Origin: Pseudomonas sp. B33.4
GTDB taxonomy: Bacteria; Pseudomonadota; Gammaproteobacteria; Pseudomonadales; Pseudomonadaceae
NCBI RefSeq assembly: GCF_034555375.1
Contig: NZ_CP140706.1
Coordinates: forward strand, 1,727,001 to 1,791,000
Length of the DNA stretch: 64,000 nucleotides
Direction: 5' to 3'
Under the pieces are notes generated by a model that ran no database searches, was not told where the DNA came from, and saw only the letters and a list, made by a program, of their open reading frames with translations. Below, piece after piece: positions 1 to 64,000 of this stretch. The stretch's first letter is position 1; each line of letters begins with the position of its first letter. A program made the translations under genes and the position numbers.

Positions 1-2642
1 TTGCCGCCGACGATGACTTCCTTGTGCATGATGCCTTGTACGAAGCCGTGGCATTCATGGATGCCAACCCTGATTACAGCCTGTGTCATGGCTACAGCCT
101 GATGTATCTGGCATTGGCCAACAGCGTCAATTACTACCGCCGTGACAAGAAAGTCTGCGAAGACTACTCGGCCGATCAGGCCGAGGAGCGCTTGCTCGAT
201 TACATGCAACAGTACCTGCCGCCGTTCTATGCCGTGCAGCGTACGGCGATCTTGCGCGACTGGTATGCGGCCATGCCGCAAGACACGATCTTCCAGTGGC
301 AGGAAGTCGGTCACACCTTTTACATGCTGGCCCGGGGCAAGGTGCGGATTCTGCCGATCCCGTATGTCGTGCGCGAAATCAACTACGAGCAGTCCGATCA
401 CAACACCGAGATCTATCACACCCTGGCCTATATGGATGGCAAGAGCGTGGCCGGGCGCGAAGCGTTTGCCGAGTTCCTCGTGTCATTGCCGACCCAGCTC
501 CAGCATCAGGATCCAGAGCAGGGCAAACAGTTTGCGCTGAAGAGTTTTGCCACGCTGGCCGAAAGCCTGCGGACCTACCGGGCACTCACCGCCGAGTTGA
601 TCTTCGAGTCGACCTGGATCGATATCGAGACCGGCCCGCAGCGTCGGTTCGGGCCGAAGCAATACGTGGAAATGCCTTTCTATAACCAGGTGTTTTTCGA
701 TCAACTGACGCAATTCGAATTTCTGTTGCACGCGATGCCGGCCGGACGCGTTCAGCTCAAAGAGCTGGAAGGCATTTGGGCTCGCCAGCAGAGCCTGATG
801 CTGGCACGCAACAATGACACCCCGGAAAGCGTGCTCGACCGCTTGTGGCAGGCGCACGACGCCAACGTGTTCAATCGCGCGGTGATCAAGCAACTGCTCG
901 TGCAATTGCAACCGCTGGACGAGGAAGACGACGCGCCAGTGCTGCGCGATTGGGTCGCGCGTCTGGACGCGGTGTTGCTCGAAGGGCATCAGCCGACATT
1001 CGCCAAAATGCTCACCGGCCGCCTGCTCGAGTGGCTCGCCGCGCGTGCGCCGGATACCGAGCAGGCCGCGGCGATTGCCCGTCACCTGGCAGACAATGCC
1101 GGTGGTCCGCAGTTCGGCATCTTTCTGCTCGATCTGGACAACGACATCGACAAGTTGCAAATCTCTCTGGACAGCTTGCTCGAAGGCCACAGCAAAGCCT
1201 TCAAGGTCGTGGTATTCACCACGGGTGAGCCGCCGGCTGCAACCACGGCACAAAATACCCTGCACTTTGTGCGAGTGACCCAAGGCAACTTCGTCGACAA
1301 GCTCAACCAGAGCGTTAATCAATCGACCTGCGACTGGCTGCTGCTGGTTGAGGCGGGTGAAGAATTCACGGCTGCCGGCCTGTTGCGTGCCGGCCTGGAA
1401 CTGATGGCTGCGCCAGGTGTGCGGGCGGTTGCCACCGATGAAATCCAGCGCCAGGAAAACGGGGCGCTGGTGGATATGTTCCGCCCGGGCTTCAACCTGG
1501 ACCTGCTGCAAAGCGTTCCGTCACTGATGGCTCGGCACTGGTTGATTCGTCGCGAAGTGCTGACAGGGCTCGGCGGTTATCAGGCCGATTTCAGCAAGGC
1601 GCTGGAGCTGGATGTGCTGCTGCGCATCATCGAGGAGGGTGGCCTCGACGGTCTGGCCCATCTCGATGAGCCCTTGCTGATCACCCGGGCGCCGGTGCTG
1701 GAAGAAAACCCTCACGAACGTCAGGCGCTGCTGCGCCACTTGGGCAATCGTGGTTACAAGGCTCAGGTCACTTCGACGCAGCCTGGCACCTGGCAGATTG
1801 ACTATCGTCATGCCGAGCGGCCGCTGGTCTCGGTGATTGTCGCCGCTGGCGACGATCTTGCCGCCTTGAAACGCTGCCTGGATGGCGTGCTGCTCAGAAC
1901 CCGTTACACCCGCTATGAGCTGTTGATTGCGGTCAACCCGAACTCGTCGGCCGAGGTCAACGACTGGTTGGCAACGCTGCACAACGGCAAAGTGCGGGTA
2001 CTGCATGCTGATCGCCCGCTCGATCAAGTGGCACTGTGCAACGCGGCCAGCGAGCAGGCGCAGGGCGAATATCTGGTGCTGCTGGCCACCGACAGCGAAG
2101 TGGTCAACCCGAACTGGATCGAGTCGTTGCTCAATCACGCCCAGCGTCCTGAAGTCGGCATCGTCGGTGCCAAACTGGTGGACCGCGATGGCAAGATCTC
2201 TCAGGCAGGTTTGATTCTCGGGTTGAACGACGGGGTGGCTTCGGCCTTCATCGGTGAGAAACACGCTAACGAGGGTTACATGCAGCGCCTGGCGGTCGAG
2301 CAGAACTATTCGGCGGTGTCGAAGGCGTGCCTGATGGTGCGCAAGGACTTGTTCGACGCGCTGGGCGGCCTGGACGACGTGACCTTCGCCGCTGGCTTCA
2401 GCGATGTCGATCTGTGCCTCAAGGCCGGGCAGGCCGGTTACCTCACCGTGTGGACGCCGCTGGTGCAGGTCTTGCACACCGGCGAGTTGCCGCAAGCCCC
2501 TGAAGCCTTGGCGGCATTGCGTGAGAAGTGGAGCGCGGCGTTTGCCCAGGATCCGGCGTATAACGCCAACCTGGCGCTGACCGGCAAAGGTTTTACCCTG
2601 GGTGAAAGTGCCCCGATCAATTGGGCGCAATTGCTCGGCTAA
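1..2642 (+). CDS. Glycosyltransferase, 5' end cut by the window
   Basis: This is the C-terminal part of a large glycosyltransferase. The reading frame is open to the left edge, so the true start lies upstream; the first full codons encode an acidic AADDDF stretch like the DxD metal/sugar-nucleotide site of TIGR00180-type glycosyltransferases. The last 270 or so residues form a second, family-2-like domain (VSVIVAAGDDLAALKRCL, later GFSDVDLCLKAGQAG). It lies 30 bp before pseB in the same direction, so a role in building or attaching the flagellin glycan is likely. The sugar and acceptor cannot be read from the sequence. The visible part is about 880 residues, long for a single-domain enzyme and in keeping with a multidomain transferase. 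Confidence 0.8.
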   Translation, partial: AADDDFLVHDALYEAVAFMDANPDYSLCHGYSLMYLALANSVNYYRRDKKVCEDYSADQAEERLLDYMQQYLPPFYAVQRTAILRDWYAAMPQDTIFQWQEVGHTFYMLARGKVRILPIPYVVREINYEQSDHNTEIYHTLAYMDGKSVAGREAFAEFLVSLPTQLQHQDPEQGKQFALKSFATLAESLRTYRALTAELIFESTWIDIETGPQRRFGPKQYVEMPFYNQVFFDQLTQFEFLLHAMPAGRVQLKELEGIWARQQSLMLARNNDTPESVLDRLWQAHDANVFNRAVIKQLLVQLQPLDEEDDAPVLRDWVARLDAVLLEGHQPTFAKMLTGRLLEWLAARAPDTEQAAAIARHLADNAGGPQFGIFLLDLDNDIDKLQISLDSLLEGHSKAFKVVVFTTGEPPAATTAQNTLHFVRVTQGNFVDKLNQSVNQSTCDWLLLVEAGEEFTAAGLLRAGLELMAAPGVRAVATDEIQRQENGALVDMFRPGFNLDLLQSVPSLMARHWLIRREVLTGLGGYQADFSKALELDVLLRIIEEGGLDGLAHLDEPLLITRAPVLEENPHERQALLRHLGNRGYKAQVTSTQPGTWQIDYRHAERPLVSVIVAAGDDLAALKRCLDGVLLRTRYTRYELLIAVNPNSSAEVNDWLATLHNGKVRVLHADRPLDQVALCNAASEQAQGEYLVLLATDSEVVNPNWIESLLNHAQRPEVGIVGAKLVDRDGKISQAGLILGLNDGVASAFIGEKHANEGYMQRLAVEQNYSAVSKACLMVRKDLFDALGGLDDVTFAAGFSDVDLCLKAGQAGYLTVWTPLVQVLHTGELPQAPEALAALREKWSAAFAQDPAYNANLALTGKGFTLGESAPINWAQLLG

Positions 2643-2672
2643 GCCTGGCGAACAGGACACAGGAATTCAGAC

Positions 2673-3674
2673 ATGTTCAACGGTAAATCGATTTTCATCT
2701 CCGGCGGCACCGGCTCGTTCGGGCGCAAATTCATCGCCCGCCTGCTGGAGCAATACCAGCCCAAGCGCGTGGTGGTGTTTTCCCGTGATGAACTGAAGCA
2801 GTATGAAATGCAGCAGACGTTCAACGCGCCGTGCATGCGTTACTTCATCGGTGACGTGCGCGATGCCGATCGTCTGCGTCAGGCCATGCGCGGCATCGAC
2901 TACGTCGTGCATGCCGCCGCGCTGAAGCAAGTGCCGGCGGCGGAATACAACCCGACCGAATGCATTCGCACCAACGTCAATGGCGCGGAGAACATCATCG
3001 CCGCCGCCATCGACAACGGCGTGAAAAAAGTCGTCGCGTTGTCCACTGACAAGGCAGCCAGCCCGATCAACCTGTACGGCGCGACCAAGTTGCTCTCGGA
3101 CAAGTTGTTCGTCGCCGCCAACAACATTGCCGGCGAGCAGCCAACCCGGTTTGCCGTGGTGCGTTACGGCAATGTGGCCGGTTCGCGCGGTTCCGTGGTG
3201 CCGTTCTTCAGCCAGATGATCGCCGACGGCGCGCAGGAGTTGCCGATCACCGACGCGCGCATGACACGCTTCTGGATCACCCTCGACCACGGCGTGCAAT
3301 TTGTGCTCGACAGCTTTGCGCGCATGCACGGTGGTGAAGTGTTCGTGCCGAAGATTCCGTCGATCCGCATCGTCGATCTGGCGCGTGGCATGGCTGAACA
3401 TCTGCCGCACAAGAACGTCGGCATTCGTCCCGGTGAAAAACTGCATGAGCTGATGGTGCCGCTGGACGATGCGCGGATGACCCTCGAGTTTGCGGATCAC
3501 TACACCATCCAGCCGTCGATTCGCTTTACCAGCGTCGATGTCGATTTTGCCGTCGACAATCTTGGCGAGCAGGGGCGCGCCGTGAGCGAAGATTTCGAAT
3601 ACCGCTCCGACACCAATCCGCATTTCCTCTCGGTCGGGCAGATCGCCGACCTGCACGCGAAGCTCTCGGTATGA
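2673..3674 (+). CDS. pseB: UDP-GlcNAc 4,6-dehydratase (inverting), PseB
   Basis: PseB catalyses the first step of pseudaminic acid synthesis: NADP-dependent 4,6-dehydration and C5 inversion of UDP-GlcNAc in the cytoplasm. The 333-residue protein has the normal family length. It carries the Rossmann motif GGTGSFG at residues 11-17 and the short-chain dehydrogenase active-site segment STDKAASPINLYGATK, with the Asp-Lys pair and Tyr typical of FlaA1/PseB. The ATG follows the purine-rich AGGAATTCAG. Its stop overlaps the pseC start by 4 bp, so the two are translationally coupled. Confidence 0.95.
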   Translation: MFNGKSIFISGGTGSFGRKFIARLLEQYQPKRVVVFSRDELKQYEMQQTFNAPCMRYFIGDVRDADRLRQAMRGIDYVVHAAALKQVPAAEYNPTECIRTNVNGAENIIAAAIDNGVKKVVALSTDKAASPINLYGATKLLSDKLFVAANNIAGEQPTRFAVVRYGNVAGSRGSVVPFFSQMIADGAQELPITDARMTRFWITLDHGVQFVLDSFARMHGGEVFVPKIPSIRIVDLARGMAEHLPHKNVGIRPGEKLHELMVPLDDARMTLEFADHYTIQPSIRFTSVDVDFAVDNLGEQGRAVSEDFEYRSDTNPHFLSVGQIADLHAKLSV

Positions 3675-4828
3675 TTCCCTACGGTCGGCAAAGCGTCGAT
3701 CAGGCAGACATCGACGCCGTCGTCGACGTGCTGCAGTCGGACTGGCTGACCCAGGGGCCGAGCATCGAGCGTTTCGAGCAGGCGATGGCCGAGCGTTGCC
3801 AGGCCGACTTCGCCGTCGCGGTGTGCAACGCCACGGCGGCGCTGCACATTGCTTGCCTGGCGGCAGGCCTGGGGCCGGGTGATCGGTTGTGGACGACGCC
3901 CAACACCTTTCTCGCCTCGGCCAACTGTGGACGTTATTGCGGTGCCGAGGTTGATTTTGTCGACATCGATCCGCTGACCTGGAACCTCGATGCCTTCGCC
4001 CTCGCCGCGAAACTCGAGCAGGCCGAGCAGGACGGCGCCTTGCCGAAAGTGCTGGTGGCGGTGGCGTTCTCCGGGCAGAGCTGCGACATGCGCAGAATTG
4101 CCGAGCTGGCCGAGCGCTACAACTTCACGGTGATCGAAGATGCGTCGCACGCGGTCGGTGCGTCCTATGCCGGACGTCCGGTGGGCTGTGGCCAATTCGC
4201 GGCGATGACGGTGTTCAGTTTCCACCCGGTGAAGATCATCACCAGCGCCGAGGGCGGTATGGTCTTGACCCATCGCCCGGAGCTGGCCGAGCGCCTGCGA
4301 CGCCTGCGCTGCCACGGCATGACCCGCGATCCGCAGCAGATGAGCGAGCCGAGCCACGGTCCGTGGTACTACGAGCAGATCGAGCTGGGTTTCAATTACC
4401 GGATCACCGATCTGCAGGCTGCGCTGGGTTTGTCGCAACTGGGCAAACTCGACGACTTCATCGCCCGGCGTCGCGAACTGGCGGCGCGTTACGATCGTCT
4501 GCTGGCGTATTTGCCGGTGACGTTGCCCAGCCTTCAGCCTGAGGCAGAGTCGGCCTGGCATCTGTATGTGATTCGCTTGCAGACCGATCGCATCAGCCTC
4601 AGTCACCGTCAGGTGTTTGAAGGCTTGCGCAGTGCCGGTATTGGCGTGAATCTGCACTACATTCCTGTGCATCTGCAGCCTTATTATCGCGACCTGGGAT
4701 TCGCCGAGGGCGATTTCCCCGAAGCCGAGCGGTATTACGCCGAGGCGATCAGCCTGCCGCTGTTTCCACTGTTGAGCGATGAACAACAGGATTACGTGGT
4801 CGAGCAATTGCGTCGGCTGACCGAATAA
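3671..4828 (+). CDS. pseC: UDP-4-amino-4,6-dideoxy-GlcNAc-altrosamine aminotransferase, PseC
   Basis: PseC is a PLP-dependent aminotransferase of the DegT/DnrJ/EryC1 family. It moves an amino group from glutamate to C4 of the PseB product. The 385-residue protein has the family hallmarks: an N-terminal QADIDAVVDVLQSDWLTQGP segment, and FSFHPVKIIT with the PLP-binding lysine followed by the EGGM stretch. The C-terminal half holds the conserved FNYRITDLQAALG. The ATG overlaps the pseB stop (ATGA). A 31-bp gap separates it from the methyltransferase gene. Confidence 0.95.
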   Translation: MIPYGRQSVDQADIDAVVDVLQSDWLTQGPSIERFEQAMAERCQADFAVAVCNATAALHIACLAAGLGPGDRLWTTPNTFLASANCGRYCGAEVDFVDIDPLTWNLDAFALAAKLEQAEQDGALPKVLVAVAFSGQSCDMRRIAELAERYNFTVIEDASHAVGASYAGRPVGCGQFAAMTVFSFHPVKIITSAEGGMVLTHRPELAERLRRLRCHGMTRDPQQMSEPSHGPWYYEQIELGFNYRITDLQAALGLSQLGKLDDFIARRRELAARYDRLLAYLPVTLPSLQPEAESAWHLYVIRLQTDRISLSHRQVFEGLRSAGIGVNLHYIPVHLQPYYRDLGFAEGDFPEAERYYAEAISLPLFPLLSDEQQDYVVEQLRRLTE

Positions 4829-4859
4829 CTGCCGCGGTGGCACCGGATGAGTATCTGCA

Positions 4860-5480
4860 ATGCGTCCTTTGAGTGAGCAGGAACAGTTCTGGCAGGGCGA
4901 CTTCGGTAACCGGTACGTCGAGCGCAATGTCGGGCAACCGCTGGTGGCGGCCAACCTGGCGTTGTTTGCCAAAGCGCTGAGCCGCGCCGCAGGCATCGAG
5001 AGTCTGCTAGAGCTGGGCACCAGCGCCGGCAACAATTTGCAGGCGTTGCATCAACTGCTGCCACGCTGCGAGCTGTTCGGTGTCGAGATCAACGACAACG
5101 CCTGTGCGCAGGCACGGACGTTGGGCACTGCCCGGATCTGGCAGGGCTCGCTGTTCGATTTTCCGCGTGAACGCCGTTACGACCTGACGTTGAGCAAAGG
5201 CGTGCTGATCCACCTGGCTCCGGAGCTGTTGCCGACGGCTTATGCGCAGTTGTATGAGTTGAGCCAGCGCTACATCCTGATCGCCGAGTATTACAATCCG
5301 GTGCCGGTGGAAGTGTCTTATCGTGGCAACAGCGGCAAGCTGTTCAAGCGTGATTTCGCCGGCGAAATGCTTGATCGTTATGCCGATCTGCAGTTGCTGG
5401 ATTATGGTTTTGTCTATCACCGCGATCCGCAGTTTCCTGTGGACGATATCACCTGGTTTCTGCTGGAAAAACGCCCTTGA
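4860..5480 (+). CDS. Pseudaminic acid biosynthesis-associated methyltransferase
   Basis: This 206-residue protein looks like a class I SAM-dependent methyltransferase. A motif I variant, LLELGTSAGNNLQAL, is followed by the acidic FGVEIND at the end of strand 2, and LSKGVLIHLAPELLP matches the motif of the Pse-associated methylase family. It sits between pseC and pseF and overlaps pseF by 4 bp (TTGA), so it is part of the operon. It probably methylates pseudaminic acid, a precursor, or the finished glycan. The acceptor is unknown, and it is not one of the six core Pse enzymes. Confidence 0.85.
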   Translation: MRPLSEQEQFWQGDFGNRYVERNVGQPLVAANLALFAKALSRAAGIESLLELGTSAGNNLQALHQLLPRCELFGVEINDNACAQARTLGTARIWQGSLFDFPRERRYDLTLSKGVLIHLAPELLPTAYAQLYELSQRYILIAEYYNPVPVEVSYRGNSGKLFKRDFAGEMLDRYADLQLLDYGFVYHRDPQFPVDDITWFLLEKRP

Positions 5481-6172
5481 GCAACGTCGCAATTATCCCG
5501 GCCCGTGGTGGCAGCAAACGCATTGCGCGCAAGAATCTCTTGCCGTTTGATGGCGTGCCGATGCTGGTCCGTTCGATCCGCACGGCGCTGGATTCAGGTT
5601 TGTTCGAGCAGGTGGTGGTCAGCACCGACGATGCCGAGATTGCTGAGGTGGCGCGAGCGCACGGTGCGCAGGTGCCCTTCATGCGTCCGGCGGCGCTGGC
5701 CGATGACTTCACCGGCACCGCGGCGGTGATCGTGCACGCCTTGCAGCAGCTGCCGGCCTTCGAGTACGCCTGTTGCGTGTACGCCACGGCGCCGCTGTTG
5801 CAGGCACGTTATCTGCGCCACGGCATCGAGTTGCTGGAGCAACGCCCGGACAAGTCCTTCGCGTTCTCCGTGTGCGGTTTTGGTTTTCCGGTACAGCGTG
5901 CACTGACACTGGATGCGCAGGGCGCCTTGACTGCTTTGTATCCCGAATTTCGCCAGACCCGCTCCCAGGACCTGCCCGAAGCCTTTCAGGACGCCGGCCA
6001 GTTTTACTGGGGGCGCAGTGAGGCGTGGTTGCGTGGCGAAGTGCTCTATTCGCCCGCCAGCCTGCCGGTGATTCTGCCCCGTCATCTGGTGCAGGACATC
6101 GACACCCTTGAAGACTGGAAACGCGCCGAATACCTTTACGCCGCGCTCAAGGCCGGTGGAGAGTTGCAATGA
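5477..6172 (+). CDS. pseF: Pseudaminic acid cytidylyltransferase, PseF
   Basis: PseF activates pseudaminic acid with CTP to give CMP-Pse, the donor for flagellin glycosylation. The 231-residue protein begins with the nucleotide-binding motif IIPARGGSKRIARKN, diagnostic of CMP-sialic acid synthetase-type enzymes, and has the later CCVYATAPLL segment. The start is a TTG that overlaps the stop of the methyltransferase (TTGA). No in-frame ATG precedes the motif, and the TTG leaves only four residues before it, so the rare start is well supported. Confidence 0.93.
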   Translation: MSNVAIIPARGGSKRIARKNLLPFDGVPMLVRSIRTALDSGLFEQVVVSTDDAEIAEVARAHGAQVPFMRPAALADDFTGTAAVIVHALQQLPAFEYACCVYATAPLLQARYLRHGIELLEQRPDKSFAFSVCGFGFPVQRALTLDAQGALTALYPEFRQTRSQDLPEAFQDAGQFYWGRSEAWLRGEVLYSPASLPVILPRHLVQDIDTLEDWKRAEYLYAALKAGGELQ

Positions 6173-7674
6173 GAGTTTTGATTCGTGCCGACGCCTCGCC
6201 CACCATCGGCAGCGGCCACATTGCCCGCTGTCTGACACTGGCGCGCGTGTTGCGCGGGCAGGGCAGCCACGTCGCGTTTGCCTGCCGCTGTCTGCCAGGC
6301 CATCGCCTGGATGCCTTGCGCGCCGAAGGCTTCGAGACATTTGCGCTGCCCGAGCGCTATGCCGCTGAAGACCCGCAGCAAGCCATCGAATCGATGCTGC
6401 CGTGGCAGGCCGACATTGACGCGTTGGGCATGCAGCTTGGAGGTCAGGCCGAGTTTGACTGGATTATCGTTGACCACTACGGCCTCGATCACCATTGGCA
6501 AACGGCTGCTCGGCAGTGGGCGCCACGGATTGCGGCAGTGGATGATCTTGCCACGCGGCGCTACAGCGTCGATCTGTTGCTCAATCAGAATCTCTCGGGG
6601 CTGCACGAACATTATCAGCCGCTGTTGCCTGACGGGTGCCGTACCTTGCTCGGCCCACGCTATGCCCTGTTGCGTGAAGAATTCCGCTGCCCGGCCATCG
6701 AGATCAAACCCCGGGCCCAGCGCGTATTGGTCAACTTCGGCGGTTTCGATGCCGCGCGGCAAACCCATCACGCGATGCTCGCGCTGGCCGATTTTACCGA
6801 GTTGCAGGTGGACTTCGTCGCTGGCGCCGACAATCCGGCATGGGCGCAGATGCAGGCCCTGGCCGAGACACGGCCGAACTGGCGTCTGCACAGTTTTGTC
6901 AGCGACTTCTACCAGCGCATGACCGAGGCTGATCTGTTTATCGGCGCCGGGGGCGGCACCAGTTGGGAACGGGCGGCAATGGGGCTGCCGACGATCTGTA
7001 TTGCCGTGTCGAACAATCAGCAGCGCAACGGCGAAGTCATGGCGGCAGCCGGCGCGCATGTGTTCATGGGCGCTCGTGAGCAGGTCAGTGTCGAGCAGTT
7101 GCGCGATGCCATCGGCTTTGTCACCGGCAATCATTATTTGCGCCATAGTCTGGCGGAGCGCTCGCGACAACTGGTCGACGGCCGCGGTGCCGAGCGTGTC
7201 GCGGCGGCACTGGCCGGTGCGGTGCTCAAGGTGCGTGCGGCGACCCTGGACGATGCGCAGTTGCTGTTCGATGGACGCAATGCCGAAGCGGTACGGCGCT
7301 GGTCGCTGGACAGCGGCGTGATCGACTGGCCGCAGCACCTGAACTGGCTGACGGCGAGTTTACGCAATCCACAGCGCCTGCTGCTGATCGCCGAGGCGGA
7401 CGACGGCGCGGTCGGCGTTGTGCGGTATGACCTGCGCGGGTTTGCAGCCGAAGTCTCGATCTACCTGCTCGAACGGCGGATGGGGCTGGGGTGGGGCAGG
7501 GCGCTATTGGCCCGTGGCGAGGCATTTGTTGCCGCGCACTGGCCGCAACTGACGGTCATCACCGCTCAGGTATTGCCGGACAATCGTCCCTCGTTGAATG
7601 TGTTTCGTGACGCCGGGTTCACCCAGAGTGCCTGTGCGTTCACCCGTGTTTTGAAGGACCACCCGCATGACTAG
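6169..7674 (+). CDS. pseG: PseG nucleotidase fused to a PseH-like N-acetyltransferase
   Basis: The N-terminal 340 or so residues match PseG, the hydrolase that removes UDP from UDP-2,4-diacetamido-2,4,6-trideoxy-altrose. It has the GSGHIARC segment with His17 and GGGTSWERAAMGLPTI near residue 265. The remaining 155 residues form a GNAT acetyltransferase (start VRAATLDDAQLLFDGRN; acetyl-CoA loop RRMGLGWGRALLARGE; end TAQVLPDNRPSLNVFRDAGF), as expected for PseH, which acetylates the 4-amino group one step earlier. At 501 residues it is much longer than lone PseG. No separate pseH is seen, so the fusion probably supplies both steps. Both junctions overlap neighbours (4 bp with pseF, 8 bp with pseI). 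Confidence 0.92.
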   Translation: MRVLIRADASPTIGSGHIARCLTLARVLRGQGSHVAFACRCLPGHRLDALRAEGFETFALPERYAAEDPQQAIESMLPWQADIDALGMQLGGQAEFDWIIVDHYGLDHHWQTAARQWAPRIAAVDDLATRRYSVDLLLNQNLSGLHEHYQPLLPDGCRTLLGPRYALLREEFRCPAIEIKPRAQRVLVNFGGFDAARQTHHAMLALADFTELQVDFVAGADNPAWAQMQALAETRPNWRLHSFVSDFYQRMTEADLFIGAGGGTSWERAAMGLPTICIAVSNNQQRNGEVMAAAGAHVFMGAREQVSVEQLRDAIGFVTGNHYLRHSLAERSRQLVDGRGAERVAAALAGAVLKVRAATLDDAQLLFDGRNAEAVRRWSLDSGVIDWPQHLNWLTASLRNPQRLLLIAEADDGAVGVVRYDLRGFAAEVSIYLLERRMGLGWGRALLARGEAFVAAHWPQLTVITAQVLPDNRPSLNVFRDAGFTQSACAFTRVLKDHPHD

Positions 7675-8719
7675 TTTCAAGATCGGCAACCGCTTGATCG
7701 GCGCCGACGCGCCGCCCTTCATCATTGCCGAGATGAGTGGCAACCATAACCAGTCACTGGACGTTGCCCTGCAAATTGTCGAGGCGGCGGCCAAGGCCGG
7801 GGCGCATGCGCTGAAGCTGCAAACCTACACCGCCGAAACCATGACGCTGGATTTGTCGGAAGGCGAATTCTTCATCAAGGATCCGGGCAGTCTGTGGGCG
7901 GGTACTTCGCTTTATGATCTGTATGAAAAGGCCCATACGCCGTGGGAATGGCATGCGCCGATTTTCGCCCGGGCCAAAGAGTTGGGCATGCTTGCGTTCT
8001 CCACGCCGTTCGATGACACCGCAGTCGACTTTCTCGAAAGCCTTGATGTACCGGCCTACAAGATCGCCAGTTTCGAAAACACTGACTTGCCGTTGATCCG
8101 CCGCGTGGCCGCCACTGGCAAACCTCTGATCATTTCCACCGGCATGGCCAGCATTGCCGAGCTGGATGAAGCCGTGCGCGCCGCGCGCGAAGCCGGTTGC
8201 AAGGATCTGGTGCTGCTCAAGTGCACCAGCACGTACCCGGCCACGCCGCTCAACAGCAACGTGAGAACCATCCCCCATCTGCGCGAATTGTTCGGCTGCG
8301 AAGTGGGGCTGTCGGATCACTCGATGGGCGTTGGCGTATCGGTGGCCGCCGTGGCGCTCGGTGCGACGGTGGTGGAAAAGCACTTCACCCTCGACCGTTC
8401 AGCAGGCGGCGTCGATGCCAGTTTCTCTCTGGAGCCGGCGGAAATGGCCAGCCTGGTGGTGGAAACCGAACGCGCCTGGCAAGCCATGGGCCAGGTGCAT
8501 TACGGTGTGACAGAGGCCGAACGCAAGTCGCTGGTCTATCGCCGCTCGCTGTATGTCACCGCCGACATGGCCGCCGGTGACACCTTTACCGGGGACAATC
8601 TGCGCGCCATTCGCCCGGGCCTCGGTCTGCCGCCCAAGCACACCGACGCGGTTCTCGGCCGCCGCGCCCGCGCGCCGATCAAGCGCGGCACGCCGCTGGA
8701 CTGGTCGTTGGTCGAATAA
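7667..8719 (+). CDS. pseI: Pseudaminic acid synthase, PseI
   Basis: PseI condenses the PseG product with phosphoenolpyruvate to make pseudaminic acid. The 350-residue protein matches the NeuB/SpsE family. The N-terminal barrel has IIAEMSGNHNQSLDVAL, the middle has KLQTYTAETMTL and STPFDDTAVDFLESL, then LSDHSMGVGVSVAAVALGA and VVEKHFTLDRS. A C-terminal SAF (antifreeze-like) domain starts near residue 290. It overlaps the fused pseG end by 8 bp and is the last gene of the tightly packed pse run; 226 bp follow before the next gene. Confidence 0.95.
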   Translation: MTSFKIGNRLIGADAPPFIIAEMSGNHNQSLDVALQIVEAAAKAGAHALKLQTYTAETMTLDLSEGEFFIKDPGSLWAGTSLYDLYEKAHTPWEWHAPIFARAKELGMLAFSTPFDDTAVDFLESLDVPAYKIASFENTDLPLIRRVAATGKPLIISTGMASIAELDEAVRAAREAGCKDLVLLKCTSTYPATPLNSNVRTIPHLRELFGCEVGLSDHSMGVGVSVAAVALGATVVEKHFTLDRSAGGVDASFSLEPAEMASLVVETERAWQAMGQVHYGVTEAERKSLVYRRSLYVTADMAAGDTFTGDNLRAIRPGLGLPPKHTDAVLGRRARAPIKRGTPLDWSLVE

Positions 8720-8945
8720 GCCGATCTGCACCGATTCGGCAAAATAGCGTGACCTGCGAGTCATAACGCGCATCTTCACTGTATTGTATTGATCGGGGAG
8801 ATGGCGCCTGGCTCGTTTTCGATTCCAGTGATAGCCCTTTGCGCTCCCCGTGGCTGCCCGTTGTGGCGGCCGTTTTCTGTTTGTCGGCGCCCCTCGAAAT
8901 CCTTGCGAGCGGTGGTCTTGGGCTGTTTTTTATTGGGAAGCCGTA

Positions 8946-9872
8946 ATGATTGGCATAAAAAGCATTGCGAGCTACGTTCCTGTAGCCGGCGTGGACAATT
9001 ACGCACAAGGTGCAAAATTCGAGAAGGATGAAGAATTCATCCTTGGCAAGATCGGTTCGGCGTTTCTGCCACGCAAAGACGCTGAACAGGAAACCTCCGA
9101 TCTGTGCGTGGAAGCGGCCAATGCGCTGTTTGCCAGCAACCCTGGACTGAAACGTGAATCGATCGACGCCTTGATTGTCGTCACCCAGAACGGTGATGAA
9201 GAAGGCCTGCCACACACCGCCGCCATCGTGCAGGACAAACTCGGTCTGCCGACCAACGTTGCGGCGTTCGACATTTCCCTGGGCTGCTCCGGTTACGTCT
9301 ACGGCATCTATGCGATCAAGGGCTTCATGGAAGCCGCCGGCCTGAAGAACGGCCTGCTGATCACCGCTGACCCGTATTCGAAAATCGTCGATCCGGAAGA
9401 CCGCAACACCACCATGCTGTTCGGCGATGCCGCCACCGCAACGTGGATGGGTGAAGATCCGAGCTGGGCGCTGGGCAAGGCCAAGTTCGGCACTGACGGC
9501 TCCGGCGCTCCGCACCTGAAAGTCACCGATGGCGTGTTCTTCATGAACGGTCGTCAGGTGTTCAACTTTGCATTGCTGAAAGTACCGGCGCACCTGCATG
9601 AGCTGCTCGATGATTCGGGCCTCAAGGCTGACGACATTGATGCGTTTTGCATTCACCAGGGCAGCGCGGCAATTGTCGATGCCGTGGCGCGACGTTTCGA
9701 AGGCGAGCCGGAAAAGTTCATCAAGGACATGGTCGAGACCGGCAACACCGTGTCGTCGAGCATTCCGTTGCTGCTGGAAAAACACGTGCTCGATTCCGAC
9801 TGGCAGCGTATTGCGCTGAGCGGTTTTGGTGTCGGTCTGTCGTGGGGCTCGGCGATTATTTATCGTCCTTGA
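8946..9872 (+). CDS. 3-oxoacyl-ACP synthase III family protein (FabH-like)
   Basis: This 308-residue protein has the full thiolase-fold catalytic triad of ketoacyl-ACP synthase III: Cys in SLGCSGYVYG, His in FCIHQGSAA and Asn in VETGNTVSSSIP. The ATG at 8946 gives the standard N-terminus MIGIKSIASYVP; the 32 codons before it in frame do not resemble the family. As it stands alone between the Pse genes and a strong terminator, it probably does not serve bulk lipid synthesis. Similar genes sit in flagellin or O-antigen glycosylation islands, where an acyl group may decorate an amino sugar. That role is inference. Confidence 0.88.
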   Translation: MIGIKSIASYVPVAGVDNYAQGAKFEKDEEFILGKIGSAFLPRKDAEQETSDLCVEAANALFASNPGLKRESIDALIVVTQNGDEEGLPHTAAIVQDKLGLPTNVAAFDISLGCSGYVYGIYAIKGFMEAAGLKNGLLITADPYSKIVDPEDRNTTMLFGDAATATWMGEDPSWALGKAKFGTDGSGAPHLKVTDGVFFMNGRQVFNFALLKVPAHLHELLDDSGLKADDIDAFCIHQGSAAIVDAVARRFEGEPEKFIKDMVETGNTVSSSIPLLLEKHVLDSDWQRIALSGFGVGLSWGSAIIYRP

Positions 9873-9896
9873 ACCCGGTTTAAAAGCTATAGATAC

Positions 9897-9938
9897 AAAA
9901 ATAGCGCTCAAAGGTTAACCTTTGAGCGCTATTTTTTT
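9897..9938 (+). terminator. Strong rho-independent terminator after the FabH-like gene
   Basis: Two perfectly complementary 19-base arms (AAAATAGCGCTCAAAGGTT and its reverse complement) meet without a spacer, so the RNA hairpin would have only a small loop, followed by a run of seven T. The element is symmetrical enough to work in both directions. It separates the pse operon from the Maf gene. Confidence 0.9.
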
Positions 9939-9962
9939 GCCTGAAAGGGAGTGTGAGGCGAC

Positions 9963-11252
9963 ATGAGCGAGTTTTTCCAAGCCAACGCCCAGGTGATCCA
10001 GCAACGCTGGCCGACGCTGTTTGCACGATTGGTGGCTGAAGACAGTTCGGCCATTCAAGCCGAACTGGTGCAAGGCCTGGGCTCTACGCTGAGCGTGGAC
10101 GGGATTCAACTGACCAGTCGCCACGGCCGTATCCACGAGGCCCGCGTCCAGGCGGCCAGTCTGCCGCAAAAGCCCCGGTTGCACGTCTACGGCACCGGCC
10201 TTGGGGACTTGCCGTTGGTGTTGCTTGAGCGGGCCGATCTTGAGCGGTTGTACGTGCACATCCTTAATGGCGCGCTATTTGCGTTGGTTCTGCAGTTGCT
10301 CGACCAGCGGCAATGGCTGGAAGACCCAAGAGTGGAACTGATGTATGCCGGCGATCATGCGGATATCTATACGCCGTTTTTTGCGCTGCCCGCCGAAATG
10401 CTCCTGGCCGATGACTTCAGCGCGAAGATTCGTGATCGGCTGGTCAATGAAGTTCACCTGAGTTTCAACAATCGCGAGTTCGATCCGCAATTGCCGGCGA
10501 TCCAGCAGCGCCTGCGCGATAGCCAGGAGGTGCTGCTTGCCGATGATGACGTGGCGCAATTGTTTGGCACCTGCAGCGGCCGCGAAATCTATGTGATCGG
10601 CACCGGCCCGAGCCTGGAAAGCCATTTTGAACGGCTGGCGGCGGTGCGCGCTCAGGCCGAGCGGCCGCTGTTCATTTGTGTCGACACGGCTTATCGGCCT
10701 TTACGTCAGCACGGGATCATCCCCGATCTGGTGGTGACGATCGACCAGCTCATCAGCTTTCGCCATCTGCCTTTCGAGGCCTCTGATGGCATCCCGCTGG
10801 TGTACCTGCCCATGAGTTCCCCCCAGGTGTTGAAGGCCTGGAAGGGCAAGCGCTATGGCGCGTATACCGCCAGTCCGGTCTACGCCACGTTGCGTGAGCA
10901 GCACCCTCGCGCCGAATTGCATGCCGGCGGCAGCGTGATTCACCCCGCCGTGGACCTGGCGGTGAAAATGGGCGGCACGCGCATCACCCTGTTCGGCGCC
11001 GACTTTGCCTTTCCGATGAACAAGACACATGCCGGATGGGACGATGGCGACCTGGGCCCGGCCCTGGAGCAGGCGCGGCATTGGGTCCATGACGGCAATG
11101 GCGAACGGGTCAGGACGCAGCTGAATTTTCGTGGCTACCTGTGCGTGCTGGAACGTTATATCGCGCGGCATCCAGAGGTCAGCTTCTTTAACAGCAGTCG
11201 GGCAGGGGCGATGATCGTGGGCGCGCAGTTCAATCCGGAGTTTGTGCAATGA
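9963..11252 (+). CDS. Motility accessory factor (Maf-type flagellin glycosyltransferase)
   Basis: This 429-residue protein matches the Maf/MptE-like family (formerly DUF115), which in Campylobacter, Helicobacter and Aeromonas transfers pseudaminic acid to flagellin. The central part holds IYVIGTGPSLESHFERL, FICVDTAYRPLRQHGIIPDLVVTID and, later, GGTRITLFGADFAFPMNKTHA, all typical of the family. The placement after a complete Pse pathway and before fliC supports a Pse transferase role. Some databases call the family 6-hydroxymethylpterin pyrophosphokinase-like, but nothing nearby suggests pterin metabolism. Its stop overlaps the next gene by 4 bp. Confidence 0.88.
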   Translation: MSEFFQANAQVIQQRWPTLFARLVAEDSSAIQAELVQGLGSTLSVDGIQLTSRHGRIHEARVQAASLPQKPRLHVYGTGLGDLPLVLLERADLERLYVHILNGALFALVLQLLDQRQWLEDPRVELMYAGDHADIYTPFFALPAEMLLADDFSAKIRDRLVNEVHLSFNNREFDPQLPAIQQRLRDSQEVLLADDDVAQLFGTCSGREIYVIGTGPSLESHFERLAAVRAQAERPLFICVDTAYRPLRQHGIIPDLVVTIDQLISFRHLPFEASDGIPLVYLPMSSPQVLKAWKGKRYGAYTASPVYATLREQHPRAELHAGGSVIHPAVDLAVKMGGTRITLFGADFAFPMNKTHAGWDDGDLGPALEQARHWVHDGNGERVRTQLNFRGYLCVLERYIARHPEVSFFNSSRAGAMIVGAQFNPEFVQ

Positions 11253-11515
11253 GTGCGCAGGTGACGTGCATCAGCGCATGTCGGCAATGCGCCGGCTTGT
11301 TTCGTTTGGGGCGGGATGTTGAAGCGGCGCTGATCATGGTCGAGGTGTTCGACGAGGCGCAGCGCTTGGTTTCGCTCGCGAGTGAGGATGTCCAGCAGTC
11401 GTGGACACAGGTCCTGACCGACATTCTGGCGTGTCAGGAACGCCAGGATTGGTTGGGGCTTGCCGATTTCATCGAGTATGAACTGATTGAATTGCTGGAA
11501 AGCGCGCAGCGCTGA
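11249..11515 (+). CDS. Small helical protein of unknown function coupled to Maf
   Basis: I do not recognise this 88-residue protein. It begins with a Cys-containing stretch (VTCISACRQCAG) and is otherwise leucine- and glutamate-rich, likely three or four helices, ending IEYELIELLESAQR. Its ATG overlaps the stop of the Maf gene (ATGA), so the two are probably translated together. Size, acidity and position just before fliC would suit a small accessory or chaperone protein for flagellin modification, but this is inference. Confidence 0.7.
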   Translation: MSAQVTCISACRQCAGLFRLGRDVEAALIMVEVFDEAQRLVSLASEDVQQSWTQVLTDILACQERQDWLGLADFIEYELIELLESAQR

Positions 11516-11652
11516 AGGGGGACCGACGGCTCTGGCACAGGGGTTGATGGTGCGGGCAGTTTTATGGCGTCATTTTTTCGTGGGTGGGGGCGTGCTAAGC
11601 CCTTGTTTTTTTGGGAGTGGCAGGGTGATGGCAAAATTTTTTCAAAAAGCCC

Positions 11653-11679
11653 TCAAGCAACCTGCAAACCCGACGATAA
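11653..11679 (+). promoter_or_regulatory. Sigma-28 (FliA) promoter of fliC
   Basis: TCAA at 11653-11656, 15 bases, then GACGATAA at 11672-11679. The FliA consensus is TAAA-N15-GCCGATAA, so the spacing is exact and nine of twelve defining bases match. It lies 80 bp before the fliC ATG. No other gene lies in the 244-bp gap 11516-11759. Confidence 0.85.
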
Positions 11680-11759
11680 CTATTACGAAGGTTCTCTAGG
11701 CCATACCCGGCGGTTGCCAGGGCCGGAAGCCGCAGTACCCAACCAACGAGGAATTCGTC

Positions 11760-12611
11760 ATGGCTTTAACAGTAAACACCAACACCACGTCGTTGAACGT
11801 TCAGAAAAACCTGAACCGCGCTTCCGACGCTCTGTCGACTTCGATGCAGCGCCTGTCTTCCGGCCTGAAAATCAACAGCGCTAAAGACGACGCCGCTGGC
11901 CTGCAGATCGCTACCCGTATGACTTCCCAGATCCGTGGTGGCAACCAGGCGATCCAGAACGCCAACGACGGTATCTCCGTTGCTCAGACCGCTGAAGGCG
12001 CTCTGCAAGCTTCGACCGACATTCTGCAGCGTATGCGTGAACTGGCTGTTAAAGCCCGTACCGGTACCAACGGCAGCATCGACCAGAAAGCAACGAACGA
12101 CGAATTCGCCCAGATGTCGGACGAACTGACCCGTATCTCTGCTTCGACCAACCTGAACGGCAAAAATCTGCTGGACGGTTCGGCTGGTACTGTGACCCTG
12201 CAAGTGGGCGCAAACACCGGTTCGGCTAACCACATCGACCTGGTACTGAGCTCCAAGTTCGACGCCGTCAGCCTGTCCGTAGGTAGCGGTACTGTAGTTC
12301 TGACCGGTGCAAGCGTATCGGGCGCTGCTGCCAACATCGACAACGCAATCACCGCGATCGACGCTGCAATTGCAACGATCAACAGCACTCGTTCGAGCCT
12401 GGGTGCTTCGCAAAACCGTCTGACCAGCACCATCTCCAACCTGCAGAACATCGTTGAGAACACCACCGCTGCACAGGGTCGTGTACAAGACACCGACTTC
12501 GCCGCAGAAACTGCTAACCTGACCAAGCAGCAAACTCTGCAGCAGGCTTCGACCTCCGTTCTGGCTCAAGCCAACCAACTGCCTTCCGCTGTACTGAAGC
12601 TGCTTCAGTAA
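11760..12611 (+). CDS. fliC: Flagellin FliC
   Basis: FliC polymerises into the flagellar filament after export by the flagellar type III apparatus. The 283-residue protein is short: the conserved N-terminal D0/D1 helices (ALTVNTNTTSLNVQKNLN) and C-terminal D1/D0 helices (QNIVENTTAAQGRVQDTDF, ending AVLKLLQ) are joined by only about 90 variable residues. Many Ser/Thr there are possible glycan sites. Residues 31-52 match the flg22 region sensed by plants (ending SAKDDAAGLQIA). Codon use looks strongly optimised (GAC, AAC, CTG, CGT), as expected for a highly expressed gene. An own FliA promoter and a terminator make it a single-gene unit; GAGGAATT is the ribosome site. Confidence 0.98.
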   Translation: MALTVNTNTTSLNVQKNLNRASDALSTSMQRLSSGLKINSAKDDAAGLQIATRMTSQIRGGNQAIQNANDGISVAQTAEGALQASTDILQRMRELAVKARTGTNGSIDQKATNDEFAQMSDELTRISASTNLNGKNLLDGSAGTVTLQVGANTGSANHIDLVLSSKFDAVSLSVGSGTVVLTGASVSGAAANIDNAITAIDAAIATINSTRSSLGASQNRLTSTISNLQNIVENTTAAQGRVQDTDFAAETANLTKQQTLQQASTSVLAQANQLPSAVLKLLQ

Positions 12612-12627
12612 TTTCGGAACAAGTTTG

Positions 12628-12665
12628 GGCGGGAGGGTGCGCTGGTCGCGCTCTCTCGCCTTTTT
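12628..12665 (+). terminator. Rho-independent terminator of fliC
   Basis: The 14-base arm at 12628 (GGCGGGAGGGTGCG) pairs fully with CGCGCTCTCTCGCC at 12647-12660 if three G-U pairs are allowed, followed by TTTTT. It lies between fliC and flaG, so flaG transcription needs read-through or its own promoter. Confidence 0.8.
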
Positions 12666-12684
12666 ACGTTAGGAGGTGATGAGC

Positions 12685-13041
12685 ATGGACATGAGCGTCA
12701 AGCTTAACCAGTCTTATCCGGCTCCCAAGCCAGTCACGCCGGTCGCTGACAAACCGTCAGAGACGCCTAAAGTTGTCAAGGCTGAAGCGCCGGTCGCTGC
12801 CAAGAGTCAGGTTACGGACGACGCCAAGTTGAAGCTGGCGGTGCAGGAGATCGAGAAGTTTGTTCAATCGATCAAGCGCAATCTGGAGTTCTCGATCGAC
12901 GAGCATTCCGGGAAGGTCATCGTCAAGGTGATCGCAAGCGAGACGGGTGAGGTCGTTCGACAGATTCCCTCCGCAGAAGCTCTCAAGCTGGCAGACAGCC
13001 TGGCCAATGCAAGCCACGTGTTGTTCGACGCCAAAGTCTGA
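12685..13041 (+). CDS. flaG: FlaG family flagellar protein
   Basis: FlaG proteins are small proteins found next to flagellin genes that affect filament length in several bacteria; the mechanism is not settled. The protein is 118 residues from the ATG at 12685, which lies 7 bp after the perfect AGGAGGT at 12671-12677; GTG/ATG codons at 12676/12679 overlap that site and are unlikely starts. The N-terminal half is rich in Pro, Lys and Ala. The C-terminal half carries the FlaG domain (FVQSIKRNLEFSIDEHSGK, then VRQIPSAEALKLADSL). It sits between fliC and fliD, as in other pseudomonads. Confidence 0.9.
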   Translation: MDMSVKLNQSYPAPKPVTPVADKPSETPKVVKAEAPVAAKSQVTDDAKLKLAVQEIEKFVQSIKRNLEFSIDEHSGKVIVKVIASETGEVVRQIPSAEALKLADSLANASHVLFDAKV

Positions 13042-13123
13042 TAGCTGGCATGAATAATGTTTGTCTGTTCTCAGGACGCCTGTAACGGTCAAAAGAATGG
13101 CAACAATCTGAAGGGAGATGCAC

Positions 13124-14584
13124 ATGGCAAGTCCAATTCTACCGGGTTCCGGACTGGGTTCCGGCCTGGACATCGGTGCGATCGTCACTGCGCTGGTCAA
13201 CGCTGACAAGGCGCCGAAGCAGACACAGATCGACACCGCGACCAAAGCCAACACGCTGAAGATTTCCGGCGTCGGTTCGCTCAAGAGTGCATTGACCACG
13301 TTCCAGACGGCGATGACCAATCTGGGCAGCAAGACCAATCCTGCCTTTGCCGGCTTCACCGCGACTTCGAGCAATACCAATCTGAGCGCGACGTCCGACA
13401 GCACCGCAGTGACGGGCAATTACAACGTCGTTGTCAGTCAATTGGCCACTGGCTCGAAAATCGCCAGCGCCTCTTTCGCCGGCGGTGCCGCCAGTGCCAT
13501 TCCGAGTGGTACCCTGAAAATCAGTCAGAATGGCACTGATTACAATGTCGACATTCCGGCAAATGCCACGTTGCAAACCACCCGCGACGCCATCAACAAG
13601 GCTCAGGGCGCCAACGGGATTTCCGCCAACATCGTGACCGACAGCTCCGGTTCTTCGCGCTTGGTGATCAGTTCGAGCAAGACCGGCGAAGGCTCTGACC
13701 TCAAAGTCAGCGGTATTGCCGGTCTGGAAATCGATGGCACCCAGAAGATGGGCCCTAGCCCGGCTGCAGGCGCTTCAGGCGCGGTCAACGACGTTGCGGG
13801 AAACGCCAAGCTGACCATCGACGGTCTTGAAGTCACCAGCAAAAGCAACACGGTGACCGGTGCAATCAGTGGCTTGACCCTGAACCTGACGACGGTCAGT
13901 CCTGTCGTGGGTAACGTTGCGACGCCGACTGTTGTCACCGTGGACGCCAACACCAAAGGTCTGCAGACATCGATTCAGTCGTTCGTCGACGCTTACAACA
14001 CGTTGAAGACCACCATCGATACGCTGTCCAAGGCGACGCCGGATGCCGATGGCAAGCTGACCGTGCAGGCGGCGTTCACCGGCGACGCGATGCCGCGCGC
14101 ACTGATTGCCGATATTCGTGAGCAGTTGACGGCAACAGGCGCTGGCGGCCCGTTGTCGGTGCTGTCGCAGTTGGGTGTGATGACCGACCGTGACACCGGT
14201 AACCTGAAGTTTGATACCGCTGCTTTCACCAAAACCATGGCGCAGCCAGGCATGACCGGCCAGGTTCAGCAGTTGTTTACCGGCACCGACGACACCAATG
14301 GCCTGCTGACGCGCATGAGCAAGGTGGTTGATCCGTATCTCAAGCCGCCAGCGGGTAGCCTTAACGGCGTCGGCTTGCTTGATCAGCGCATGGCCATTCT
14401 GACAAAAAACACCAGAAACCTGACTGACCAGCAATCGGCGCTGGACCTGCGTGTCGAGAACCTGACCAAGACGTTGACCGCCAAGTACAACGCCATGGAC
14501 TTGTTGGTAGGCCAGATGAAGGCGACGGCGAGCAACATCACGTCGTTCTTCAGCTCGCTGAACGCTCAGCAGTCCGCGAAGTAA
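13124..14584 (+). CDS. fliD: Filament cap protein FliD
   Basis: FliD forms the cap under which flagellin subunits fold at the filament tip. The 486-residue protein has the usual N-terminus (MASPILPGSGLGSGLDIGAIV) and both FliD domains, ending in the coiled helix NAMDLLVGQMKATASNITSFF. The ATG at 13124 is 6 bp after AAGGGAG; another ATG two codons earlier is too close to it. Eighty-two bases separate it from flaG. It ends 11 bp before a strong terminator. Confidence 0.96.
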   Translation: MASPILPGSGLGSGLDIGAIVTALVNADKAPKQTQIDTATKANTLKISGVGSLKSALTTFQTAMTNLGSKTNPAFAGFTATSSNTNLSATSDSTAVTGNYNVVVSQLATGSKIASASFAGGAASAIPSGTLKISQNGTDYNVDIPANATLQTTRDAINKAQGANGISANIVTDSSGSSRLVISSSKTGEGSDLKVSGIAGLEIDGTQKMGPSPAAGASGAVNDVAGNAKLTIDGLEVTSKSNTVTGAISGLTLNLTTVSPVVGNVATPTVVTVDANTKGLQTSIQSFVDAYNTLKTTIDTLSKATPDADGKLTVQAAFTGDAMPRALIADIREQLTATGAGGPLSVLSQLGVMTDRDTGNLKFDTAAFTKTMAQPGMTGQVQQLFTGTDDTNGLLTRMSKVVDPYLKPPAGSLNGVGLLDQRMAILTKNTRNLTDQQSALDLRVENLTKTLTAKYNAMDLLVGQMKATASNITSFFSSLNAQQSAK

Positions 14585-14595
14585 CAGACAGGCAC

Positions 14596-14645
14596 GACAA
14601 AAACCCGGCTACGCTTTATCGGCGTGTGCCGGGTTTTTGTCTTTT
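14596..14645 (+). terminator. Rho-independent terminator of fliD
   Basis: Perfect 14-base arms GACAAAAACCCGGC (14596-14609) and GCCGGGTTTTTGTC (14628-14641), followed by TTTT. The A-rich 5' arm and T-rich 3' arm make it a likely bidirectional stop. Confidence 0.9.
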
Positions 14646-14649
14646 GATC

Positions 14650-14676
14650 TAAAGTTCTCTGATTCGTTGGCGATAC
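14650..14676 (+). promoter_or_regulatory. Candidate sigma-28 (FliA) promoter of fliS
   Basis: TAAA at 14650-14653, exactly 15 bases, then GGCGATAC at 14669-14676, against the consensus TAAA-N15-GCCGATAA. It begins only a few bases after the fliD terminator and lies 38 bp before the fliS ATG, which fits a new transcript start for fliST. Confidence 0.65.
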
Positions 14677-14713
14677 ACTGGTTATACGAGTCAATGTGGC
14701 AATGAGGTAGAAC

Positions 14714-15109
14714 ATGAATCCGATGTTAGCCCTTCGGCAATACCAGAAAGTCGGCGCACATGCACAGACGTCCGAAGCGAGCCCGCACCGTCTGGTGCAA
14801 ATGTTGATGGAAGGTGGTCTGGGGCGTATCGCCGAGGCCAAGGGCGCCATTGAGCGCAAGGATATTGCTGCCAAGTGCACGGCCATCAGCAAAGCTGTTG
14901 GCATCATTGGCGGCTTGTGTGAAGGTCTGGACCTGGAAAACAGCGCCGATTCGGTGGCTGAACTCAACCAGCTCTACATCTACATGATGAAGCGACTGGC
15001 CGAGGCCAACATCAAGAGTGATCCGAAGATCCTCGATGAAGTGGCCGGCCTGCTGCGCACCGTAAAGGAAGGCTGGGACGGCATCGCTCCACCAGGCCCC
15101 CAGTTTTAA
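14714..15109 (+). CDS. fliS: Flagellin export chaperone FliS
   Basis: FliS binds the C-terminal end of flagellin in the cytoplasm, stops early polymerisation and guides it to FlhA. The 131-residue protein has the FliS N-terminus (ALRQYQKVGAHAQTSEASPH), followed by RLVQMLMEGGLGRIAEAKGAI and the helical stretch ELNQLYIYMMKRLAEANIK. Length is normal for the family. It is followed after 10 bp by the fliT-like gene and preceded by a candidate FliA promoter. Confidence 0.95.
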   Translation: MNPMLALRQYQKVGAHAQTSEASPHRLVQMLMEGGLGRIAEAKGAIERKDIAAKCTAISKAVGIIGGLCEGLDLENSADSVAELNQLYIYMMKRLAEANIKSDPKILDEVAGLLRTVKEGWDGIAPPGPQF

Positions 15110-15119
15110 GGAGATCGTC

Positions 15120-15416
15120 ATGAGTCTTGTATTGCAGCGAATTGCCGATACCCGTGAAGCCTTGGTCACTGCCCTGGCCGAGCGCAATTGGGAAGCCATT
15201 GGCGAGCTGGATCTGGCTTGCCGTTCCTGCATGGAAGACGTCATGGCTGAAGCGGCGCTGGATGAGGACGCGTTGCGCAACAATCTCGAGGAGCTGCTGC
15301 ACGTCTACAAGGAGCTTCTTGAGGTGGCCATGGGTGAGCGGCAGGCGATAGCCAACGAGATGTCGCAGATCACCCAAGCGCAAAAGGCGGCAAAGGTTTA
15401 CCATCTGTTTGGTTAA
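15120..15416 (+). CDS. fliT: FliT-like flagellar chaperone
   Basis: A 98-residue, all-helical, acidic protein (RNNLEELLHVYKELLEVAM) directly after fliS. FliT proteins are export chaperones for the cap protein FliD; sequence conservation is low across the family, so the call rests on size, helical character and gene order more than on motifs. AAGGAGATCGTC precedes the ATG, giving a good ribosome site. No clear terminator follows before the fleQ leader (172 bp, 15417-15588). Confidence 0.8.
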   Translation: MSLVLQRIADTREALVTALAERNWEAIGELDLACRSCMEDVMAEAALDEDALRNNLEELLHVYKELLEVAMGERQAIANEMSQITQAQKAAKVYHLFG

Positions 15417-15588
15417 TTAACCCCCAGTTAATCCAGACATGTGCGCCATAAATTTGACTGTGCACGGTTTTTTGACTTAACTAGTGGCTGTTTTCAGATT
15501 TCAGGCGTCTACAGGCACATGGTGTCCTGCAAGCGTCTCGCTTGCCCCATTTTTCGGGCATTGAGTTGACTAGGGAAGTTGCTATTGC

Positions 15589-17064
15589 ATGTGGCGTGAA
15601 ACCAAAATTCTGCTGATCGATGACGATAGCGTCCGCCGCCGCGACCTGGCGGTGATTCTAAATTTTCTTGGCGAAGAAAATTTACCCTGCGGCAGCCATG
15701 ACTGGCAGCAGGCAGTCGGCTCTTTGTCGTCTAGTCGTGAAGTCATTTGCGTACTGATCGGGACCGTTAATGCTCCTGGCGCGCTTTTGGGCTTGCTAAA
15801 GACACTCTCAACCTGGGATGAGTTCCTTCCGGTTTTGTTGATGGGCGATAATTCTTCCGTTGACTTGCCTGAAGACCAACGTCGCCGAGTGCTTTCGACC
15901 CTCGAAATGCCACCCAGCTACAGCAAATTGCTCGACTCCCTGCACCGTGCCCAGGTCTATCGCGAGATGTATGACCAGGCCCGCGAGCGCGGTCGTCATC
16001 GCGAACCCAATCTTTTCCGCAGTCTCGTCGGCACCAGCCGTGCGATCCAGCACGTGCGCCAGATGATGCAGCAGGTCGCCGACACCGACGCCAGCGTGCT
16101 GATCCTCGGCGAGTCCGGCACCGGCAAGGAAGTGGTTGCGCGTAACCTGCACTACCATTCCAAGCGTCGCGATGCGCCATTCGTTCCGGTCAACTGCGGG
16201 GCGATCCCGGCAGAGCTGCTCGAAAGCGAATTGTTCGGCCATGAGAAGGGCGCCTTCACTGGCGCCATCACCAGCCGTGCCGGCCGCTTTGAGTTGGCCA
16301 ATGGCGGTACGCTGTTCCTCGACGAAATCGGCGACATGCCGCTGCCGATGCAGGTCAAGCTGCTGCGCGTCCTGCAGGAACGCACCTTCGAGCGCGTGGG
16401 CAGCAACAAGACCCAAAGCGTCGACGTGCGCATCATTGCCGCGACCCACAAGAATCTCGAAAGCATGATCGAGATCGGCACTTTCCGCGAAGACCTTTAC
16501 TATCGCTTGAACGTGTTCCCGATCGAAATGGCGCCGCTGCGTGAGCGTGTCGAAGACATCCCGCTGCTGATGAACGAACTGATCTCGCGCATGGAGCACG
16601 AAAAGCGTGGTTCGATCCGTTTCAACTCGGCAGCGATCATGTCGCTGTGCCGTCACGGCTGGCCGGGCAACGTCCGCGAACTGGCCAACCTGGTCGAGCG
16701 TATGGCGATCATGCACCCGTACGGGGTGATCGGCGTGGTCGAGTTGCCGAAGAAATTCCGCTATGTCGACGACGAAGACGAGCAAATGGTCGACAGCCTG
16801 CGCAGCGATCTCGAAGAGCGCGTGGCGATCAACGGCCATACGCCGGACTTCACCGCCAACGCCATGCTGCCGCCGGAAGGACTGGACTTGAAAGACTACC
16901 TCGGTGGTCTGGAGCAAGGCCTGATTCAGCAGGCGCTGGACGATGCCAATGGCATTGTGGCGCGTGCCGCTGAGCGCCTGCGCATTCGCCGTACCACGCT
17001 GGTCGAGAAAATGCGCAAGTACGGCATGAGCCGACGCGATGGTGATGAACAGGCGGATGATTGA
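15589..17064 (+). CDS. fleQ: FleQ, master flagellar regulator (sigma-54 activator)
   Basis: FleQ is the top regulator of Pseudomonas flagellar genes. It activates sigma-54 promoters and, with FleN and c-di-GMP, also controls biofilm genes. The 491-residue protein has an N-terminal receiver-like FleQ domain that lacks a clear phospho-acceptor Asp, as is known for the family, then an AAA+ domain with Walker A GESGTGKE (174-181), the sigma-54-contacting GAFTGA (221-226) and Walker B around Asp245. A C-terminal Fis-type helix-turn-helix follows ([18 protein letters not shown]). It is a single gene with a 172-bp leader and a terminator overlapping its 3' end. Confidence 0.97.
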
Positions 17065-17076
17065 CGCCTGTTTTTC
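17048..17076 (+). terminator. Terminator at the end of fleQ
   Basis: Arms AACAGGCG (17048-17055) and CGCCTGTT (17065-17072) flank the fleQ stop codon and are followed by T residues. A second, weaker hairpin (CGCTT/AAGCG followed by a run of T) lies about 20 bp further on. Confidence 0.7.
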
Positions 17077-17105
17077 AACCGCTTCATTTGTAAGCGATTT
17101 TTTTT

Positions 17106-17121
17106 AGGCACGGGTATTGCT
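17106..17121 (+). promoter_or_regulatory. Sigma-54 promoter of fleSR
   Basis: AGGCAC-GGGTA-TTGCT, compared with the -24/-12 consensus TGGCAC-N5-TTGCW. The GG and GC pairs have exact spacing. It lies 53 bp before the fleS ATG. FleQ control of fleSR is established in P. aeruginosa. Confidence 0.8.
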
Positions 17122-17173
17122 ACAGCCCTCGCAACGTTCCGTTTAACTGACGGTCAGCCAAGCGAGAAGCACA

Positions 17174-18385
17174 ATGCCCCAAGCCGCCCAGATGTCTTCT
17201 GCCTCCAGTCCCGAGGGGCAACCGTCCTCCGTAGAACAGGCAAGCCGACAGGGTCTTGAGCAGGCTTTCGAGCTGTTCAGCCATATGTCCAGCCAACTGA
17301 CAGACTCCTACAGCATGCTTGAGGCGCGGGTAACCGAGCTCAAGGGTGAGCTGGCAGTGGTCAGCGCTCAGCGCATGCAAGAGCTGGCGGAAAAAGAGCG
17401 CTTGGCCAATCGTCTGCAAAACCTTCTTGATCTGTTGCCCGGTGGTGTCATCGTCATCGACGGCCACGGCATGGTGCATGAGGCCAACCCGGCTGCCATC
17501 GAGTTGCTCGGCCTGCCGCTTGAGGGCGAATTGTGGCGCCACGTCATTGCCCGCTGCTTTGCCCCGCGTGAAGACGACGGTCACGAAATCTCCCTGAAAA
17601 ACGGTCGGCGCCTGTCGATTGCCACCCGCTCGCTGGACGCCGAGCCGGGGCAATTGGTGCTGCTCAACGACCTGACAGAAACCCGTCATCTGCAAGACCA
17701 GCTGGCGCGCCATGAGCGTTTGTCCTCGCTGGGGCGCATGGTCGCGTCGCTGGCGCATCAGATCCGCACGCCACTGTCTGCCGCTTTGCTCTACGCCAGT
17801 CATTTGACTGAGCAAGAGCTGCCTGTCGCTACTCAGCAGCGTTTCGCCGGGCGTCTGAAAGAACGTTTGCATGAGCTCGAGCATCAAGTGCGCGACATGC
17901 TGGTGTTTGCGCGCGGTGAATTGCCGCTGACCGATCGCCTGACCCCGAATGCCTTGATGCAGGCCCTGCAAGCGGCAGCGCTGACGCATGTGCAGGATCT
18001 GCCAATCCGCTGGCAGTGCGACAGTCATGCCGGCGAGCTGCTATGCAATCGCGACACGCTGGTCGGGGCGCTGTTGAATCTGATTGAAAACGCGATTCAG
18101 GCCAGTGCCGGCGACGTTCGCCTGAAAGTGCATTGCTACAGGCGCGGCAACAGTCTGCGCCTGTGCATCAGCGACAGCGGCAGCGGGATCGAGCCAGCTG
18201 TTCTGGCACGGCTCGGCGAGCCATTTTTTACTACCAAAGTTACTGGCACCGGCCTGGGCCTGACCGTGGTCAAGGCTGTGGCCCGTGCGCATCAGGGAGA
18301 ATTGCTGCTGCGTTCGCGGGTCGGGCGCGGCACGTGCGCGCAGGTGATCCTGCCGCTGTTTTCCGCTGTACAGGGAGCTGAGTGA
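17174..18385 (+). CDS. fleS: FleS sensor histidine kinase
   Basis: FleS phosphorylates FleR to turn on middle (hook-basal body completion) flagellar genes. The 403-residue protein has no membrane segment, so it acts in the cytoplasm. An N-terminal coiled region is followed by a PAS domain (LLDLLPGGVIVIDGHGMVHEANPAA split over residues 90-115), then the HisKA dimerisation helix with phospho-acceptor His195 (SLAHQIRTPLSAAL). A HATPase domain follows (LIENAIQAS, DSGSGI, GTGLGLTVVKAVA). It is directly before fleR in one transcript. Confidence 0.95.
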   Translation: MPQAAQMSSASSPEGQPSSVEQASRQGLEQAFELFSHMSSQLTDSYSMLEARVTELKGELAVVSAQRMQELAEKERLANRLQNLLDLLPGGVIVIDGHGMVHEANPAAIELLGLPLEGELWRHVIARCFAPREDDGHEISLKNGRRLSIATRSLDAEPGQLVLLNDLTETRHLQDQLARHERLSSLGRMVASLAHQIRTPLSAALLYASHLTEQELPVATQQRFAGRLKERLHELEHQVRDMLVFARGELPLTDRLTPNALMQALQAAALTHVQDLPIRWQCDSHAGELLCNRDTLVGALLNLIENAIQASAGDVRLKVHCYRRGNSLRLCISDSGSGIEPAVLARLGEPFFTTKVTGTGLGLTVVKAVARAHQGELLLRSRVGRGTCAQVILPLFSAVQGAE

Positions 18386-18390
18386 GAGCC

Positions 18391-19785
18391 ATGGGCATCA
18401 AGGTTTTGCTGGTCGAGGATGACCGCTCGTTGCGCGAGGCACTGGCCGATACGTTGCTGCTGGCCGGCCACGATTACCACGCGGTCGGTTGCGCTGAAGA
18501 TGCGCTGACGGCGGTAGGGCGCGAGGCGTTCAGTCTGGTGGTCAGTGACGTCAATATGCCGGGCATGGACGGTCATCAATTGCTCGCCCTGCTGCGTGCC
18601 CGCCAGCCGCAATTGCCGGTGTTGCTGATGACGGCGCACGGCGCGGTCGAGCGCGCAGTCGATGCGATGCGTCAAGGCGCGGCGGACTATCTGGTCAAGC
18701 CTTTTGAGCCCAGGGCTTTGCTTGACCTGGTGGCGCGGCATGCACTGGGCACTATTATTGGCGCGAGCGAAAGTGAAGGCCCGATTGCCGTTGAACCGGC
18801 CAGTGCGCAGCTTCTCGAATTGGCCGCACGAGTGGCGCGCAGTGATTCCACCGTGTTGATTTCCGGCGAGTCCGGTACCGGTAAAGAGGTGCTGGCGCGT
18901 TACATTCACCAGCAATCCCATCGCGCCAGCCAGCCGTTCATTGCGATCAACTGCGCGGCGATCCCGGACAACATGCTCGAGGCGACGCTGTTCGGTCACG
19001 AGAAGGGTTCGTTTACCGGTGCCATCGCGGCGCAAGCCGGCAAATTCGAACAGGCGGACGGCGGTACATTACTGCTCGACGAAATATCTGAAATGCCCCT
19101 TGGCCTGCAAGCCAAACTGCTGCGCGTGCTGCAGGAGCGTGAAGTCGAGCGGGTGGGCGCGCGCAAGCCGATCGCTCTGGATATTCGCGTGGTCGCCACC
19201 ACCAACCGCGACTTGGCGGGCGAAGTGGCGGCGGGGCGTTTCCGTGAAGACCTTTATTACCGTTTGTCGGTTTTCCCTCTCGCCTGGCGTCCACTTCGCG
19301 AGCGCACTGCCGATATCCTGCCGCTGGCCGAAAGGTTGTTGGCCAAACACGTCAATAAAATGAAGCATGCGGCGGCGAAACTCTCGCCTGACGCACAAGC
19401 CTGCCTGACCGCTTACCCGTGGCCGGGCAATGTGCGTGAACTGGATAACGCCATTCAGCGTGCGCTGATTCTGCAGCAGGGCGGCTTGATTCAGCCGCAG
19501 GATTTCTGTCTGGCCGGTCCCGTGACGTACACCGCGATACCCGTCGCCGCTGCGGTTTCTGCGGTGATTCGCGAGGTAGAGATCGAAGCGGATTCTGCCG
19601 GTGCACTGGGCGATGACCTGCGCCGCCGGGAGTTTCAGATGATCATCGACACCCTGCGCACCGAGCGTGGACGGCGCAAGGAGGCGGCGGAAAAACTCGG
19701 CATCAGCCCGCGCACCCTGCGCTACAAACTGGCGCAAATGCGTGATGCCGGGATGGACGTCGAAGGTTATCTGTTCGCCACCTGA
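18391..19785 (+). CDS. fleR: FleR sigma-54-dependent response regulator
   Basis: FleR is the NtrC-type partner of FleS. The receiver domain has phospho-acceptor Asp53 ([12 protein letters not shown]). The AAA+ domain has Walker A GESGTGKE (159-166) and GSFTGA (206-211). The C-terminus ends in a Fis-type helix-turn-helix ([18 protein letters not shown]). The start at ATG 18391 gives the usual [11 protein letters not shown]; a GTG at 18382 overlapping the fleS stop is possible and closer to GGGAG, but adds residues unlike relatives. Length from the ATG is 464 residues. Confidence 0.95.
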
Positions 19786-19836
19786 GACGTGCCGCAAAAA
19801 ATTGAAAATGCTTTTCTGAAAGGGCTGCCCATGAGC

Positions 19837-19852
19837 TGGCACCCTTGTTGCT
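19837..19852 (+). promoter_or_regulatory. Sigma-54 promoter of fliE operon
   Basis: TGGCAC-CCTTG-TTGCT is a perfect match to the TGGCAC-N5-TTGCW consensus. It lies 62 bp before the fliE ATG and should drive fliEFGHIJ under FleQ control. Confidence 0.93.
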
Positions 19853-19913
19853 AATACCTGTGTACCCGCCGAGTGAGTGTCAAAAAATTGCGGGCCGCCC
19901 AAGAGAGTAGACC

Positions 19914-20243
19914 ATGAGCCAAGGTATTGAATTTAATCGGTTGATGACAGACATGAAGGCCATGAAGCTGGATGCCATGTCTGCACCGAAATCGACGACC
20001 GCTGTCCCTGAACTGGCGGGCAGCAGCTTTTCCGACATGCTCGGTCAGGCGATCAATAAGGTCAGCGATACCCAGACCGCGTCGACTCAGTTGGCCAACG
20101 CATTTGAAGTGGGCAAGAGCGGCGTCGATCTGACGGACGTGATGATCGCTTCGCAAAAAGCCAGCGTGTCGTTCCAGGCTCTGACCCAGGTGCGCAACAA
20201 GCTGGTTCAGGCTTATCAAGACATCATGCAGATGCCGGTTTAA
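19914..20243 (+). CDS. fliE: Basal-body protein FliE
   Basis: FliE joins the MS ring to the rod and is the first substrate of the export apparatus. The 109-residue protein shows the conserved C-terminal half: [16 protein letters not shown] and later [20 protein letters not shown] with [17 protein letters not shown] at the end. There is no cleaved signal, as expected for a type III substrate. It is the first gene of the fliEFGHIJ operon, with a perfect sigma-54 promoter ahead and fliF 16 bp behind. Confidence 0.97.
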
Positions 20244-20258
20244 GGACGAGATTGAGTC

Positions 20259-22046
20259 ATGGCAGAAGCAGTCGCCGATAACGTTCCGGCCAAGGCCACC
20301 CCGATAGACGGCAAACCGCCGCTGTTCGGCCTGTCCTTCCTGGAAAACCTCTCCGAGATGACCATGCTGCGTCAGGTGGGCCTGTTGGTCGGCCTGGCTG
20401 CGAGCGTGGCGATTGGCTTTGCCGTGGTGCTGTGGTCGCAGCAGCCGGATTATCGTCCGTTGTACGGCAGCCTTGCCGGCATGGACGCCAAGCAGGTCAT
20501 GGACACCCTGGCCGCCGCCGACATTCCTTACAACGTCGAACCGAACTCCGGTGCCTTGCTGGTCAAGGCCGACGATTTGTCCCGTGCGCGGATGAAACTC
20601 GCCGCAGCTGGTGTCACTCCCAGCGACGGCAACATCGGTTTCGAAATCCTCGACAAGGAACAAGGTCTGGGCACCAGCCAGTTCATGGAAGCGACGCGTT
20701 ATCGTCGCGGCCTCGAAGGTGAACTGGCGCGGACCATCTCCAGCCTGAACAACGTCAAGGGTGCCCGCGTGCACCTGGCGATTCCAAAGAGCTCGGTGTT
20801 CGTGCGTGATGAGCGCAAGCCAAGTGCTTCGGTATTGGTTGAGCTGTACTCCGGTCGTTCGCTGGAGCCAGGCCAGGTGATTGCGATCATCAATCTGGTG
20901 GCGACTTCTGTTCCCGAGCTGAGCAAATCGCAGATCACCGTCGTCGACCAGAAGGGCACCTTGCTCTCTGATCAGGCGGAGAACTCCGAAATGACCATGG
21001 CCGGCAAGCAGTTCGATTACAGCCGTCGCATGGAAAGCATGCTCACCCAGCGCGTGCACAACATTCTGCAACCGGTACTGGGCAACGATCGCTACAAGGC
21101 GGAAGTCTCGGCCGATATCGACTTCAATGCCGTCGAGTCGACGGCCGAGCAGTTCAACCCGGATCAACCGGCGTTGCGCAGCGAGCAGTCGGTCAACGAA
21201 CAACGCACCGCCAGCAATGGCCCGCAAGGTGTGCCGGGTGCCCTGAGCAACCAGCCGCCCGCGCCAGCTTCGGCGCCGCAAACCACCGGTGGCACCGCAG
21301 CGCCGGCCGCGATGGTGCAGCCAGGACAGCCGTTGGTTGATGCCAACGGTCAGCAGATCATGGACCCGGCCACCGGCCAGCCGATGCTCGCGCCGTACCC
21401 GGCCGACAAGCGTCAGCAATCGACGAAGAACTTCGAACTCGACCGTTCCATCAGCCACACCAAACAGCAGCAGGGTCGCCTGAATCGTCTGTCGGTGTCG
21501 GTGGTGGTCGACGATCAGGTCAAGGTTAACGCCGCCAACGGTGAAACCACCCGTGCGCCGTGGAGTGCCGACGAATTGGCGCGCTTCACCCGTCTGGTCC
21601 AGGACGCCGTCGGTTTCGACGCCAGCCGTGGCGACAGCGTCAGCGTGATCAACATGCCGTTCTCCGCCGAGCGCGGCGAAGTGATTGCCGATATTCCGTT
21701 CTACTCCCAGCCATGGTTTTGGGACATCGTCAAACAAGTGCTGGGTGTGTTGTTCATCCTGGTGCTGGTGTTTGGTGTGCTGCGTCCGGTGCTCAACAAC
21801 ATCACCGGTGGCGGCAAAGGCAAGGAGCTGGCCGGTCTTGGCAGCGACGTGGAACTCGGCGGGATGGGCGGCCTGGACGGCGAACTTTCCAACGACCGCG
21901 TGAGCCTCGGTGGTCCGCAGAGCATTCTGTTGCCGAGCCCAAGTGAGGGTTATGACGCACAACTGAATGCAATCAAGAGTCTGGTGGCCGAGGATCCGGG
22001 TCGCGTGGCTCAGGTCGTGAAAGAGTGGATTAACGCAGATGAGTGA
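20259..22046 (+). CDS. fliF: MS-ring protein FliF
   Basis: FliF forms the MS ring in the inner membrane that houses the export gate and carries the FliG switch. The 595-residue protein has a first membrane helix at about residues 40-59. YscJ/FliF ring-building domains follow (LYGSLAGMDAKQVMDTL, LARTISSLNNVKGARVHLA). A Pro/Ala-rich periplasmic loop spans about residues 325-385, and a second membrane helix lies near residue 495 (VLGVLFILVLVFGVLRPVL). The C-terminal tail ends DPGRVAQVVKEWINADE, the FliG-binding part. It overlaps fliG by 8 bp. Confidence 0.97.
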   Translation: MAEAVADNVPAKATPIDGKPPLFGLSFLENLSEMTMLRQVGLLVGLAASVAIGFAVVLWSQQPDYRPLYGSLAGMDAKQVMDTLAAADIPYNVEPNSGALLVKADDLSRARMKLAAAGVTPSDGNIGFEILDKEQGLGTSQFMEATRYRRGLEGELARTISSLNNVKGARVHLAIPKSSVFVRDERKPSASVLVELYSGRSLEPGQVIAIINLVATSVPELSKSQITVVDQKGTLLSDQAENSEMTMAGKQFDYSRRMESMLTQRVHNILQPVLGNDRYKAEVSADIDFNAVESTAEQFNPDQPALRSEQSVNEQRTASNGPQGVPGALSNQPPAPASAPQTTGGTAAPAAMVQPGQPLVDANGQQIMDPATGQPMLAPYPADKRQQSTKNFELDRSISHTKQQQGRLNRLSVSVVVDDQVKVNAANGETTRAPWSADELARFTRLVQDAVGFDASRGDSVSVINMPFSAERGEVIADIPFYSQPWFWDIVKQVLGVLFILVLVFGVLRPVLNNITGGGKGKELAGLGSDVELGGMGGLDGELSNDRVSLGGPQSILLPSPSEGYDAQLNAIKSLVAEDPGRVAQVVKEWINADE

Positions 22047-23058
22047 TAACCGAGCCGCAACCGTCAAACTGAACAAGGTCGACAAAGCCGCGATTCTGCT
22101 GCTGTCCCTGGGTTCGACCGATGCCGCACAAGTGCTGCGCCACATGGGCCCCAAAGAGGTTCAGCGCGTCGGCGTGGCCATGGCGCAGATGGGCAACGTC
22201 CATCGCGAACAGGTCGAGCAGGTCATGAGCGAGTTCGTCGACATCGTCGGCGACCAGACCAGCCTCGGCGTTGGTTCCGACGACTACGTGCGCAAAATGC
22301 TCACCCAGGCACTGGGTGAAGACAAGGCCAACGGCCTGATCGACCGCATCCTGCTCGGTGGCAACACCAGTGGCCTCGACAGCCTGAAATGGATGGAGCC
22401 GCGCGCCGTTGCCGACGTGATCCGTTACGAACACCCGCAGATTCAGGCGATCGTGGTCGCGTACCTCGATCCGGATCAGGCCGGTGAAGTGCTCGGCAAC
22501 TTCGACCACAAGGTGCGTCTGGACATCATCCTGCGCGTCTCGTCGTTGAACACCGTGCAGCCTGCGGCACTGAAAGAGCTGAACCAGATTCTCGAGAAGC
22601 AGTTCTCCGGCAACTCGAATGCTTCGCGCACCACCCTGGGTGGCATCAAGCGCGCGGCCGACATCATGAACTTCCTCGACAGCTCGATCGAAGGCCAGCT
22701 CATGGACTCGATCCGCGAAGTCGACGAAGACCTGTCCGGTCAGATCGAAGACCTCATGTTCGTGTTCAACAACCTCGCCGATGTCGACGACCGAGGCATT
22801 CAGGCATTGTTGCGCGAAGTGTCTTCCGACGTGCTGGTGCTGGCCCTCAAGGGTTCCGACGAAGGCGTCAAAGAAAAGATCTTCAAGAACATGTCCAAAC
22901 GTGCCGCCGAACTGTTGCGCGACGACCTCGAGGCCAAAGGCCCGGTACGCGTCAGCGACGTCGAAACCGCGCAGAAGGAAATCCTCACCATTGCCCGTCG
23001 TATGGCCGAAGCCGGCGAGATCGTACTCGGCGGCAAGGGTGGCGAGGAAATGATCTAA
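22039..23058 (+). CDS. fliG: Motor switch protein FliG
   Basis: FliG is the rotor protein that meets the stator and drives torque. The 339-residue protein has the N-terminal domain (KAAILLLSLG), the middle EHPQIQAIVVAYLDPDQAG segment and the C-terminal torque helix with the charged residues DDRGIQALLREVSSDVLVL. The Lys/Arg/Asp/Glu pattern that interacts with stators is intact (LKGSDEGVKEKIFKNMSKRA). Its start lies inside the fliF end, so translation is coupled. Confidence 0.98.
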   Translation: MSDNRAATVKLNKVDKAAILLLSLGSTDAAQVLRHMGPKEVQRVGVAMAQMGNVHREQVEQVMSEFVDIVGDQTSLGVGSDDYVRKMLTQALGEDKANGLIDRILLGGNTSGLDSLKWMEPRAVADVIRYEHPQIQAIVVAYLDPDQAGEVLGNFDHKVRLDIILRVSSLNTVQPAALKELNQILEKQFSGNSNASRTTLGGIKRAADIMNFLDSSIEGQLMDSIREVDEDLSGQIEDLMFVFNNLADVDDRGIQALLREVSSDVLVLALKGSDEGVKEKIFKNMSKRAAELLRDDLEAKGPVRVSDVETAQKEILTIARRMAEAGEIVLGGKGGEEMI

Positions 23059-23062
23059 GCCC

Positions 23063-23869
23063 ATGGACAAGCACGACGACGATGTGACGGATCTGATCCG
23101 TGCCCGCGATGTCCGTGGTTTCGAATCCTGGGCCATGCCCAGCTTCGATCCGCCGAAGCCGGAACCCGAGCCTGAGCCGGAACCCGAACCGCCGGAAATG
23201 GAAGAAGTGCCGCTGGAAGAAGTCCAGCCACTGACTTTGGAAGAACTCGAAAGTATCCGTCAGGAGGCTTACAACGAAGGCTTCGGCATCGGCGAGAAAG
23301 AGGGTTTTCACAGCGCCACGCTCAAGGTGCGCCAAGAAGCCGAGGTAGCGCTAAGCGCCAAACTCGCCAGCCTTGAGCAACTGATGGCGAACCTGTTCGA
23401 ACCGATCGCTGAGCAAGACACGCAGATCGAAAAGTCGCTGGTCGACCTCGTGCAGCACATCACCAAACAGGTGATCAAGCGCGAGCTGGCCATCGATTCC
23501 AGCCAGATCGAACACGTCATGCGCGATGCGCTCAAGCTGTTGCCGCTGGGCGTCGACAACGTGCGCCTGTACGTCAATCCGCAGGATTTCGAGCAGGCCA
23601 AGGCCCTGCGCGAGCGTCATGAGGAAACCTGGCGCATCGTCGAGGACGAAGCGCTGTTGCCGGGCGGCTGCCGGGTTGAAACCGAGCACAGCCGCATCGA
23701 TGCCAGCATTGAAACCCGCGTTGGTCAGGTTATGGCCAAGCTGTTCGATCAGTTGCACGAACAGGCTTTGCACCCGGCTGAAGCGGATCTGAGCCTGGAC
23801 ATTCCAGAAGACGTAAAACCGGCGGCTGTCCCTGACGAGCCGCTCGCGGACAACCCCGATGCGCCTTGA
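23063..23869 (+). CDS. fliH: Flagellar export ATPase regulator FliH
   Basis: FliH binds FliI and ties the ATPase to the C-ring. The 268-residue protein has a Pro/Glu-rich linker near residues 30-50 (repeating PEPEPEPE). A helix of the FliH type follows ([15 protein letters not shown], with G-rich heptads), then a C-terminal domain for FliI binding ([20 protein letters not shown]). It overlaps fliI by 11 bp, and starts only 4 bp after fliG. Confidence 0.95.
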
Positions 23870-25217
23870 ACGCACCAGTTTCGCCAAGCGCCTGAGCACT
23901 TACGCTGAGGCCACCGAGATTGCCGGCGCGCCGATTCTTGAAGGTCGCCTGCTGCGCATGGTCGGCCTCACCCTCGAAGCCGAAGGCCTGCGCGCCGCCA
24001 TGGGCACACGTTGCCTGGTGATCAATGACGACAGCTATCACCCGTCCCAGGTGGAAGCGGAAGTCATGGGGTTTTCCGGCAGCAAAGTCTTTCTGATGCC
24101 GGTCGGCAGCGTCGCCGGCATCGCCCCGGGTGCCCGTGTGGTGCCACTGGCTGATACCGGGCGTTTGCCGATGGGCATGAGCATGCTCGGTCGCGTGCTT
24201 GACGGCGCCGGCCGTGCGCTGGACGGCAAGGGCGGCATGAAAGCCGAAGATTGGGTGCCGATGGACGGCCCGACGATCAACCCGCTCAACCGTGACCCGA
24301 TCAGCGTGCCGCTCGACGTCGGCATCCGTTGCATCAACGGTTTGCTGACGGTCGGGCGTGGCCAGCGTCTGGGTCTGTTTGCCGGTACCGGTGTCGGTAA
24401 ATCGGTATTGCTGGGCATGATGACGCGCTTCACCGAGGCCGACATTATCGTCGTTGGTCTGATCGGTGAGCGGGGTCGGGAAGTTAAGGAATTCATCGAG
24501 CACAGCCTCGGTGAAGAAGGCCTCAAACGCTCCGTCGTGGTTGCCTCGCCAGCGGACGATGCGCCGCTGATGCGTCTGCGCGCAGCGATGTACTGCACGC
24601 GCATCGCCGAATATTTCCGCGACAAGGGCAAGAACGTCCTGTTGCTGATGGATTCGCTGACCCGTTTCGCTCAGGCGCAGCGGGAAATCGCCCTGGCAAT
24701 CGGCGAGCCGCCGGCGACCAAGGGTTATCCGCCATCGGTGTTCGCCAAATTGCCGAAACTCGTTGAACGTGCCGGTAACGCAGAGAAGGGCGGCGGTTCG
24801 ATTACCGCGTTCTATACCGTGTTGTCCGAAGGCGATGACCAGCAGGACCCGATTGCCGACTCGGCCCGAGGCGTACTCGACGGCCACATCGTGCTGTCGC
24901 GGCGTCTGGCCGAGGAAGGGCACTATCCAGCGATCGACATCGAAGCGTCGATCAGCCGGGTGATGCCGGCGGTGGTCTCGCCCGAACATATGCAGCGCGC
25001 GCAGTACTTCAAGCAGTTGTGGTCGCGCTATCAGCAGAGCCGCGATCTGATCAGCGTCGGTGCCTACGTTGCCGGTGGCGACCGCGAGACCGATCTGGCG
25101 ATTTCCCTGCAACCGCAGTTGGTGCGCTATCAGCGTCAGGGCCTCAACGACAAAATCAACATGGGCGAAAGCCAGGCTTACCTCGAAACCCTGTTCGCCC
25201 CAGCGGCGGGCGGCTAA
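23859..25217 (+). CDS. fliI: Flagellum-specific ATPase FliI
   Basis: FliI is the hexameric ATPase of the flagellar export apparatus, related to the F1 beta subunit. The 452-residue protein has Walker A at residues 176-182 (GTGVGKS). [17 protein letters not shown] follows with the catalytic Glu region, then Walker B ([17 protein letters not shown]). [20 protein letters not shown] is typical of type III ATPases. The ATG overlaps the end of fliH. The N-terminal 20 or so residues should bind FliH. Confidence 0.98.
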
Positions 25218-25223
25218 CCGGTC

Positions 25224-25676
25224 ATGGCCGCCGTCAGTCGAGCCGCGCGTCTGGCGCCGGTGGTGGACATGGCCGAACAGGCCGAGAAAACCGCCGTGCA
25301 ACGCCTGGGCTATTTTCAGGGGCAGGTGAAGGTCGCCGAAAGCAAACTCGCCGACCTCAATGCCTTCCGTCTGGACTACTCCGAACAATGGATCGTGCGT
25401 GGCGCCACCGGCGTGACCGGGCAATGGTTGCTGGGCTTTCAGGGTTTTCTGGCGCAACTCGACACTGCGGTTGATCAGCAGCGCCAAAGCCTGGTCTGGC
25501 ACCAGAACAAGCTCGACAAGGCGCGTGAGGAATGGCAACAGGCATTCGCCAAGGTCGAAGGGCTGCGCAAACTGGTGCAGCGTTATCGCGAAGAGGCGCA
25601 ACGCCTTGAGGACAAGCGCGAGCAGAAATTGCTCGACGAGTTGTCGCAGCGCTTGCCACGGCAGAATCCGTTTTAG
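25224..25676 (+). CDS. fliJ: Flagellar export protein FliJ
   Basis: FliJ is the stalk-like coiled coil inside the FliI ring and also carries chaperones. The 150-residue protein is almost wholly helical (AEQAEKTAVQRLGYFQGQV, later LRKLVQRYREEAQRLEDKR). Family sequence identity is low, but size, coiled-coil nature and position directly after fliI are diagnostic. It is the last gene of the fliE operon and is followed at once by a REP-type hairpin. Confidence 0.94.
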   Translation: MAAVSRAARLAPVVDMAEQAEKTAVQRLGYFQGQVKVAESKLADLNAFRLDYSEQWIVRGATGVTGQWLLGFQGFLAQLDTAVDQQRQSLVWHQNKLDKAREEWQQAFAKVEGLRKLVQRYREEAQRLEDKREQKLLDELSQRLPRQNPF

Positions 25677-25681
25677 AACAA

Positions 25682-25759
25682 GATCAAAAGATCGCAGCCT
25701 TCGGCAGCTCCTACAGGGGGATCAGTGTAGGAGCTGCCGAAGGCTGCGATCTTTTGATC
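25682..25759. repeat. REP/REPIN-type inverted repeat, copy 1
   Basis: Two near-perfect arms (GATCAAAAGATCGCAGCCTT... and its reverse complement), each about 34 bases, are split by a short loop. Near-identical elements lie at 56319-56410 and 58353-58433. The hairpin may also end fliE-operon transcription or protect the mRNA 3' end. Confidence 0.93.
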
Positions 25760-25835
25760 TGGCTTCTGACCTTGCTGCAACCCTGTGCAAGTGCTAAACC
25801 TTGTACAGGTTCGTCAATGACAAGGAAGCCAGTCA

Positions 25836-26141
25836 ATGTCAGTCGTTACAGAAGTGTCTTCAGATGGGAAAAAGCTGACGATTTCGATCGAGGGGCGATT
25901 CGATTTCGGTCGGCATCAGGAGTTTCGTGAGTCTTATGAGCGACTCAATGAGAAGCCTGAGTCCATAGTGGTGGACCTGAAGAAAGCCACTTACCTCGAC
26001 AGCTCCGCACTGGGCATGCTGCTCCTGCTGCGTGATCACGCTGGCGGCGACGAGTCGGACGTGCGAGTGGTCAACAGCAACTCCGACGTGCGCAAGATCC
26101 TCGCCATCTCCAATTTCGACAAACTCTTCGACATCAGTTGA
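25836..26141 (+). CDS. hsbA: HsbA-like anti-anti-sigma factor (STAS domain)
   Basis: HsbA is a STAS-domain switch protein: unphosphorylated it binds the anti-sigma factor FlgM and frees FliA; phosphorylated it favours a diguanylate cyclase and biofilm growth (known from P. aeruginosa). The 101-residue protein has the STAS phosphorylation motif YLDSSALGMLLLL with Ser56, the same position as in P. aeruginosa HsbA. The next two genes encode its kinase/phosphatase HsbR and the Hpt protein HptB, which makes the assignment firm. Confidence 0.9.
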   Translation: MSVVTEVSSDGKKLTISIEGRFDFGRHQEFRESYERLNEKPESIVVDLKKATYLDSSALGMLLLLRDHAGGDESDVRVVNSNSDVRKILAISNFDKLFDIS

Positions 26142-26146
26142 CGGCC

Positions 26147-27850
26147 ATGCAGGCGCAAGAGCCGCTGACCATTCTGATCGCCGAAGACAGCGCCGCCGAT
26201 CGCTTATTGCTGTCGACCATCGTCCGCCGCCAGGGTCACCAGGTTCTGACGGCGGCCAACGGTGCCGAAGCGGTTGACCTGTTTCGCCGCCAGCAACCCG
26301 ATCTGGTCTTGATGGACGCGATGATGCCGGTCATGGACGGCTTCGAAGCTGCGCGGCAGATCAAGGCGCTGGCGGGCGAAACGCTGGTGCCGATCATCTT
26401 CCTCACGTCGCTGACCGAAAGCGAAGCGCTGGCCCGTTGTCTGGAGGCGGGTGGTGACGATTTTCTGGCGAAGCCCTACAACCCCGTGATCCTCGCCGCC
26501 AAAATCAAGGCGATGGATCGCTTGCGCCGCTTGCAGGCAACGGTGCTGCAACAGCGCGACCTGATCGCCAAACACCATGATTACCTGCTCAACGAACAGC
26601 GCGTGGCCAAAGCCGTGTTCGACAAGGTCGCGCACTCCGGCTGCCTGAGCGCGCCGAACATTCGTTACCTGCAATCTCCCTATGCGTTGTTCAACGGCGA
26701 TTTACTGCTGGCGGCCTACACGCCGGCGGGTGACATGCATGTATTGCTCGGGGATTTCACCGGTCATGGCCTGCCGGCAGCGGTCGGGGCGATGCCCTTG
26801 GCCGAAGTGTTTTATGGCATGACCGCCAAGGGTTACGGCCTGGCGGAAACCCTGCGCGAAATGAACGCCAAACTCAAACGCATCCTGCCGGTGGACATGT
26901 TCTGTTGCGCGACGCTGCTCTGTCTGAGTTTTCAGCGACGTTCGGTCGAGGTGTGGAACGGCGGGATGCCCGACGGTTATCTGCATCGCATCGCCACGGG
27001 TGAGCGTGTGCCGCTGGCGGCGCGACATTTGCCGTTGGGGGTGTTGAGCGCGCAGGCGTTCGACGACTGTACGGAGGTGCATCCGATGACCGCCGGTGAT
27101 CGGGTGTTCCTGTTGTCCGACGGCGTGATCGACACCAGTGACGCCACTGATCAACTGTTCGGTGTCGAGCGTTTGCAGCAGGTGTTTGCCGCCAATCGCG
27201 AGCCGGACCGCTTGTTCGAGGATATCGAGCAGGCGCTACGGGATTTTCGCGGCGAGGCCCGCGACGATGTCAGCATGGTCGAGGTCAGCCTGCTGGAACT
27301 GGCGCAGGTCAAGCCGTCGGCGCCGGTGTATTCCGACAGCGGCCAGTCCTGTCCGCTGGACTGGTCGGTGAGCTTCGAATTCCGTGGCGCCACGCTCAAA
27401 CGTTTCAATCCGTTGCCGTACCTGTTGCAGTTGTTGCTTGAGGTGCATGGGTTGCGGGCGCAGAGTGGTGCTTTGTACAGCGTGCTCGCCGAGTTGTATT
27501 CCAACGCACTGGAGCATGGCGTGCTCGGTCTGGATTCCAGTCTCAAGCGCGATGCGGCGGGTTTCGCGCGCTACTACCAGCAGCGCAATGAGCGGCTGGA
27601 AGCGCTGCAGGCCGGTTTCGTGCGCGTGCATTTGCAGGTGCAGCCACGGGGCGAGGGCGGTTGTCTGGTGATTTGCGTGGAAGACAGCGGCAAGGGTTTT
27701 GATGTGGCGCGGGTCATGGAGCGGCCGCTGGACGGTGTCCGTTTGTCGGGGCGTGGCGTCAGTCTGGTCCGGCAATTGGGGCGCAACGCCAGTTGGTCGG
27801 ACGAAGGTCGTAGTGCCCGCGTGGAGTTTTCCTGGGAGGTTGAGGCATAA
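26147..27850 (+). CDS. hsbR: HsbR-like response regulator with PP2C phosphatase and kinase domains
   Basis: HsbR controls the phosphorylation of HsbA. The 567-residue protein has a receiver domain with Asp57 (LVLMDAMMPVMDG). A PP2C/SpoIIE phosphatase domain follows (LLGDFTGHGLPAAVGAMPLAE, then LLSDGVIDTSD and ARDDVSMVEVSLLE). The C-terminal HATPase kinase domain is of the anti-sigma type (LYSVLAELYSNALEHGVLG, VEDSGKGFD, RGVSLVRQL). The ATG at 26147 lies 6 bp past the hsbA stop; a TTG at 26138 overlapping that stop is an alternative adding three residues. It forms an operon with hsbA and hptB. Confidence 0.9.
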   Translation: MQAQEPLTILIAEDSAADRLLLSTIVRRQGHQVLTAANGAEAVDLFRRQQPDLVLMDAMMPVMDGFEAARQIKALAGETLVPIIFLTSLTESEALARCLEAGGDDFLAKPYNPVILAAKIKAMDRLRRLQATVLQQRDLIAKHHDYLLNEQRVAKAVFDKVAHSGCLSAPNIRYLQSPYALFNGDLLLAAYTPAGDMHVLLGDFTGHGLPAAVGAMPLAEVFYGMTAKGYGLAETLREMNAKLKRILPVDMFCCATLLCLSFQRRSVEVWNGGMPDGYLHRIATGERVPLAARHLPLGVLSAQAFDDCTEVHPMTAGDRVFLLSDGVIDTSDATDQLFGVERLQQVFAANREPDRLFEDIEQALRDFRGEARDDVSMVEVSLLELAQVKPSAPVYSDSGQSCPLDWSVSFEFRGATLKRFNPLPYLLQLLLEVHGLRAQSGALYSVLAELYSNALEHGVLGLDSSLKRDAAGFARYYQQRNERLEALQAGFVRVHLQVQPRGEGGCLVICVEDSGKGFDVARVMERPLDGVRLSGRGVSLVRQLGRNASWSDEGRSARVEFSWEVEA

Positions 27851-27881
27851 TCCGCGCAATTCTTGATCAAGGAGTGAGCAA

Positions 27882-28229
27882 GTGGCTGACACACATATTG
27901 ATCGCGAGGCGCTGAGCGTGCTGCGCGAAGTCATGGAGGAGGGTTATCCGGAGCTGCTGGATACCTTTCTGGCGGATTCCGAAAGTCGCTTGGTTGAGTT
28001 GCGAAAAACAGCGGATGCCAAAGTGTTGTCGGAGGTTGCCCATAGCTTCAAGGGCAGCGCCAGTAACATGGGCGCTGTGCGGTTGGCGGCGCTCTGCCAG
28101 GAACTGGAGTCGGACGCCAAAGACAAGAGCCCGGCGGAAATCGTCAAGCTGGTCGCTGAGATCAGTGGCGAATTTGCTGAAGTTCGCCCGGTTTACGAAG
28201 ATGAACGACAGCACGCATTGACCCATTGA
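27882..28229 (+). CDS. hptB: HptB-like histidine phosphotransfer protein
   Basis: This 115-residue Hpt-domain protein carries phosphate from hybrid sensor kinases (RetS, PA1611-type, SagS in P. aeruginosa) to the HsbR receiver. The phospho-accepting His54 lies in EVAHSFKGSASNMGAVRLA, the standard Hpt motif. It starts with GTG, 8 bp after AAGGAGTG. It is 31 bp after hsbR and is the third gene of the module. The module lies inside the flagellar locus between fliJ and fliK. Confidence 0.9.
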   Translation: MADTHIDREALSVLREVMEEGYPELLDTFLADSESRLVELRKTADAKVLSEVAHSFKGSASNMGAVRLAALCQELESDAKDKSPAEIVKLVAEISGEFAEVRPVYEDERQHALTH

Positions 28230-28268
28230 TCCCGCCGTCCGGCGCTTTTCACGAGCGCCGGGCAAAAC

Positions 28269-28284
28269 TGGCCCGGCACTTGCA
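28269..28284 (+). promoter_or_regulatory. Sigma-54 promoter of fliK
   Basis: TGGCCC-GGCAC-TTGCA differs from TGGCAC-N5-TTGCW at one base. It lies 51 bp before the fliK ATG, so fliK is likely transcribed from its own FleQ/FleR-type promoter. Confidence 0.78.
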
Positions 28285-28334
28285 GTTATCTCCCCCAACT
28301 GTACCTACGATCCCAGTGCAGCGGAGACCGTTTC

Positions 28335-29696
28335 ATGCCTGCGACCCCCAACATCCTTCTTCAGAATGCCGCTCAGGCCAAGGCGCAAGCCGCCTCGGCC
28401 AAAACGTCGGCCATGGCCGTAGATACCGGGGATAAAGCCTCAAGCTTCGCGAAAGTGTTCGCCGATCAGGGATCGAGCAAGCCGGTTGCCAGCGCAGACA
28501 ATTCGCCCAAATCCTCGCGTGACAAGGTCGCTGACAACAGCGGTAAAAAGGATGTCGGCAAGGATCAGTCTGCCGCTGCGCAACCGGCGGTTGCCGATAG
28601 CGGCAACGACTTGCCTGCCGATAAAACCACGGCGACCGATGACACTACCGCCAGCAGCGACGACAGCAGCAACACTGCCCAGACGCCGGTGGTTGATGCG
28701 GCACCGGTTGACCCGACACTTGATCCGGCCTTGGTCGTTGCTGTGCAGCCGGTTGTCAGCGCGCCAGTAGTGCAAGCCCCGGCCGCCGCCCAGCCCGAAG
28801 CCGAAACCCCCGCGCTTGCCGTTTTGCCGGGAGTGGTCAAAGATCCGGCACCGACCACCGATAGCGATTTCGACCCTTCGGCTGATCCCCTCGACTCGAT
28901 GCCGGCCGTGCGCATGGCGATGGAGCAGGGCGGCCACATTTCCGCCGCCAGCCAGGCGCAACCGAAGGCTTCGCCGGCTCAGGCTCAAGCCGACGGCGAA
29001 TTGACTGCGGCGCAGAACTTCGCTGCTGGCATGGCCAGCATGCTCGACGTGCAAGCCGACAAGGACAGCACCAGTCAGGGCGGCGACAAAGCGTTCAGCG
29101 GCTTGATCGACGATGGCCTCAAAGATCTCAAGACAGCGACCAGCGATACCCGCGTCGATGACTTCGCCAACCGTCTGGCGGCACTGACTCAGGCCGCCAC
29201 CCCGAAGACCGCGAACGCGGTGCCGGTGAATCAACCGATCGCCATGCATCAGAGTGGCTGGACCGAAGAAATCGTCAACCGCGTCATGTATCTGTCGAGC
29301 GCCAATCTCAAGGCGGCGGACATTCAGTTGCAGCCAGCGGAGCTGGGGCGTCTGGACATTCGCGTGAACATGGTCCCGGATCAACAGACCCAGGTCACGT
29401 TCATGAGTGCGCACCCGAGTGTGCGTGAGGCGCTGGATGGTCAGATGCATCGCTTGCGCGACATGTTCAACCAGCAGGGCATGGGCCAGGTCGACGTCAA
29501 TGTCTCCGACCAGAGTCGTGGCTGGCAGGGCCAGCAAGGTCAGGAGCAGGCTCAGCAGGGGCAGAATGGCCGCACCAGCGCTGCTGGCGGTCGCCTCGAT
29601 TCGGCGGATGAAGAGTTGGCGCCTGCCGCTATTGCTGAAGTTGCTGCGCAAACCACCAGCGTGATTGGCAGCAGCGCTGTCGACTATTACGCCTGA
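28335..29696 (+). CDS. fliK: Hook-length control protein FliK
   Basis: FliK measures hook length and, through the FlhB C-terminal domain, switches export from rod/hook to filament proteins. The 453-residue protein has a long, low-complexity N-terminal ruler rich in Ala, Asp, Ser and Pro. The C-terminal switch domain starts near residue 305 (WTEEIVNRVMYLSSANLKAA, LQPAELGRLDIRVNM, FMSAHPSVREALDGQMHRL). A Gln/Gly-rich tail follows (WQGQQGQEQAQQGQNG). A second FliK-like gene lies at 58770-60344. Confidence 0.93.
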   Translation: MPATPNILLQNAAQAKAQAASAKTSAMAVDTGDKASSFAKVFADQGSSKPVASADNSPKSSRDKVADNSGKKDVGKDQSAAAQPAVADSGNDLPADKTTATDDTTASSDDSSNTAQTPVVDAAPVDPTLDPALVVAVQPVVSAPVVQAPAAAQPEAETPALAVLPGVVKDPAPTTDSDFDPSADPLDSMPAVRMAMEQGGHISAASQAQPKASPAQAQADGELTAAQNFAAGMASMLDVQADKDSTSQGGDKAFSGLIDDGLKDLKTATSDTRVDDFANRLAALTQAATPKTANAVPVNQPIAMHQSGWTEEIVNRVMYLSSANLKAADIQLQPAELGRLDIRVNMVPDQQTQVTFMSAHPSVREALDGQMHRLRDMFNQQGMGQVDVNVSDQSRGWQGQQGQEQAQQGQNGRTSAAGGRLDSADEELAPAAIAEVAAQTTSVIGSSAVDYYA

Positions 29697-29709
29697 TCAA
29701 AATCAAGAG

Positions 29710-30190
29710 CCCCTCACCCTAGCCCTCTCCCGGAGGGAGAGGGGACTGATCGGGGGATGCTCGGGACGTGCGCCGACCGGTTAATTCTGCTGTGAATCCA
29801 TAATCGACTGGGTCTTTCAGGTCGATGTTTGACGTCTGACACTTCAGTCGGCCCCTGAACACCCTCACCCTGGCCCTCTCCCGGAGGGAGAGGGGACTGA
29901 TCGGGGGATGCTCGGGACGTGCGCCGACCGGTTAATTCTGCTGTGAATCCATAATCGACTGGGTCTTTCAGGTCGATGTTTGACGTCTGACAGTTCAGTC
30001 GGCCCCTGAACACCCTCACCCTGGCCCTCTCCCGGAGGGAGAGGGGACTGATTGGGGGATGCTCGGGACGTGCGCCGACCTGATTATCTTGCGCCGAATC
30101 CATATTCGACTCGGTCTTTCAGGTCGATGTATCACGACAAAACAACTCGGTCGGCCCCCTCTCCCTCCGGGAGAGGGCTGGGGTGAGGGT
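29710..30190. repeat. Three 151-bp tandem units plus an inverted end copy
   Basis: The unit opening CCCTCACCCT(A/G)GCCCTCTCCC recurs at 29711, 29862 and 30013, a period of exactly 151 bp. The first two units are almost identical and the third is diverged in its middle and end. At 30155-30190 the opening sequence appears once more, inverted, so the array begins and ends with complementary copies. Each unit contains a GC-rich hairpin (CTCTCCCGGAGGGAGAG). No gene is seen in 29697-30297 apart from this array and the fliL promoter. Confidence 0.9.
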
Positions 30191-30231
30191 GCCTTTGACT
30201 TTAGCGTTGTCTCCACTACCACCGACACTTC

Positions 30232-30247
30232 TGGCATAACACTTGCT
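30232..30247 (+). promoter_or_regulatory. Sigma-54 promoter of the fliL operon
   Basis: TGGCAT-AACAC-TTGCT differs from the TGGCAC-N5-TTGCW consensus at one base. It lies 51 bp before the fliL ATG, downstream of the tandem repeats, and should drive fliLMNOPQR-flhB. Confidence 0.83.
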
Positions 30248-30297
30248 CTTGCCTTGCCGTGCGACTGTGAAAACCCGATTAGTGACGGATTATTGGC

Positions 30298-30801
30298 ATG
30301 GCGAAGAGCGAAACAGCAGCAGTGAAAGACCCCGCAACCAAAGGCAAACTCAAGCTGATCATTGTGATCGTGCTGGCGTTGCTACTGGCCATTGGTGCAT
30401 CCGTGGGGGCGACCTGGTTCTTCATGCACAGTGCCCAGAGCAAGCCTGCTGAGGCCGCCGATGCGGCGCCCGTCGGCAAGCAGCCAGCGATTTTCGAGCC
30501 GATGGCGCCGGCGTTTGTCGCCAACTACAACCAGAACGGCCGTCAGCGCTACATGCAGGTGAGCATTACCATGCTGGCGCGTAATCAGGCCGATCTGGAA
30601 GCGCTCAAAGTGCACATGCCGGTGATCCGCAACAACCTGGTGATGCTCTTCTCCGGTCAGGATTTCGCCACTTTGGCGACCCCGGTCGGCCAAGAGATGT
30701 TGCGCCAGAAGGCCACCGCCAGCGTCCAGGAAGTGGCGCAGAAAGAGCTGGGCAAAGTGGTGATCGAACAGTTGCTTTTCACTAATTTCGTACTGCAGTA
30801 G
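30298..30801 (+). CDS. fliL: Basal-body-associated protein FliL
   Basis: FliL is an inner-membrane protein that rings the stator units and supports torque at high load. The 167-residue protein has a single N-terminal membrane helix (about residues 18-41, LIIVIVLALLLAIGASVGA) and a periplasmic domain with RYMQVSITMLARNQADLEAL. It ends with VVIEQLLFTNFVLQ, the conserved C-terminal pattern. It is the first gene of the fliL operon. Confidence 0.96.
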   Translation: MAKSETAAVKDPATKGKLKLIIVIVLALLLAIGASVGATWFFMHSAQSKPAEAADAAPVGKQPAIFEPMAPAFVANYNQNGRQRYMQVSITMLARNQADLEALKVHMPVIRNNLVMLFSGQDFATLATPVGQEMLRQKATASVQEVAQKELGKVVIEQLLFTNFVLQ

Positions 30802-30810
30802 GAACACGAC

Positions 30811-31779
30811 ATGGCCGTGCAGGATCTGCTGTCCCAGGATGAAATCGACGCGCTGTTGCATGGCGTCGACGATGGTCTGGTACAGACCGATAACGCTGCC
30901 GAACCCGGCAGTGTCAAAAGCTACGACCTGACCAGCCAGGATCGCATCGTCCGTGGACGCATGCCGACTCTGGAAATGATCAACGAGCGTTTTGCCCGTT
31001 ACACCCGCATCAGCATGTTCAACATGCTGCGCCGCTCGGCGGACGTTGCCGTCGGTGGCGTACAGGTGATGAAGTTCGGTGAATACGTGCACTCGCTGTA
31101 CGTGCCGACCAGCCTCAATCTGGTCAAGATCAAACCGTTGCGCGGTACCGCGCTGTTCATCCTCGACGCCAAACTGGTGTTCAAACTGGTGGACAACTTC
31201 TTCGGCGGCGACGGCCGTCACGCCAAGATCGAAGGGCGTGAATTCACCCCGACCGAACTGCGCGTGGTGCGCATGGTGCTGGAGCAGGCCTTCGTCGATT
31301 TGAAAGAAGCCTGGCAGGCGATCATGGAAGTCAATTTCGAGTACATCAACTCGGAAGTGAACCCGGCCATGGCTAACATCGTCGGCCCGAGCGAAGCGAT
31401 CGTGGTCTCCACCTTCCACATCGAACTCGACGGCGGTGGCGGCGACCTGCACGTGACCATGCCGTACTCGATGATCGAGCCGGTGCGCGAAATGCTCGAC
31501 GCCGGTTTCCAGTCGGACCTCGACGATCAGGACGAGCGCTGGGTCAACGCCCTGCGCCAGGACGTGCTCGATGTCGACGTGCCGATTGGCGCCACCGTCG
31601 CGCGCCGCCAGTTGAAGCTGCGCGACATCCTGCACATGCAGCCGGGGGATGTGATCCCGGTCGAAATGCCGGACGAAATGATCATGCGCGCCAACGGCGT
31701 GCCGGCCTTCAAGGTCAAGATGGGCTCGCACAAAGGCAACCTCGCGTTGCAGGTGATCGAGCCGATCGAGCGTCGCTGA
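30811..31779 (+). CDS. fliM: Motor switch protein FliM
   Basis: FliM is the C-ring protein that binds phospho-CheY and sets rotation direction. The 322-residue protein begins with the CheY-docking peptide LSQDEIDALL (residues 7-16). The middle domain has the conserved GGxG-like pattern (FFGGDGRHAKIEGREFTPTE), and the C-terminal SpoA domain resembles FliN. Length is normal. It is 9 bp after fliL. Confidence 0.98.
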   Translation: MAVQDLLSQDEIDALLHGVDDGLVQTDNAAEPGSVKSYDLTSQDRIVRGRMPTLEMINERFARYTRISMFNMLRRSADVAVGGVQVMKFGEYVHSLYVPTSLNLVKIKPLRGTALFILDAKLVFKLVDNFFGGDGRHAKIEGREFTPTELRVVRMVLEQAFVDLKEAWQAIMEVNFEYINSEVNPAMANIVGPSEAIVVSTFHIELDGGGGDLHVTMPYSMIEPVREMLDAGFQSDLDDQDERWVNALRQDVLDVDVPIGATVARRQLKLRDILHMQPGDVIPVEMPDEMIMRANGVPAFKVKMGSHKGNLALQVIEPIERR

Positions 31780-31832
31780 AGCGGCGCTTTTACCCCCACA
31801 CATTTAGCTGAATTGTTGCCCGCCGAGGACAC

Positions 31833-32285
31833 ATGATGAACGACGATATGAACGCCCAGGACGACCAGGCACTGGCTGACGAATGGGCTGCGGCCCTGGA
31901 AGAAACCGGTGACGGTCAAGCTGACATCGACGCCCTGCTGGCCGCCGACGCAGCCAGCGGCTCGCGTCTGCCGATGGAAGAGTTCGGCAGCGTGCCGAAG
32001 AACAACGATCCGGTGACCCTCGACGGCCCGAACCTCGACGTGATCCTCGATATCCCGGTGTCGATCTCGATGGAAGTCGGCAGCACCGACATCAACATCC
32101 GCAACCTGCTGCAACTCAACCAAGGTTCGGTGATCGAGCTTGATCGTCTCGCTGGCGAGCCGCTCGATGTGCTGGTCAACGGCACGCTGATCGCGCACGG
32201 TGAAGTGGTGGTGGTCAACGAAAAGTTCGGCATCCGCCTGACTGACGTGATCAGCCCGAGCGAACGCATCAAGAAGCTGCGCTGA
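31833..32285 (+). CDS. fliN: Motor switch protein FliN
   Basis: FliN forms the base of the C-ring with FliM and helps dock FliH/FliI. The 150-residue protein has a disordered acidic N-terminal extension. The SpoA domain follows: LDVILDIPVSISMEVGSTDI, IRNLLQLNQGSVIELDRLAG, PLDVLVNGTLIAHGEVVVV. A short FliM-like motif, ADIDALLAADA, occurs near residue 30. It is followed directly by fliO. Confidence 0.97.
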   Translation: MMNDDMNAQDDQALADEWAAALEETGDGQADIDALLAADAASGSRLPMEEFGSVPKNNDPVTLDGPNLDVILDIPVSISMEVGSTDINIRNLLQLNQGSVIELDRLAGEPLDVLVNGTLIAHGEVVVVNEKFGIRLTDVISPSERIKKLR

Positions 32286-32738
32286 GTGAAACGGTTTCTC
32301 TGGGCTTTGCTGGCATTGCCATTGAGCGTGCTGGCCGCCGAGCCGTCGACAGCCACGACCGTGCCGGCTGCCACCGCGCCGATGGTCAACAGCGGCGTGG
32401 CCGGGCAACTGACGCAACTGGTGTTCGGCCTGTTGCTGGTGCTGGGGTTGATCTTCTTCCTCGCCTGGCTATTGCGCCGAGTGCAGCAGGCCGGTCCAGC
32501 GGGCAAGGGCCAGGTGATCGAGCTGATCGGTTCGCGCGCACTCAGTACGCGTGACCGATTGCTGTTGGTGCAGGTCGGCAACGAGCAGATTCTGCTCGGC
32601 CTCAGCCCCGGCACCATCACCGCGCTGCATGTGCTCAAGGAGCCGGTCGAGGTGCCCAGCGCCAGTGAGAAAGCGACGCCGGAATTTGCCCAGCAACTGC
32701 TGAAGATTCTCGGCAAGGATCAGAAGGATAAGAAGTAA
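32286..32738 (+). CDS. fliO: Flagellar export gate assembly protein FliO
   Basis: FliO helps assemble the FliP ring of the export gate. The 150-residue protein begins with GTG directly after the fliN stop and shows a likely signal sequence ([20 protein letters not shown]). A membrane helix lies near residues 42-62 ([19 protein letters not shown]), and the cytoplasmic domain has [20 protein letters not shown]. It overlaps fliP by one base (TAATG). Confidence 0.93.
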
Positions 32739-33496
32739 TGGGTGCGTTACGCATCGTCTTGACGCTGGCCCTGTTGCTGGCCGCGCCGCTGGCGTTCGCC
32801 GCCGATCCGTTGTCGATCCCGGCGATCACGCTGGGCACCAACGCCGATGGCGCGCAGGAATATTCGGTCAGTCTGCAGATCCTGCTGATCATGACCGCCC
32901 TGAGCTTCATTCCGGCGGCCGTGATTCTGATGACCAGTTTCACCCGGATCATCATCGTCTTCTCGATCCTGCGTCAGGCCCTCGGCCTGCAGCAGACGCC
33001 GTCGAACCAGATCCTCACCGGCATGGCGCTGTTCCTGACCCTGTTCATCATGGCCCCGGTGTTCGACCGGGTGAACAATGATGCGCTGCAACCGTATCTG
33101 GCGGAAAAACTCACCGCTCAGCAAGCGGTAGAAAAAGCCCAGGTGCCGATCAAGGACTTCATGCTCGCCCAGACCCGCACCAGCGATCTGGAGCTGTTCA
33201 TGCGTCTGTCCAAGCGCACCGACATCGCCACCCCGGATCAGGCGCCACTGACCATTCTGGTGCCGGCGTTCGTCACCTCCGAGCTTAAAACCGCGTTCCA
33301 GATCGGCTTCATGATCTTCATTCCGTTCCTGATCATCGACCTCGTCGTGGCCAGTGTGCTGATGGCGATGGGTATGATGATGCTCTCGCCGCTGATCATC
33401 TCGCTGCCGTTCAAAATCATGCTGTTCGTGCTGGTCGATGGCTGGGCGCTGATCATCGGCACCCTGGCCAGCAGTTTTGGAGGTGTCTCGCCATGA
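32738..33496 (+). CDS. fliP: Export gate protein FliP
   Basis: FliP makes up most of the export gate channel with FliQ and FliR. The 252-residue protein has a cleavable signal peptide (about residues 1-22, ending AFAADP), as known for FliP. The conserved segment [20 protein letters not shown] follows, then [19 protein letters not shown] and [19 protein letters not shown], and further membrane helices at the end. The signature [17 protein letters not shown] is present. It overlaps fliQ by 4 bp. Confidence 0.98.
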
Positions 33497-33762
33497 CGCC
33501 GGAAGTTGCGGTCGATATCTTTCGTGAAGCCCTTTGGCTGACCACATTGATGGTCGCGATTCTGGTGGTGCCGAGCCTGTTGGTAGGTTTGCTGGTGGCG
33601 ATGTTCCAGGCTGCGACGCAGATCAACGAACAGACCCTGAGCTTCCTGCCGCGTCTGCTGGTGATGCTGGTGACCCTCATCATCGGCGGTCCGTGGATCG
33701 TGCAGACGTTCATGGAGTACATCATTCAGTTGTACAAAAACATCCCGATGGTCATCGGCTAA
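33493..33762 (+). CDS. fliQ: Export gate protein FliQ
   Basis: FliQ has two membrane helices that wrap the FliP/FliR gate. The 89-residue protein matches in length and pattern: [20 protein letters not shown], then [40 protein letters not shown] and the C-terminal end. It starts within the fliP stop (ATGA) and ends 3 bp before fliR. Confidence 0.98.
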
Positions 33763-33765
33763 GCC

Positions 33766-34551
33766 ATGCAATCGCTGCTTCAGCTGACCGACACCCAGAT
33801 CAGTACCTGGGTGGCCTCGTTCATGTTGCCGCTGTTTCGCGTCGCGTCGATGCTGATGGTGATGCCGGTGTTCGGCACCACGCTGGTGTCGCGGCGGATC
33901 CGCCTGTATTTCGCCGTAGCGATCACCGTGTGCATTGCGCCGAGCCTGCCGCCGATGCCAGCGGTGAGCCCGCTGGATCTCAGCGGTTTGCTGATGATTG
34001 CCGAGCAGATTCTCGTCGGTGCGGTACTCGGGTTTTCCCTGCAGCTGTTTTTCCAGGCCTTTGCCGTCGCGGGGCAGATCGTGGCGATCCAGATGGGCAT
34101 GGGCTTCGCCTCGATGGTCGACCCGGCCAACGGCGTGTCGGTGGCGGTGATCGGGCAGTTTTTCACCATGCTCGTGACGTTGCTGTTCCTGTCGATGAAC
34201 GGCCACCTGGTGGTCTTCGAAGTGCTCACCGAAAGCTTCACCACGCTACCGGTCGGCAGCGGTCTGATGACCGCGCATTACTGGGAGCTGGCCGGCAAAC
34301 TCGGCTGGGTCCTCGGTGCGGCGTTGTTGCTGGTGCTGCCGGCGGTGACGGCGTTGCTGGTGGTCAACATCGCGTTTGGCGTGATGACCCGCGCGGCGCC
34401 ACAACTGAACATTTTCTCCATCGGTTTTCCGCTGACCTTGGTGCTCGGTCTGTTCATCGTCTGGGTCGGGCTGGCGGACATTCTCAATCAGTACCAGCCG
34501 CTGGCCACCGAGGCCTTGCAGCTGTTACGCGAACTGGCACGGGCGCGCTGA
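33766..34551 (+). CDS. fliR: Export gate protein FliR
   Basis: FliR closes the helical FliP/FliQ gate. The 261-residue protein has about six hydrophobic segments (including VASFMLPLFRVASMLMVMPV, then FGTTLVSRRIRLYFAVAITV) and the conserved QIVAIQMGMGFASMVDPANG region. It ends a few bases before flhB. Confidence 0.97.
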   Translation: MQSLLQLTDTQISTWVASFMLPLFRVASMLMVMPVFGTTLVSRRIRLYFAVAITVCIAPSLPPMPAVSPLDLSGLLMIAEQILVGAVLGFSLQLFFQAFAVAGQIVAIQMGMGFASMVDPANGVSVAVIGQFFTMLVTLLFLSMNGHLVVFEVLTESFTTLPVGSGLMTAHYWELAGKLGWVLGAALLLVLPAVTALLVVNIAFGVMTRAAPQLNIFSIGFPLTLVLGLFIVWVGLADILNQYQPLATEALQLLRELARAR

Positions 34552-34554
34552 CTC

Positions 34555-35694
34555 ATGGCAGAGAGCGAAAGCGGTCAGGACAAAACAGAAGACCCCACGG
34601 AGAAACGTAAAAAGGACTCCCGTGAGAAGGGCGAGATTGCCCGTTCCAAAGAACTCAATACCCTGGCCGTGACCATGGCCGGTGCCGGTGCGCTGCTGGT
34701 GTTCGGCGGCATGCTGGCCGAAGACCTGATGGAGCTGATGCGCCTGAACTTCACGCTGTCACGCGAAGTGATCATGGATCAGGGCTCCATGGGTGCGTTT
34801 CTGTTGCAGTCGGGCCAGATGGCGCTGTTGGCGATCCAGCCGATCATGATCACCCTGTTGCTCGCGGCGTTGATCGGGCCGATTTCCCTCGGTGGCTGGC
34901 TGTTTGCGGCCGGTTCCCTGGCCCCTAAGTTCAGCCGGATGAATCCCGCTGCAGGCCTGAAACGGATGTTTTCGTTCAAGTCAGTGGTTGAGTTGCTCAA
35001 GGCACTGGCCAAGTTTTTGATCACCCTGGGTGTGGCGTTGGTGGTGTTGTTATCAGACGTCGATGACTTTTTGCGGATCGCCCATGAACCGCTTGAAATG
35101 GCGATCATTCACAGCGTTACTCTGGTCGGCTGGAGCACCTTGTGGCTGGCCTGCGGCCTGATCATCATCGCTGCCGTCGACGTGCCGGTGCAGCTCTGGG
35201 AGGCGCACAAGAAACTGCTGATGACCAAGCAGGAAGTGCGCGACGAACACAAGGATCAGGAGGGGCGCCCGGAGGTCAAACAGCGCATCCGCCAGACCCA
35301 GCGCGAAATGTCCCAGCGCCGGATGATGGCGGCGATTCCCGACGCCGACGTGGTCATCACCAACCCGACCCACTACGCCGTCGCGCTCAAGTACGACTCG
35401 GAGAAGGGCGGGGCGCCGATACTGCTGGCCAAGGGCAGCGACTTCTTGGCGTTGAAAATCCGCGAAATCGCCGTGGCCAACAACGTCATGCTCCTCGAGT
35501 CGCCGGGGCTGGCGCGTTCGATCTATTACTCCACTGAGCTTGAGCAGGAAATCCCCGGCGGGCTGTATCTGGCGGTTGCCCAGGTCTTGGCTTACGTCTA
35601 CCAGATCCGCCAGTTCCGCGCCGGCAAGGGCAAGCGCCCGGATCCGCTCAAGGACGACTTGCCGATTCCGCCGGACTTGCGCCGCGATTCCTGA
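34555..35694 (+). CDS. flhB: Export gate switch protein FlhB
   Basis: FlhB closes around the gate and switches substrate class after self-cleavage. The 379-residue protein begins with the charged N-terminus (SESGQDKTEDPTEKRKKDSR) typical of the family. Four membrane helices are spread through residues 30-210. The cleavage motif N270-P-T-H273 is intact in VVITNPTHYAVALKY, so self-cleavage is expected. In most pseudomonads flhA follows at close range; here an 8-kb island intervenes. Confidence 0.98.
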   Translation: MAESESGQDKTEDPTEKRKKDSREKGEIARSKELNTLAVTMAGAGALLVFGGMLAEDLMELMRLNFTLSREVIMDQGSMGAFLLQSGQMALLAIQPIMITLLLAALIGPISLGGWLFAAGSLAPKFSRMNPAAGLKRMFSFKSVVELLKALAKFLITLGVALVVLLSDVDDFLRIAHEPLEMAIIHSVTLVGWSTLWLACGLIIIAAVDVPVQLWEAHKKLLMTKQEVRDEHKDQEGRPEVKQRIRQTQREMSQRRMMAAIPDADVVITNPTHYAVALKYDSEKGGAPILLAKGSDFLALKIREIAVANNVMLLESPGLARSIYYSTELEQEIPGGLYLAVAQVLAYVYQIRQFRAGKGKRPDPLKDDLPIPPDLRRDS

Positions 35695-35710
35695 CATTGC
35701 TGTACAGCCA

Positions 35711-35747
35711 TTGGTCTGCGATCCCCCATTACTGTCAACTCTGACAG
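35711..35747 (+). promoter_or_regulatory. Shared palindromic operator, copy 1
   Basis: TTGGTCTG (35711-35718), 13 bases, then CTGTCA-ACTC-TGACAG (35732-35747). The palindrome starts 103 bp and ends 88 bp before the ATG of the cold-shock-like gene. It shares the pattern with sites at 36817, 42308 and 43208. The CTGT-N8-ACAG layout also fits a LexA box. Confidence 0.75.
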
Positions 35748-35834
35748 GTGCGCTCGCTGTGATTTTGCGGTTTGATGCAAGGTGCTGCCGCGAACCTGGC
35801 GCGGTCATGCGGGCGAGTGCAAAGGAGCAAGGCA

Positions 35835-36071
35835 ATGAAAGGTATTTTCAGCAGCTACGATGAAAAAACCGGAAGGGGCACCATCACGCCGAAGGCCTCG
35901 GGACGATCCCTTTCCTTTGCCGAAGCCACGGTTTTTTTTCTGACCGCCAAAGAATACCGATTCAGTATTCCATTGGTTAATGCTCAGCAGGCGAACGTCA
36001 AAGTGGGCGGCGAAGTCGAGTTCGAATTGCCCAGAAGCAAGAATGGAAAAGTGAAAATCCTCCGGTATTGA
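35835..36071 (+). CDS. Small cold-shock-domain-like protein, copy 1
   Basis: A 78-residue protein whose N-terminus (KGIFSSYDEKTGRGTITPKA) has the outline of a cold-shock/OB-fold domain. The RNA-binding aromatic residues of the usual KGFGFI motif are absent (GRGTI instead), so nucleic acid binding is uncertain. The ATG at 35835 follows AAGGAGCAAGGCA; an in-frame upstream stretch does not resemble the family. It is a paralogue of 43312-43602, with a matching leader and operator. A terminator follows. Confidence 0.8.
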   Translation: MKGIFSSYDEKTGRGTITPKASGRSLSFAEATVFFLTAKEYRFSIPLVNAQQANVKVGGEVEFELPRSKNGKVKILRY

Positions 36072-36098
36072 GCAATCGATCGCAAAGCCGCTGAAACG

Positions 36099-36140
36099 AA
36101 AAAACCGCCGGCCCGATTCAACGGGGTGGCGGTTTTTTTA
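36099..36140. terminator. Bidirectional terminator after cold-shock-like gene 1
   Basis: AAAACCGCC (36101 on) pairs with GGCGGTTTT (36128 on), with further CCG/CGG pairs inside, flanked by A-runs and T-runs. It serves the plus-strand gene and the minus-strand DUF6124 remnant that face each other. Confidence 0.85.
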
Positions 36141-36249
36141 TACCTGAAGACATGTGCTGGCCGTGAGGTCGCCTTCGCTTTTTTGAATCGACGGATTCGT
36201 AGGGGGAGGTGGGGTCGGTTTCGGGTGGGTTGGGTGTTGGTTTGATCAT
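36118..36249 (-). pseudogene. DUF6124-type gene remnant, copy A
   Basis: From ATG at 36249 the frame reads MIKPTPNPPETDPTSPYES and a few more residues identical or close to the intact copy at 37800-38159. It then diverges after about 24 residues and runs into the terminator (stop after 43 codons). The C-terminal 95 residues are gone, so this is a broken copy. Its whole upstream leader is kept. Confidence 0.85.
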
Positions 36250-36286
36250 GGTGAGACTCCGTGGTTGATTTAGCCGCCACGGCTCA

Positions 36287-36480
36287 TCGCTAAACAAGTA
36301 AAGGTGGCGGCTGTACGCAGGTTAGCGATCCGGGTCACAGAAACCCCGGGTAGACCCGAAGGTCTCCCACGCACAGCCACCATGACGCCAAGTGCAGATA
36401 GACAAAGCTGCAATTGAGACAGGGGATTGAGCATCTGTAAGGTATCGGATCGCTAAACCCGATCGCTGATTCGTCAGCGA
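36287..36480 (-). ncRNA. Structured leader RNA of DUF6124 unit, copy A
   Basis: On the minus strand an outer stem (GGTGGCTGTGCG... with ...CGTACAGCCGCCACC) encloses two hairpins, one with an AGACC-TTCG-GGTCT tetraloop stem and one with CCGGG/CCCGG arms. Mismatches of the outer stem on the plus strand become G-U pairs on the minus strand, which fixes the strand. A further hairpin (CGCTGA/TCAGCG) lies at 36464-36479. A possible minus-strand promoter, TTGTGC-N17-TATTGT, precedes it (36488-36516). Two other copies exist. It resembles phage-type C4 antisense RNA in layout, but this has not been checked. Confidence 0.65.
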
Positions 36481-36588
36481 CCGACCCACAATAGAACCCG
36501 ACCCCACAGCGCACAAGCCGGCGGATTCTGGCGTAGCTGTAGGCAATGGCGCAAGAATTTGTAGCCTGTGAGACGTGTCTGAAGGTGT

Positions 36589-36612
36589 CTTTTAAACGCC
36601 TGAGTTTAAAAG
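36589..36612. repeat. Inverted repeat upstream of RNA unit, copy A
   Basis: CTTTTAAAC-N6-GTTTAAAAG, perfect 9-base arms. The same element lies at the same distance from the DUF6124 start in copies B (38498-38521) and C (43055-43078). It is probably an operator or the outer end of the repeated unit. Confidence 0.75.
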
Positions 36613-36633
36613 GCGATTTGCACTGACTTCAGT

Positions 36634-36710
36634 GGCCCCTTCGCGAGCAAGCTCGCTCCCACATTTGCAATACATTTCCCTGTGGGAGCGAGCTTGCTCG
36701 CGAAAGGGCC
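36634..36710. repeat. REPIN (GAGCAAGCTCGCTCCC type)
   Basis: Arms TTCGCGAGCAAGCTCGCTCC and its reverse complement are separated by about 17 bases, the typical doublet arrangement of P. fluorescens REPINs. Confidence 0.92.
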
Positions 36711-36794
36711 ATCCCGGTCAGCAGAAAAATCTCGATCAAACCCCGATGTTAAATCACTGGTTAAATAAATCCGTCGCCTTTTCCAGAGAGACCG

Positions 36795-36832
36795 TTGGTC
36801 TGGAAATGCCATCCACCTGTCAACTCTTACAG
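36795..36832 (+). promoter_or_regulatory. Shared palindromic operator, copy 2
   Basis: TTGGTCTG (36795-36802), 14 bases, then CTGTCA-ACTC-TTACAG (36817-36832), ending 66 bp before the ATG of the 222-residue gene. One base of the second arm differs from perfect symmetry. Confidence 0.75.
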
Positions 36833-36898
36833 TAGACGGACGGCTGGCCATGACGTCGAAATAGGGGCGCAAGTTTACCGACCCAGGAGCGTACGATC

Positions 36899-37567
36899 AT
36901 GGCAGAGCGCATTTACCGAAAACTCGAGGGCATGGGCCTGGAATATGTTTCAGGGCGACTGGAACAGAACCCCAAGGAGCGGGCCATCCGTTACACCATC
37001 ACTTTCGACATGGATCTGGATTTCACCCATTTCAAACAGATGGCCAATGCTTATATCCCGGATTATCTCGACAACCCGATCAACGCGATCAGGCCTGAAC
37101 TGGACGGCCTGGCTTACCACTATTCCTACAACTACCTGTTCAGTGCAGCGGGAAGCATCCGCGATAATCAGGCGCTGTTCGAACTCTTCACCTCGCCTGG
37201 TTATTACAACGATCAATGGGCGACCGGCCCTCATCTGCAGGTGCGTTATGGCAAACCGGAGTTTGTGCAGGTCGGGCGAAAATTCCGCGTGACAGCACGC
37301 AGAGACTTCAGATCGCTGGATGACACGGGTCAGATCGAAATCGGAGATTTGCCGGTCATCCAGTTTCATTGGGCGCTCAATCTGCTGCAAACCGATCTGA
37401 TGATCCCTGGAGTCATTGCGCCAGTGACCAAGGTCGTGCTGATGTACATGGATGAGGACTTCGTTGAGGTCGAAGGTGAGCAGATTTTGCGGGGTACGCG
37501 CTACGTCAATGGCAAGCAACTGGGCTTCGGCAACATTGCGCCCAAGCAGATACTGACTGCGCAGTAA
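36899..37567 (+). CDS. Unknown 222-residue protein of the flhB-flhA island
   Basis: I do not recognise this protein. It is soluble, with no signal peptide or membrane helix, and rich in aromatic residues (LAYHYSYNYLFSAAGSIRDN; PGYYNDQWATGPHLQVRYG). The ATG at 36899 follows CAGGAGCGTACGATC. It has its own shared operator and its own terminator, so it is a single-gene cassette. Sharing the operator with the Ig-like gene and the cold-shock-like genes suggests it acts in the same response. Confidence 0.85.
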   Translation: MAERIYRKLEGMGLEYVSGRLEQNPKERAIRYTITFDMDLDFTHFKQMANAYIPDYLDNPINAIRPELDGLAYHYSYNYLFSAAGSIRDNQALFELFTSPGYYNDQWATGPHLQVRYGKPEFVQVGRKFRVTARRDFRSLDDTGQIEIGDLPVIQFHWALNLLQTDLMIPGVIAPVTKVVLMYMDEDFVEVEGEQILRGTRYVNGKQLGFGNIAPKQILTAQ

Positions 37568-37575
37568 CCAGCGTT

Positions 37576-37613
37576 AAAAAACGCCGTCCCGATTGCACGG
37601 TGCGGCGTTTTTT
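37576..37613. terminator. Terminator after the 222-residue gene
   Basis: AAAAAACGCCG-TC-CCG pairs with CGG-TG-CGGCGTTTTTT; runs of A and T at the ends make it bidirectional, again between convergent genes. Confidence 0.9.
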
Positions 37614-37640
37614 ATGCCTGAAGACTTGTTTTGGCTGTGA

Positions 37641-37745
37641 GGTCGCCTTCGCGGGCAAGCCCGCTCCCAGAGGTTCGGCGGTGTATCAGGGATCTGTGAA
37701 CGGCGCAGATCCCTGTGGGAGCGGGCTTGCTCCGGGCGGCGATCC
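37641..37745. repeat. REPIN (GGGCAAGCCCGCTCCC type)
   Basis: Left arm with GCGGGCAAGCCCGCTCCCAG and right arm with CTGTGGGAGCGGGCTTGCTC; about 40 bases apart. A second REP subtype compared with the one at 36634. Confidence 0.85.
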
Positions 37746-37799
37746 GACGAAGACGTCAGCAGCCACTACGCCTTACTCAGGGCTTGTCGCGGATTCTCG

Positions 37800-38159
37800 C
37801 TACTGCGGCAACTCCAGATTATCCATCACCCGATTCACCGCCAGCTCGCCGAGCATGATCAATTGCGCAATCCCCAGCAAAGTCCTGCGCTGCGACGCCG
37901 GTATGAGATGGGCGAAGTCATGGGCGATGGTTCTGGCTGAGGCGAGGGTTTCGCAGGCATCCGCCAGCAGTTCCTCGTTTTTGAAGTCCGCAGTGACCGC
38001 GTACATCCGGCGGGTTTTACGTGGCGGCGGCGTGGAGCCGGGTGGGCAGAGGTAGTGATCGAGCGCGCGGTCGGCGGCGTCGTGGAGTTTTTTTGAATCG
38101 AGGGATTCGTAGGGGGAGGTGGGGTCGGTTTCGGGTGGGTTGGGTGTTGGTTTGATCAT
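37800..38159 (-). CDS. DUF6124 family protein (intact copy B)
   Basis: A 119-residue protein starting MIKPTPNPPETDPTSPYESL. A helical stretch follows (KKLHDAADRALDHYLCPP) and the C-terminal half is hydrophobic and helical (IPASQRRTLLGIAQLIMLGE, ending RVMDNLELPQ). This matches a family I know from pseudomonads as DUF6124; its function is unknown. The ATG at 38159 is 9 bp from AGGAGCTTCACC. The frame stays open upstream through the leader, but that part is the structured RNA, not protein. Two broken copies lie nearby. Confidence 0.85.
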   Translation of the reverse strand: MIKPTPNPPETDPTSPYESLDSKKLHDAADRALDHYLCPPGSTPPPRKTRRMYAVTADFKNEELLADACETLASARTIAHDFAHLIPASQRRTLLGIAQLIMLGELAVNRVMDNLELPQ

Positions 38160-38197
38160 GGTGAAGCTCCTGAGGTTATGGAGCCACTCTTTCCCTG

Positions 38198-38389
38198 TCG
38201 CTAAACAAGTGAAGGTGGCAGCTGTACGCAGGTTAGCGAACCGGTCACAGGCACCCCGGTAGACCCAAAGGTCTCCCGCATACAGCCGCCATAACGTAAT
38301 TGCGGGCGAAAAGTCCCACAACGAAGCCACGAACGCTGATGCACTGAGATGGTCCGAGTCGCTAAACCCGATCGCTGATTCGTCAGCGA
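38198..38389 (-). ncRNA. Structured leader RNA of DUF6124 unit, copy B
   Basis: Same fold as copies A and C, ahead of the intact DUF6124 gene. The core lies at 38214-38291 with an outer stem, an AGACC-TTTG-GGTCT hairpin and an ACCGG/CCGGT hairpin. Base changes in the outer stem relative to copy A again give G-U pairs only on the minus strand. An inner TTCGCTAAC segment (minus strand) can pair with TTTAGCGA on either side of the core. The second partner lies about 45 bases before the DUF6124 start codon. Confidence 0.7.
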
Positions 38390-38497
38390 CCGACCCACAA
38401 TAGAACCCGACCCCAAAGCGCACAAGCCGGCGGATTCTGGCGTAGCTGTAGGCAATGGCGCAAGAATTTGTAGCCTGAAAGGCGTGTCTGGAGGTGT

Positions 38498-38521
38498 CTT
38501 TTAAACACTTCAGTTTAAAAG
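38498..38521. repeat. Inverted repeat upstream of RNA unit, copy B
   Basis: CTTTTAAAC-N6-GTTTAAAAG, perfect arms, spacer ACTTCA. It lies 64 bp from the 3' end of the Ig-like gene. Confidence 0.75.
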
Positions 38522-38584
38522 GCAAAAAGTCGGACGAAGATCAGGGGAAACCGTGGTCTGTCCCTGATAACGCGCACTTTTCTC

Positions 38585-41500
38585 TCAGGATGTCGGCACA
38601 AAAGTGAAAGCTGGCCCCTCAAACCCACCAACTCCTGTTGGTCCATATGCGATCGCATTGGGAGTGCCGTTTTCTTTTAGGTAATGACCGGCAACTATAT
38701 TGTTTTTCGTCGGTGCCTGCCATCGCACTTTATAACGAGGATCCATGCCCGGATCGATGCGTCTCAAAAAAACATTAAGTTCAGTGAAATTTTCGAGGAA
38801 TGCTTTGATTATTGGCTTTGCGTCCGTAGCTCCGGGCAGTTGCACTCCACCTTGTGCTAATCCCCATGCATGAATTTGATCAAATGAGAGCCTGTCAGTA
38901 GCTGCGGAGATTATCATTTTAAAAACGTTTGAGACGATGACCTGATATGAAAGCTGATTGTTAGATCCATCTCTGACAGTAATAACTGCGGATCCATTTT
39001 TAAGGCCAGTCACTTTGCCGGTAGTCCTGTCTACAGCTGCGATTGAAGGAATTGATGAGGTGAACGTGACTTCAGGAATTCCGCCTGTTGGTACTCGAGT
39101 CATCGTATTTCCCGAAACTTCTTTACTGTTCCATCCGTAGGACTGAAGCAACTTAACTCCATTCAGGGTCATTAGCGATTGGTCGATTGATAGCTTACGG
39201 ACGACGCGAAAAGTTCGAGCGGCCGACACGGCACCGGAGCCATACAACGCTTTGGCGGTAAAGCTGTGCGCAGCAACACTCAGGCCTGTCACCGGCAGTT
39301 CCCATTTGCCCGTTGCGGGATCGGCAGTCGCTTTACCTTTTGAAGTTGCACCGTCGAATACTTCGATCTGCTGACCCTTGGCCGCGACGCCGCTCAGGAT
39401 TACGGCAGTTTCCACGGTGACCCCGCCTTGGGGGATTTCGATATCGCTGGGAGAGCCTTTGACTGACGTCATCGTAGGGGCGACGTCTTCCGTGACCGTC
39501 ATTGTTCTCGCTGCCGACACCAGACTCGGTTGCCTCAGGTCTCTGGCGGTAAAGCTGTGCCTGGCTTTGCTCAGGTCTGAAACCGACAGACTCCAGATGC
39601 CGGTTACTCCATCGGCGACCTCTTGACCTTTGATAACCGTACCGTCGAGCACTTCAACGTCCCGCCCGGCTGCGGCAACGCCGCTCAAAATGACGGCCGT
39701 TTCCACGGTGAAGCCATCCTCGGAGATTTCGTTATCGCTCGACGAGCCTTTGACTGATGTCAATGTCGGCGCCCTGAGGGCTTCCACCGTCAGGAGTCGT
39801 ACATTGGAATAGGTCGATGTGGGGTGATAAAGGGATTTGGCAAACAACCGGCGCGCGCCGACTACAACCGTGATCGTGCATTCCCACAGGCCTGTGATTT
39901 CATCCGCGGTCGCGGTTCCCTTGAGCACCGCGCTTGCACCGTTGCCATCGTAGATCTCGACATCCTGACCCTTGCTGGCAGTGCCTTTGAGTGTCAGCGA
40001 TGTGCTGATAGTCGTTTGCTCATCAGGCACCTCCGCACCTTTGTCATCCAGCACATTGTCCAGCGTCGGCACAATGAGGGCCGTGACAGTGAGGTTGTAA
40101 GCAGCCGAGGCGGGATCGTCACCATACTTTCCTGTCGCGGTAAAACTGTGTTTCGTCACAGTCAGCCCCGACATGGTGTAGGTCCAGATTCCGGAGACCG
40201 GATCGGCCGTGACCTCAACAACGAAGGTAGCGCCATCGCGTATTTCGACGTTCTTGCCCTTGGCGCCCGTGCCGCTGAGCACCACGCTGGTTTCAACGGT
40301 CGTGCCACCCTCGAGAATATCCTTGCCGCTCGGCGATCCCTTGACCGAGTCGATGGTTGGCGGATCGAGTGCCACCGGTTCACCGATCACAAACTCCAGC
40401 ACATTCGAATAGCTGGTCTTGTTGCCGACTGCCCGGAGAATTTCGTAGCTCACTTGCACAGTCTTTCCGCGATTAGGCTCGATGTGCTGCGCCACAAACG
40501 CGGCGTTCAGTGGGAAATCGACGTCCTTGTCCTTGGACAGCTCATTGTGCGTTTTGGAGTCCGTGACAGGCGTCTGACCTTCTACTTTCCAAGTGTAAGT
40601 TACGATGTCCTTGGCTTTGGTCGGATTGGCCACCGGCCGTGGGGCGGTGATTTTGCTGGCTCCGCCCGGAAGGTCCTCGGGGTCCAGCACGCCATCCTTT
40701 TCACCCAGCACGATGGGTTTGACCAGCTCCCGCTGCGGCTCGCCAATGTTCAACAGCGAGGCGTGCAAAGAGGCGCGACGGGTGATGGTGCCGTTTTCGT
40801 CGCTCAGCAGGTTGTACGACAGATCCAGCGTGCCGCCCTCCAGGGTTTTGCCGTGTTTGCCGGCGACGGTGACGATGAACCCCTTGAGGTCATTGGCCTC
40901 GTCATCGCTGGGGAAATACCACTCCAGTTCCGGGTCGTAAGTCGTCAGGTCGGCCCGGATGCCGAACCATTTGAGCTCGATGGCTTTGTCCGTGGTGATC
41001 AATGGATCGTGGGGAATGCGGATGCGGTATTCGGGCGCGTCGGGGTCGAGCGCGCCGCTGATCTGGTCGATTGCGATGGGCGCGGCCAGGCGTGTCGGTT
41101 CGCCGATAACGCTGTAGGCGCGAGACTTGGATCTGGAGTTGTCGACCACGACGCCGCCGCGGCGTACATGATAGGAATACACCACCGTGCGTTTGGCCAA
41201 GGCGCGCAGGGTGCTGTTCTTGTGCGCGATCGAGACTCGCACCGGCGGCGTGGTTTCAATACGCTGGATCGCCGTTTCACTGATCTCTTTACCTTCGTCG
41301 TCGGTACCGATAACGCTGAGGTAGATCTCGTCGTTCTTTTTGAAGATGTTCACGTCATCCGCCCAGACCTCCACCAGCGGATCATCGTCCCCCAGCATCT
41401 CCAGATCCACGATGAGACCGTCGGCCTGTTTGAGGATGGGCGCCCCCAGGCGCAAGCCCTGGGTGTCGACGGCAATATAAACGGCCTCGCACCAGTCTGC

Positions 41501-42241
41501 GGACTCGTTGTACACGCGGTCGCGGATCTTGTAGTTGACCGACACCCCGTCGGAGTCTCCGGCTGAAAGGATGGTGGCTTCGTCGGCCAGAACCACAATG
41601 GGATTACCCTCTGGATCGTCGAGCTGTTCCTGGGTGACGGGCTCGGACTCCACGTTTTTCCCGGCCCAGGCCAGGATGATCACGTCACCGACGGCGACAT
41701 TCTCGTAGAGCAGGCCATCGCCGGGTTTGGGTTTGGCGTAAACCAGCACGCCTTGCTTGGCAGTGACCTTGTCGACACCGTCGCGTACCACATCCGGCGG
41801 ATCGAAGGTCATGCTCAGTTCGGAGTGGCCATACTCGGGGTTGGTATCCTGACCGCCGGGCAGTTCGAGTTTGACGACAAGCTTGAGCGTCGGCCCGGGT
41901 TCCGCGGCCTGACTGACACGCTTGACCTCGTAGGACAGATCCCAGTCGCCGCTGAGCAAGCGCTGCGGCGGGACGAACAGGGTGACGCGCTCACCGATTT
42001 CGACCTGATCGGTGATGGTCTTTTGCGCCACCATGATGGTGTTCAGCAACAACTTGCAGTTATCGCCCACATTCATGTTGGACCAGGCCGGACACTGGAT
42101 CTTCATCCCCAAGTCGGGGTAGGTGAGTCGTGCGGCCGCGAGATTGACGCCCCAGGTGCCGTCGCCGAGATCTCGACCGCCGGAGATTTCCGGGTCGAGC
42201 AGGGCCAGGAGCGAGATTTCCTTGCGCGGTTGGATGAGCAT
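38585..42241 (-). CDS. Large repetitive Ig-like domain protein
   Basis: A 1218-residue protein of unknown function. The N-terminal half holds repeated beta-rich modules with the pattern LDP...P...KD-V-W-G. Four Ig-like repeats of about 97 residues follow (near residues 630, 728, 824, 921), each with a form of SVKGSPS, TVETAVILSG, VEVFDG and HSFTAK. Then comes a BIG2-like domain (about 1015-1097) and a distinct 120-residue C-terminal tip. No signal peptide, membrane helix or anchor was seen. The ATG at 42241 follows AGGAGTGCCCGTC; the frame opens earlier but without a good start. DNA of the tip is visibly more AT-rich than the rest. It has its own shared operator. Confidence 0.88.
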   Translation of the reverse strand: MLIQPRKEISLLALLDPEISGGRDLGDGTWGVNLAAARLTYPDLGMKIQCPAWSNMNVGDNCKLLLNTIMVAQKTITDQVEIGERVTLFVPPQRLLSGDWDLSYEVKRVSQAAEPGPTLKLVVKLELPGGQDTNPEYGHSELSMTFDPPDVVRDGVDKVTAKQGVLVYAKPKPGDGLLYENVAVGDVIILAWAGKNVESEPVTQEQLDDPEGNPIVVLADEATILSAGDSDGVSVNYKIRDRVYNESADWCEAVYIAVDTQGLRLGAPILKQADGLIVDLEMLGDDDPLVEVWADDVNIFKKNDEIYLSVIGTDDEGKEISETAIQRIETTPPVRVSIAHKNSTLRALAKRTVVYSYHVRRGGVVVDNSRSKSRAYSVIGEPTRLAAPIAIDQISGALDPDAPEYRIRIPHDPLITTDKAIELKWFGIRADLTTYDPELEWYFPSDDEANDLKGFIVTVAGKHGKTLEGGTLDLSYNLLSDENGTITRRASLHASLLNIGEPQRELVKPIVLGEKDGVLDPEDLPGGASKITAPRPVANPTKAKDIVTYTWKVEGQTPVTDSKTHNELSKDKDVDFPLNAAFVAQHIEPNRGKTVQVSYEILRAVGNKTSYSNVLEFVIGEPVALDPPTIDSVKGSPSGKDILEGGTTVETSVVLSGTGAKGKNVEIRDGATFVVEVTADPVSGIWTYTMSGLTVTKHSFTATGKYGDDPASAAYNLTVTALIVPTLDNVLDDKGAEVPDEQTTISTSLTLKGTASKGQDVEIYDGNGASAVLKGTATADEITGLWECTITVVVGARRLFAKSLYHPTSTYSNVRLLTVEALRAPTLTSVKGSSSDNEISEDGFTVETAVILSGVAAAGRDVEVLDGTVIKGQEVADGVTGIWSLSVSDLSKARHSFTARDLRQPSLVSAARTMTVTEDVAPTMTSVKGSPSDIEIPQGGVTVETAVILSGVAAKGQQIEVFDGATSKGKATADPATGKWELPVTGLSVAAHSFTAKALYGSGAVSAARTFRVVRKLSIDQSLMTLNGVKLLQSYGWNSKEVSGNTMTRVPTGGIPEVTFTSSIPSIAAVDRTTGKVTGLKNGSAVITVRDGSNNQLSYQVIVSNVFKMIISAATDRLSFDQIHAWGLAQGGVQLPGATDAKPIIKAFLENFTELNVFLRRIDPGMDPRYKVRWQAPTKNNIVAGHYLKENGTPNAIAYGPTGVGGFEGPAFTFVPTS

Positions 42242-42304
42242 GACGGGCACTCCTGCCGAGGGTTTGGGCGATGGAGTGATTAGGACGCGGAATCGAGAAA
42301 AGCG

Positions 42305-42346
42305 CACCTGTCAGATCTGACAGGTGACGACGGTTAAACGACGAGT
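42305..42346 (-). promoter_or_regulatory. Shared palindromic operator, copy 3 (Ig-like gene)
   Basis: CACCTGTCAGA joined to its exact reverse complement forms a perfect 22-bp palindrome at 42305-42326, with the core CTGTCA-GATC-TGACAG. On the minus strand CTCGTCG lies about 15 bases upstream of the core. The palindrome ends 63 bp before the Ig-like start codon. Confidence 0.8.
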
Positions 42347-42362
42347 GGTCGCTTACTCTATG

Positions 42363-42404
42363 AAAACCGCCGTCCCGGTTGATCCGGAATGGCGGTTTTT
42401 TTGG
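42363..42404. terminator. Terminator between DUF6124 copy C and the Ig-like promoter
   Basis: AAAACCGCC (42363-42371) pairs with GGCGGTTTT (42391 on), with inner CCGG/CCGG. It isolates the Ig-like gene from transcription coming from copy C. Confidence 0.85.
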
Positions 42405-42479
42405 CTGGAAAGATGTGTTGCCTGGAAGACAGACTTCGTGAGCAAGCTCACTCCCCCAGGGATCATCAGTAGTGGCGCT

Positions 42480-42747
42480 TTACTACGGCAACTCCAGATT
42501 ATCCATCACTCGATTCACCGCCAGCTCGCCGAGCATGATCAATTACGCGATGCCCAGCAGCGTCCTGCGTTGCGACGCGGGGATTAGATGAGCGAAGTCA
42601 TGAGCGATAGTTCTGGCTGAGGCGAGTGTTTCGCTGGCGTCGGCCAGCAGTTCCTCGTTTTTGAAGTCTGCGGTGACGGCATACATCCGGCGAGCTTTAC
42701 GGGGAGGTGGGGTCGGTTTCGGGTGGGTTGGGTGTTGGTTTGATCAT
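42480..42747 (-). pseudogene. Broken DUF6124 gene, copy C
   Basis: From ATG at 42747 the frame matches MIKPTPNPPETDPTSP, then meets an in-frame TAA at a deletion that removes about 92 bp compared with copy B. The remaining C-terminal part (MYAVTADFKNEELLADA-like) is recognisable but shifted and carries another stop (GIA-stop-L). A degenerate REP half (GTGAGCAAGCTCACTCCC) lies just beyond its 3' end, near 42437. Confidence 0.88.
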
Positions 42748-42783
42748 GGTGAAGCTCCTAGAGTCATTGGAGCTGCCAACGTT

Positions 42784-42946
42784 CGCTGCGAGACGAATGA
42801 GGGTGGCAGCTATACGCGGGTCGCAGACCGGGACTCTAGAACCGGCAGACCCGAAGGTCTCCCACGTACAGCCGCCACAAGCAAAGCGGATGTTGTGCGT
42901 CCAGAGATCGACGGGCTGCGAGACCCGATCGCTGATGTGTCAGCGA
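42784..42946 (-). ncRNA. Structured leader RNA of DUF6124 unit, copy C
   Basis: Core at 42802-42877 with an outer stem, an AGACC-TTCG-GGTCT hairpin and a CCGG/CCGG hairpin. The inner pairing segment has changed (plus strand GGGTCGCAG instead of GGTTAGCG), and both flanking partner segments have changed with it (CTGCGA instead of CGCTAA). A terminal hairpin CGCTGA/TCAGCG and a TATTGT-type -10 box are kept. Confidence 0.65.
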
Positions 42947-43054
42947 CCGACCCACAATAGAACCCGACCCCAAGGCGTACAAGCCGGCGGATTCTGGCTT
43001 GGCTGTAGGCAATGGCGCAAGGATTTGTATCCTCGAACGCGTGTCATGAGGTGT

Positions 43055-43078
43055 CTTTTAAATACAGGGGTTTAAGAG
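43055..43078. repeat. Inverted repeat upstream of RNA unit, copy C
   Basis: CTTTTAAAT-N6-GTTTAAGAG, two differences from copies A and B, at the same distance from the RNA core. Confidence 0.65.
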
Positions 43079-43185
43079 GTGAAAGATTGGGCGACTGTCT
43101 GAGTGAATACGTGGACTGTCCCTGAAAGCTCCCTGCGCTTTGTCGAGATTCGCCAGATCTGCGGCTCGATTTCTGAGGCTTACCT

Positions 43186-43223
43186 TTCGTCTGAAAGCGC
43201 GTTCAACCTGTCAGGTTTTACAG
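43186..43223 (+). promoter_or_regulatory. Shared palindromic operator, copy 4
   Basis: TTCGTCTG (43186-43193), 14 bases, then CTGTCA-GGTT-TTACAG (43208-43223), ending 88 bp before the ATG of the second cold-shock-like gene, the same distance as in copy 1. Confidence 0.75.
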
Positions 43224-43311
43224 GTGTGTGACGCGTGCCTTTGCGTTTTGATTGATGGGTGGTGTCGCACATTGGGTGCGCCTGCATATGCGATGGCAAA
43301 GGAGAAAGGAA

Positions 43312-43602
43312 ATGGAATTGCAAGATAAAGATGACGTGGGTGCATTCGTAAGCTACGACGAAAAAACTGGTAGGGGCACTATCTTTCCGGGAACGTACGA
43401 TGAATACGTCGAAATAAAAAAGATACTTACCGGGCAAATTTCCTCACCTCACCCGGAACCTCCGATTAACCCTGACGAAAGGTGTTTTTTCTTTCTGGTC
43501 CCTGAAAGCCTAAAGCACCAATTCAACTTCAAAGTCGGTAGGAGGGTCGTATGTGATCTGGTGAAAAAAGGTTCGAAGGAAGTGACCAATCTCCGCTTTT
43601 AA
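43312..43602 (+). CDS. Small cold-shock-domain-like protein, copy 2
   Basis: A 96-residue paralogue of 35835-36071. VGAFVSYDEKTGRGTIFPGT matches the same N-terminal motif, and VGRRVVCDLVKKGSKEVTNL matches the C-terminal strand. A middle insertion of about 20 residues (ILTGQISSPHPEPPINPDER) is new. The ATG at 43312 follows AAGGAGAAAGGAA. The leader from the operator to the start is clearly homologous to that of copy 1. Base composition is more AT-rich than the flagellar genes around it. No confident terminator follows; 43603-43795 holds the flhA promoter. Confidence 0.8.
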   Translation: MELQDKDDVGAFVSYDEKTGRGTIFPGTYDEYVEIKKILTGQISSPHPEPPINPDERCFFFLVPESLKHQFNFKVGRRVVCDLVKKGSKEVTNLRF

Positions 43603-43718
43603 TTTAAAGCGCAGCGGGGTTGGCAATTTTTTGATGAGATTCTGCTGACTCCGCCTTACCTGAAAATACTGCTCCCCCACCCCGCTTAACCCTCTGTATC
43701 TCATTTCGCTGCAAAAGT

Positions 43719-43734
43719 TGGAAAGCTTCTTGCA
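43719..43734 (+). promoter_or_regulatory. Sigma-54 promoter of flhA
   Basis: TGGAAA-GCTTC-TTGCA keeps the -24 GG and -12 GC at exact spacing against TGGCAC-N5-TTGCW. It lies 61 bp before the flhA start. Its location downstream of the island shows that flhA does not need read-through from flhB. Confidence 0.75.
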
Positions 43735-43795
43735 GTACCCGCCGTGAGCCCGCTCTGGGCGTCAAAAGTTTGCTTTAAAGGAACGGGGAAAACCG

Positions 43796-45925
43796 GTGGA
43801 TCGCTCTCAGTTATTCAACACTGCTCGCACAAACGTTGCCGACCTCAGTCGAGGCAATCTGGGCGTGCCGTTGCTGTTGCTGGTGATGCTGGCGATGATG
43901 ATGCTGCCGGTGCCGCCGTTCCTGCTCGACGTGTTTTTTACCTTCAACATTGCCCTGTCGATCGTCGTCCTGTTGGTCTGCGTGTATGCGCTGCGACCGC
44001 TGGATTTTGCCGTGTTCCCGACGATTCTGCTGGTGGCGACGCTGCTGCGGCTGGCGTTGAACGTGGCCTCGACGCGGGTGGTGATGCTCCACGGTCAGGA
44101 TGGTCACGCCGCTGCCGGTAAGGTGATTCAGGCCTTCGGTGAGGTGGTGATCGGCGGTAACTACGTGGTTGGTATCGTGGTCTTCGCGATTCTGATGATC
44201 ATCAACTTCGTCGTGGTAACCAAAGGTGCCGGGCGGATTTCCGAGGTGAGCGCGCGTTTCACCCTCGATGCGATGCCCGGCAAACAAATGGCGATTGACG
44301 CCGACCTCAACGCCGGTCTGATCGACCAGAACCAGGCCAAGGCGCGCCGTCAGGAAGTCGCCCAAGAGGCCGAGTTCTACGGTTCGATGGACGGTGCCAG
44401 CAAGTTCGTCCGTGGTGACGCCATCGCCGGCCTGCTGATTCTGTTCATCAACCTCATTGGCGGCATGGCTGTCGGTATCTTCCAGCACAACATGAGCTTC
44501 GGCGATGCCGGTCGGGTTTACGCCTTGCTGACCATCGGTGACGGTTTAGTGGCGCAATTGCCATCACTGTTGTTATCGACAGCAGCAGCGATCATGGTGA
44601 CCCGTGCTTCCGGTTCGGAAGACATGGGCAAGCAGATCAACCGTCAGATGTTCGCCTCGCCGAAAGCGTTGGCGGTGGCGGCCGGTCTGATGGCAGTCAT
44701 GGGCCTGGTGCCGGGCATGCCGCACTTCTCGTTCCTGAGCATGGCTGCGCTGGCCGCCGGTGGCGCGTACCTGTTCTGGAAGAAGCAGAACGTGGCCAAG
44801 GTCGTGGCGTTGGAAGAGGTCAAGCGCCAGCAGGATTTGCTGCCGTCGCCGGCCCGCGCCATGGAAACCAAAGAGCTGGGCTGGGACGACGTGACGCCGA
44901 TCGACATGATCGGCCTGGAAGTCGGTTATCGCCTGATTCCGCTGGTGGATCGCAACCAGGGCGGGCAATTGCTGGCGCGGATCAAGGGCGTGCGCAAGAA
45001 GCTCTCGCAGGATCTGGGCTTCCTGATGCCGACCGTGCACATCCGCGACAACCTCGATCTGGCGCCGAGCGCTTATCGCCTGACCCTGATGGGCGTGATC
45101 CTCGCCGAAGCCGAGATCTATCCGGACCGCGAGCTGGCGATCAACCCGGGCCAGGTCTACGGCACGCTCAACGGTATCAACGCCAAAGATCCGGCTTTCG
45201 GCCTGGAGGCGGTGTGGATCGAAATCAGCCAGCGTGCGCAGGCACAATCGCTCGGTTACACCGTGGTCGATGCCAGCACCGTGGTCGCGACGCACTTGAA
45301 CCAGATTCTGTACAAACACTCCAGTGAGCTGATTGGCCACGAAGAAGTGCAGCAACTCATGCAATTGCTGGCCAAAAGCTCGCCGAAACTGGCAGAAGAG
45401 CTGGTGCCGGGCGTGGTCTCGTTGTCGCAACTGCTCAAGGTTCTCCAAGCGCTGTTGGCCGAACACGTGCCGGTGCGCGATATTCGCAGCATCGCCGAAG
45501 CCATCGCCAACAACGCCGCCAAGAGTCAAGATACCGCCGCGCTGGTGGCTGCGGTGCGCGTCGGCGTATCCCGCGCCATCGTCCAAAGCATTGTAGGCAC
45601 TGAGTCCGAGCTGCCTGTGATCACCTTGGAACCAAGGTTGGAACAAATATTGCTCAATAGTCTGCAGAAGGCAGGACAAGGCTCGGAAGAGGGCGTTCTG
45701 CTGGAGCCAAGCATGGCCGAGAAGCTGCAGCGTTCGCTCATCGAAGCGGCGCAGCGTCAGGAAATGCAAGGTCAGCCGGTGATCCTTTTGGTCGCAGGCC
45801 CGATCCGCGCGATGCTCTCGCGCTTTGGCCGCCTCGCAGTCCCTGGGCTGCATGTGCTGGCCTACCAGGAAATACCGGACAACAAGCAAGTGACCATCGT
45901 TGCGACAGTAGGGCCCAACGGCTGA
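43796..45925 (+). CDS. flhA: Export gate protein FlhA
   Basis: FlhA is the nonameric export gate protein whose cytoplasmic ring receives substrates and chaperones. The 709-residue protein has about eight membrane helices in the first 330 residues (GVPLLLLVMLAMMMLPVPPF and others). The conserved FHIPEP region follows (GKQMAIDADLNAGLIDQNQA, KFVRGDAIAGLLILFINLIGG), and then the cytoplasmic domain. The start is GTG at 43796, 8 bp after GGGGAAAACC. It begins an flhA-flhF-fleN-fliA run. Confidence 0.97.
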   Translation: MDRSQLFNTARTNVADLSRGNLGVPLLLLVMLAMMMLPVPPFLLDVFFTFNIALSIVVLLVCVYALRPLDFAVFPTILLVATLLRLALNVASTRVVMLHGQDGHAAAGKVIQAFGEVVIGGNYVVGIVVFAILMIINFVVVTKGAGRISEVSARFTLDAMPGKQMAIDADLNAGLIDQNQAKARRQEVAQEAEFYGSMDGASKFVRGDAIAGLLILFINLIGGMAVGIFQHNMSFGDAGRVYALLTIGDGLVAQLPSLLLSTAAAIMVTRASGSEDMGKQINRQMFASPKALAVAAGLMAVMGLVPGMPHFSFLSMAALAAGGAYLFWKKQNVAKVVALEEVKRQQDLLPSPARAMETKELGWDDVTPIDMIGLEVGYRLIPLVDRNQGGQLLARIKGVRKKLSQDLGFLMPTVHIRDNLDLAPSAYRLTLMGVILAEAEIYPDRELAINPGQVYGTLNGINAKDPAFGLEAVWIEISQRAQAQSLGYTVVDASTVVATHLNQILYKHSSELIGHEEVQQLMQLLAKSSPKLAEELVPGVVSLSQLLKVLQALLAEHVPVRDIRSIAEAIANNAAKSQDTAALVAAVRVGVSRAIVQSIVGTESELPVITLEPRLEQILLNSLQKAGQGSEEGVLLEPSMAEKLQRSLIEAAQRQEMQGQPVILLVAGPIRAMLSRFGRLAVPGLHVLAYQEIPDNKQVTIVATVGPNG

Positions 45926-45936
45926 GGTAGTGGTTT

Positions 45937-47277
45937 ATGCAAGTTAAGCGTTTCTTTGCCGCCGATATGCGTCAGGCCATGAAGCTGGTTCGTGATGAGC
46001 TGGGCGCTGATGCCGCCATCATTGGCAACCGCCGCATTGCCGGCGGTGTCGAGCTGACGGCGGCACTGGATTACAAACTGTCGGCGCTGGCGCCACGGGT
46101 TCCGAACATGGAACTCGAAGACGAGCTGCGCAAGACTCAGTCGCGCATCGTCACCGCTCAGGCCGAGTTGAGCCTGCGGGGCGAAGCCGACGGCAATAGC
46201 AATCGCCAGATTTTCGCCGGTCTGCCATTGACGGCCGGCCTGCCGCTGACCGCTGCTGAACCGCTGACCGAGCCGACGTACGCCGCTCCGGCGCGTCCAG
46301 CCCCGGCACCTGCGCAGTCCTCCGGGGGCGTGGATCCGCGTGCACTGGATTCGATGCGTTTTGAATTGAACAGCCTGCGCGAGCTGATGGAAGTCCAGCT
46401 CGGCACCCTGGCCTGGAATCAGCTGCAAGGCAGCCGTCCGGCGCAAGCCAACCTGTATCGTCGTCTGCAACGTATCGGTCTGTCCGGCCCGTTGTCGCGC
46501 GATCTGCTGGCGATGATCACTGATATCGAAGAGCCGCGTCAGGCCTGGCGCATGCTGCTCGCGCACCTGGCGCGGATGATTGCCGTACCGGAAGTCGAGC
46601 CGCTGGAAGAGGGTGGTGTGATTGCCATGGTCGGCCCTGCCGGCATGGGCAAGACCACCACGCTGGCCAAGCTGGCCGCGCGTTATGTGCTCAAGTACGG
46701 CGCGCAGAATGTCGCGCTGGTGAGCATGGACAGCTTCCGCATCGGTGCGCAGGAACAACTGAAGACGCTGGGGCGCATTCTCAATGTGCCGGTGACGCAC
46801 GTTGACCCAGGCCAATCGCTGGTGCAAGCGCTGGATCCACTGCTGCGCAAACGCGTGGTATTGATCGATACTGCCGGCCTGCAGGCCAGCGATCCGGCCC
46901 TGCGCATGCAGCTCGAAAGTCTGGCCGGGCGTGGCATCCGTTCAAAAAATTATCTCGTGCTGGCAACCACCAGCCAGAAACAGGTTCTAACCGCCGCTTA
47001 TCACAGTTACAAGCGTTGCGGGCTAGCCGGGTGCATCCTGACTAAACTGGATGAAACGGCCAGCCTTGGCGAAGTGTTGAGCCTGGCGATCAGTCATGAA
47101 TTGCCGGTCGCGTACCTGACCGATGGCCCACGGATTCCGGATGATTTGCATCTGCCGCGCCGTCATCAACTGGTCAGCCGCGCCGTCAGCGTGCAAATGC
47201 AGGAAGAACCCAGCGAAGAAGCCATGGCTGACATGTTCGCTGATATCTATCACAGCCCGACCAAGCAGGTAGGCTGA
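45937..47277 (+). CDS. flhF: Polar flagellar placement GTPase FlhF
   Basis: FlhF is an SRP-type GTPase that recruits the first flagellar parts to the pole. The 446-residue protein has the basic N-terminal B domain (MQVKRFFAADMRQAMKLVRD), a Pro/Ala-rich linker, then the NG domain with P-loop GPAGMGKT (233-240), VALVSMDSFRIGAQEQL, VLIDTAGL and CILTKLDETASLG. It is 11 bp after flhA. Confidence 0.97.
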   Translation: MQVKRFFAADMRQAMKLVRDELGADAAIIGNRRIAGGVELTAALDYKLSALAPRVPNMELEDELRKTQSRIVTAQAELSLRGEADGNSNRQIFAGLPLTAGLPLTAAEPLTEPTYAAPARPAPAPAQSSGGVDPRALDSMRFELNSLRELMEVQLGTLAWNQLQGSRPAQANLYRRLQRIGLSGPLSRDLLAMITDIEEPRQAWRMLLAHLARMIAVPEVEPLEEGGVIAMVGPAGMGKTTTLAKLAARYVLKYGAQNVALVSMDSFRIGAQEQLKTLGRILNVPVTHVDPGQSLVQALDPLLRKRVVLIDTAGLQASDPALRMQLESLAGRGIRSKNYLVLATTSQKQVLTAAYHSYKRCGLAGCILTKLDETASLGEVLSLAISHELPVAYLTDGPRIPDDLHLPRRHQLVSRAVSVQMQEEPSEEAMADMFADIYHSPTKQVG

Positions 47278-47393
47278 GGTATTCATGAACAGTTTTTGTA
47301 CCTACATCGATGGTCTGCCATGCATTGTTCCGGTTGTGAACGCGCAGCCAGTAATGTGGCCTCCGTCTATGCAAGACAAGGTAAAGAAATAAC

Positions 47394-48224
47394 ATGGGCA
47401 GCATGCATCCCGTACAGGTGATCGCGGTGACCGGCGGCAAAGGTGGCGTCGGCAAGACTAACGTGTCAGTGAACTTGTCTCTGGCGCTGGCAGAGCTTGG
47501 CCGTCGGGTCATGCTGCTGGACGCCGATCTGGGACTGGCGAACGTCGACGTTTTGTTGGGTCTGACCCCTAAACGCACATTGGCCGACGTGATCGAAGGC
47601 CGTTGCGAATTGCGCGACGTGCTGTTGCAAGGCCCCGGTGGCATCCGCATCGTCCCGGCCGCGTCCGGCACTCAGAGCATGGTGCACCTGAGCCCGGCGC
47701 AACATGCCGGTCTGATTCAGGCGTTCAGCGACATCGGCGACAATCTCGACGTACTGGTGATCGACACCGCTGCGGGTATTGGTGACTCGGTAGTCAGTTT
47801 CGTCCGCGCCGCCCAGGAAGTGTTGCTGGTGGTCTGCGATGAGCCGACCTCGATCACTGACGCTTACGCGCTGATCAAGTTGCTCAACCGCGATTACGGC
47901 ATGAACCGCTTCCGCGTTCTCGCCAACATGGCGCAGAGCCCGCAGGAAGGGCGCAACCTGTTCGCCAAGTTGACCAAGGTCACGGATCGTTTCCTCGACG
48001 TCGCCCTACAATACGTCGGCGCCGTGCCTTACGACGAAAGCGTGCGTAAAGCGGTGCAGAAGCAGCGTGCGGTGTACGAAGCCTTCCCGCGTTCCAAGTG
48101 CGCACTGGCGTTCAAGGCGATCGCGCAGAAGGTCGATACCTGGCCGCTGCCCGCCAACCCGCGTGGCCACCTTGAGTTTTTCGTCGAGCGCCTCGTGCAG
48201 CAAACGGCAGGGCCCGTGCTATGA
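47394..48224 (+). CDS. fleN: FleN, flagellar number regulator (MinD/ParA-type ATPase)
   Basis: FleN (FlhG) binds FleQ and limits polar flagella to one or a few. The 276-residue protein has the deviant Walker A GGKGGVGKT at residues 14-22, LLDADLGLANVDVLLGL, and VLVIDTAAGIGDSVVSF. A membrane-targeting helix is likely at the C-terminus (EFFVERLVQQT). The start at 47394 gives MGSMHPVQVIAV; an ATG three codons later is possible. It overlaps fliA by 4 bp; the 116-bp gap after flhF holds no clear signal. Confidence 0.97.
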   Translation: MGSMHPVQVIAVTGGKGGVGKTNVSVNLSLALAELGRRVMLLDADLGLANVDVLLGLTPKRTLADVIEGRCELRDVLLQGPGGIRIVPAASGTQSMVHLSPAQHAGLIQAFSDIGDNLDVLVIDTAAGIGDSVVSFVRAAQEVLLVVCDEPTSITDAYALIKLLNRDYGMNRFRVLANMAQSPQEGRNLFAKLTKVTDRFLDVALQYVGAVPYDESVRKAVQKQRAVYEAFPRSKCALAFKAIAQKVDTWPLPANPRGHLEFFVERLVQQTAGPVL

Positions 48225-48961
48225 CCGCTAGCGGTATGAACTACTACAAGAAGTCGGCACGCGACGCTCAGTACGAGCTGATCGAGCGTTACGCGCCGCT
48301 GGTCAAACGCATTGCCTACCACTTGCTGGCACGCTTGCCGGCGAGTGTGCAGGTCGAAGACCTGATCCAGGCCGGGATGATCGGCCTGCTCGAAGTCTCG
48401 ACCAAATATGACGCCAGCAAAGGCGCCAGTTTCGAAACGTACGCGGGCATTCGAATCCGCGGCGCGATGCTCGACGAAGTACGCAAAGGGGACTGGGCGC
48501 CACGCTCGGTTCATCGCAATACCCGTATGGTCAGCGACGCAATTCGCTCAATTGAAGCTAAAACCGGCCGTGATGCTAAAGATCACGAGGTTGCGGCCGA
48601 ACTCCAATTGAGTCTCGACGATTACTACGGGATTTTGAATGACACCTTGGGCAGCCGCCTGTTCAGTTTCGACGACCTGCTGCAGGACGGCGAACACGAA
48701 GGGCTGCACGAGGATGGCGCGAGTGCTCATCTTGAGCCGTCACGCGATCTGGAAGATGAACGTTTCCAGGCAGCGTTGGCGGACGCGATTGCCAATTTGC
48801 CGGAGCGTGAGCGACTGGTGTTGGCGCTGTACTACGACGAAGAGCTGAACCTCAAGGAGATCGGTGAAGTCCTTGGCGTCAGTGAATCGCGGGTCAGCCA
48901 GTTACACAGCCAGTGCGCGGCCCGTTTGCGGGGGCGTTTGGGGGAGTGGCGAGCGCGCTGA
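48221..48961 (+). CDS. fliA: Sigma-28 factor FliA
   Basis: FliA directs late flagellar and chemotaxis transcription after FlgM is exported. The 246-residue protein has region 2 (YAPLVKRIAYHLLARLPASV, VEDLIQAGMIGLLEVSTKYD), region 3 and region 4 (LPERERLVLALYYDEELNLK, LGVSESRVSQLHSQCAARL). Its ATG overlaps the fleN stop. Target promoters in this window include fliC and probably fliS. Confidence 0.97.
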   Translation: MTASGMNYYKKSARDAQYELIERYAPLVKRIAYHLLARLPASVQVEDLIQAGMIGLLEVSTKYDASKGASFETYAGIRIRGAMLDEVRKGDWAPRSVHRNTRMVSDAIRSIEAKTGRDAKDHEVAAELQLSLDDYYGILNDTLGSRLFSFDDLLQDGEHEGLHEDGASAHLEPSRDLEDERFQAALADAIANLPERERLVLALYYDEELNLKEIGEVLGVSESRVSQLHSQCAARLRGRLGEWRAR

Positions 48962-49005
48962 AGGCAGTGTGGGGACACTGCGAACGAGGCTGGTGCGGTG
49001 ATGAA

Positions 49006-49021
49006 CGGCACCGGTCTTGCT
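49006..49021 (+). promoter_or_regulatory. Candidate sigma-54 promoter of the cheY cluster
   Basis: CGGCAC-CGGTC-TTGCT differs from TGGCAC-N5-TTGCW at one base and has exact spacing. It lies about 95 bp before the cheY start in a 154-bp gap after fliA. No good FliA site was seen there. Confidence 0.55.
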
Positions 49022-49115
49022 CTGTTGTGCTCCAGACAGTCTTCGAGTGCTGCGCCGATTGATTGAAGTGGCGCGTCCAGGTGCTGGGCGCGTTTAAGAC
49101 TGCTTGGAGGTCGAA

Positions 49116-49499
49116 TTGAACAAAGACATGAAAATCCTCATCGTTGATGACTTCTCAACGATGCGGCGGATCATCAAGAACCTGCTGCGTGATCTTGGGT
49201 TCACCAACACCGTCGAGGCTGACGATGGCGTGACTGCCATTCCAGTGCTCAACAGCGGCAGCATCGACTTTCTGGTAACGGACTGGAACATGCCGGGCAT
49301 GACCGGTATCGACCTGCTGCGTCACGTGCGTGCCGATGAAAAGCTCAAGCACTTGCCAGTGCTGATGGTGACTGCAGAAGCCAAGCGCGAGCAGATCATT
49401 GAAGCCGCTCAGGCCGGTGTAAACGGCTACGTAGTCAAACCTTTCACGGCTCAGGCGTTGAAAGACAAAATCGAGAAGATTTTCGAACGCATCGGCTGA
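49116..49499 (+). CDS. cheY: Chemotaxis response regulator CheY
   Basis: CheY carries phosphate from CheA to FliM. The single receiver domain has the acidic pair in [18 protein letters not shown], the phospho-acceptor Asp in [13 protein letters not shown], the Thr in [12 protein letters not shown] and the Lys in VKPFTAQ. GGAGG at 49106-49110 fits a TTG start at 49116 (127 residues, spacing 5). The ATG at 49128 (123 residues), which most relatives use, would be 17 bases away from it. I chose the TTG with modest certainty. Confidence 0.95.
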
Positions 49500-49517
49500 T
49501 GAACGCGCGGGGGAGCT

Positions 49518-50306
49518 ATGGAGCATAACGAATCTTCACAGGGCGATTTCGAGTCGACCCTGAAAAAACACGCGGTCGAACTGGTCGAAAGCCTTGAAAA
49601 AGGCAGGTTCGGCGACGCTGTGCAACTGATCCATGAGCTCAATCAGACCCGTGACCGTGGCCTGTACCAGGAAGTCGGCAAGCTCACACGTGAACTGCAC
49701 AGTGCGATCGTCAACTTCCAGATCGACCCGAACATGCCGCAGGCCGAGGAAGTGTCGCAAATCACCGACGCCACCGAACGCCTGGGCTATGTGGTCAAGC
49801 TGACAGAGGCCGCGGCCAACCGCACCATGGATCTGGTGGAAAGCGCCACGCCGGTGGTCAACAGTCTGGCTGATGAAGCGCAGACCTTGAGCGCCGATTG
49901 GGGTCGTTTCATGCGTCGCGAGGTCGGGGCTGAAGAATTCCGTGAACTGGCGCGCCGGGTCGACGGTTTTCTGTCACGCAGCAGCACGGACAACCGTGCG
50001 GTGTCGAGCAATCTCAACGACATCCTGCTGGCCCAGGATTACCAGGACCTGACCGGTCAGGTGATCAAGCGTGTGACCCAACTGGTCACCGAAGTCGAAA
50101 GCAATTTGCTCAAACTTGTGCTCATGGCCAGTCAGGTCGACCGCTTTGCGGGCATCGAACATGACCGCGCCGCGATGCTTGCAGAAAAAGATCCACAAAA
50201 ACATCTCTCGCAGGGTGAAGGTCCGCAGATTCATGCCGATAAACGAGAAGACGTTGTGTCCGGTCAGGACGATGTGGACGATTTGTTATCCAGCCTCGGG
50301 TTCTAG
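49518..50306 (+). CDS. cheZ: CheY phosphatase CheZ
   Basis: CheZ removes phosphate from CheY. The 262-residue protein is a long helical hairpin with the catalytic region around ILLAQDYQDLTGQVIKRVTQ (the conserved Asp and Gln). It ends in the CheY-tethering peptide VDDLLSSLGF. It follows cheY after 18 bp. Confidence 0.96.
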   Translation: MEHNESSQGDFESTLKKHAVELVESLEKGRFGDAVQLIHELNQTRDRGLYQEVGKLTRELHSAIVNFQIDPNMPQAEEVSQITDATERLGYVVKLTEAAANRTMDLVESATPVVNSLADEAQTLSADWGRFMRREVGAEEFRELARRVDGFLSRSSTDNRAVSSNLNDILLAQDYQDLTGQVIKRVTQLVTEVESNLLKLVLMASQVDRFAGIEHDRAAMLAEKDPQKHLSQGEGPQIHADKREDVVSGQDDVDDLLSSLGF

Positions 50307-50360
50307 AGTTTTGGAATTTTAGGTTTTTTGGGTTTTTAGACCTGTAGGAGCACCCCATTA

Positions 50361-52631
50361 ATGAGCTTCGGCGCCGATGAAGAGATCCTTCAGGATTTCC
50401 TGGTTGAGGCCGGCGAGATTCTTGAGCAACTGTCCGAACAACTGGTCGAGCTGGAAAGCCGTCCGGATGACGCAGATCTGCTCAACGCAATTTTTCGCGG
50501 TTTCCACACTGTAAAAGGGGGCGCCGGCTTCCTTCAGCTCAATGAGCTGGTGGAGTGCTGTCACATCGCCGAAAACGTGTTCGACATCCTGCGCAAGGGT
50601 GAGCGTCGCGTTGATGCAGAACTGATGGACGTTGTCCTCGAAGCGCTGGACGCGGTGAACAGTATGTTCAGCGAAGTCCGCGAGCGTGCTCCGATCACCG
50701 CTGCCACCCCGCAACTGCTGGCCGCTCTGGCGCGTCTGGCCGAACCGCAATCGGCGGACGCCACCCCGGCTTCGCCGGTGGCCGAGATGATCGAAGAACT
50801 GGTCGTTGAAGGCGACTCGTCGGGCGACATCACCGATAACGAATTCGAACAACTGCTGGATTCGCTGAACGCCGTCAAGGCCGAAGCCGAAGCCCCGGCC
50901 GCTGCTGCACCTGCGCAAACGGCCAATGAAGCAGCGAGCGATGAAATCACCGATGCCGAGTTCGAGTCGTTGCTCGATCAGTTGCACGGCAAGGGCCAGT
51001 TCGCGGTGGACGCGGTTGCACCAGCGGCGGCGGCTCCGGCTGCTCCGGCCGCGGGCGACAGCTCCGACATCACCGACGACGAATTCGAAGCATTGCTCGA
51101 TCAGTTGCATGGCAAGGGCAACTTTGCCGTGGATGCGCTGGAGTCGGCGATTGCCTCGGCACCTGCGCCAGCCGCACCGGTTGCTGCGGCGGCCGGCAGC
51201 GATCTGATCAGCGATCACGAGTTCGAATCGCTGCTCGACGAATTGCACGGCAAAGGCAAGTTCTCCGAAGTCGGCACCGCTGCTGCTGGCAGTGCTTCGA
51301 GCGTCGCCACGCCTGCTGCCAAGGCACCGGCCGCTGCTGCAGCGCCCAAGCCTGCCGCCAAGCCTGAGCCGAAAGCCGAAGCGCCGAAACCGGCCGCCGC
51401 TGCTGCACCGGCTCCGGCCCGTGCGCCGGCGACACCGCCACCGGAAAAACCGGCGAGCGAAGCCGAAACCACCGTGCGCGTCGACACGGCACGTCTCGAC
51501 GAAATCATGAACATGGTCGGCGAGCTGGTGCTGGTGCGTAACCGTCTGGTGCGTCTGGGACTGAACAGCGGCGATGAAGCCATGCAAAAGGCCGTGTCGA
51601 ACCTCGACGTGGTCACGGCTGACTTGCAGACCGCCGTGATGAAGACGCGGATGCAGCCGATCAAGAAGGTCTTCGGGCGCTTCCCGCGTCTGGTTCGAGA
51701 TCTGGCGCGTCAGCTGAAGAAAGAGATCAACCTGGAACTGGTGGGTGAAGAAACCGACCTCGACAAAAACCTTGTCGAGGCCCTGGCCGACCCGCTGGTC
51801 CACTTGGTGCGCAACGCTGTCGACCACGGCATCGAGTCGCCGGAAGAACGCGAAGCTTCGGGCAAGGCCCGTGGCGGTCGTGTTGTTTTGGCTGCCGAGC
51901 AAGAGGGTGACCATATCCTGCTGTCGATTTCCGATGACGGCAAAGGCATGGACCCGAACGTGCTGCGCGCCATCGCGGTAAAACGCGGCGTGATGGACAA
52001 GGACGCGGCCGATCGTCTCAGCGATACCGAGTGCTACAACCTGATTTTCGCCCCGGGTTTCTCGACCAAGACCGAGATCTCCGACGTGTCCGGCCGCGGC
52101 GTCGGCATGGACGTGGTGAAGACCAAGATTTCCCAGCTCAACGGTTCGATCAACATCTACTCGACCAAGGGCCAGGGCTCGAAAATCGTCATCAAGGTGC
52201 CGCTGACCCTCGCGATCATGCCAACCCTGATGGTCATGCTCGGCAACCAGGCGTTTGCGTTCCCGTTGGTCAACGTCAACGAAATCTTCCACCTCGACCT
52301 GTCGACCACCAACGTCGTCGACGGTCAGGAAGTGGTGATCGTGCGGGACAAGGCGCTGCCGTTGTTCTACCTCAAGCGCTGGCTGGTCAGTTCCGCCGCT
52401 CACGAAGAGCAGCGTGAAGGCCACGTGGTGATCCTTTCGGTGGGCACTCAGCGGATCGGCTTCGTCGTCGATCAACTGGTCGGCCAGGAAGAAGTGGTCA
52501 TCAAGCCGTTGGGCAAAATGCTGCAGGGCACTCCGGGCATGTCCGGCGCCACCATCACCGGTGACGGCCGCATCGCGCTGATTCTCGATGTTCCAAGCAT
52601 GCTCAAGCGTTACGCCGCACGGCGTATTTGA
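50361..52631 (+). CDS. cheA: Chemotaxis histidine kinase CheA
   Basis: CheA phosphorylates CheY and CheB under receptor control. The 756-residue protein has an Hpt (P1) domain with His49 (FRGFHTVKGGAGFLQ). A long Ala/Pro-rich linker (about 130-370) holds four copies of a motif like EITDAEFESLLDQLHGKG, near residues 156, 195, 236 and 282. The P3 dimerisation domain, the P4 kinase (LVRNAVDHGIESPEER, DDGKGMDP, GRGVGMDVVKTKI) and the P5 CheW-like domain follow. No classic P2 domain is visible; the repeated motif occupies its place. Confidence 0.96.
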   Translation: MSFGADEEILQDFLVEAGEILEQLSEQLVELESRPDDADLLNAIFRGFHTVKGGAGFLQLNELVECCHIAENVFDILRKGERRVDAELMDVVLEALDAVNSMFSEVRERAPITAATPQLLAALARLAEPQSADATPASPVAEMIEELVVEGDSSGDITDNEFEQLLDSLNAVKAEAEAPAAAAPAQTANEAASDEITDAEFESLLDQLHGKGQFAVDAVAPAAAAPAAPAAGDSSDITDDEFEALLDQLHGKGNFAVDALESAIASAPAPAAPVAAAAGSDLISDHEFESLLDELHGKGKFSEVGTAAAGSASSVATPAAKAPAAAAAPKPAAKPEPKAEAPKPAAAAAPAPARAPATPPPEKPASEAETTVRVDTARLDEIMNMVGELVLVRNRLVRLGLNSGDEAMQKAVSNLDVVTADLQTAVMKTRMQPIKKVFGRFPRLVRDLARQLKKEINLELVGEETDLDKNLVEALADPLVHLVRNAVDHGIESPEEREASGKARGGRVVLAAEQEGDHILLSISDDGKGMDPNVLRAIAVKRGVMDKDAADRLSDTECYNLIFAPGFSTKTEISDVSGRGVGMDVVKTKISQLNGSINIYSTKGQGSKIVIKVPLTLAIMPTLMVMLGNQAFAFPLVNVNEIFHLDLSTTNVVDGQEVVIVRDKALPLFYLKRWLVSSAAHEEQREGHVVILSVGTQRIGFVVDQLVGQEEVVIKPLGKMLQGTPGMSGATITGDGRIALILDVPSMLKRYAARRI

Positions 52632-52680
52632 ATCCGGGGCGGCGGGGCGATAACGTCCCGCTGCACCTAATGGAGTGTTT

Positions 52681-53829
52681 ATGGCAGTCAAAGTCCTGGT
52701 GGTGGACGATTCGGGTTTTTTCCGCCGCCGCGTCTCGGAAATTCTTTCTGCGGATCCGAGCATTCAGGTGGTCGGCACTGCAACCAACGGTAAAGAGGCG
52801 ATTGATCAGGCGCTGGCACTCAAGCCGGACGTGATCACCATGGACTACGAGATGCCGATGATGGACGGCATCACGGCGGTGCGGCACATCATGCAGCGCT
52901 GCCCGACCCCGGTGTTGATGTTCTCTTCGCTGACCCACGAAGGCGCCCGGGTAACGCTGGACGCGCTGGACGCCGGCGCGGTGGATTTCCTGCCGAAGAA
53001 TTTCGAAGACATCTCGCGTAATCCCGAGAAGGTCAAGCAACTGCTGTGCGAAAAGGTCCATAGCATCTCGCGCAGTAATCGTCGTTTCAGTGCTTATAGC
53101 GCTCCAGCGCCAGTGGCTGCACCAGCACCGACGCCTGCTCCGGCGCCGTCGAGTTTCGGCAGCCACAGCAGCAGTCACAGCACCAGCGCGCCGGCGCGTC
53201 CGGCTCCAGCGCCGGCACCGACTCGCGCCCCGGCCGCCAGCGCTTCGTCGCCAGCGCCGAAACGCAAAGCCTACAAACTGGTTGCCATTGGTACGTCGAC
53301 TGGCGGCCCGGTTGCCCTGCAACGTGTGTTGACGCAGTTGCCGGCGAATTTCCCGGCGCCGATCGTACTGATCCAGCACATGCCGGCGGCGTTCACCAAG
53401 GCTTTTGCCGAACGTCTCGACAAGCTCTGCCGCATCAGCGTCAAGGAAGCCGAGGACGGCGACATCCTGCGTCCGGGCCTGGCGTTGCTGGCGCCGGGTG
53501 GCAAGCAAATGATGATCGATGGTCGTGGCGCGGTGAAGATCCTCCCGGGCGACGAGCGTCTGAATTACAAGCCGTGCGTGGACATCACCTTCGGTTCCGC
53601 AGCCAAGTCCTACGGTGACAAAGTTCTGGCGGTCGTGCTCACCGGCATGGGCGCCGATGGCCGTGAAGGCGCGCGTCTGCTCAAGCAGGGCGGCAGCGCG
53701 GTCTGGGCACAAGATGAGGCAAGTTGCGTGATTTACGGCATGCCGATGGCCATCGTTAAAGCCGACCTCGCCGACGCGGTATACAGCCTCGACGACATCG
53801 GCAAACACATTGTCGAGGCGTGTATCTGA
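52681..53829 (+). CDS. cheB: Protein-glutamate methylesterase CheB
   Basis: CheB demethylates or deamidates chemoreceptors. The 382-residue protein has a receiver domain with Asp55 ([20 protein letters not shown]). An unusually long Pro/Ala/Ser linker spans about residues 140-195. The catalytic domain has Ser206 ([13 protein letters not shown]), [14 protein letters not shown] and [15 protein letters not shown]. The ATG at 52681 follows GGAG by 5 bp; a GTG at 52675 overlaps that site. It overlaps motC by one base. Confidence 0.95.
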
Positions 53830-54569
53830 TGGATGTTTTAAGCCTTATCGGGATCATCATGGCGTTCGTCGCCATCATCGGTGGTAACTACCTTGAAGGT
53901 GGTCACCTCGGTGCGCTGGCCAACGGCCCGGCGGCATTGATCGTACTGGGCGGCACCATCGGTGCCGCACTGCTGCAATCGCCGATGAGCGCGTTCAAAC
54001 GCGCCATGCAGATCCTCGCCTGGATTCTGTTTCCGCCACGGGTCGATCTGGCCGGTGGCATCGATCGCGTCGTCAACTGGAGCCTCACCGCGCGCAAGGA
54101 AGGCCTGCTGGGCCTGGAAGGCGTGGCCGATGCCGAACCCGACAACTACTCGCGCAAAGGCCTGCAACTGCTGGTCGACGGCGCCGAGCCAGAAGCGATC
54201 CGCAGCATCCTCGAGGTGGATTTCTACACCCAGGAAGCCCGCGATATCGAGGCGGCAAAAGTCTTTGAAAGCATGGGCGGCTACGCGCCAACCATCGGCA
54301 TCATCGGTGCGGTGATGGGCCTGATCCACGTGATGGGCAACCTCGCTGATCCGACGCAACTGGGCAGCGGCATCGCCGTGGCTTTCGTCGCGACCATTTA
54401 CGGCGTGGCCAGTGCCAACCTGGTGTTGCTGCCAATCGCCGCCAAGCTGAAGTCAATCGCGTTGCGGCAGTCGCGTTATCGCGAAATGTTGTTGGAAGGG
54501 ATCCTGTCGATCGCCGAAGGTGAAAACCCTCGCTCCATTGAGTTGAAGCTGCAAGGCTTCATGGATTAA
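53829..54569 (+). CDS. motC: Flagellar motor stator protein MotC (MotA-like)
   Basis: MotC is the MotA-type subunit of the second stator in pseudomonads; MotCD is needed for swarming. The 246-residue protein has four hydrophobic segments (VLSLIGIIMAFVAIIGGNYL; ALIVLGGTIGAALLQSP; APTIGIIGAVMGLIHVMGNL; GIAVAFVATIYGVASANLVL) and a charged cytoplasmic loop for FliG contact. The ATG overlaps the cheB stop. motD follows after 12 bp. Confidence 0.96.
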   Translation: MDVLSLIGIIMAFVAIIGGNYLEGGHLGALANGPAALIVLGGTIGAALLQSPMSAFKRAMQILAWILFPPRVDLAGGIDRVVNWSLTARKEGLLGLEGVADAEPDNYSRKGLQLLVDGAEPEAIRSILEVDFYTQEARDIEAAKVFESMGGYAPTIGIIGAVMGLIHVMGNLADPTQLGSGIAVAFVATIYGVASANLVLLPIAAKLKSIALRQSRYREMLLEGILSIAEGENPRSIELKLQGFMD

Positions 54570-54581
54570 GGGAATAACCTC

Positions 54582-55472
54582 ATGGCTCGTCGCAGGCATC
54601 AGGAAGAACACGTCAATCACGAACGCTGGCTCGTGTCCTACGCGGATTTCATCACGTTGCTGTTCGCGTTCTTCGTGGTGATGTACTCGATTTCGTCGAT
54701 CAACGAAGGCAAGTACAAGGAAATTTCCGAAGCGCTGGTCGGCGTTTTCAAAGACTCCGACCGCGCGCTCAAACCGATCCAGATCGGCGACGAACGGCCG
54801 AAAACCGTGACCCCGGCCAAGCCACTGGTCAAGGACGCCGAGCAGATCGACGCCGGTATCGCCGGCGCCAGCGATCCGCTGAAAAGCATCGCCGATGACA
54901 TCAGCGCTGCGTTCGGTGACCTGATCAGCTCCAACCAGATGACTGTGCGCGGCAACGAGTTGTGGGTCGAGATCGAACTCAACTCCAGCCTGTTGTTCGG
55001 CAGCGGCGATGCCATGCCGAGCGACATCGCCTTCAACATCATCGACAAGGTGGCGGCGATTCTGAAACCGTTCGATAACCCGATTCACGTCGAGGGTTTC
55101 ACCGACGATCAACCGATCCGCACTGCGCAGTACCCGACCAACTGGGAACTCTCCTCGGCGCGCTCGGCGAGCATCGTGCGCATGCTGGCCATGCAGGGTG
55201 TGAACCCTGGCCGATTGGCATCGGTGGGTTACGGCGAGTTTCAACCGGTGGCCAACAACGCTACCGCTGAAGGCCGGGGGAAAAACCGCCGGGTGGTTCT
55301 GGTGGTCTCGCGAAACCTCGATGTGCGCCGCAGCCTGACGGGCACTGGAACCGCTAACGCGCAACCGGACGCTGCGTTGAAGCGTGCTGGCACACAAACT
55401 GCACCGACCCCGGTCAAGACGCCGGGACGCGAGAGTGCCGTCAATTCTCCGTCACCCGCATTAACACGCTGA
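54582..55472 (+). CDS. motD: Flagellar motor stator protein MotD (MotB-like)
   Basis: MotD is the MotB-type partner of MotC. The 296-residue protein has a single N-terminal membrane helix with the proton-accepting Asp (WLVSYADFITLLFAFFVVMY), a plug region, and an OmpA-like peptidoglycan-binding domain (IHVEGFTDDQPIRTAQYPTN, ARSASIVRMLAMQGVNPGRL). The tail is Thr/Pro-rich and probably disordered. motCD lies in the chemotaxis operon. Confidence 0.96.
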   Translation: MARRRHQEEHVNHERWLVSYADFITLLFAFFVVMYSISSINEGKYKEISEALVGVFKDSDRALKPIQIGDERPKTVTPAKPLVKDAEQIDAGIAGASDPLKSIADDISAAFGDLISSNQMTVRGNELWVEIELNSSLLFGSGDAMPSDIAFNIIDKVAAILKPFDNPIHVEGFTDDQPIRTAQYPTNWELSSARSASIVRMLAMQGVNPGRLASVGYGEFQPVANNATAEGRGKNRRVVLVVSRNLDVRRSLTGTGTANAQPDAALKRAGTQTAPTPVKTPGRESAVNSPSPALTR

Positions 55473-55515
55473 GCTATGTCTCGGTCGAGCATATCGGCCG
55501 GGAGGAACGAACTGA

Positions 55516-56304
55516 ATGAGAGTCTGGGCAGTCGCCAATCAAAAGGGTGGTGTCGGTAAAACCACATCTTCCATCGCTTTAGCCGGGTTGCTGGCCGAGG
55601 CGGGCAAGCGCGTGGTTGTGGTCGATCTCGACCCGCACGGCTCGATGACCAGTTATTTCGGTTACGACCCCGACAGCCTGGAACACAGCAACTACGACCT
55701 GTTTCTGCACAAGGGCAGCGTGCCGCAAGGCCTGCCGGGGCAGTTGTTGTTGTCGACCAGTGACGAACGTATTTCCCTGCTGCCATCGAGCACCGCACTG
55801 GCGACCCTTGAGCGTCAGTCGCCGGGGCAGAGTGGTCTGGGCCTGGTGATCGCCAAGAGTCTGGCGCAGCTGTGGCAGGACTTCGATTACGCGGTGATCG
55901 ACAGCCCGCCGTTGCTCGGCGTGCTGATGGTCAACGCCCTCGCGGCGAGCCAGCAACTGGTGATCCCGGTGCAGACCGAACACTTGGCCGTCAAAGGCCT
56001 GGAACGCATGGTCAACACCTTGGCGATGATCAACCGCTCGCGCAAACAGGCGCTGCCGTTCAGCATCGTGCCGACCCTGTTCGATCGCCGCACACAAGCA
56101 TCGATGCATACCTTGCGCGTGCTGCGCGACAAATTCCCCGACGAGATCTGGCAGGGTTATATCCCGGTCGATACTCGTCTGCGCGACGCCAGCCGTGCCG
56201 GTGTCACGCCTTCGCAATTCGACGGCAAGAGCCGTGGCGTACTGGCCTACCGCGCGCTGCTCAAGCACCTGTTGGCGCAACAACTTGTTCCGCAGGTGGC
56301 TTGA
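55516..56304 (+). CDS. parC: ParC-type ParA ATPase for chemotaxis array placement
   Basis: This 262-residue ParA-family ATPase has the deviant Walker A KGGVGKTT (residues 10-17), VVVDLDPHGSMTSYFG and YAVIDSPPLLGVLMVNAL. In Vibrio and Pseudomonas, ParC with ParP holds chemotaxis arrays at the cell pole. Its place between motD and a CheW-like parP supports this over plasmid or chromosome partition. A REP element separates it from parP. Confidence 0.9.
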   Translation: MRVWAVANQKGGVGKTTSSIALAGLLAEAGKRVVVVDLDPHGSMTSYFGYDPDSLEHSNYDLFLHKGSVPQGLPGQLLLSTSDERISLLPSSTALATLERQSPGQSGLGLVIAKSLAQLWQDFDYAVIDSPPLLGVLMVNALAASQQLVIPVQTEHLAVKGLERMVNTLAMINRSRKQALPFSIVPTLFDRRTQASMHTLRVLRDKFPDEIWQGYIPVDTRLRDASRAGVTPSQFDGKSRGVLAYRALLKHLLAQQLVPQVA

Positions 56305-56318
56305 ATGATTTTGACTTG

Positions 56319-56410
56319 TGTAGGAGCTGCCGAAGGCTGCGATCTTTTGATCTTGCTTTGTGGCGTTCCTGAAAAGATCAAAAGATCGCAGCCTGCGGCA
56401 GCTCCTACAG
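56319..56410. repeat. REP/REPIN-type inverted repeat, copy 2
   Basis: Arms TGTAGGAGCTGCCGAAGGCT... (56319-56352) and its near-perfect complement (56376-56409); one T/G difference in the stem. It lies inside the che operon, between parC and parP, and ends 10 bp before the parP start. Confidence 0.93.
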
Positions 56411-56420
56411 GGGACTGTGC

Positions 56421-57377
56421 ATGAATCGGCCTTTGAAGTTGACGTCGAAGCCGCAGTTGGCCTTGCAGTCGTATCTGGACAGTCTGCTGCAGGAGATTCC
56501 TGACGCGTTGCCGACGCCAGTCGAAGTTGTCGAAGAAAGTACCGAGGCGCTGGACGAGTTCCAGGCCGCGGTGCTGGAAGAGCAGGCCCGTGACGCGCAG
56601 AAAGCGGCCAGGCCTGCTGCGCCGGTTGCCGCGCCTGCCGTTGCAGCGGTTGCCAAAGCGCCGGTGGCTTTGATCGAGGAAGCAGCGCCAGTCCGTGCAT
56701 CGGTCTCGACGCTCGCTCCGCTGCTGCAAACACAGTTGCTGAAAACCGCACCGCAACCGACTGTGGTCGAACCTGCTCCAGTTCCAGCTCCGGTCGCACC
56801 CGCACCCGTCGAGCAGACATTGGTCCCGCCGCTGGTGGAAGTGCATCTGCCGCCGAGCAACACGCCGCCACCGGTGGAAACCGATGGCCGTCCGGCCTGG
56901 GCCTCGGAGGCGTTCGAATGCCTGCTGTTCGACGTCGCCGGCCTGACGCTAGCCGTGCCGCTGGTGTGCCTCGGCTCGATCTACTCGCTGGCCGGCCACG
57001 AGCTGACGCCGCTGTTCGGTCAGCCGGAATGGTTCCTCGGGATCCTGCCGAGCCAGGCCGGCAACCTGAAAGTCTTGGACACCGCACGCTGGGTCATGCC
57101 GGATCGCTACCGCGATGACTTCCGTCAGGGCCTGCAGTACGTGATTTCGGTACAAGGTTACGAGTGGGGCCTGGCGGTGCATCAGGTCAGCCGCTCGTTG
57201 CGTCTGGACCCGAATGAAATCAAATGGAGAAGTCACCGGGGTCAGCGGCCATGGCTCGCCGGCACGGTGATTGAGCACATGTGTGCATTGCTTGACGTTT
57301 CCGCACTGGCCGAATTGATCGCCAGCGGTGGGGCAAAGCACCTGAGCGGCCACAAGCCGCTACATAAACCGACATAG
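56421..57377 (+). CDS. parP: ParP-type CheW-domain protein
   Basis: ParP links ParC to CheA and receptors. The 318-residue protein has a long N-terminal region rich in Ala, Pro and Val (residues 40-160). The C-terminal CheW-like (AIF) domain follows: FECLLFDVAGLTLAVPLVCL, WFLGILPSQAGNLKVLDTAR and VIEHMCALLDVSALAELIAS. It lies directly after parC and before cheW, the normal order. Confidence 0.9.
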   Translation: MNRPLKLTSKPQLALQSYLDSLLQEIPDALPTPVEVVEESTEALDEFQAAVLEEQARDAQKAARPAAPVAAPAVAAVAKAPVALIEEAAPVRASVSTLAPLLQTQLLKTAPQPTVVEPAPVPAPVAPAPVEQTLVPPLVEVHLPPSNTPPPVETDGRPAWASEAFECLLFDVAGLTLAVPLVCLGSIYSLAGHELTPLFGQPEWFLGILPSQAGNLKVLDTARWVMPDRYRDDFRQGLQYVISVQGYEWGLAVHQVSRSLRLDPNEIKWRSHRGQRPWLAGTVIEHMCALLDVSALAELIASGGAKHLSGHKPLHKPT

Positions 57378-57467
57378 CAGCCGACATAACAATCAGGCGA
57401 CGGTATTGTTGAATGCCGCCACACAGAACACACACCGCCCAGAGCGGTTTTTTCGAGGGGTCAGGGT

Positions 57468-57953
57468 ATGAGTAGTCAGGCGACGAATGCAAAAGGTTCT
57501 GAAGATCCGATCCTGCAATGGGTAACCTTCAAACTGGACAACGAAACCTACGGCATCAACGTGATGCGCGTTCAGGAAGTGTTGCGCTACACCGAGATCG
57601 CTCCGGTGCCGGGTGCGCCGAGCTACGTGCTGGGCATCATCAACCTGCGCGGTAACGTGGTCACCGTGATCGACACCCGTCAGCGCTTCGGCCTGAACAG
57701 CGGCGAGATCAGCGACAACACCCGTATCGTCATCATCGAAGCCGACAAACAAGTCGTCGGCATCATGGTCGACAGCGTGGCCGAAGTGGTTTATCTGCGT
57801 CAGTCGGAAATCGAGACGGCGCCGAACGTCGGCAACGAAGAGTCGGCCAAGTTCATCCAGGGCGTGTGCAACAAGAACAACGAACTGCTGATCCTCGTCG
57901 AACTCGACAAGATGATGAGCGAAGAAGAATGGTCGGATCTGGAGAACATCTGA
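57468..57953 (+). CDS. cheW: Chemotaxis coupling protein CheW
   Basis: CheW joins receptors and CheA. The 161-residue protein has the two-subdomain CheW fold, with WVTFKLDNETYGINVMRVQE, the conserved VPGAPSYVLGIINLRGNVVT and VGIMVDSVAEVVYLRQSEIE. Its stop is directly followed by the TTG of the next gene. The 90-bp gap after parP may hold a promoter; none was clear. Confidence 0.97.
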   Translation: MSSQATNAKGSEDPILQWVTFKLDNETYGINVMRVQEVLRYTEIAPVPGAPSYVLGIINLRGNVVTVIDTRQRFGLNSGEISDNTRIVIIEADKQVVGIMVDSVAEVVYLRQSEIETAPNVGNEESAKFIQGVCNKNNELLILVELDKMMSEEEWSDLENI

Positions 57954-58346
57954 TTGATTCTCGAGGTTGCGGTCATTGTCCTGTTCCTCTTCTGGGCAGG
58001 CACGCTGGCAATGTTTGTGTCGTACATCAAGGCGCAGCGGGTGATCGCTGCGCAACAGGCTCAGGGCGATGCGCTGCGTGATCAGCGCATCAAGGACCTG
58101 GCCAAGCGTGTCGACGATTACCAGAACGGCAACGTGCGCATGGGCGAAGCCCTGCATGAGCTGCGCGCGGTCGTCGGTCCATTGCCGGACAAAATCGTTC
58201 AGCTGGAACAGCGCGATCCATCCAGCCTGTCATTCGCCCAGGCGGCGAAACTGGTGGGCATGGGTGCGAGCGTTGATGAACTGACTCAGTCCTGCGGGTT
58301 GACCCAGGCTGAGGCGGAGTTGATGCGCAAGTTGCACAAGAACTAG
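57954..58346 (+). CDS. DUF2802 domain protein of the chemotaxis operon
   Basis: A 130-residue protein with one N-terminal membrane helix (LEVAVIVLFLFWAGTLAMFV), a coiled helix (DALRDQRIKDLAKRVDDYQN) and a C-terminal helix-turn-helix-like part (AAKLVGMGASVDELTQSCGL, then TQAEAELMRKLH). This matches the DUF2802 family, always next to cheW in gammaproteobacteria. Function is unknown; a link between array and membrane is possible. The TTG start touches the cheW stop. Confidence 0.85.
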   Translation: MILEVAVIVLFLFWAGTLAMFVSYIKAQRVIAAQQAQGDALRDQRIKDLAKRVDDYQNGNVRMGEALHELRAVVGPLPDKIVQLEQRDPSSLSFAQAAKLVGMGASVDELTQSCGLTQAEAELMRKLHKN

Positions 58347-58352
58347 AAGCAA

Positions 58353-58433
58353 GATCAAAAGATCGCAGCCTTCGGCAGCTCCTACAGGGAAACGCATTCC
58401 AATGTAGGAGCTGCCGAAGGCTGCGATCTTTTG
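58353..58433. repeat. REP/REPIN-type inverted repeat, copy 3
   Basis: Same family as copies 1 and 2 (GATCAAAAGATCGCAGCCTT... and complement). It lies between the convergent DUF2802 and flhX genes and can end both transcripts. Confidence 0.93.
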
Positions 58434-58443
58434 CTTTTAAGGC

Positions 58444-58773
58444 TTAGTAATCATCGCCGCGCAGGGTCACATCCTTCTCGACCATCGGCGCATTCGGGTC
58501 CTGCCCTTCGGGGAATTTGCCCTTCAGATTCCACGCAAACGCAATGATCTCGGCGATCGTCCGGTAAAGCTCCTCTGGAATGCTGTCGCCCAGTTCCATC
58601 CGCGCCAACAAGCGCACCAATTCGGCATTTTCATAGATCGGCACCTCGCAATCGCGAGCGATGCGCAGGATTTCTTCGGCCAGTTCGTCATCACCCTTGG
58701 CGGTGAGTGTCGGGGCGTGGTTGCCGTCGTACTTGAGGGCGATGGCCTGGCGTGGGGCAGTGGAATCGTTCAT
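58444..58773 (-). CDS. FlhB C-terminal domain homologue (FlhX-type)
   Basis: A 109-residue soluble protein that matches only the cytoplasmic C-terminal domain of FlhB. QAIALKYDGNHAPTLTAKGD aligns with the FlhB stretch just after NPTH (YAVALKYDSEKGGAPILLAK), and IARDCEVPIYENAELVRLLA matches the next part. It starts almost exactly where FlhB is cleaved, so it resembles the free C-terminal product; the NPTH site itself is absent. It overlaps the FliK-like gene upstream by 4 bp. A role in substrate switching is inferred. Confidence 0.88.
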   Translation of the reverse strand: MNDSTAPRQAIALKYDGNHAPTLTAKGDDELAEEILRIARDCEVPIYENAELVRLLARMELGDSIPEELYRTIAEIIAFAWNLKGKFPEGQDPNAPMVEKDVTLRGDDY

Positions 58774-60344
58774 GCGGTTTCGTCGACCCAGCGGTGTTCG
58801 AGACGGGTTTGGTTGCCTTGCGGCGGGGTGCCGAGGTGGCAGTCGATGTCGCCGACGTTGAGCCCGCGATCAAGCAGGCGCTGGCGCAAGGCGAACAGGT
58901 TGTTTTCGATCAGGTCCGCCGTGTACGGCCGTTCGGCCCACAGTTGGCTGGACAGGCTGCCGGCGATCAGTTGCGCCTGAATCTGCATCGGCCCGAGCGG
59001 TTCCATGTCGAATGCCAGATCGACGCGCCACAGTTGCTGTTTGGGCTCGCGCTCGTCGCGACGTTCATTCGGTTGCGGCTCTCGCTCCGGCGCTTCTTCA
59101 CGCTGAAACTTGACCTGCAGCGGCACGATGTCCTGCAGATTGCGCATGGGAATTTCCAGCTGCCAGGTGCTGAGCAGGCGTCCGTCATCAGTAACGCCGG
59201 TTTGTTCCAGGCTCGACAGTTGATGGCTTTGCAGGCGCGAAACGGCGGCGGCGGCGAGGCGAAGCAACTGTTCCAGATCGCCTTCGCCGTCCAGGCTTTG
59301 CAGCAAACGCTCGGGCAGCGGGAAACTGCTGGGTACCGGTTTCGCGCTGACCTGGCCGAGCATGCCGAGGGCGTTGCGCACGAAACTAGGCAGCGCTTGC
59401 GCCAGGGTGTTGGCGGCGATGATCGCGTTGAAACTGGTGCTGTTCGGCAGGCCCGGCGTCAGTTGTGCGATCAGCTTGAGCAGATCGGCCTTCATGTCCT
59501 GGGCCAGCGTCGGGTTCTGTCCGCTCAGCAGTTTGGCTTCGAGGAACACGCCGCTGTTGGCCAAGGCCAGCGCCACGCCTTTGGCGGTGCTCAGCTGTTG
59601 CACGTCCGGAAGGCCGGCGAGCAATTTGTCGACCACTGCGCGCAAATCTGCAGAGGTCGAGTCATCGGCTGGCGGCAGATTCTGTAGTGCGTTCAGCAGC
59701 CCGTTGAGCGAAGCCTGCCGACTTTGCTGGCCGACCAGTTGCTGACTCACGGCGAGTTGTTCCTGACGACTGCTCATCGGCAAGAACTTGAGGGTTTGAG
59801 CGTCTTCCACCAGCGCCGAAAGCAAGGTGCCAATGCGCAGCGGCTGCGGGCTGTCGATGGTCAGAGTGCTGCCGCTCTGCGCAGTGTTGAGCAGCGTGAC
59901 CAGCGAACGGAATACCGCGGCTTGCCCCGGCGTCTGCGGCAGTATTTGCGAGGTCAGCACCTTGCCTTGCAGCAGCGTGCCGACCGGCAACTGCGCGGTA
60001 TCGATGCGGGTGAGGGCGGCGACGCTGCTGGCGATGGCCTGCTGCACGGTTATCGCCAGGTTGCCCGCCGAGGGCTGAGTGATCGCCAGACTGGTGCCTT
60101 GCGGCAGCGGCAGATTGCTGGTCGCTTGCACGGTGGTCTGGCGTCCGCCGTCGACGGTCACCTTGAGCAATAACTGAAAAGTCTGATCCGCCTGCTTGAG
60201 CGACAACACCTCGGCCTTGGCGCTTTGCCCGGCGGCAATCAGGCCTTCGACCGGGGTCAGCAGCTTGAGTAGCTCACCGACCTGCGGGCGAGCGGTCGCC
60301 GGGGTAGTGGGCGGGAGCGGGAGGATGTTCATTTCGCCTGTCAT
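58770..60344 (-). CDS. Second FliK-like hook-length control protein
   Basis: A 524-residue protein with a long N-terminal region rich in Leu, Gln, Thr and Ala, and a C-terminal FliK-type domain (about the last 90 residues: LWRVDLAFDMEPLGPMQIQA, SLSSQLWAERPYTADLIENN, LDRGLNVGDIDCHLG). It differs from FliK at 28335-29696 in sequence and in lacking the Gln/Gly tail. ATG at 60344 was chosen; ATG at 60332 is equally possible. It forms a two-gene unit with flhX. Confidence 0.82.
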   Translation of the reverse strand: MTGEMNILPLPPTTPATARPQVGELLKLLTPVEGLIAAGQSAKAEVLSLKQADQTFQLLLKVTVDGGRQTTVQATSNLPLPQGTSLAITQPSAGNLAITVQQAIASSVAALTRIDTAQLPVGTLLQGKVLTSQILPQTPGQAAVFRSLVTLLNTAQSGSTLTIDSPQPLRIGTLLSALVEDAQTLKFLPMSSRQEQLAVSQQLVGQQSRQASLNGLLNALQNLPPADDSTSADLRAVVDKLLAGLPDVQQLSTAKGVALALANSGVFLEAKLLSGQNPTLAQDMKADLLKLIAQLTPGLPNSTSFNAIIAANTLAQALPSFVRNALGMLGQVSAKPVPSSFPLPERLLQSLDGEGDLEQLLRLAAAAVSRLQSHQLSSLEQTGVTDDGRLLSTWQLEIPMRNLQDIVPLQVKFQREEAPEREPQPNERRDEREPKQQLWRVDLAFDMEPLGPMQIQAQLIAGSLSSQLWAERPYTADLIENNLFALRQRLLDRGLNVGDIDCHLGTPPQGNQTRLEHRWVDETA

Positions 60345-60374
60345 ACGCGGACACAACCTGAGGAAATTGCACTC

Positions 60375-60401
60375 TTGAGAGTAAGGCACGGCATGTATAA
60401 T
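60375..60401 (+). promoter_or_regulatory. Candidate sigma-70 promoter of the ccm operon
   Basis: A perfect TATAAT at 60396-60401 is preceded by CTTGAG at 16 bp. The leader to the ccmA start would be about 135 bases long, with no clear regulatory hairpin. The gap 60345-60541 also holds the promoter of the divergent FliK-like gene, not located. Confidence 0.55.
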
Positions 60402-60541
60402 GCCGCCCGTCTTGCGCTTCGTTCAAAAAACATAGCAATTGTTTGACCCAGCTCTCTAGATCGAGCCGTCAATGCATCTATGCTGCATCTCTTTAACGGC
60501 CGCGCCAGAGCCGACTTGAACCGTATAAGGCCCGTGATCCC

Positions 60542-61177
60542 TTGACCAGTCCTGTCCTGCAAACCGTTGCCCTCGCGTGTGAACGTGATCTGCGGCTGCT
60601 CTTCGAAAATCTCGAATTGAGACTGGCCAGTGGCGATATGGTGCAGATCAGCGGCCCCAACGGCAGCGGTAAAACCAGCCTGTTACGTTTACTGTCGGGG
60701 CTGATGCAGCCGACCGCCGGGCACGTCCTGCTCAATGGCCAGCCGCTGACCGAACAACGCAGCGAACTCGCACGCAACCTGCTGTGGATCGGCCACGCCG
60801 CCGGGATCAAGGATTTGCTGACCCCGGAAGAAAACCTCTCGTGGCTCTGCGCCCTGCATCATCCCGCCGAACGCGAGGCCATCTGGCAAGCGCTGGCAGC
60901 AGTAGGATTGCGCGGTTTCGAAGATGTTCCCTGCCACAGCCTGTCCGCCGGTCAGCAACGCCGCGTGGCGCTGGCGCGTTTGTATCTGGACAGCCCGCCG
61001 TTGTGGATTCTCGATGAGCCGTTCACTGCCCTCGACAAACAAGGCGTGGCGCAGCTCGAAGAACACTTGGCCGGGCACTGCGAACGTGGTGGTCTGGTGG
61101 TGCTTACGACGCACCACACGCTGAGCCGGATGCCGGCCGGTTATCGCGACATCGATCTGGGGAACTGGGCAGTATGA
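60542..61177 (+). CDS. ccmA: Heme exporter ATP-binding protein CcmA
   Basis: CcmA powers release of heme-loaded CcmE from CcmC during cytochrome c maturation. The 211-residue ABC protein has Walker A ([16 protein letters not shown]), signature [15 protein letters not shown] and Walker [13 protein letters not shown]. The start is TTG at 60542, giving the usual [20 protein letters not shown]. It overlaps ccmB by 4 bp. Confidence 0.95.
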
Positions 61178-61842
61178 GTGTGTTTGGCCTGCTGGTTGCC
61201 CGTGAATCCCGACTGCTGTTTCGCCGCCCGGCGGAGCTGGCCAATCCGCTGATTTTCTTCGCCATCGTCATCGCTCTGTTCCCGCTGGCCGTCGGCCCGG
61301 AAACTCAAGTGTTGCAAAACCTGTCCCCCGGGTTAGTCTGGGTGGCGGCGCTGTTGTCGGTCCTGCTCTCGCTGGACGGGCTTTTCCGCAGTGATTTCGA
61401 AGACGGGTCCCTGGAACAGTGGGTCCTTTCGTCGCACCCGCTGCCACTTCTGGTCTTGGCCAAGGTGCTGGCACACTGGCTTTTCTCCGGTCTGGCGCTG
61501 GTTTTGCTCTCACCCTTGCTGGCGTTGATGCTCGGTTTGCCTGCCGCCTGCCTGCCGGTTTTGCTGTTTTCGTTGCTGCTGGGAACACCGGTGCTGAGCT
61601 TGCTCGGCGCGGTGGGCGCGGCACTGACGGTCGGTTTGAAACGTGGCGGCCTGTTGCTGGCGCTGCTGATTCTGCCGTTGTACATCCCGGTGTTGATCCT
61701 CGGCAGTGGCGCTTTGCAGGCAGCCCTCCAAGGCATGCCGGCGACCGGGTATCTGCTGTGGCTTGGTAGCCTGACCGCTCTGGCGATCACCCTGACACCG
61801 TTTGCAATAGCTGCTGGCCTGAAGATCAGCGTCGGCGAATAA
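61174..61842 (+). CDS. ccmB: Heme exporter membrane protein CcmB
   Basis: CcmB is the membrane partner of CcmA. The 222-residue protein has six hydrophobic segments ([40 protein letters not shown] and others) and the family signature [20 protein letters not shown]. The ATG overlaps the ccmA stop. Confidence 0.96.
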
Positions 61843-61920
61843 TGAGGTCTGGTTAAAATTTAACCAGCAAAGACCCTGAGACTGCTCACACCGATGAGCG
61901 GCACCCGTGATGGAAACAGT

Positions 61921-62676
61921 ATGAACTGGACCTGGTTTCACAAGCTCGGCTCGCCCAAGTGGTTCTACGGCATCAGCAGCAAATTCTTGCCGTGGCTGAG
62001 CATCGCAGCGTTGCTGCTGATCGGCGTCGGCGTCATTTGGGGCCTGGCCTTCGCGCCACCGGATTATCAGCAAGGCAACAGCTTTCGCATCATCTATATC
62101 CACGTACCTGCCGCGATGCTCGCTCAGTCGATCTACGTGATGCTAGCGGTGTGCGGTGTGGTCGGGCTGGTGTGGAAGATGAAACTGGCCGACGTCGCCC
62201 TGCAATGCGCCGCACCGATCGGCGCGTGGATGACCGCCGTGGCGCTGGTTACCGGGGCGATCTGGGGCAAACCGACGTGGGGTTCGTGGTGGGTCTGGGA
62301 CGCGCGCCTGACCTCGATGCTGATTCTGCTGTTCCTGTATTTCGGCGTGATCGCGCTGGGCAATGCCATCAGCAACCGCGACAGCGCCGCCAAGGCCTGC
62401 GCGGTGCTGGCCATCGTCGGTGTGATCAACATTCCGATCATCAAATACTCGGTGGAGTGGTGGAACACCCTGCACCAGGGTGCGACCTTCACCCTCACGG
62501 AAAAACCGGCGATGCCGGCGGAAATGTGGCTGCCGCTGTTGCTGACGGTGCTGGGTTTCTACTGTTTCTTCGGCGCCGTGCTGTTGCTGCGCATGCGTCT
62601 TGAAGTGCTCAAGCGCGAAGCCCGCGCCAGTTGGGTAAAAGAAGAAGTGCAGCACAGTCTGGAGGCCGCTCGATGA
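61921..62676 (+). CDS. ccmC: Heme delivery protein CcmC
   Basis: CcmC binds heme at the periplasmic side and loads it onto CcmE. The 251-residue protein has six membrane helices and the WWD heme motif [15 protein letters not shown]. The ATG at 61921 gives the usual [17 protein letters not shown]; an ATG at 61894 in frame adds nine unlikely residues. It overlaps ccmD by 4 bp. Confidence 0.95.
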
Positions 62677-62849
62677 GTTTTGCTTCATTCGGCGACTTCC
62701 TCGCCATGGGTCATCATGGCCTGTATGTCTGGTCGGCTTACGGCATCTGTCTGGCGGTGCTGATCCTCAACGTGGTGGCGCCGATCGCGGCCCGCAAGCG
62801 CTATCTGCAACAAGAGGCGCGTCGTCTGCGCCGGGAGAACGGCAAGTGA
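62673..62849 (+). CDS. ccmD: Heme maturation protein CcmD
   Basis: CcmD is a small single-helix membrane protein of the CcmABCD complex. The 58-residue protein has the usual [20 protein letters not shown] and a C-terminal basic tail ([19 protein letters not shown]). It overlaps both neighbours by 4 bp. The ATG at 62673 was chosen by that overlap and by family alignment. Confidence 0.95.
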
Positions 62850-63301
62850 ATCCGCTGCGCAAGAAACGTCTGATCATCATTCTGGCCATTCTGGTCGGGG
62901 TCGGCGCTGCCGTCGGCCTGGCCCTCAGCGCCCTGCAGCAGAACATCAATCTGTTCTACACCCCGACCCAGATCGCCAACGGCGAAGCGCCGCAAGACAC
63001 GCGCATTCGCGCCGGCGGCATGGTTGAGGCCGGTTCGCTGCAGCGCTCGAAGGATTCGCTGGACGTCAAATTCGTTGTCACCGACTTCAACAAGTCTGTG
63101 ACCATCGCCTATCGCGGCATCCTCCCGGATCTGTTCCGCGAAGGGCAGGGCATCGTCGCCCTCGGCAAGCTCAACGCCGACGGTGTGGTGGTGGCCGATG
63201 AAGTGCTGGCCAAGCACGACGAGAAGTACATGCCGCCGGAAGTGACCAAAGCCTTGAAAGACAGTGGTCAATCGGCACCAACACCTGCGAAGGAGGGTTG
63301 A
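62846..63301 (+). CDS. ccmE: Heme chaperone CcmE
   Basis: CcmE carries heme by a covalent bond to a histidine. The 151-residue protein has an N-terminal membrane helix ([20 protein letters not shown]), an OB-fold and the heme-binding segment [14 protein letters not shown] with the ligand His and Tyr. The start codon is GTG within the ccmD end. Confidence 0.96.
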
Positions 63302-63304
63302 TCG

Positions 63305-64000
63305 ATGACCTCGGCGATTTTTATTCCCGAGCTGGGCCATCTGGCGATGATTCTGGCGCTGTGTTTTGCGCTGGTGCAGGCCGTGGTGCCATTGATTGGC
63401 GCCTGGCGCGGTGATCGTTTCTGGATGAGTCTGGCCCAGCCCGCCGCATGGGGGCAGTTTGCCTTTTTGCTGTTTGCGTTCGGCATTCTGACCTACGCGT
63501 TCATGACCGATGACTTCTCCGTCGCGTATGTGGCGAACAACTCCAACACCGCGTTGCCGTGGTATTACAAATTCAGCGCAGTGTGGGGTGCCCACGAAGG
63601 GTCGTTGCTGCTGTGGGCGCTGATTCTCGGTGGCTGGACGTTCGCGGTGTCGGTGTTCTCCCGGCAATTGCCGCAAGTCATGCTGGCACGGGTGCTGGCG
63701 GTGATGGGCATGATCAGCACCGGTTTCCTGCTGTTCCTGATTCTCACGTCCAACCCGTTCAAACGTATCCTGCCGCAAATGCCGAGCAATGGCGCTGACC
63801 TCAATCCACTGCTGCAAGACATTGGCCTGATCGTTCACCCGCCGATGTTGTACATGGGTTACGTCGGTTTTTCGGTGGCGTTTGCCTTCGCCATTGCGGC
63901 GTTGATGGGCGGTCGTCTTGATGCCGCGTGGGCGCGCTGGTCGCGCCCGTGGACCATCGTCGCCTGGGCCTTCCTCGGCATCGGCATCACCCTCGGTTCG
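63305..64000 (+). CDS. ccmF: Heme lyase subunit CcmF, cut by the window end
   Basis: CcmF transfers heme from CcmE to apocytochrome c. Only the first 232 residues (family length about 650) are present. The ATG at 63305 follows GGAGGGTTGATCG. Several membrane helices and the conserved KFSAVWGAHEGSLLLWALIL, plus the LIVHPPMLYMGYVGF segment with its His, are visible. The frame is open to the last base. Confidence 0.95.
   Translation, partial: MTSAIFIPELGHLAMILALCFALVQAVVPLIGAWRGDRFWMSLAQPAAWGQFAFLLFAFGILTYAFMTDDFSVAYVANNSNTALPWYYKFSAVWGAHEGSLLLWALILGGWTFAVSVFSRQLPQVMLARVLAVMGMISTGFLLFLILTSNPFKRILPQMPSNGADLNPLLQDIGLIVHPPMLYMGYVGFSVAFAFAIAALMGGRLDAAWARWSRPWTIVAWAFLGIGITLGS

Follow-up and report, generated by a model that had tools for sequence, protein, structure and literature searches.

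Chromosomal C4 antisense RNA cassettes with individual pairing codes are predicted upstream of DUF6124 genes in Pseudomonas

The CI RNA of phage P4 is a processed immunity RNA that pairs within its own operon; its target genes differ from those considered here. Published reports describe phage C4 as a processed, trans-acting RNA (PMC8546580, PMC5320573), which is cut from a longer transcript by RNase P in P1/P7 and apparently in Acinetobacter, and describe the codes of P1 and P7 as differing by a few bases without cross-reacting (PMC5320573). C4 and c4-a1b1 RNAs are reported in Proteobacteria and phages in Weinberg et al. 2010 (PMC2864571). In Acinetobacter baumannii, the Group 1 C4-like sRNAs comprise 21 similar sequences with variable a' and b'; RNA-seq shows their expression and apparent processing, and they are described as sRNAs with unknown targets (PMC5320573). 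For IsrK of Salmonella prophage Gifsy-1, alternative structures in a related leader have been described (PMC4825925).

The genome examined here is a single contig of 6.60 Mb, and the window (the whole stretch of DNA analysed, 64 kb) covers its positions 1,727,001-1,791,000. Three elements, copies A, B and C, lie between an FlhB-family gene (34555-35694 of the window) and an FHIPEP (FlhA-family) gene (43796-45925); a Bac_export_1 (FliR-type) gene precedes them. Among the named loci reaching flhA, that of Pseudomonas sp. PB106 has an flhA stretch 95.1% identical. The elements are copies of a dispersed repeat, and other palindromes occur nearby.

A search of the 64-kb window with Rfam 15 at curated cut-offs gave six matches, every one in the studied feature and on the minus strand: three to C4 (RF01695, cut-off 45 bits) and three to c4-a1b1 (RF03163, cut-off 46.7 bits). 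With the Rfam covariance models, isrK (RF01394) had no match at cut-off within the window. The original prediction had guessed at a C4-like logic. The Rfam check was positive for all three copies, with scores near that of P1 C4 (68.8 bits); by the Rfam test the three elements are therefore C4 RNAs, beyond merely similar logic. Their parts, in window coordinates, are as follows.

36300..36387, minus strand: C4 copy A (RF01695, 64.8 bits), a' at 36322-36328, b' loop at 36333-36347
38211..38296, minus strand: C4 copy B (RF01695, 72.7 bits), a' at 38233-38239, b' loop at 38244-38256
42799..42882, minus strand: C4 copy C (RF01695, 67.5 bits), a' core at 42821-42826, b' loop at 42832-42842
36442..36494, minus strand: c4-a1b1 leader of copy A (RF03163, 49.0 bits), a1 at 36450-36456
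38351..38403, minus strand: c4-a1b1 leader of copy B (RF03163, 50.4 bits), a1 at 38359-38365
42908..42960, minus strand: c4-a1b1 leader of copy C (RF03163, 49.9 bits), a1 core at 42916-42921
36287..36293, minus strand: predicted a2 target site of copy A, exact complement of its a'
38198..38204, minus strand: predicted a2 target site of copy B, exact complement of its a'
42786..42791, minus strand: predicted a2 target site of copy C, exact complement of its a' core
36255..36268, minus strand: b2 and Shine-Dalgarno of copy A, placed before the ATG
38166..38177, minus strand: b2 and Shine-Dalgarno of copy B, placed before the ATG, pairing with b' interrupted
42754..42765, minus strand: b2 and Shine-Dalgarno of copy C, complementary to its b' loop over 8 nt without interruption

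One inner segment had been proposed to pair with two competing flanking partners, and this corresponds to the arrangement of a' with a1 and a2 annotated in P1. The flanking word TCGCTAA was found at four sites (36287, 36450, 38198 and 38359) and nowhere else in the 64-kb window; copy A (36322) and copy B (38233) each contain its partner TTAGCGA, which occurs once more at 39172, outside the elements. The changed words claimed for copy C were also located, TCGCAG at 42821 and CTGCGA at 42786 and 42916. These short words recur outside the elements (TCGCAG at 37951, CTGCGA at 37890 and 39037). The partner said to stand close to the gene start is a2, which lies 38-45 nt upstream of the start codons at 36249, 38159 and 42747. 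The distance from the C4 match to the start codon is 51, 52 and 52 nt in A, B and C, versus 48 nt in P1. The b' loop of copy B pairs with b1 and b2 with interruptions, the longest exact matches being 3 and 4 nt. In copy A the complementarity between b2 and b' is short and includes G-U, and the longest exact match of b' (5 nt) is located outside b2 in the stretch searched.

The frames behind the three elements are one intact gene and remnants.

37800..38159, minus strand: intact DUF6124 gene of copy B, 119 aa (PF19619, 69.6 bits, cut-off 27)
36118..36249, minus strand: shortened frame behind copy A, 43 aa, resembling DUF6124 at its start only
42697..42747, minus strand: 16-codon frame behind copy C, the start of a broken DUF6124
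42498..42683, minus strand: DUF6124 remainder of copy C, PF19619 match with an internal stop (1 TAA)

In a related genome, the same site (L072) holds an intact gene carrying the code of copy A. DUF6124 is constrained: dN/dS against copy B had a median of 0.165 and ran from 0.03 to 0.49 over 51 comparisons, namely those of 78 genome units that had a 119-aa frame and >5 synonymous differences. The predicted structure of DUF6124 gave no pointer to function.

Pairing was then compared between strands. The claim that changes preserve pairing as G-U only on the minus strand was borne out: for 27 pairs in each of the three copies, Watson-Crick, G-U and unpaired cells number 68, 11 and 2 in the minus-strand RNA and 68, 0 and 13 in the plus-strand RNA. 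Relative to shuffles, the fold z-scores of the three copies were -4.8, -5.0 and -5.5 for the minus strand; the plus strand (-2.9, -2.3 and -3.0) also folded better than shuffles. A predicted UUCG hairpin loop is present in copies A and C, but copy B has UUUG. The predicted covariation did not stand on the three copies, among which changes are almost all one-sided, so covariation proper required more copies; it did hold over the 43 copies of this genome. In these, 96.1% of the cells of the 27-pair structure were paired, 16 of the 27 pairs had changed on both sides, and 0 of 500 shuffles reached the observed level. Slid versions of the structure paired in 35-47% of cells (36% for a one-column slide). 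G-U cells numbered 158 on the minus strand versus 9 on the plus strand. The outer stem and the two inner hairpins of C4 were supported by covariation over the 43 copies. When folded alone, C4 was predicted to be very stable, with a' and b' left unpaired.

Sigma-70-like boxes with a 17-nt spacer point into each of A, B and C on the minus strand.

36488..36516, minus strand: predicted promoter of copy A (TTGTGC, 17 nt, TATTGT)
38397..38425, minus strand: predicted promoter of copy B (TTGTGC, 17 nt, TATTGT)
42954..42982, minus strand: predicted promoter of copy C (TTGTAC, 17 nt, TATTGT)

Among 109 anchored cassettes, a set that leaves out copy C, 78 had a promoter-like box pair upstream of the first leader stem, versus 1 of 327 control windows. 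Seventy-five of the 78 pairs stand 7-8 nt from that stem. Neither outcome that the original prediction had named as speaking against it was seen: covariation over the 43 copies is strong, and the predicted promoters point into the elements on the minus strand.

The whole 6.6-Mb genome contains 43 C4 matches (42 above cut-off), 41 c4-a1b1 matches (20 above cut-off) and 39 DUF6124 genes. C4 lies no more than 800 nt upstream of 35 of the 39 DUF6124 genes, and DUF6124 or DUF3077 lies no more than 800 nt downstream of 37 of the 43 C4 matches, leaving as exceptions 6 C4 matches without either gene and 4 DUF6124 genes without C4 within 800 nt. C4 was found in 22 of 24 genus genomes (the present one among them), with a maximum of 43 matches; in other families of the order, 2 of 12 genomes had C4, one each. 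DUF6124 was present in 18 of the 24 genus genomes and in none of the 12 from other families. A wider draw, with up to 14 scored candidates per genome, gave C4 in 275 of 298 genus genomes, and 14 control genomes had no C4 match. When DUF6124 loci of other Pseudomonas were picked by protein alone, C4 stood in register ~50 nt upstream in 78 of 79, these being the best-scoring 79 of a longer list; the lone exception, L168, has just 130 nt of upstream sequence. By these counts, C4 is expanded in this genome and genus. DUF6124 occurred in 1 of 50,697 phage and 0 of 72,556 plasmid annotated records. At 64 loci on viral or proviral contigs, C4 lay within 100 nt before DUF6124 in 54, farther upstream in 5 and was lacking in 5; many of these loci sit at the end of a contig and could belong to flanking host DNA.

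To compare pairing codes, 249 cassettes were reduced to 135 by dropping identical code strings. The 7-nt a' matched its own a1 in 125 of 135 and its own a2 in 122, with both matches present in 118. Between cassettes with different a', a1 matched in 126 and a2 in 138 of 16,282 pairings (<1%), and 10,000 trials of random pairing gave at most 27 (a1) and 26 (a2) matches. Both partners were present for 24 types of a', the commonest 7-mer being common to 26 of the 135 cassettes; the b' loop had 126 forms among the 135. Complementarity of b' to its own b2 over at least 7 nt was found in 97 of 135, versus 675 of 18,090 other pairings (3.7%). In duplex energy, 0 of 10,000 permutations reached the own pairing for a'-a1, a'-a2, b'-b1 or b'-b2, and two control pairings were without signal. 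When whole duplexes were scored, stems included, the own target ranked first in only 18 of 43 copies, so full independence across all copies is unsupported.

In this genome, exact a1 and a2 matches were found in 30 of 43 copies, and an exact a2 with at least 6 nt of b2 in 24 of 43 own pairings versus 6 of 1806 foreign ones. In three other genomes, both partners were exact in 25/30, 26/30 and 24/26 usable cassettes. All 43 codes of this genome are distinct; in the samples from the three other genomes, 29/30, 29/30 and 26/26 were distinct, and the two repeated codes belong to close chromosomal neighbours. As judged from complementarity, pairing is self-specific, with an own code per cassette.

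Taken on sequence evidence, each element is probably (about 0.85) a chromosomal C4 antisense RNA cassette that silences mainly its own DUF6124. The likeliest role of each C4 is to repress the translation of the gene in its own cassette, putatively DUF6124 or DUF3077. The minus-strand promoter would give a single transcript carrying the a1/b1 hairpins, C4, a2/b2 with the ribosome site, and DUF6124, and the C4 part may be excised as a stable small RNA, by analogy with P1 and Acinetobacter. Within the same cassette, a' of this RNA would then bind a2, and its b' loop would bind b2 (Shine-Dalgarno). C4 would thereby cover the ribosome site, so that translation of its own DUF6124 would be blocked. 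Because a' and b' vary together with their targets, silencing by each C4 should be largely confined to its own cassette. The a1/b1 part may serve as a decoy, in processing control or as a cis switch. The retention of C4 in copies A and C despite a broken DUF6124 counts against this reading. So do the limit of 30 of 43 copies with exact a1 and a2, the imperfect fit of the copy B b' loop to its targets, the C4 matches and DUF6124 genes that stand alone, and the unsharp ranking of whole duplexes.

The retention of C4 beside a broken gene would fit a regulon in which the main targets of C4 RNAs are other cassettes or unrelated mRNAs of the host, as has been suggested for the C4-like sRNAs of Acinetobacter, and the wide sharing of a' 7-mers (26 of 135 for the commonest) points the same way. 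However, the count of exact a2 plus at least 6 nt of b2 in the cassettes of this genome favours own over foreign partners (24/43 vs 6/1806), and we consider such a regulon improbable. A role for the repeat at the DNA level, as a REP-like or recombination element without RNA function, would account for dispersed copies with other palindromes close by, and for plus-strand folds that also beat shuffles. The tolerance of G-U on one strand (158 vs 9 over 43 copies), the both-sided pair changes of the 43-copy structure, the promoter in register and the constrained frame downstream all argue against it, and it is hardly credible.

It is also conceivable that a1 and a2 compete for a' in one transcript, which would work as an attenuator or conformational switch with no separate antisense RNA. 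In 118 of 135 cassettes, a1 and a2 are both complementary to one and the same 7-mer, and for IsrK of Gifsy-1 a related leader with alternative structures has been published (PMC4825925). Nevertheless, C4 folds on itself very stably and leaves a' and b' free, and the phage member of the family is described as processed and trans-acting (PMC8546580, PMC5320573). We therefore regard a switch of this kind as an unlikely sole explanation; it and silencing by an antisense C4 can both hold.

The codes were also compared with the genes behind them. At the flhB/flhA site, 18 adjoining loci and the window make up 27 units with 13 code strings, counted as cut and including near-variants. b1 and b2 generally vary along with b', and the 23 units other than B whose full frame could be measured have gene identities to copy B of 0.81-0.93. 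Relative to the close relative G019, nearly identical cassettes retain their code among the matches listed; L024/L245 in this comparison has the same a' but different b1, b' and b2 stretches. L018 and copy B, both in this genome, agree in 95% of the gene stretch and 97% of the promoter stretch but in 54% of the b' loop. Their spacers are as divergent as their loops; thus whole modules differ, not code bases alone. None of the 61 pairs in this genome with at least 75% gene identity has a common b' loop.

Nearest neighbours were determined for 75 of 133 loaded cassettes from four genomes, three of which were represented by their 30 best-scoring C4 each; cassettes without a 95-140-aa frame bearing a P[ND]PP motif, or cut by a contig end, were dropped. 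Of the 75 cassettes, 68 had their closest protein neighbour within their own genome (20.0 expected). For b' loops the corresponding number was 20, and 20.8 when 14-nt stretches were used (19.9 by chance). Eleven same-genome pairs with proteins at least 90% identical had no common b'. With 14-nt stretches, inner coding sequence kept a genome signal (41.7, 45.0 and 43.9 of 75; 0/300 shuffles as high), as did the promoter (30.8 and 36.1 of 75). The signal was weak in the first codons (28.4 of 75; 8/300 shuffles as high), the C4 3' stem (27.3; 3/300), hairpin 1 (25.2; 13/300) and the spacer (26.1; 22/300), and there was none in b' (20.8 of 75; 119/300) or b2 (17.5; 217/300). Because the stem, hairpin 1 and spacer carry a weak genome signal, the decoupling is clean just for b' and b2. 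At matched gene identity, in 120 of the 135 units, identical b' occurred in 2 of 126 same-genome pairs versus 162 of 3046 other pairs; these small numbers point to avoidance of shared codes, and the equal-length nearest-neighbour test is the stronger of the two. Code and gene thus appear to have different histories.

A tentative interpretation, to which we give less than even odds, is that C4-DUF6124 cassettes form a chromosomal heteroimmune population, in which codes are pooled between species and genes are homogenised or amplified in each genome. A cassette would be expressed only if no resident C4 has its code, and so newcomers and duplicates would be selected to differ, like P1/P7; codes would be replaced at fixed sites. 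The marks in its favour are the distinct codes per genome, near-identical genes with unrelated codes, and b' and b2 without genome signal. Alternatively, anciently diverged modules with gene conversion on both sides may give this pattern without selection on the code.

It looks as though a phage repressor has turned into a set of locks, each with an address of its own: this classical repressor RNA of phages is present in dozens of versions on one chromosome, most with a putative target gene of their own. The cassettes offer a natural antisense-target library for finding the smallest number of base changes at which antisense RNAs become mutually blind, and a way into DUF6124 and DUF3077, small uncharacterised proteins amplified in Pseudomonas. 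If code diversity is selected, they would represent immunity-group biology without the phage.

Among the systems described, the IsrK locus (RF01394) has a related leader arrangement, and its downstream genes are orf45, anrP and antQ, unlike here (PMC4825925); some Pseudomonas C4 loci also match isrK (L001, L073, L089, L090 and L091). In the literature searched, which covered few subscription papers, DUF6124 was not mentioned, and the text examined gave no description of C4-DUF6124 cassettes or private codes; for DUF3077 it gave a passage on a mutation and nothing more. The P1 record has promoters, a1, b1, C4, a2, b2 and the icd start in the same order as copies A-C, and it belongs to the same two RNA families (C4 at 68.8 bits, c4-a1b1 at 51.0 bits). 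The a sites are 7 nt both in the P1/P7 immI operon and here. In immI, icd and ant lie behind C4, whereas copy B is followed by DUF6124 and by neither icd nor ant. The P1 record labels the first gene after C4 as a cell-division inhibitor. Unlike those of P1/P7, the cassettes are chromosomal, between flagellar export genes, number tens per genome and have DUF6124 or DUF3077 behind them. The Acinetobacter C4-like sRNAs, by their description, resemble them in being multi-copy C4 in one genome; in contrast to that description, most copies here have their own a1/b1 and a2/b2, followed by DUF6124 or DUF3077. C4, c4-a1b1 and multi-copy C4 in Acinetobacter were thus known already, and what appears to be new here is the cassette with a private code.

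All three predicted promoters of the C4 antisense RNA cassettes in the window (copies A, B and C) were preceded by an imperfectly palindromic sequence with the pattern TTTTAAAC...GTTTAAAAG, which may be an operator. A protein with bacterial Ig-like domains was encoded between the cassettes, within the flagellar gene interval; portions of it reappeared adjoining C4 cassettes in other species.

36586-36612, 38498-38524 and 43054-43080: imperfect palindrome, upstream of the predicted promoters
38585-42307, minus strand: 1240-aa protein, bacterial Ig-like domains and internal repeats

C4 was also found in other settings, at the following separate loci; coordinates, where given, are those of the locus.

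L008, L036, L039 and L040: C4 loci whose downstream frame is neither DUF6124 nor DUF3077
L092:3868-4354: DUF6124 region of annotated phage record EU982300
L198:74-5360: P2-like prophage contig region with C4 and DUF6124
L090:1044-1232: isrK plus C4 pair
L001:102-2345: AlpA, matches to c4-a1b1, isrK and C4, and DUF3077

The first four are loci of the Pseudomonas sp. B33.4 genome, where C4 was followed by a frame of 94-106 aa; a Pfam search with two of these four frames gave no matches.

Among annotated phage records, only EU982300 (Pseudomonas fluorescens Q8r1-96) contained DUF6124, with C4 immediately upstream; it also carried a holin gene, a colicin M-like gene and prtR. The prophage contig had a Dsr1-like (SIR2) defence gene, C4 and two adjacent DUF6124 frames, flanked on either side by tail genes (neighbours: minor tail, GpU and tail X). 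C4-DUF6124 is here phage cargo close to a defence gene.

The single isrK plus C4 pair of L090, in a genome from a different family of the same order, is the more phage-like arrangement. L001, also from the Pseudomonas sp. B33.4 genome, looks from its gene and RNA content like a phage satellite, and may represent the ancestral setting.
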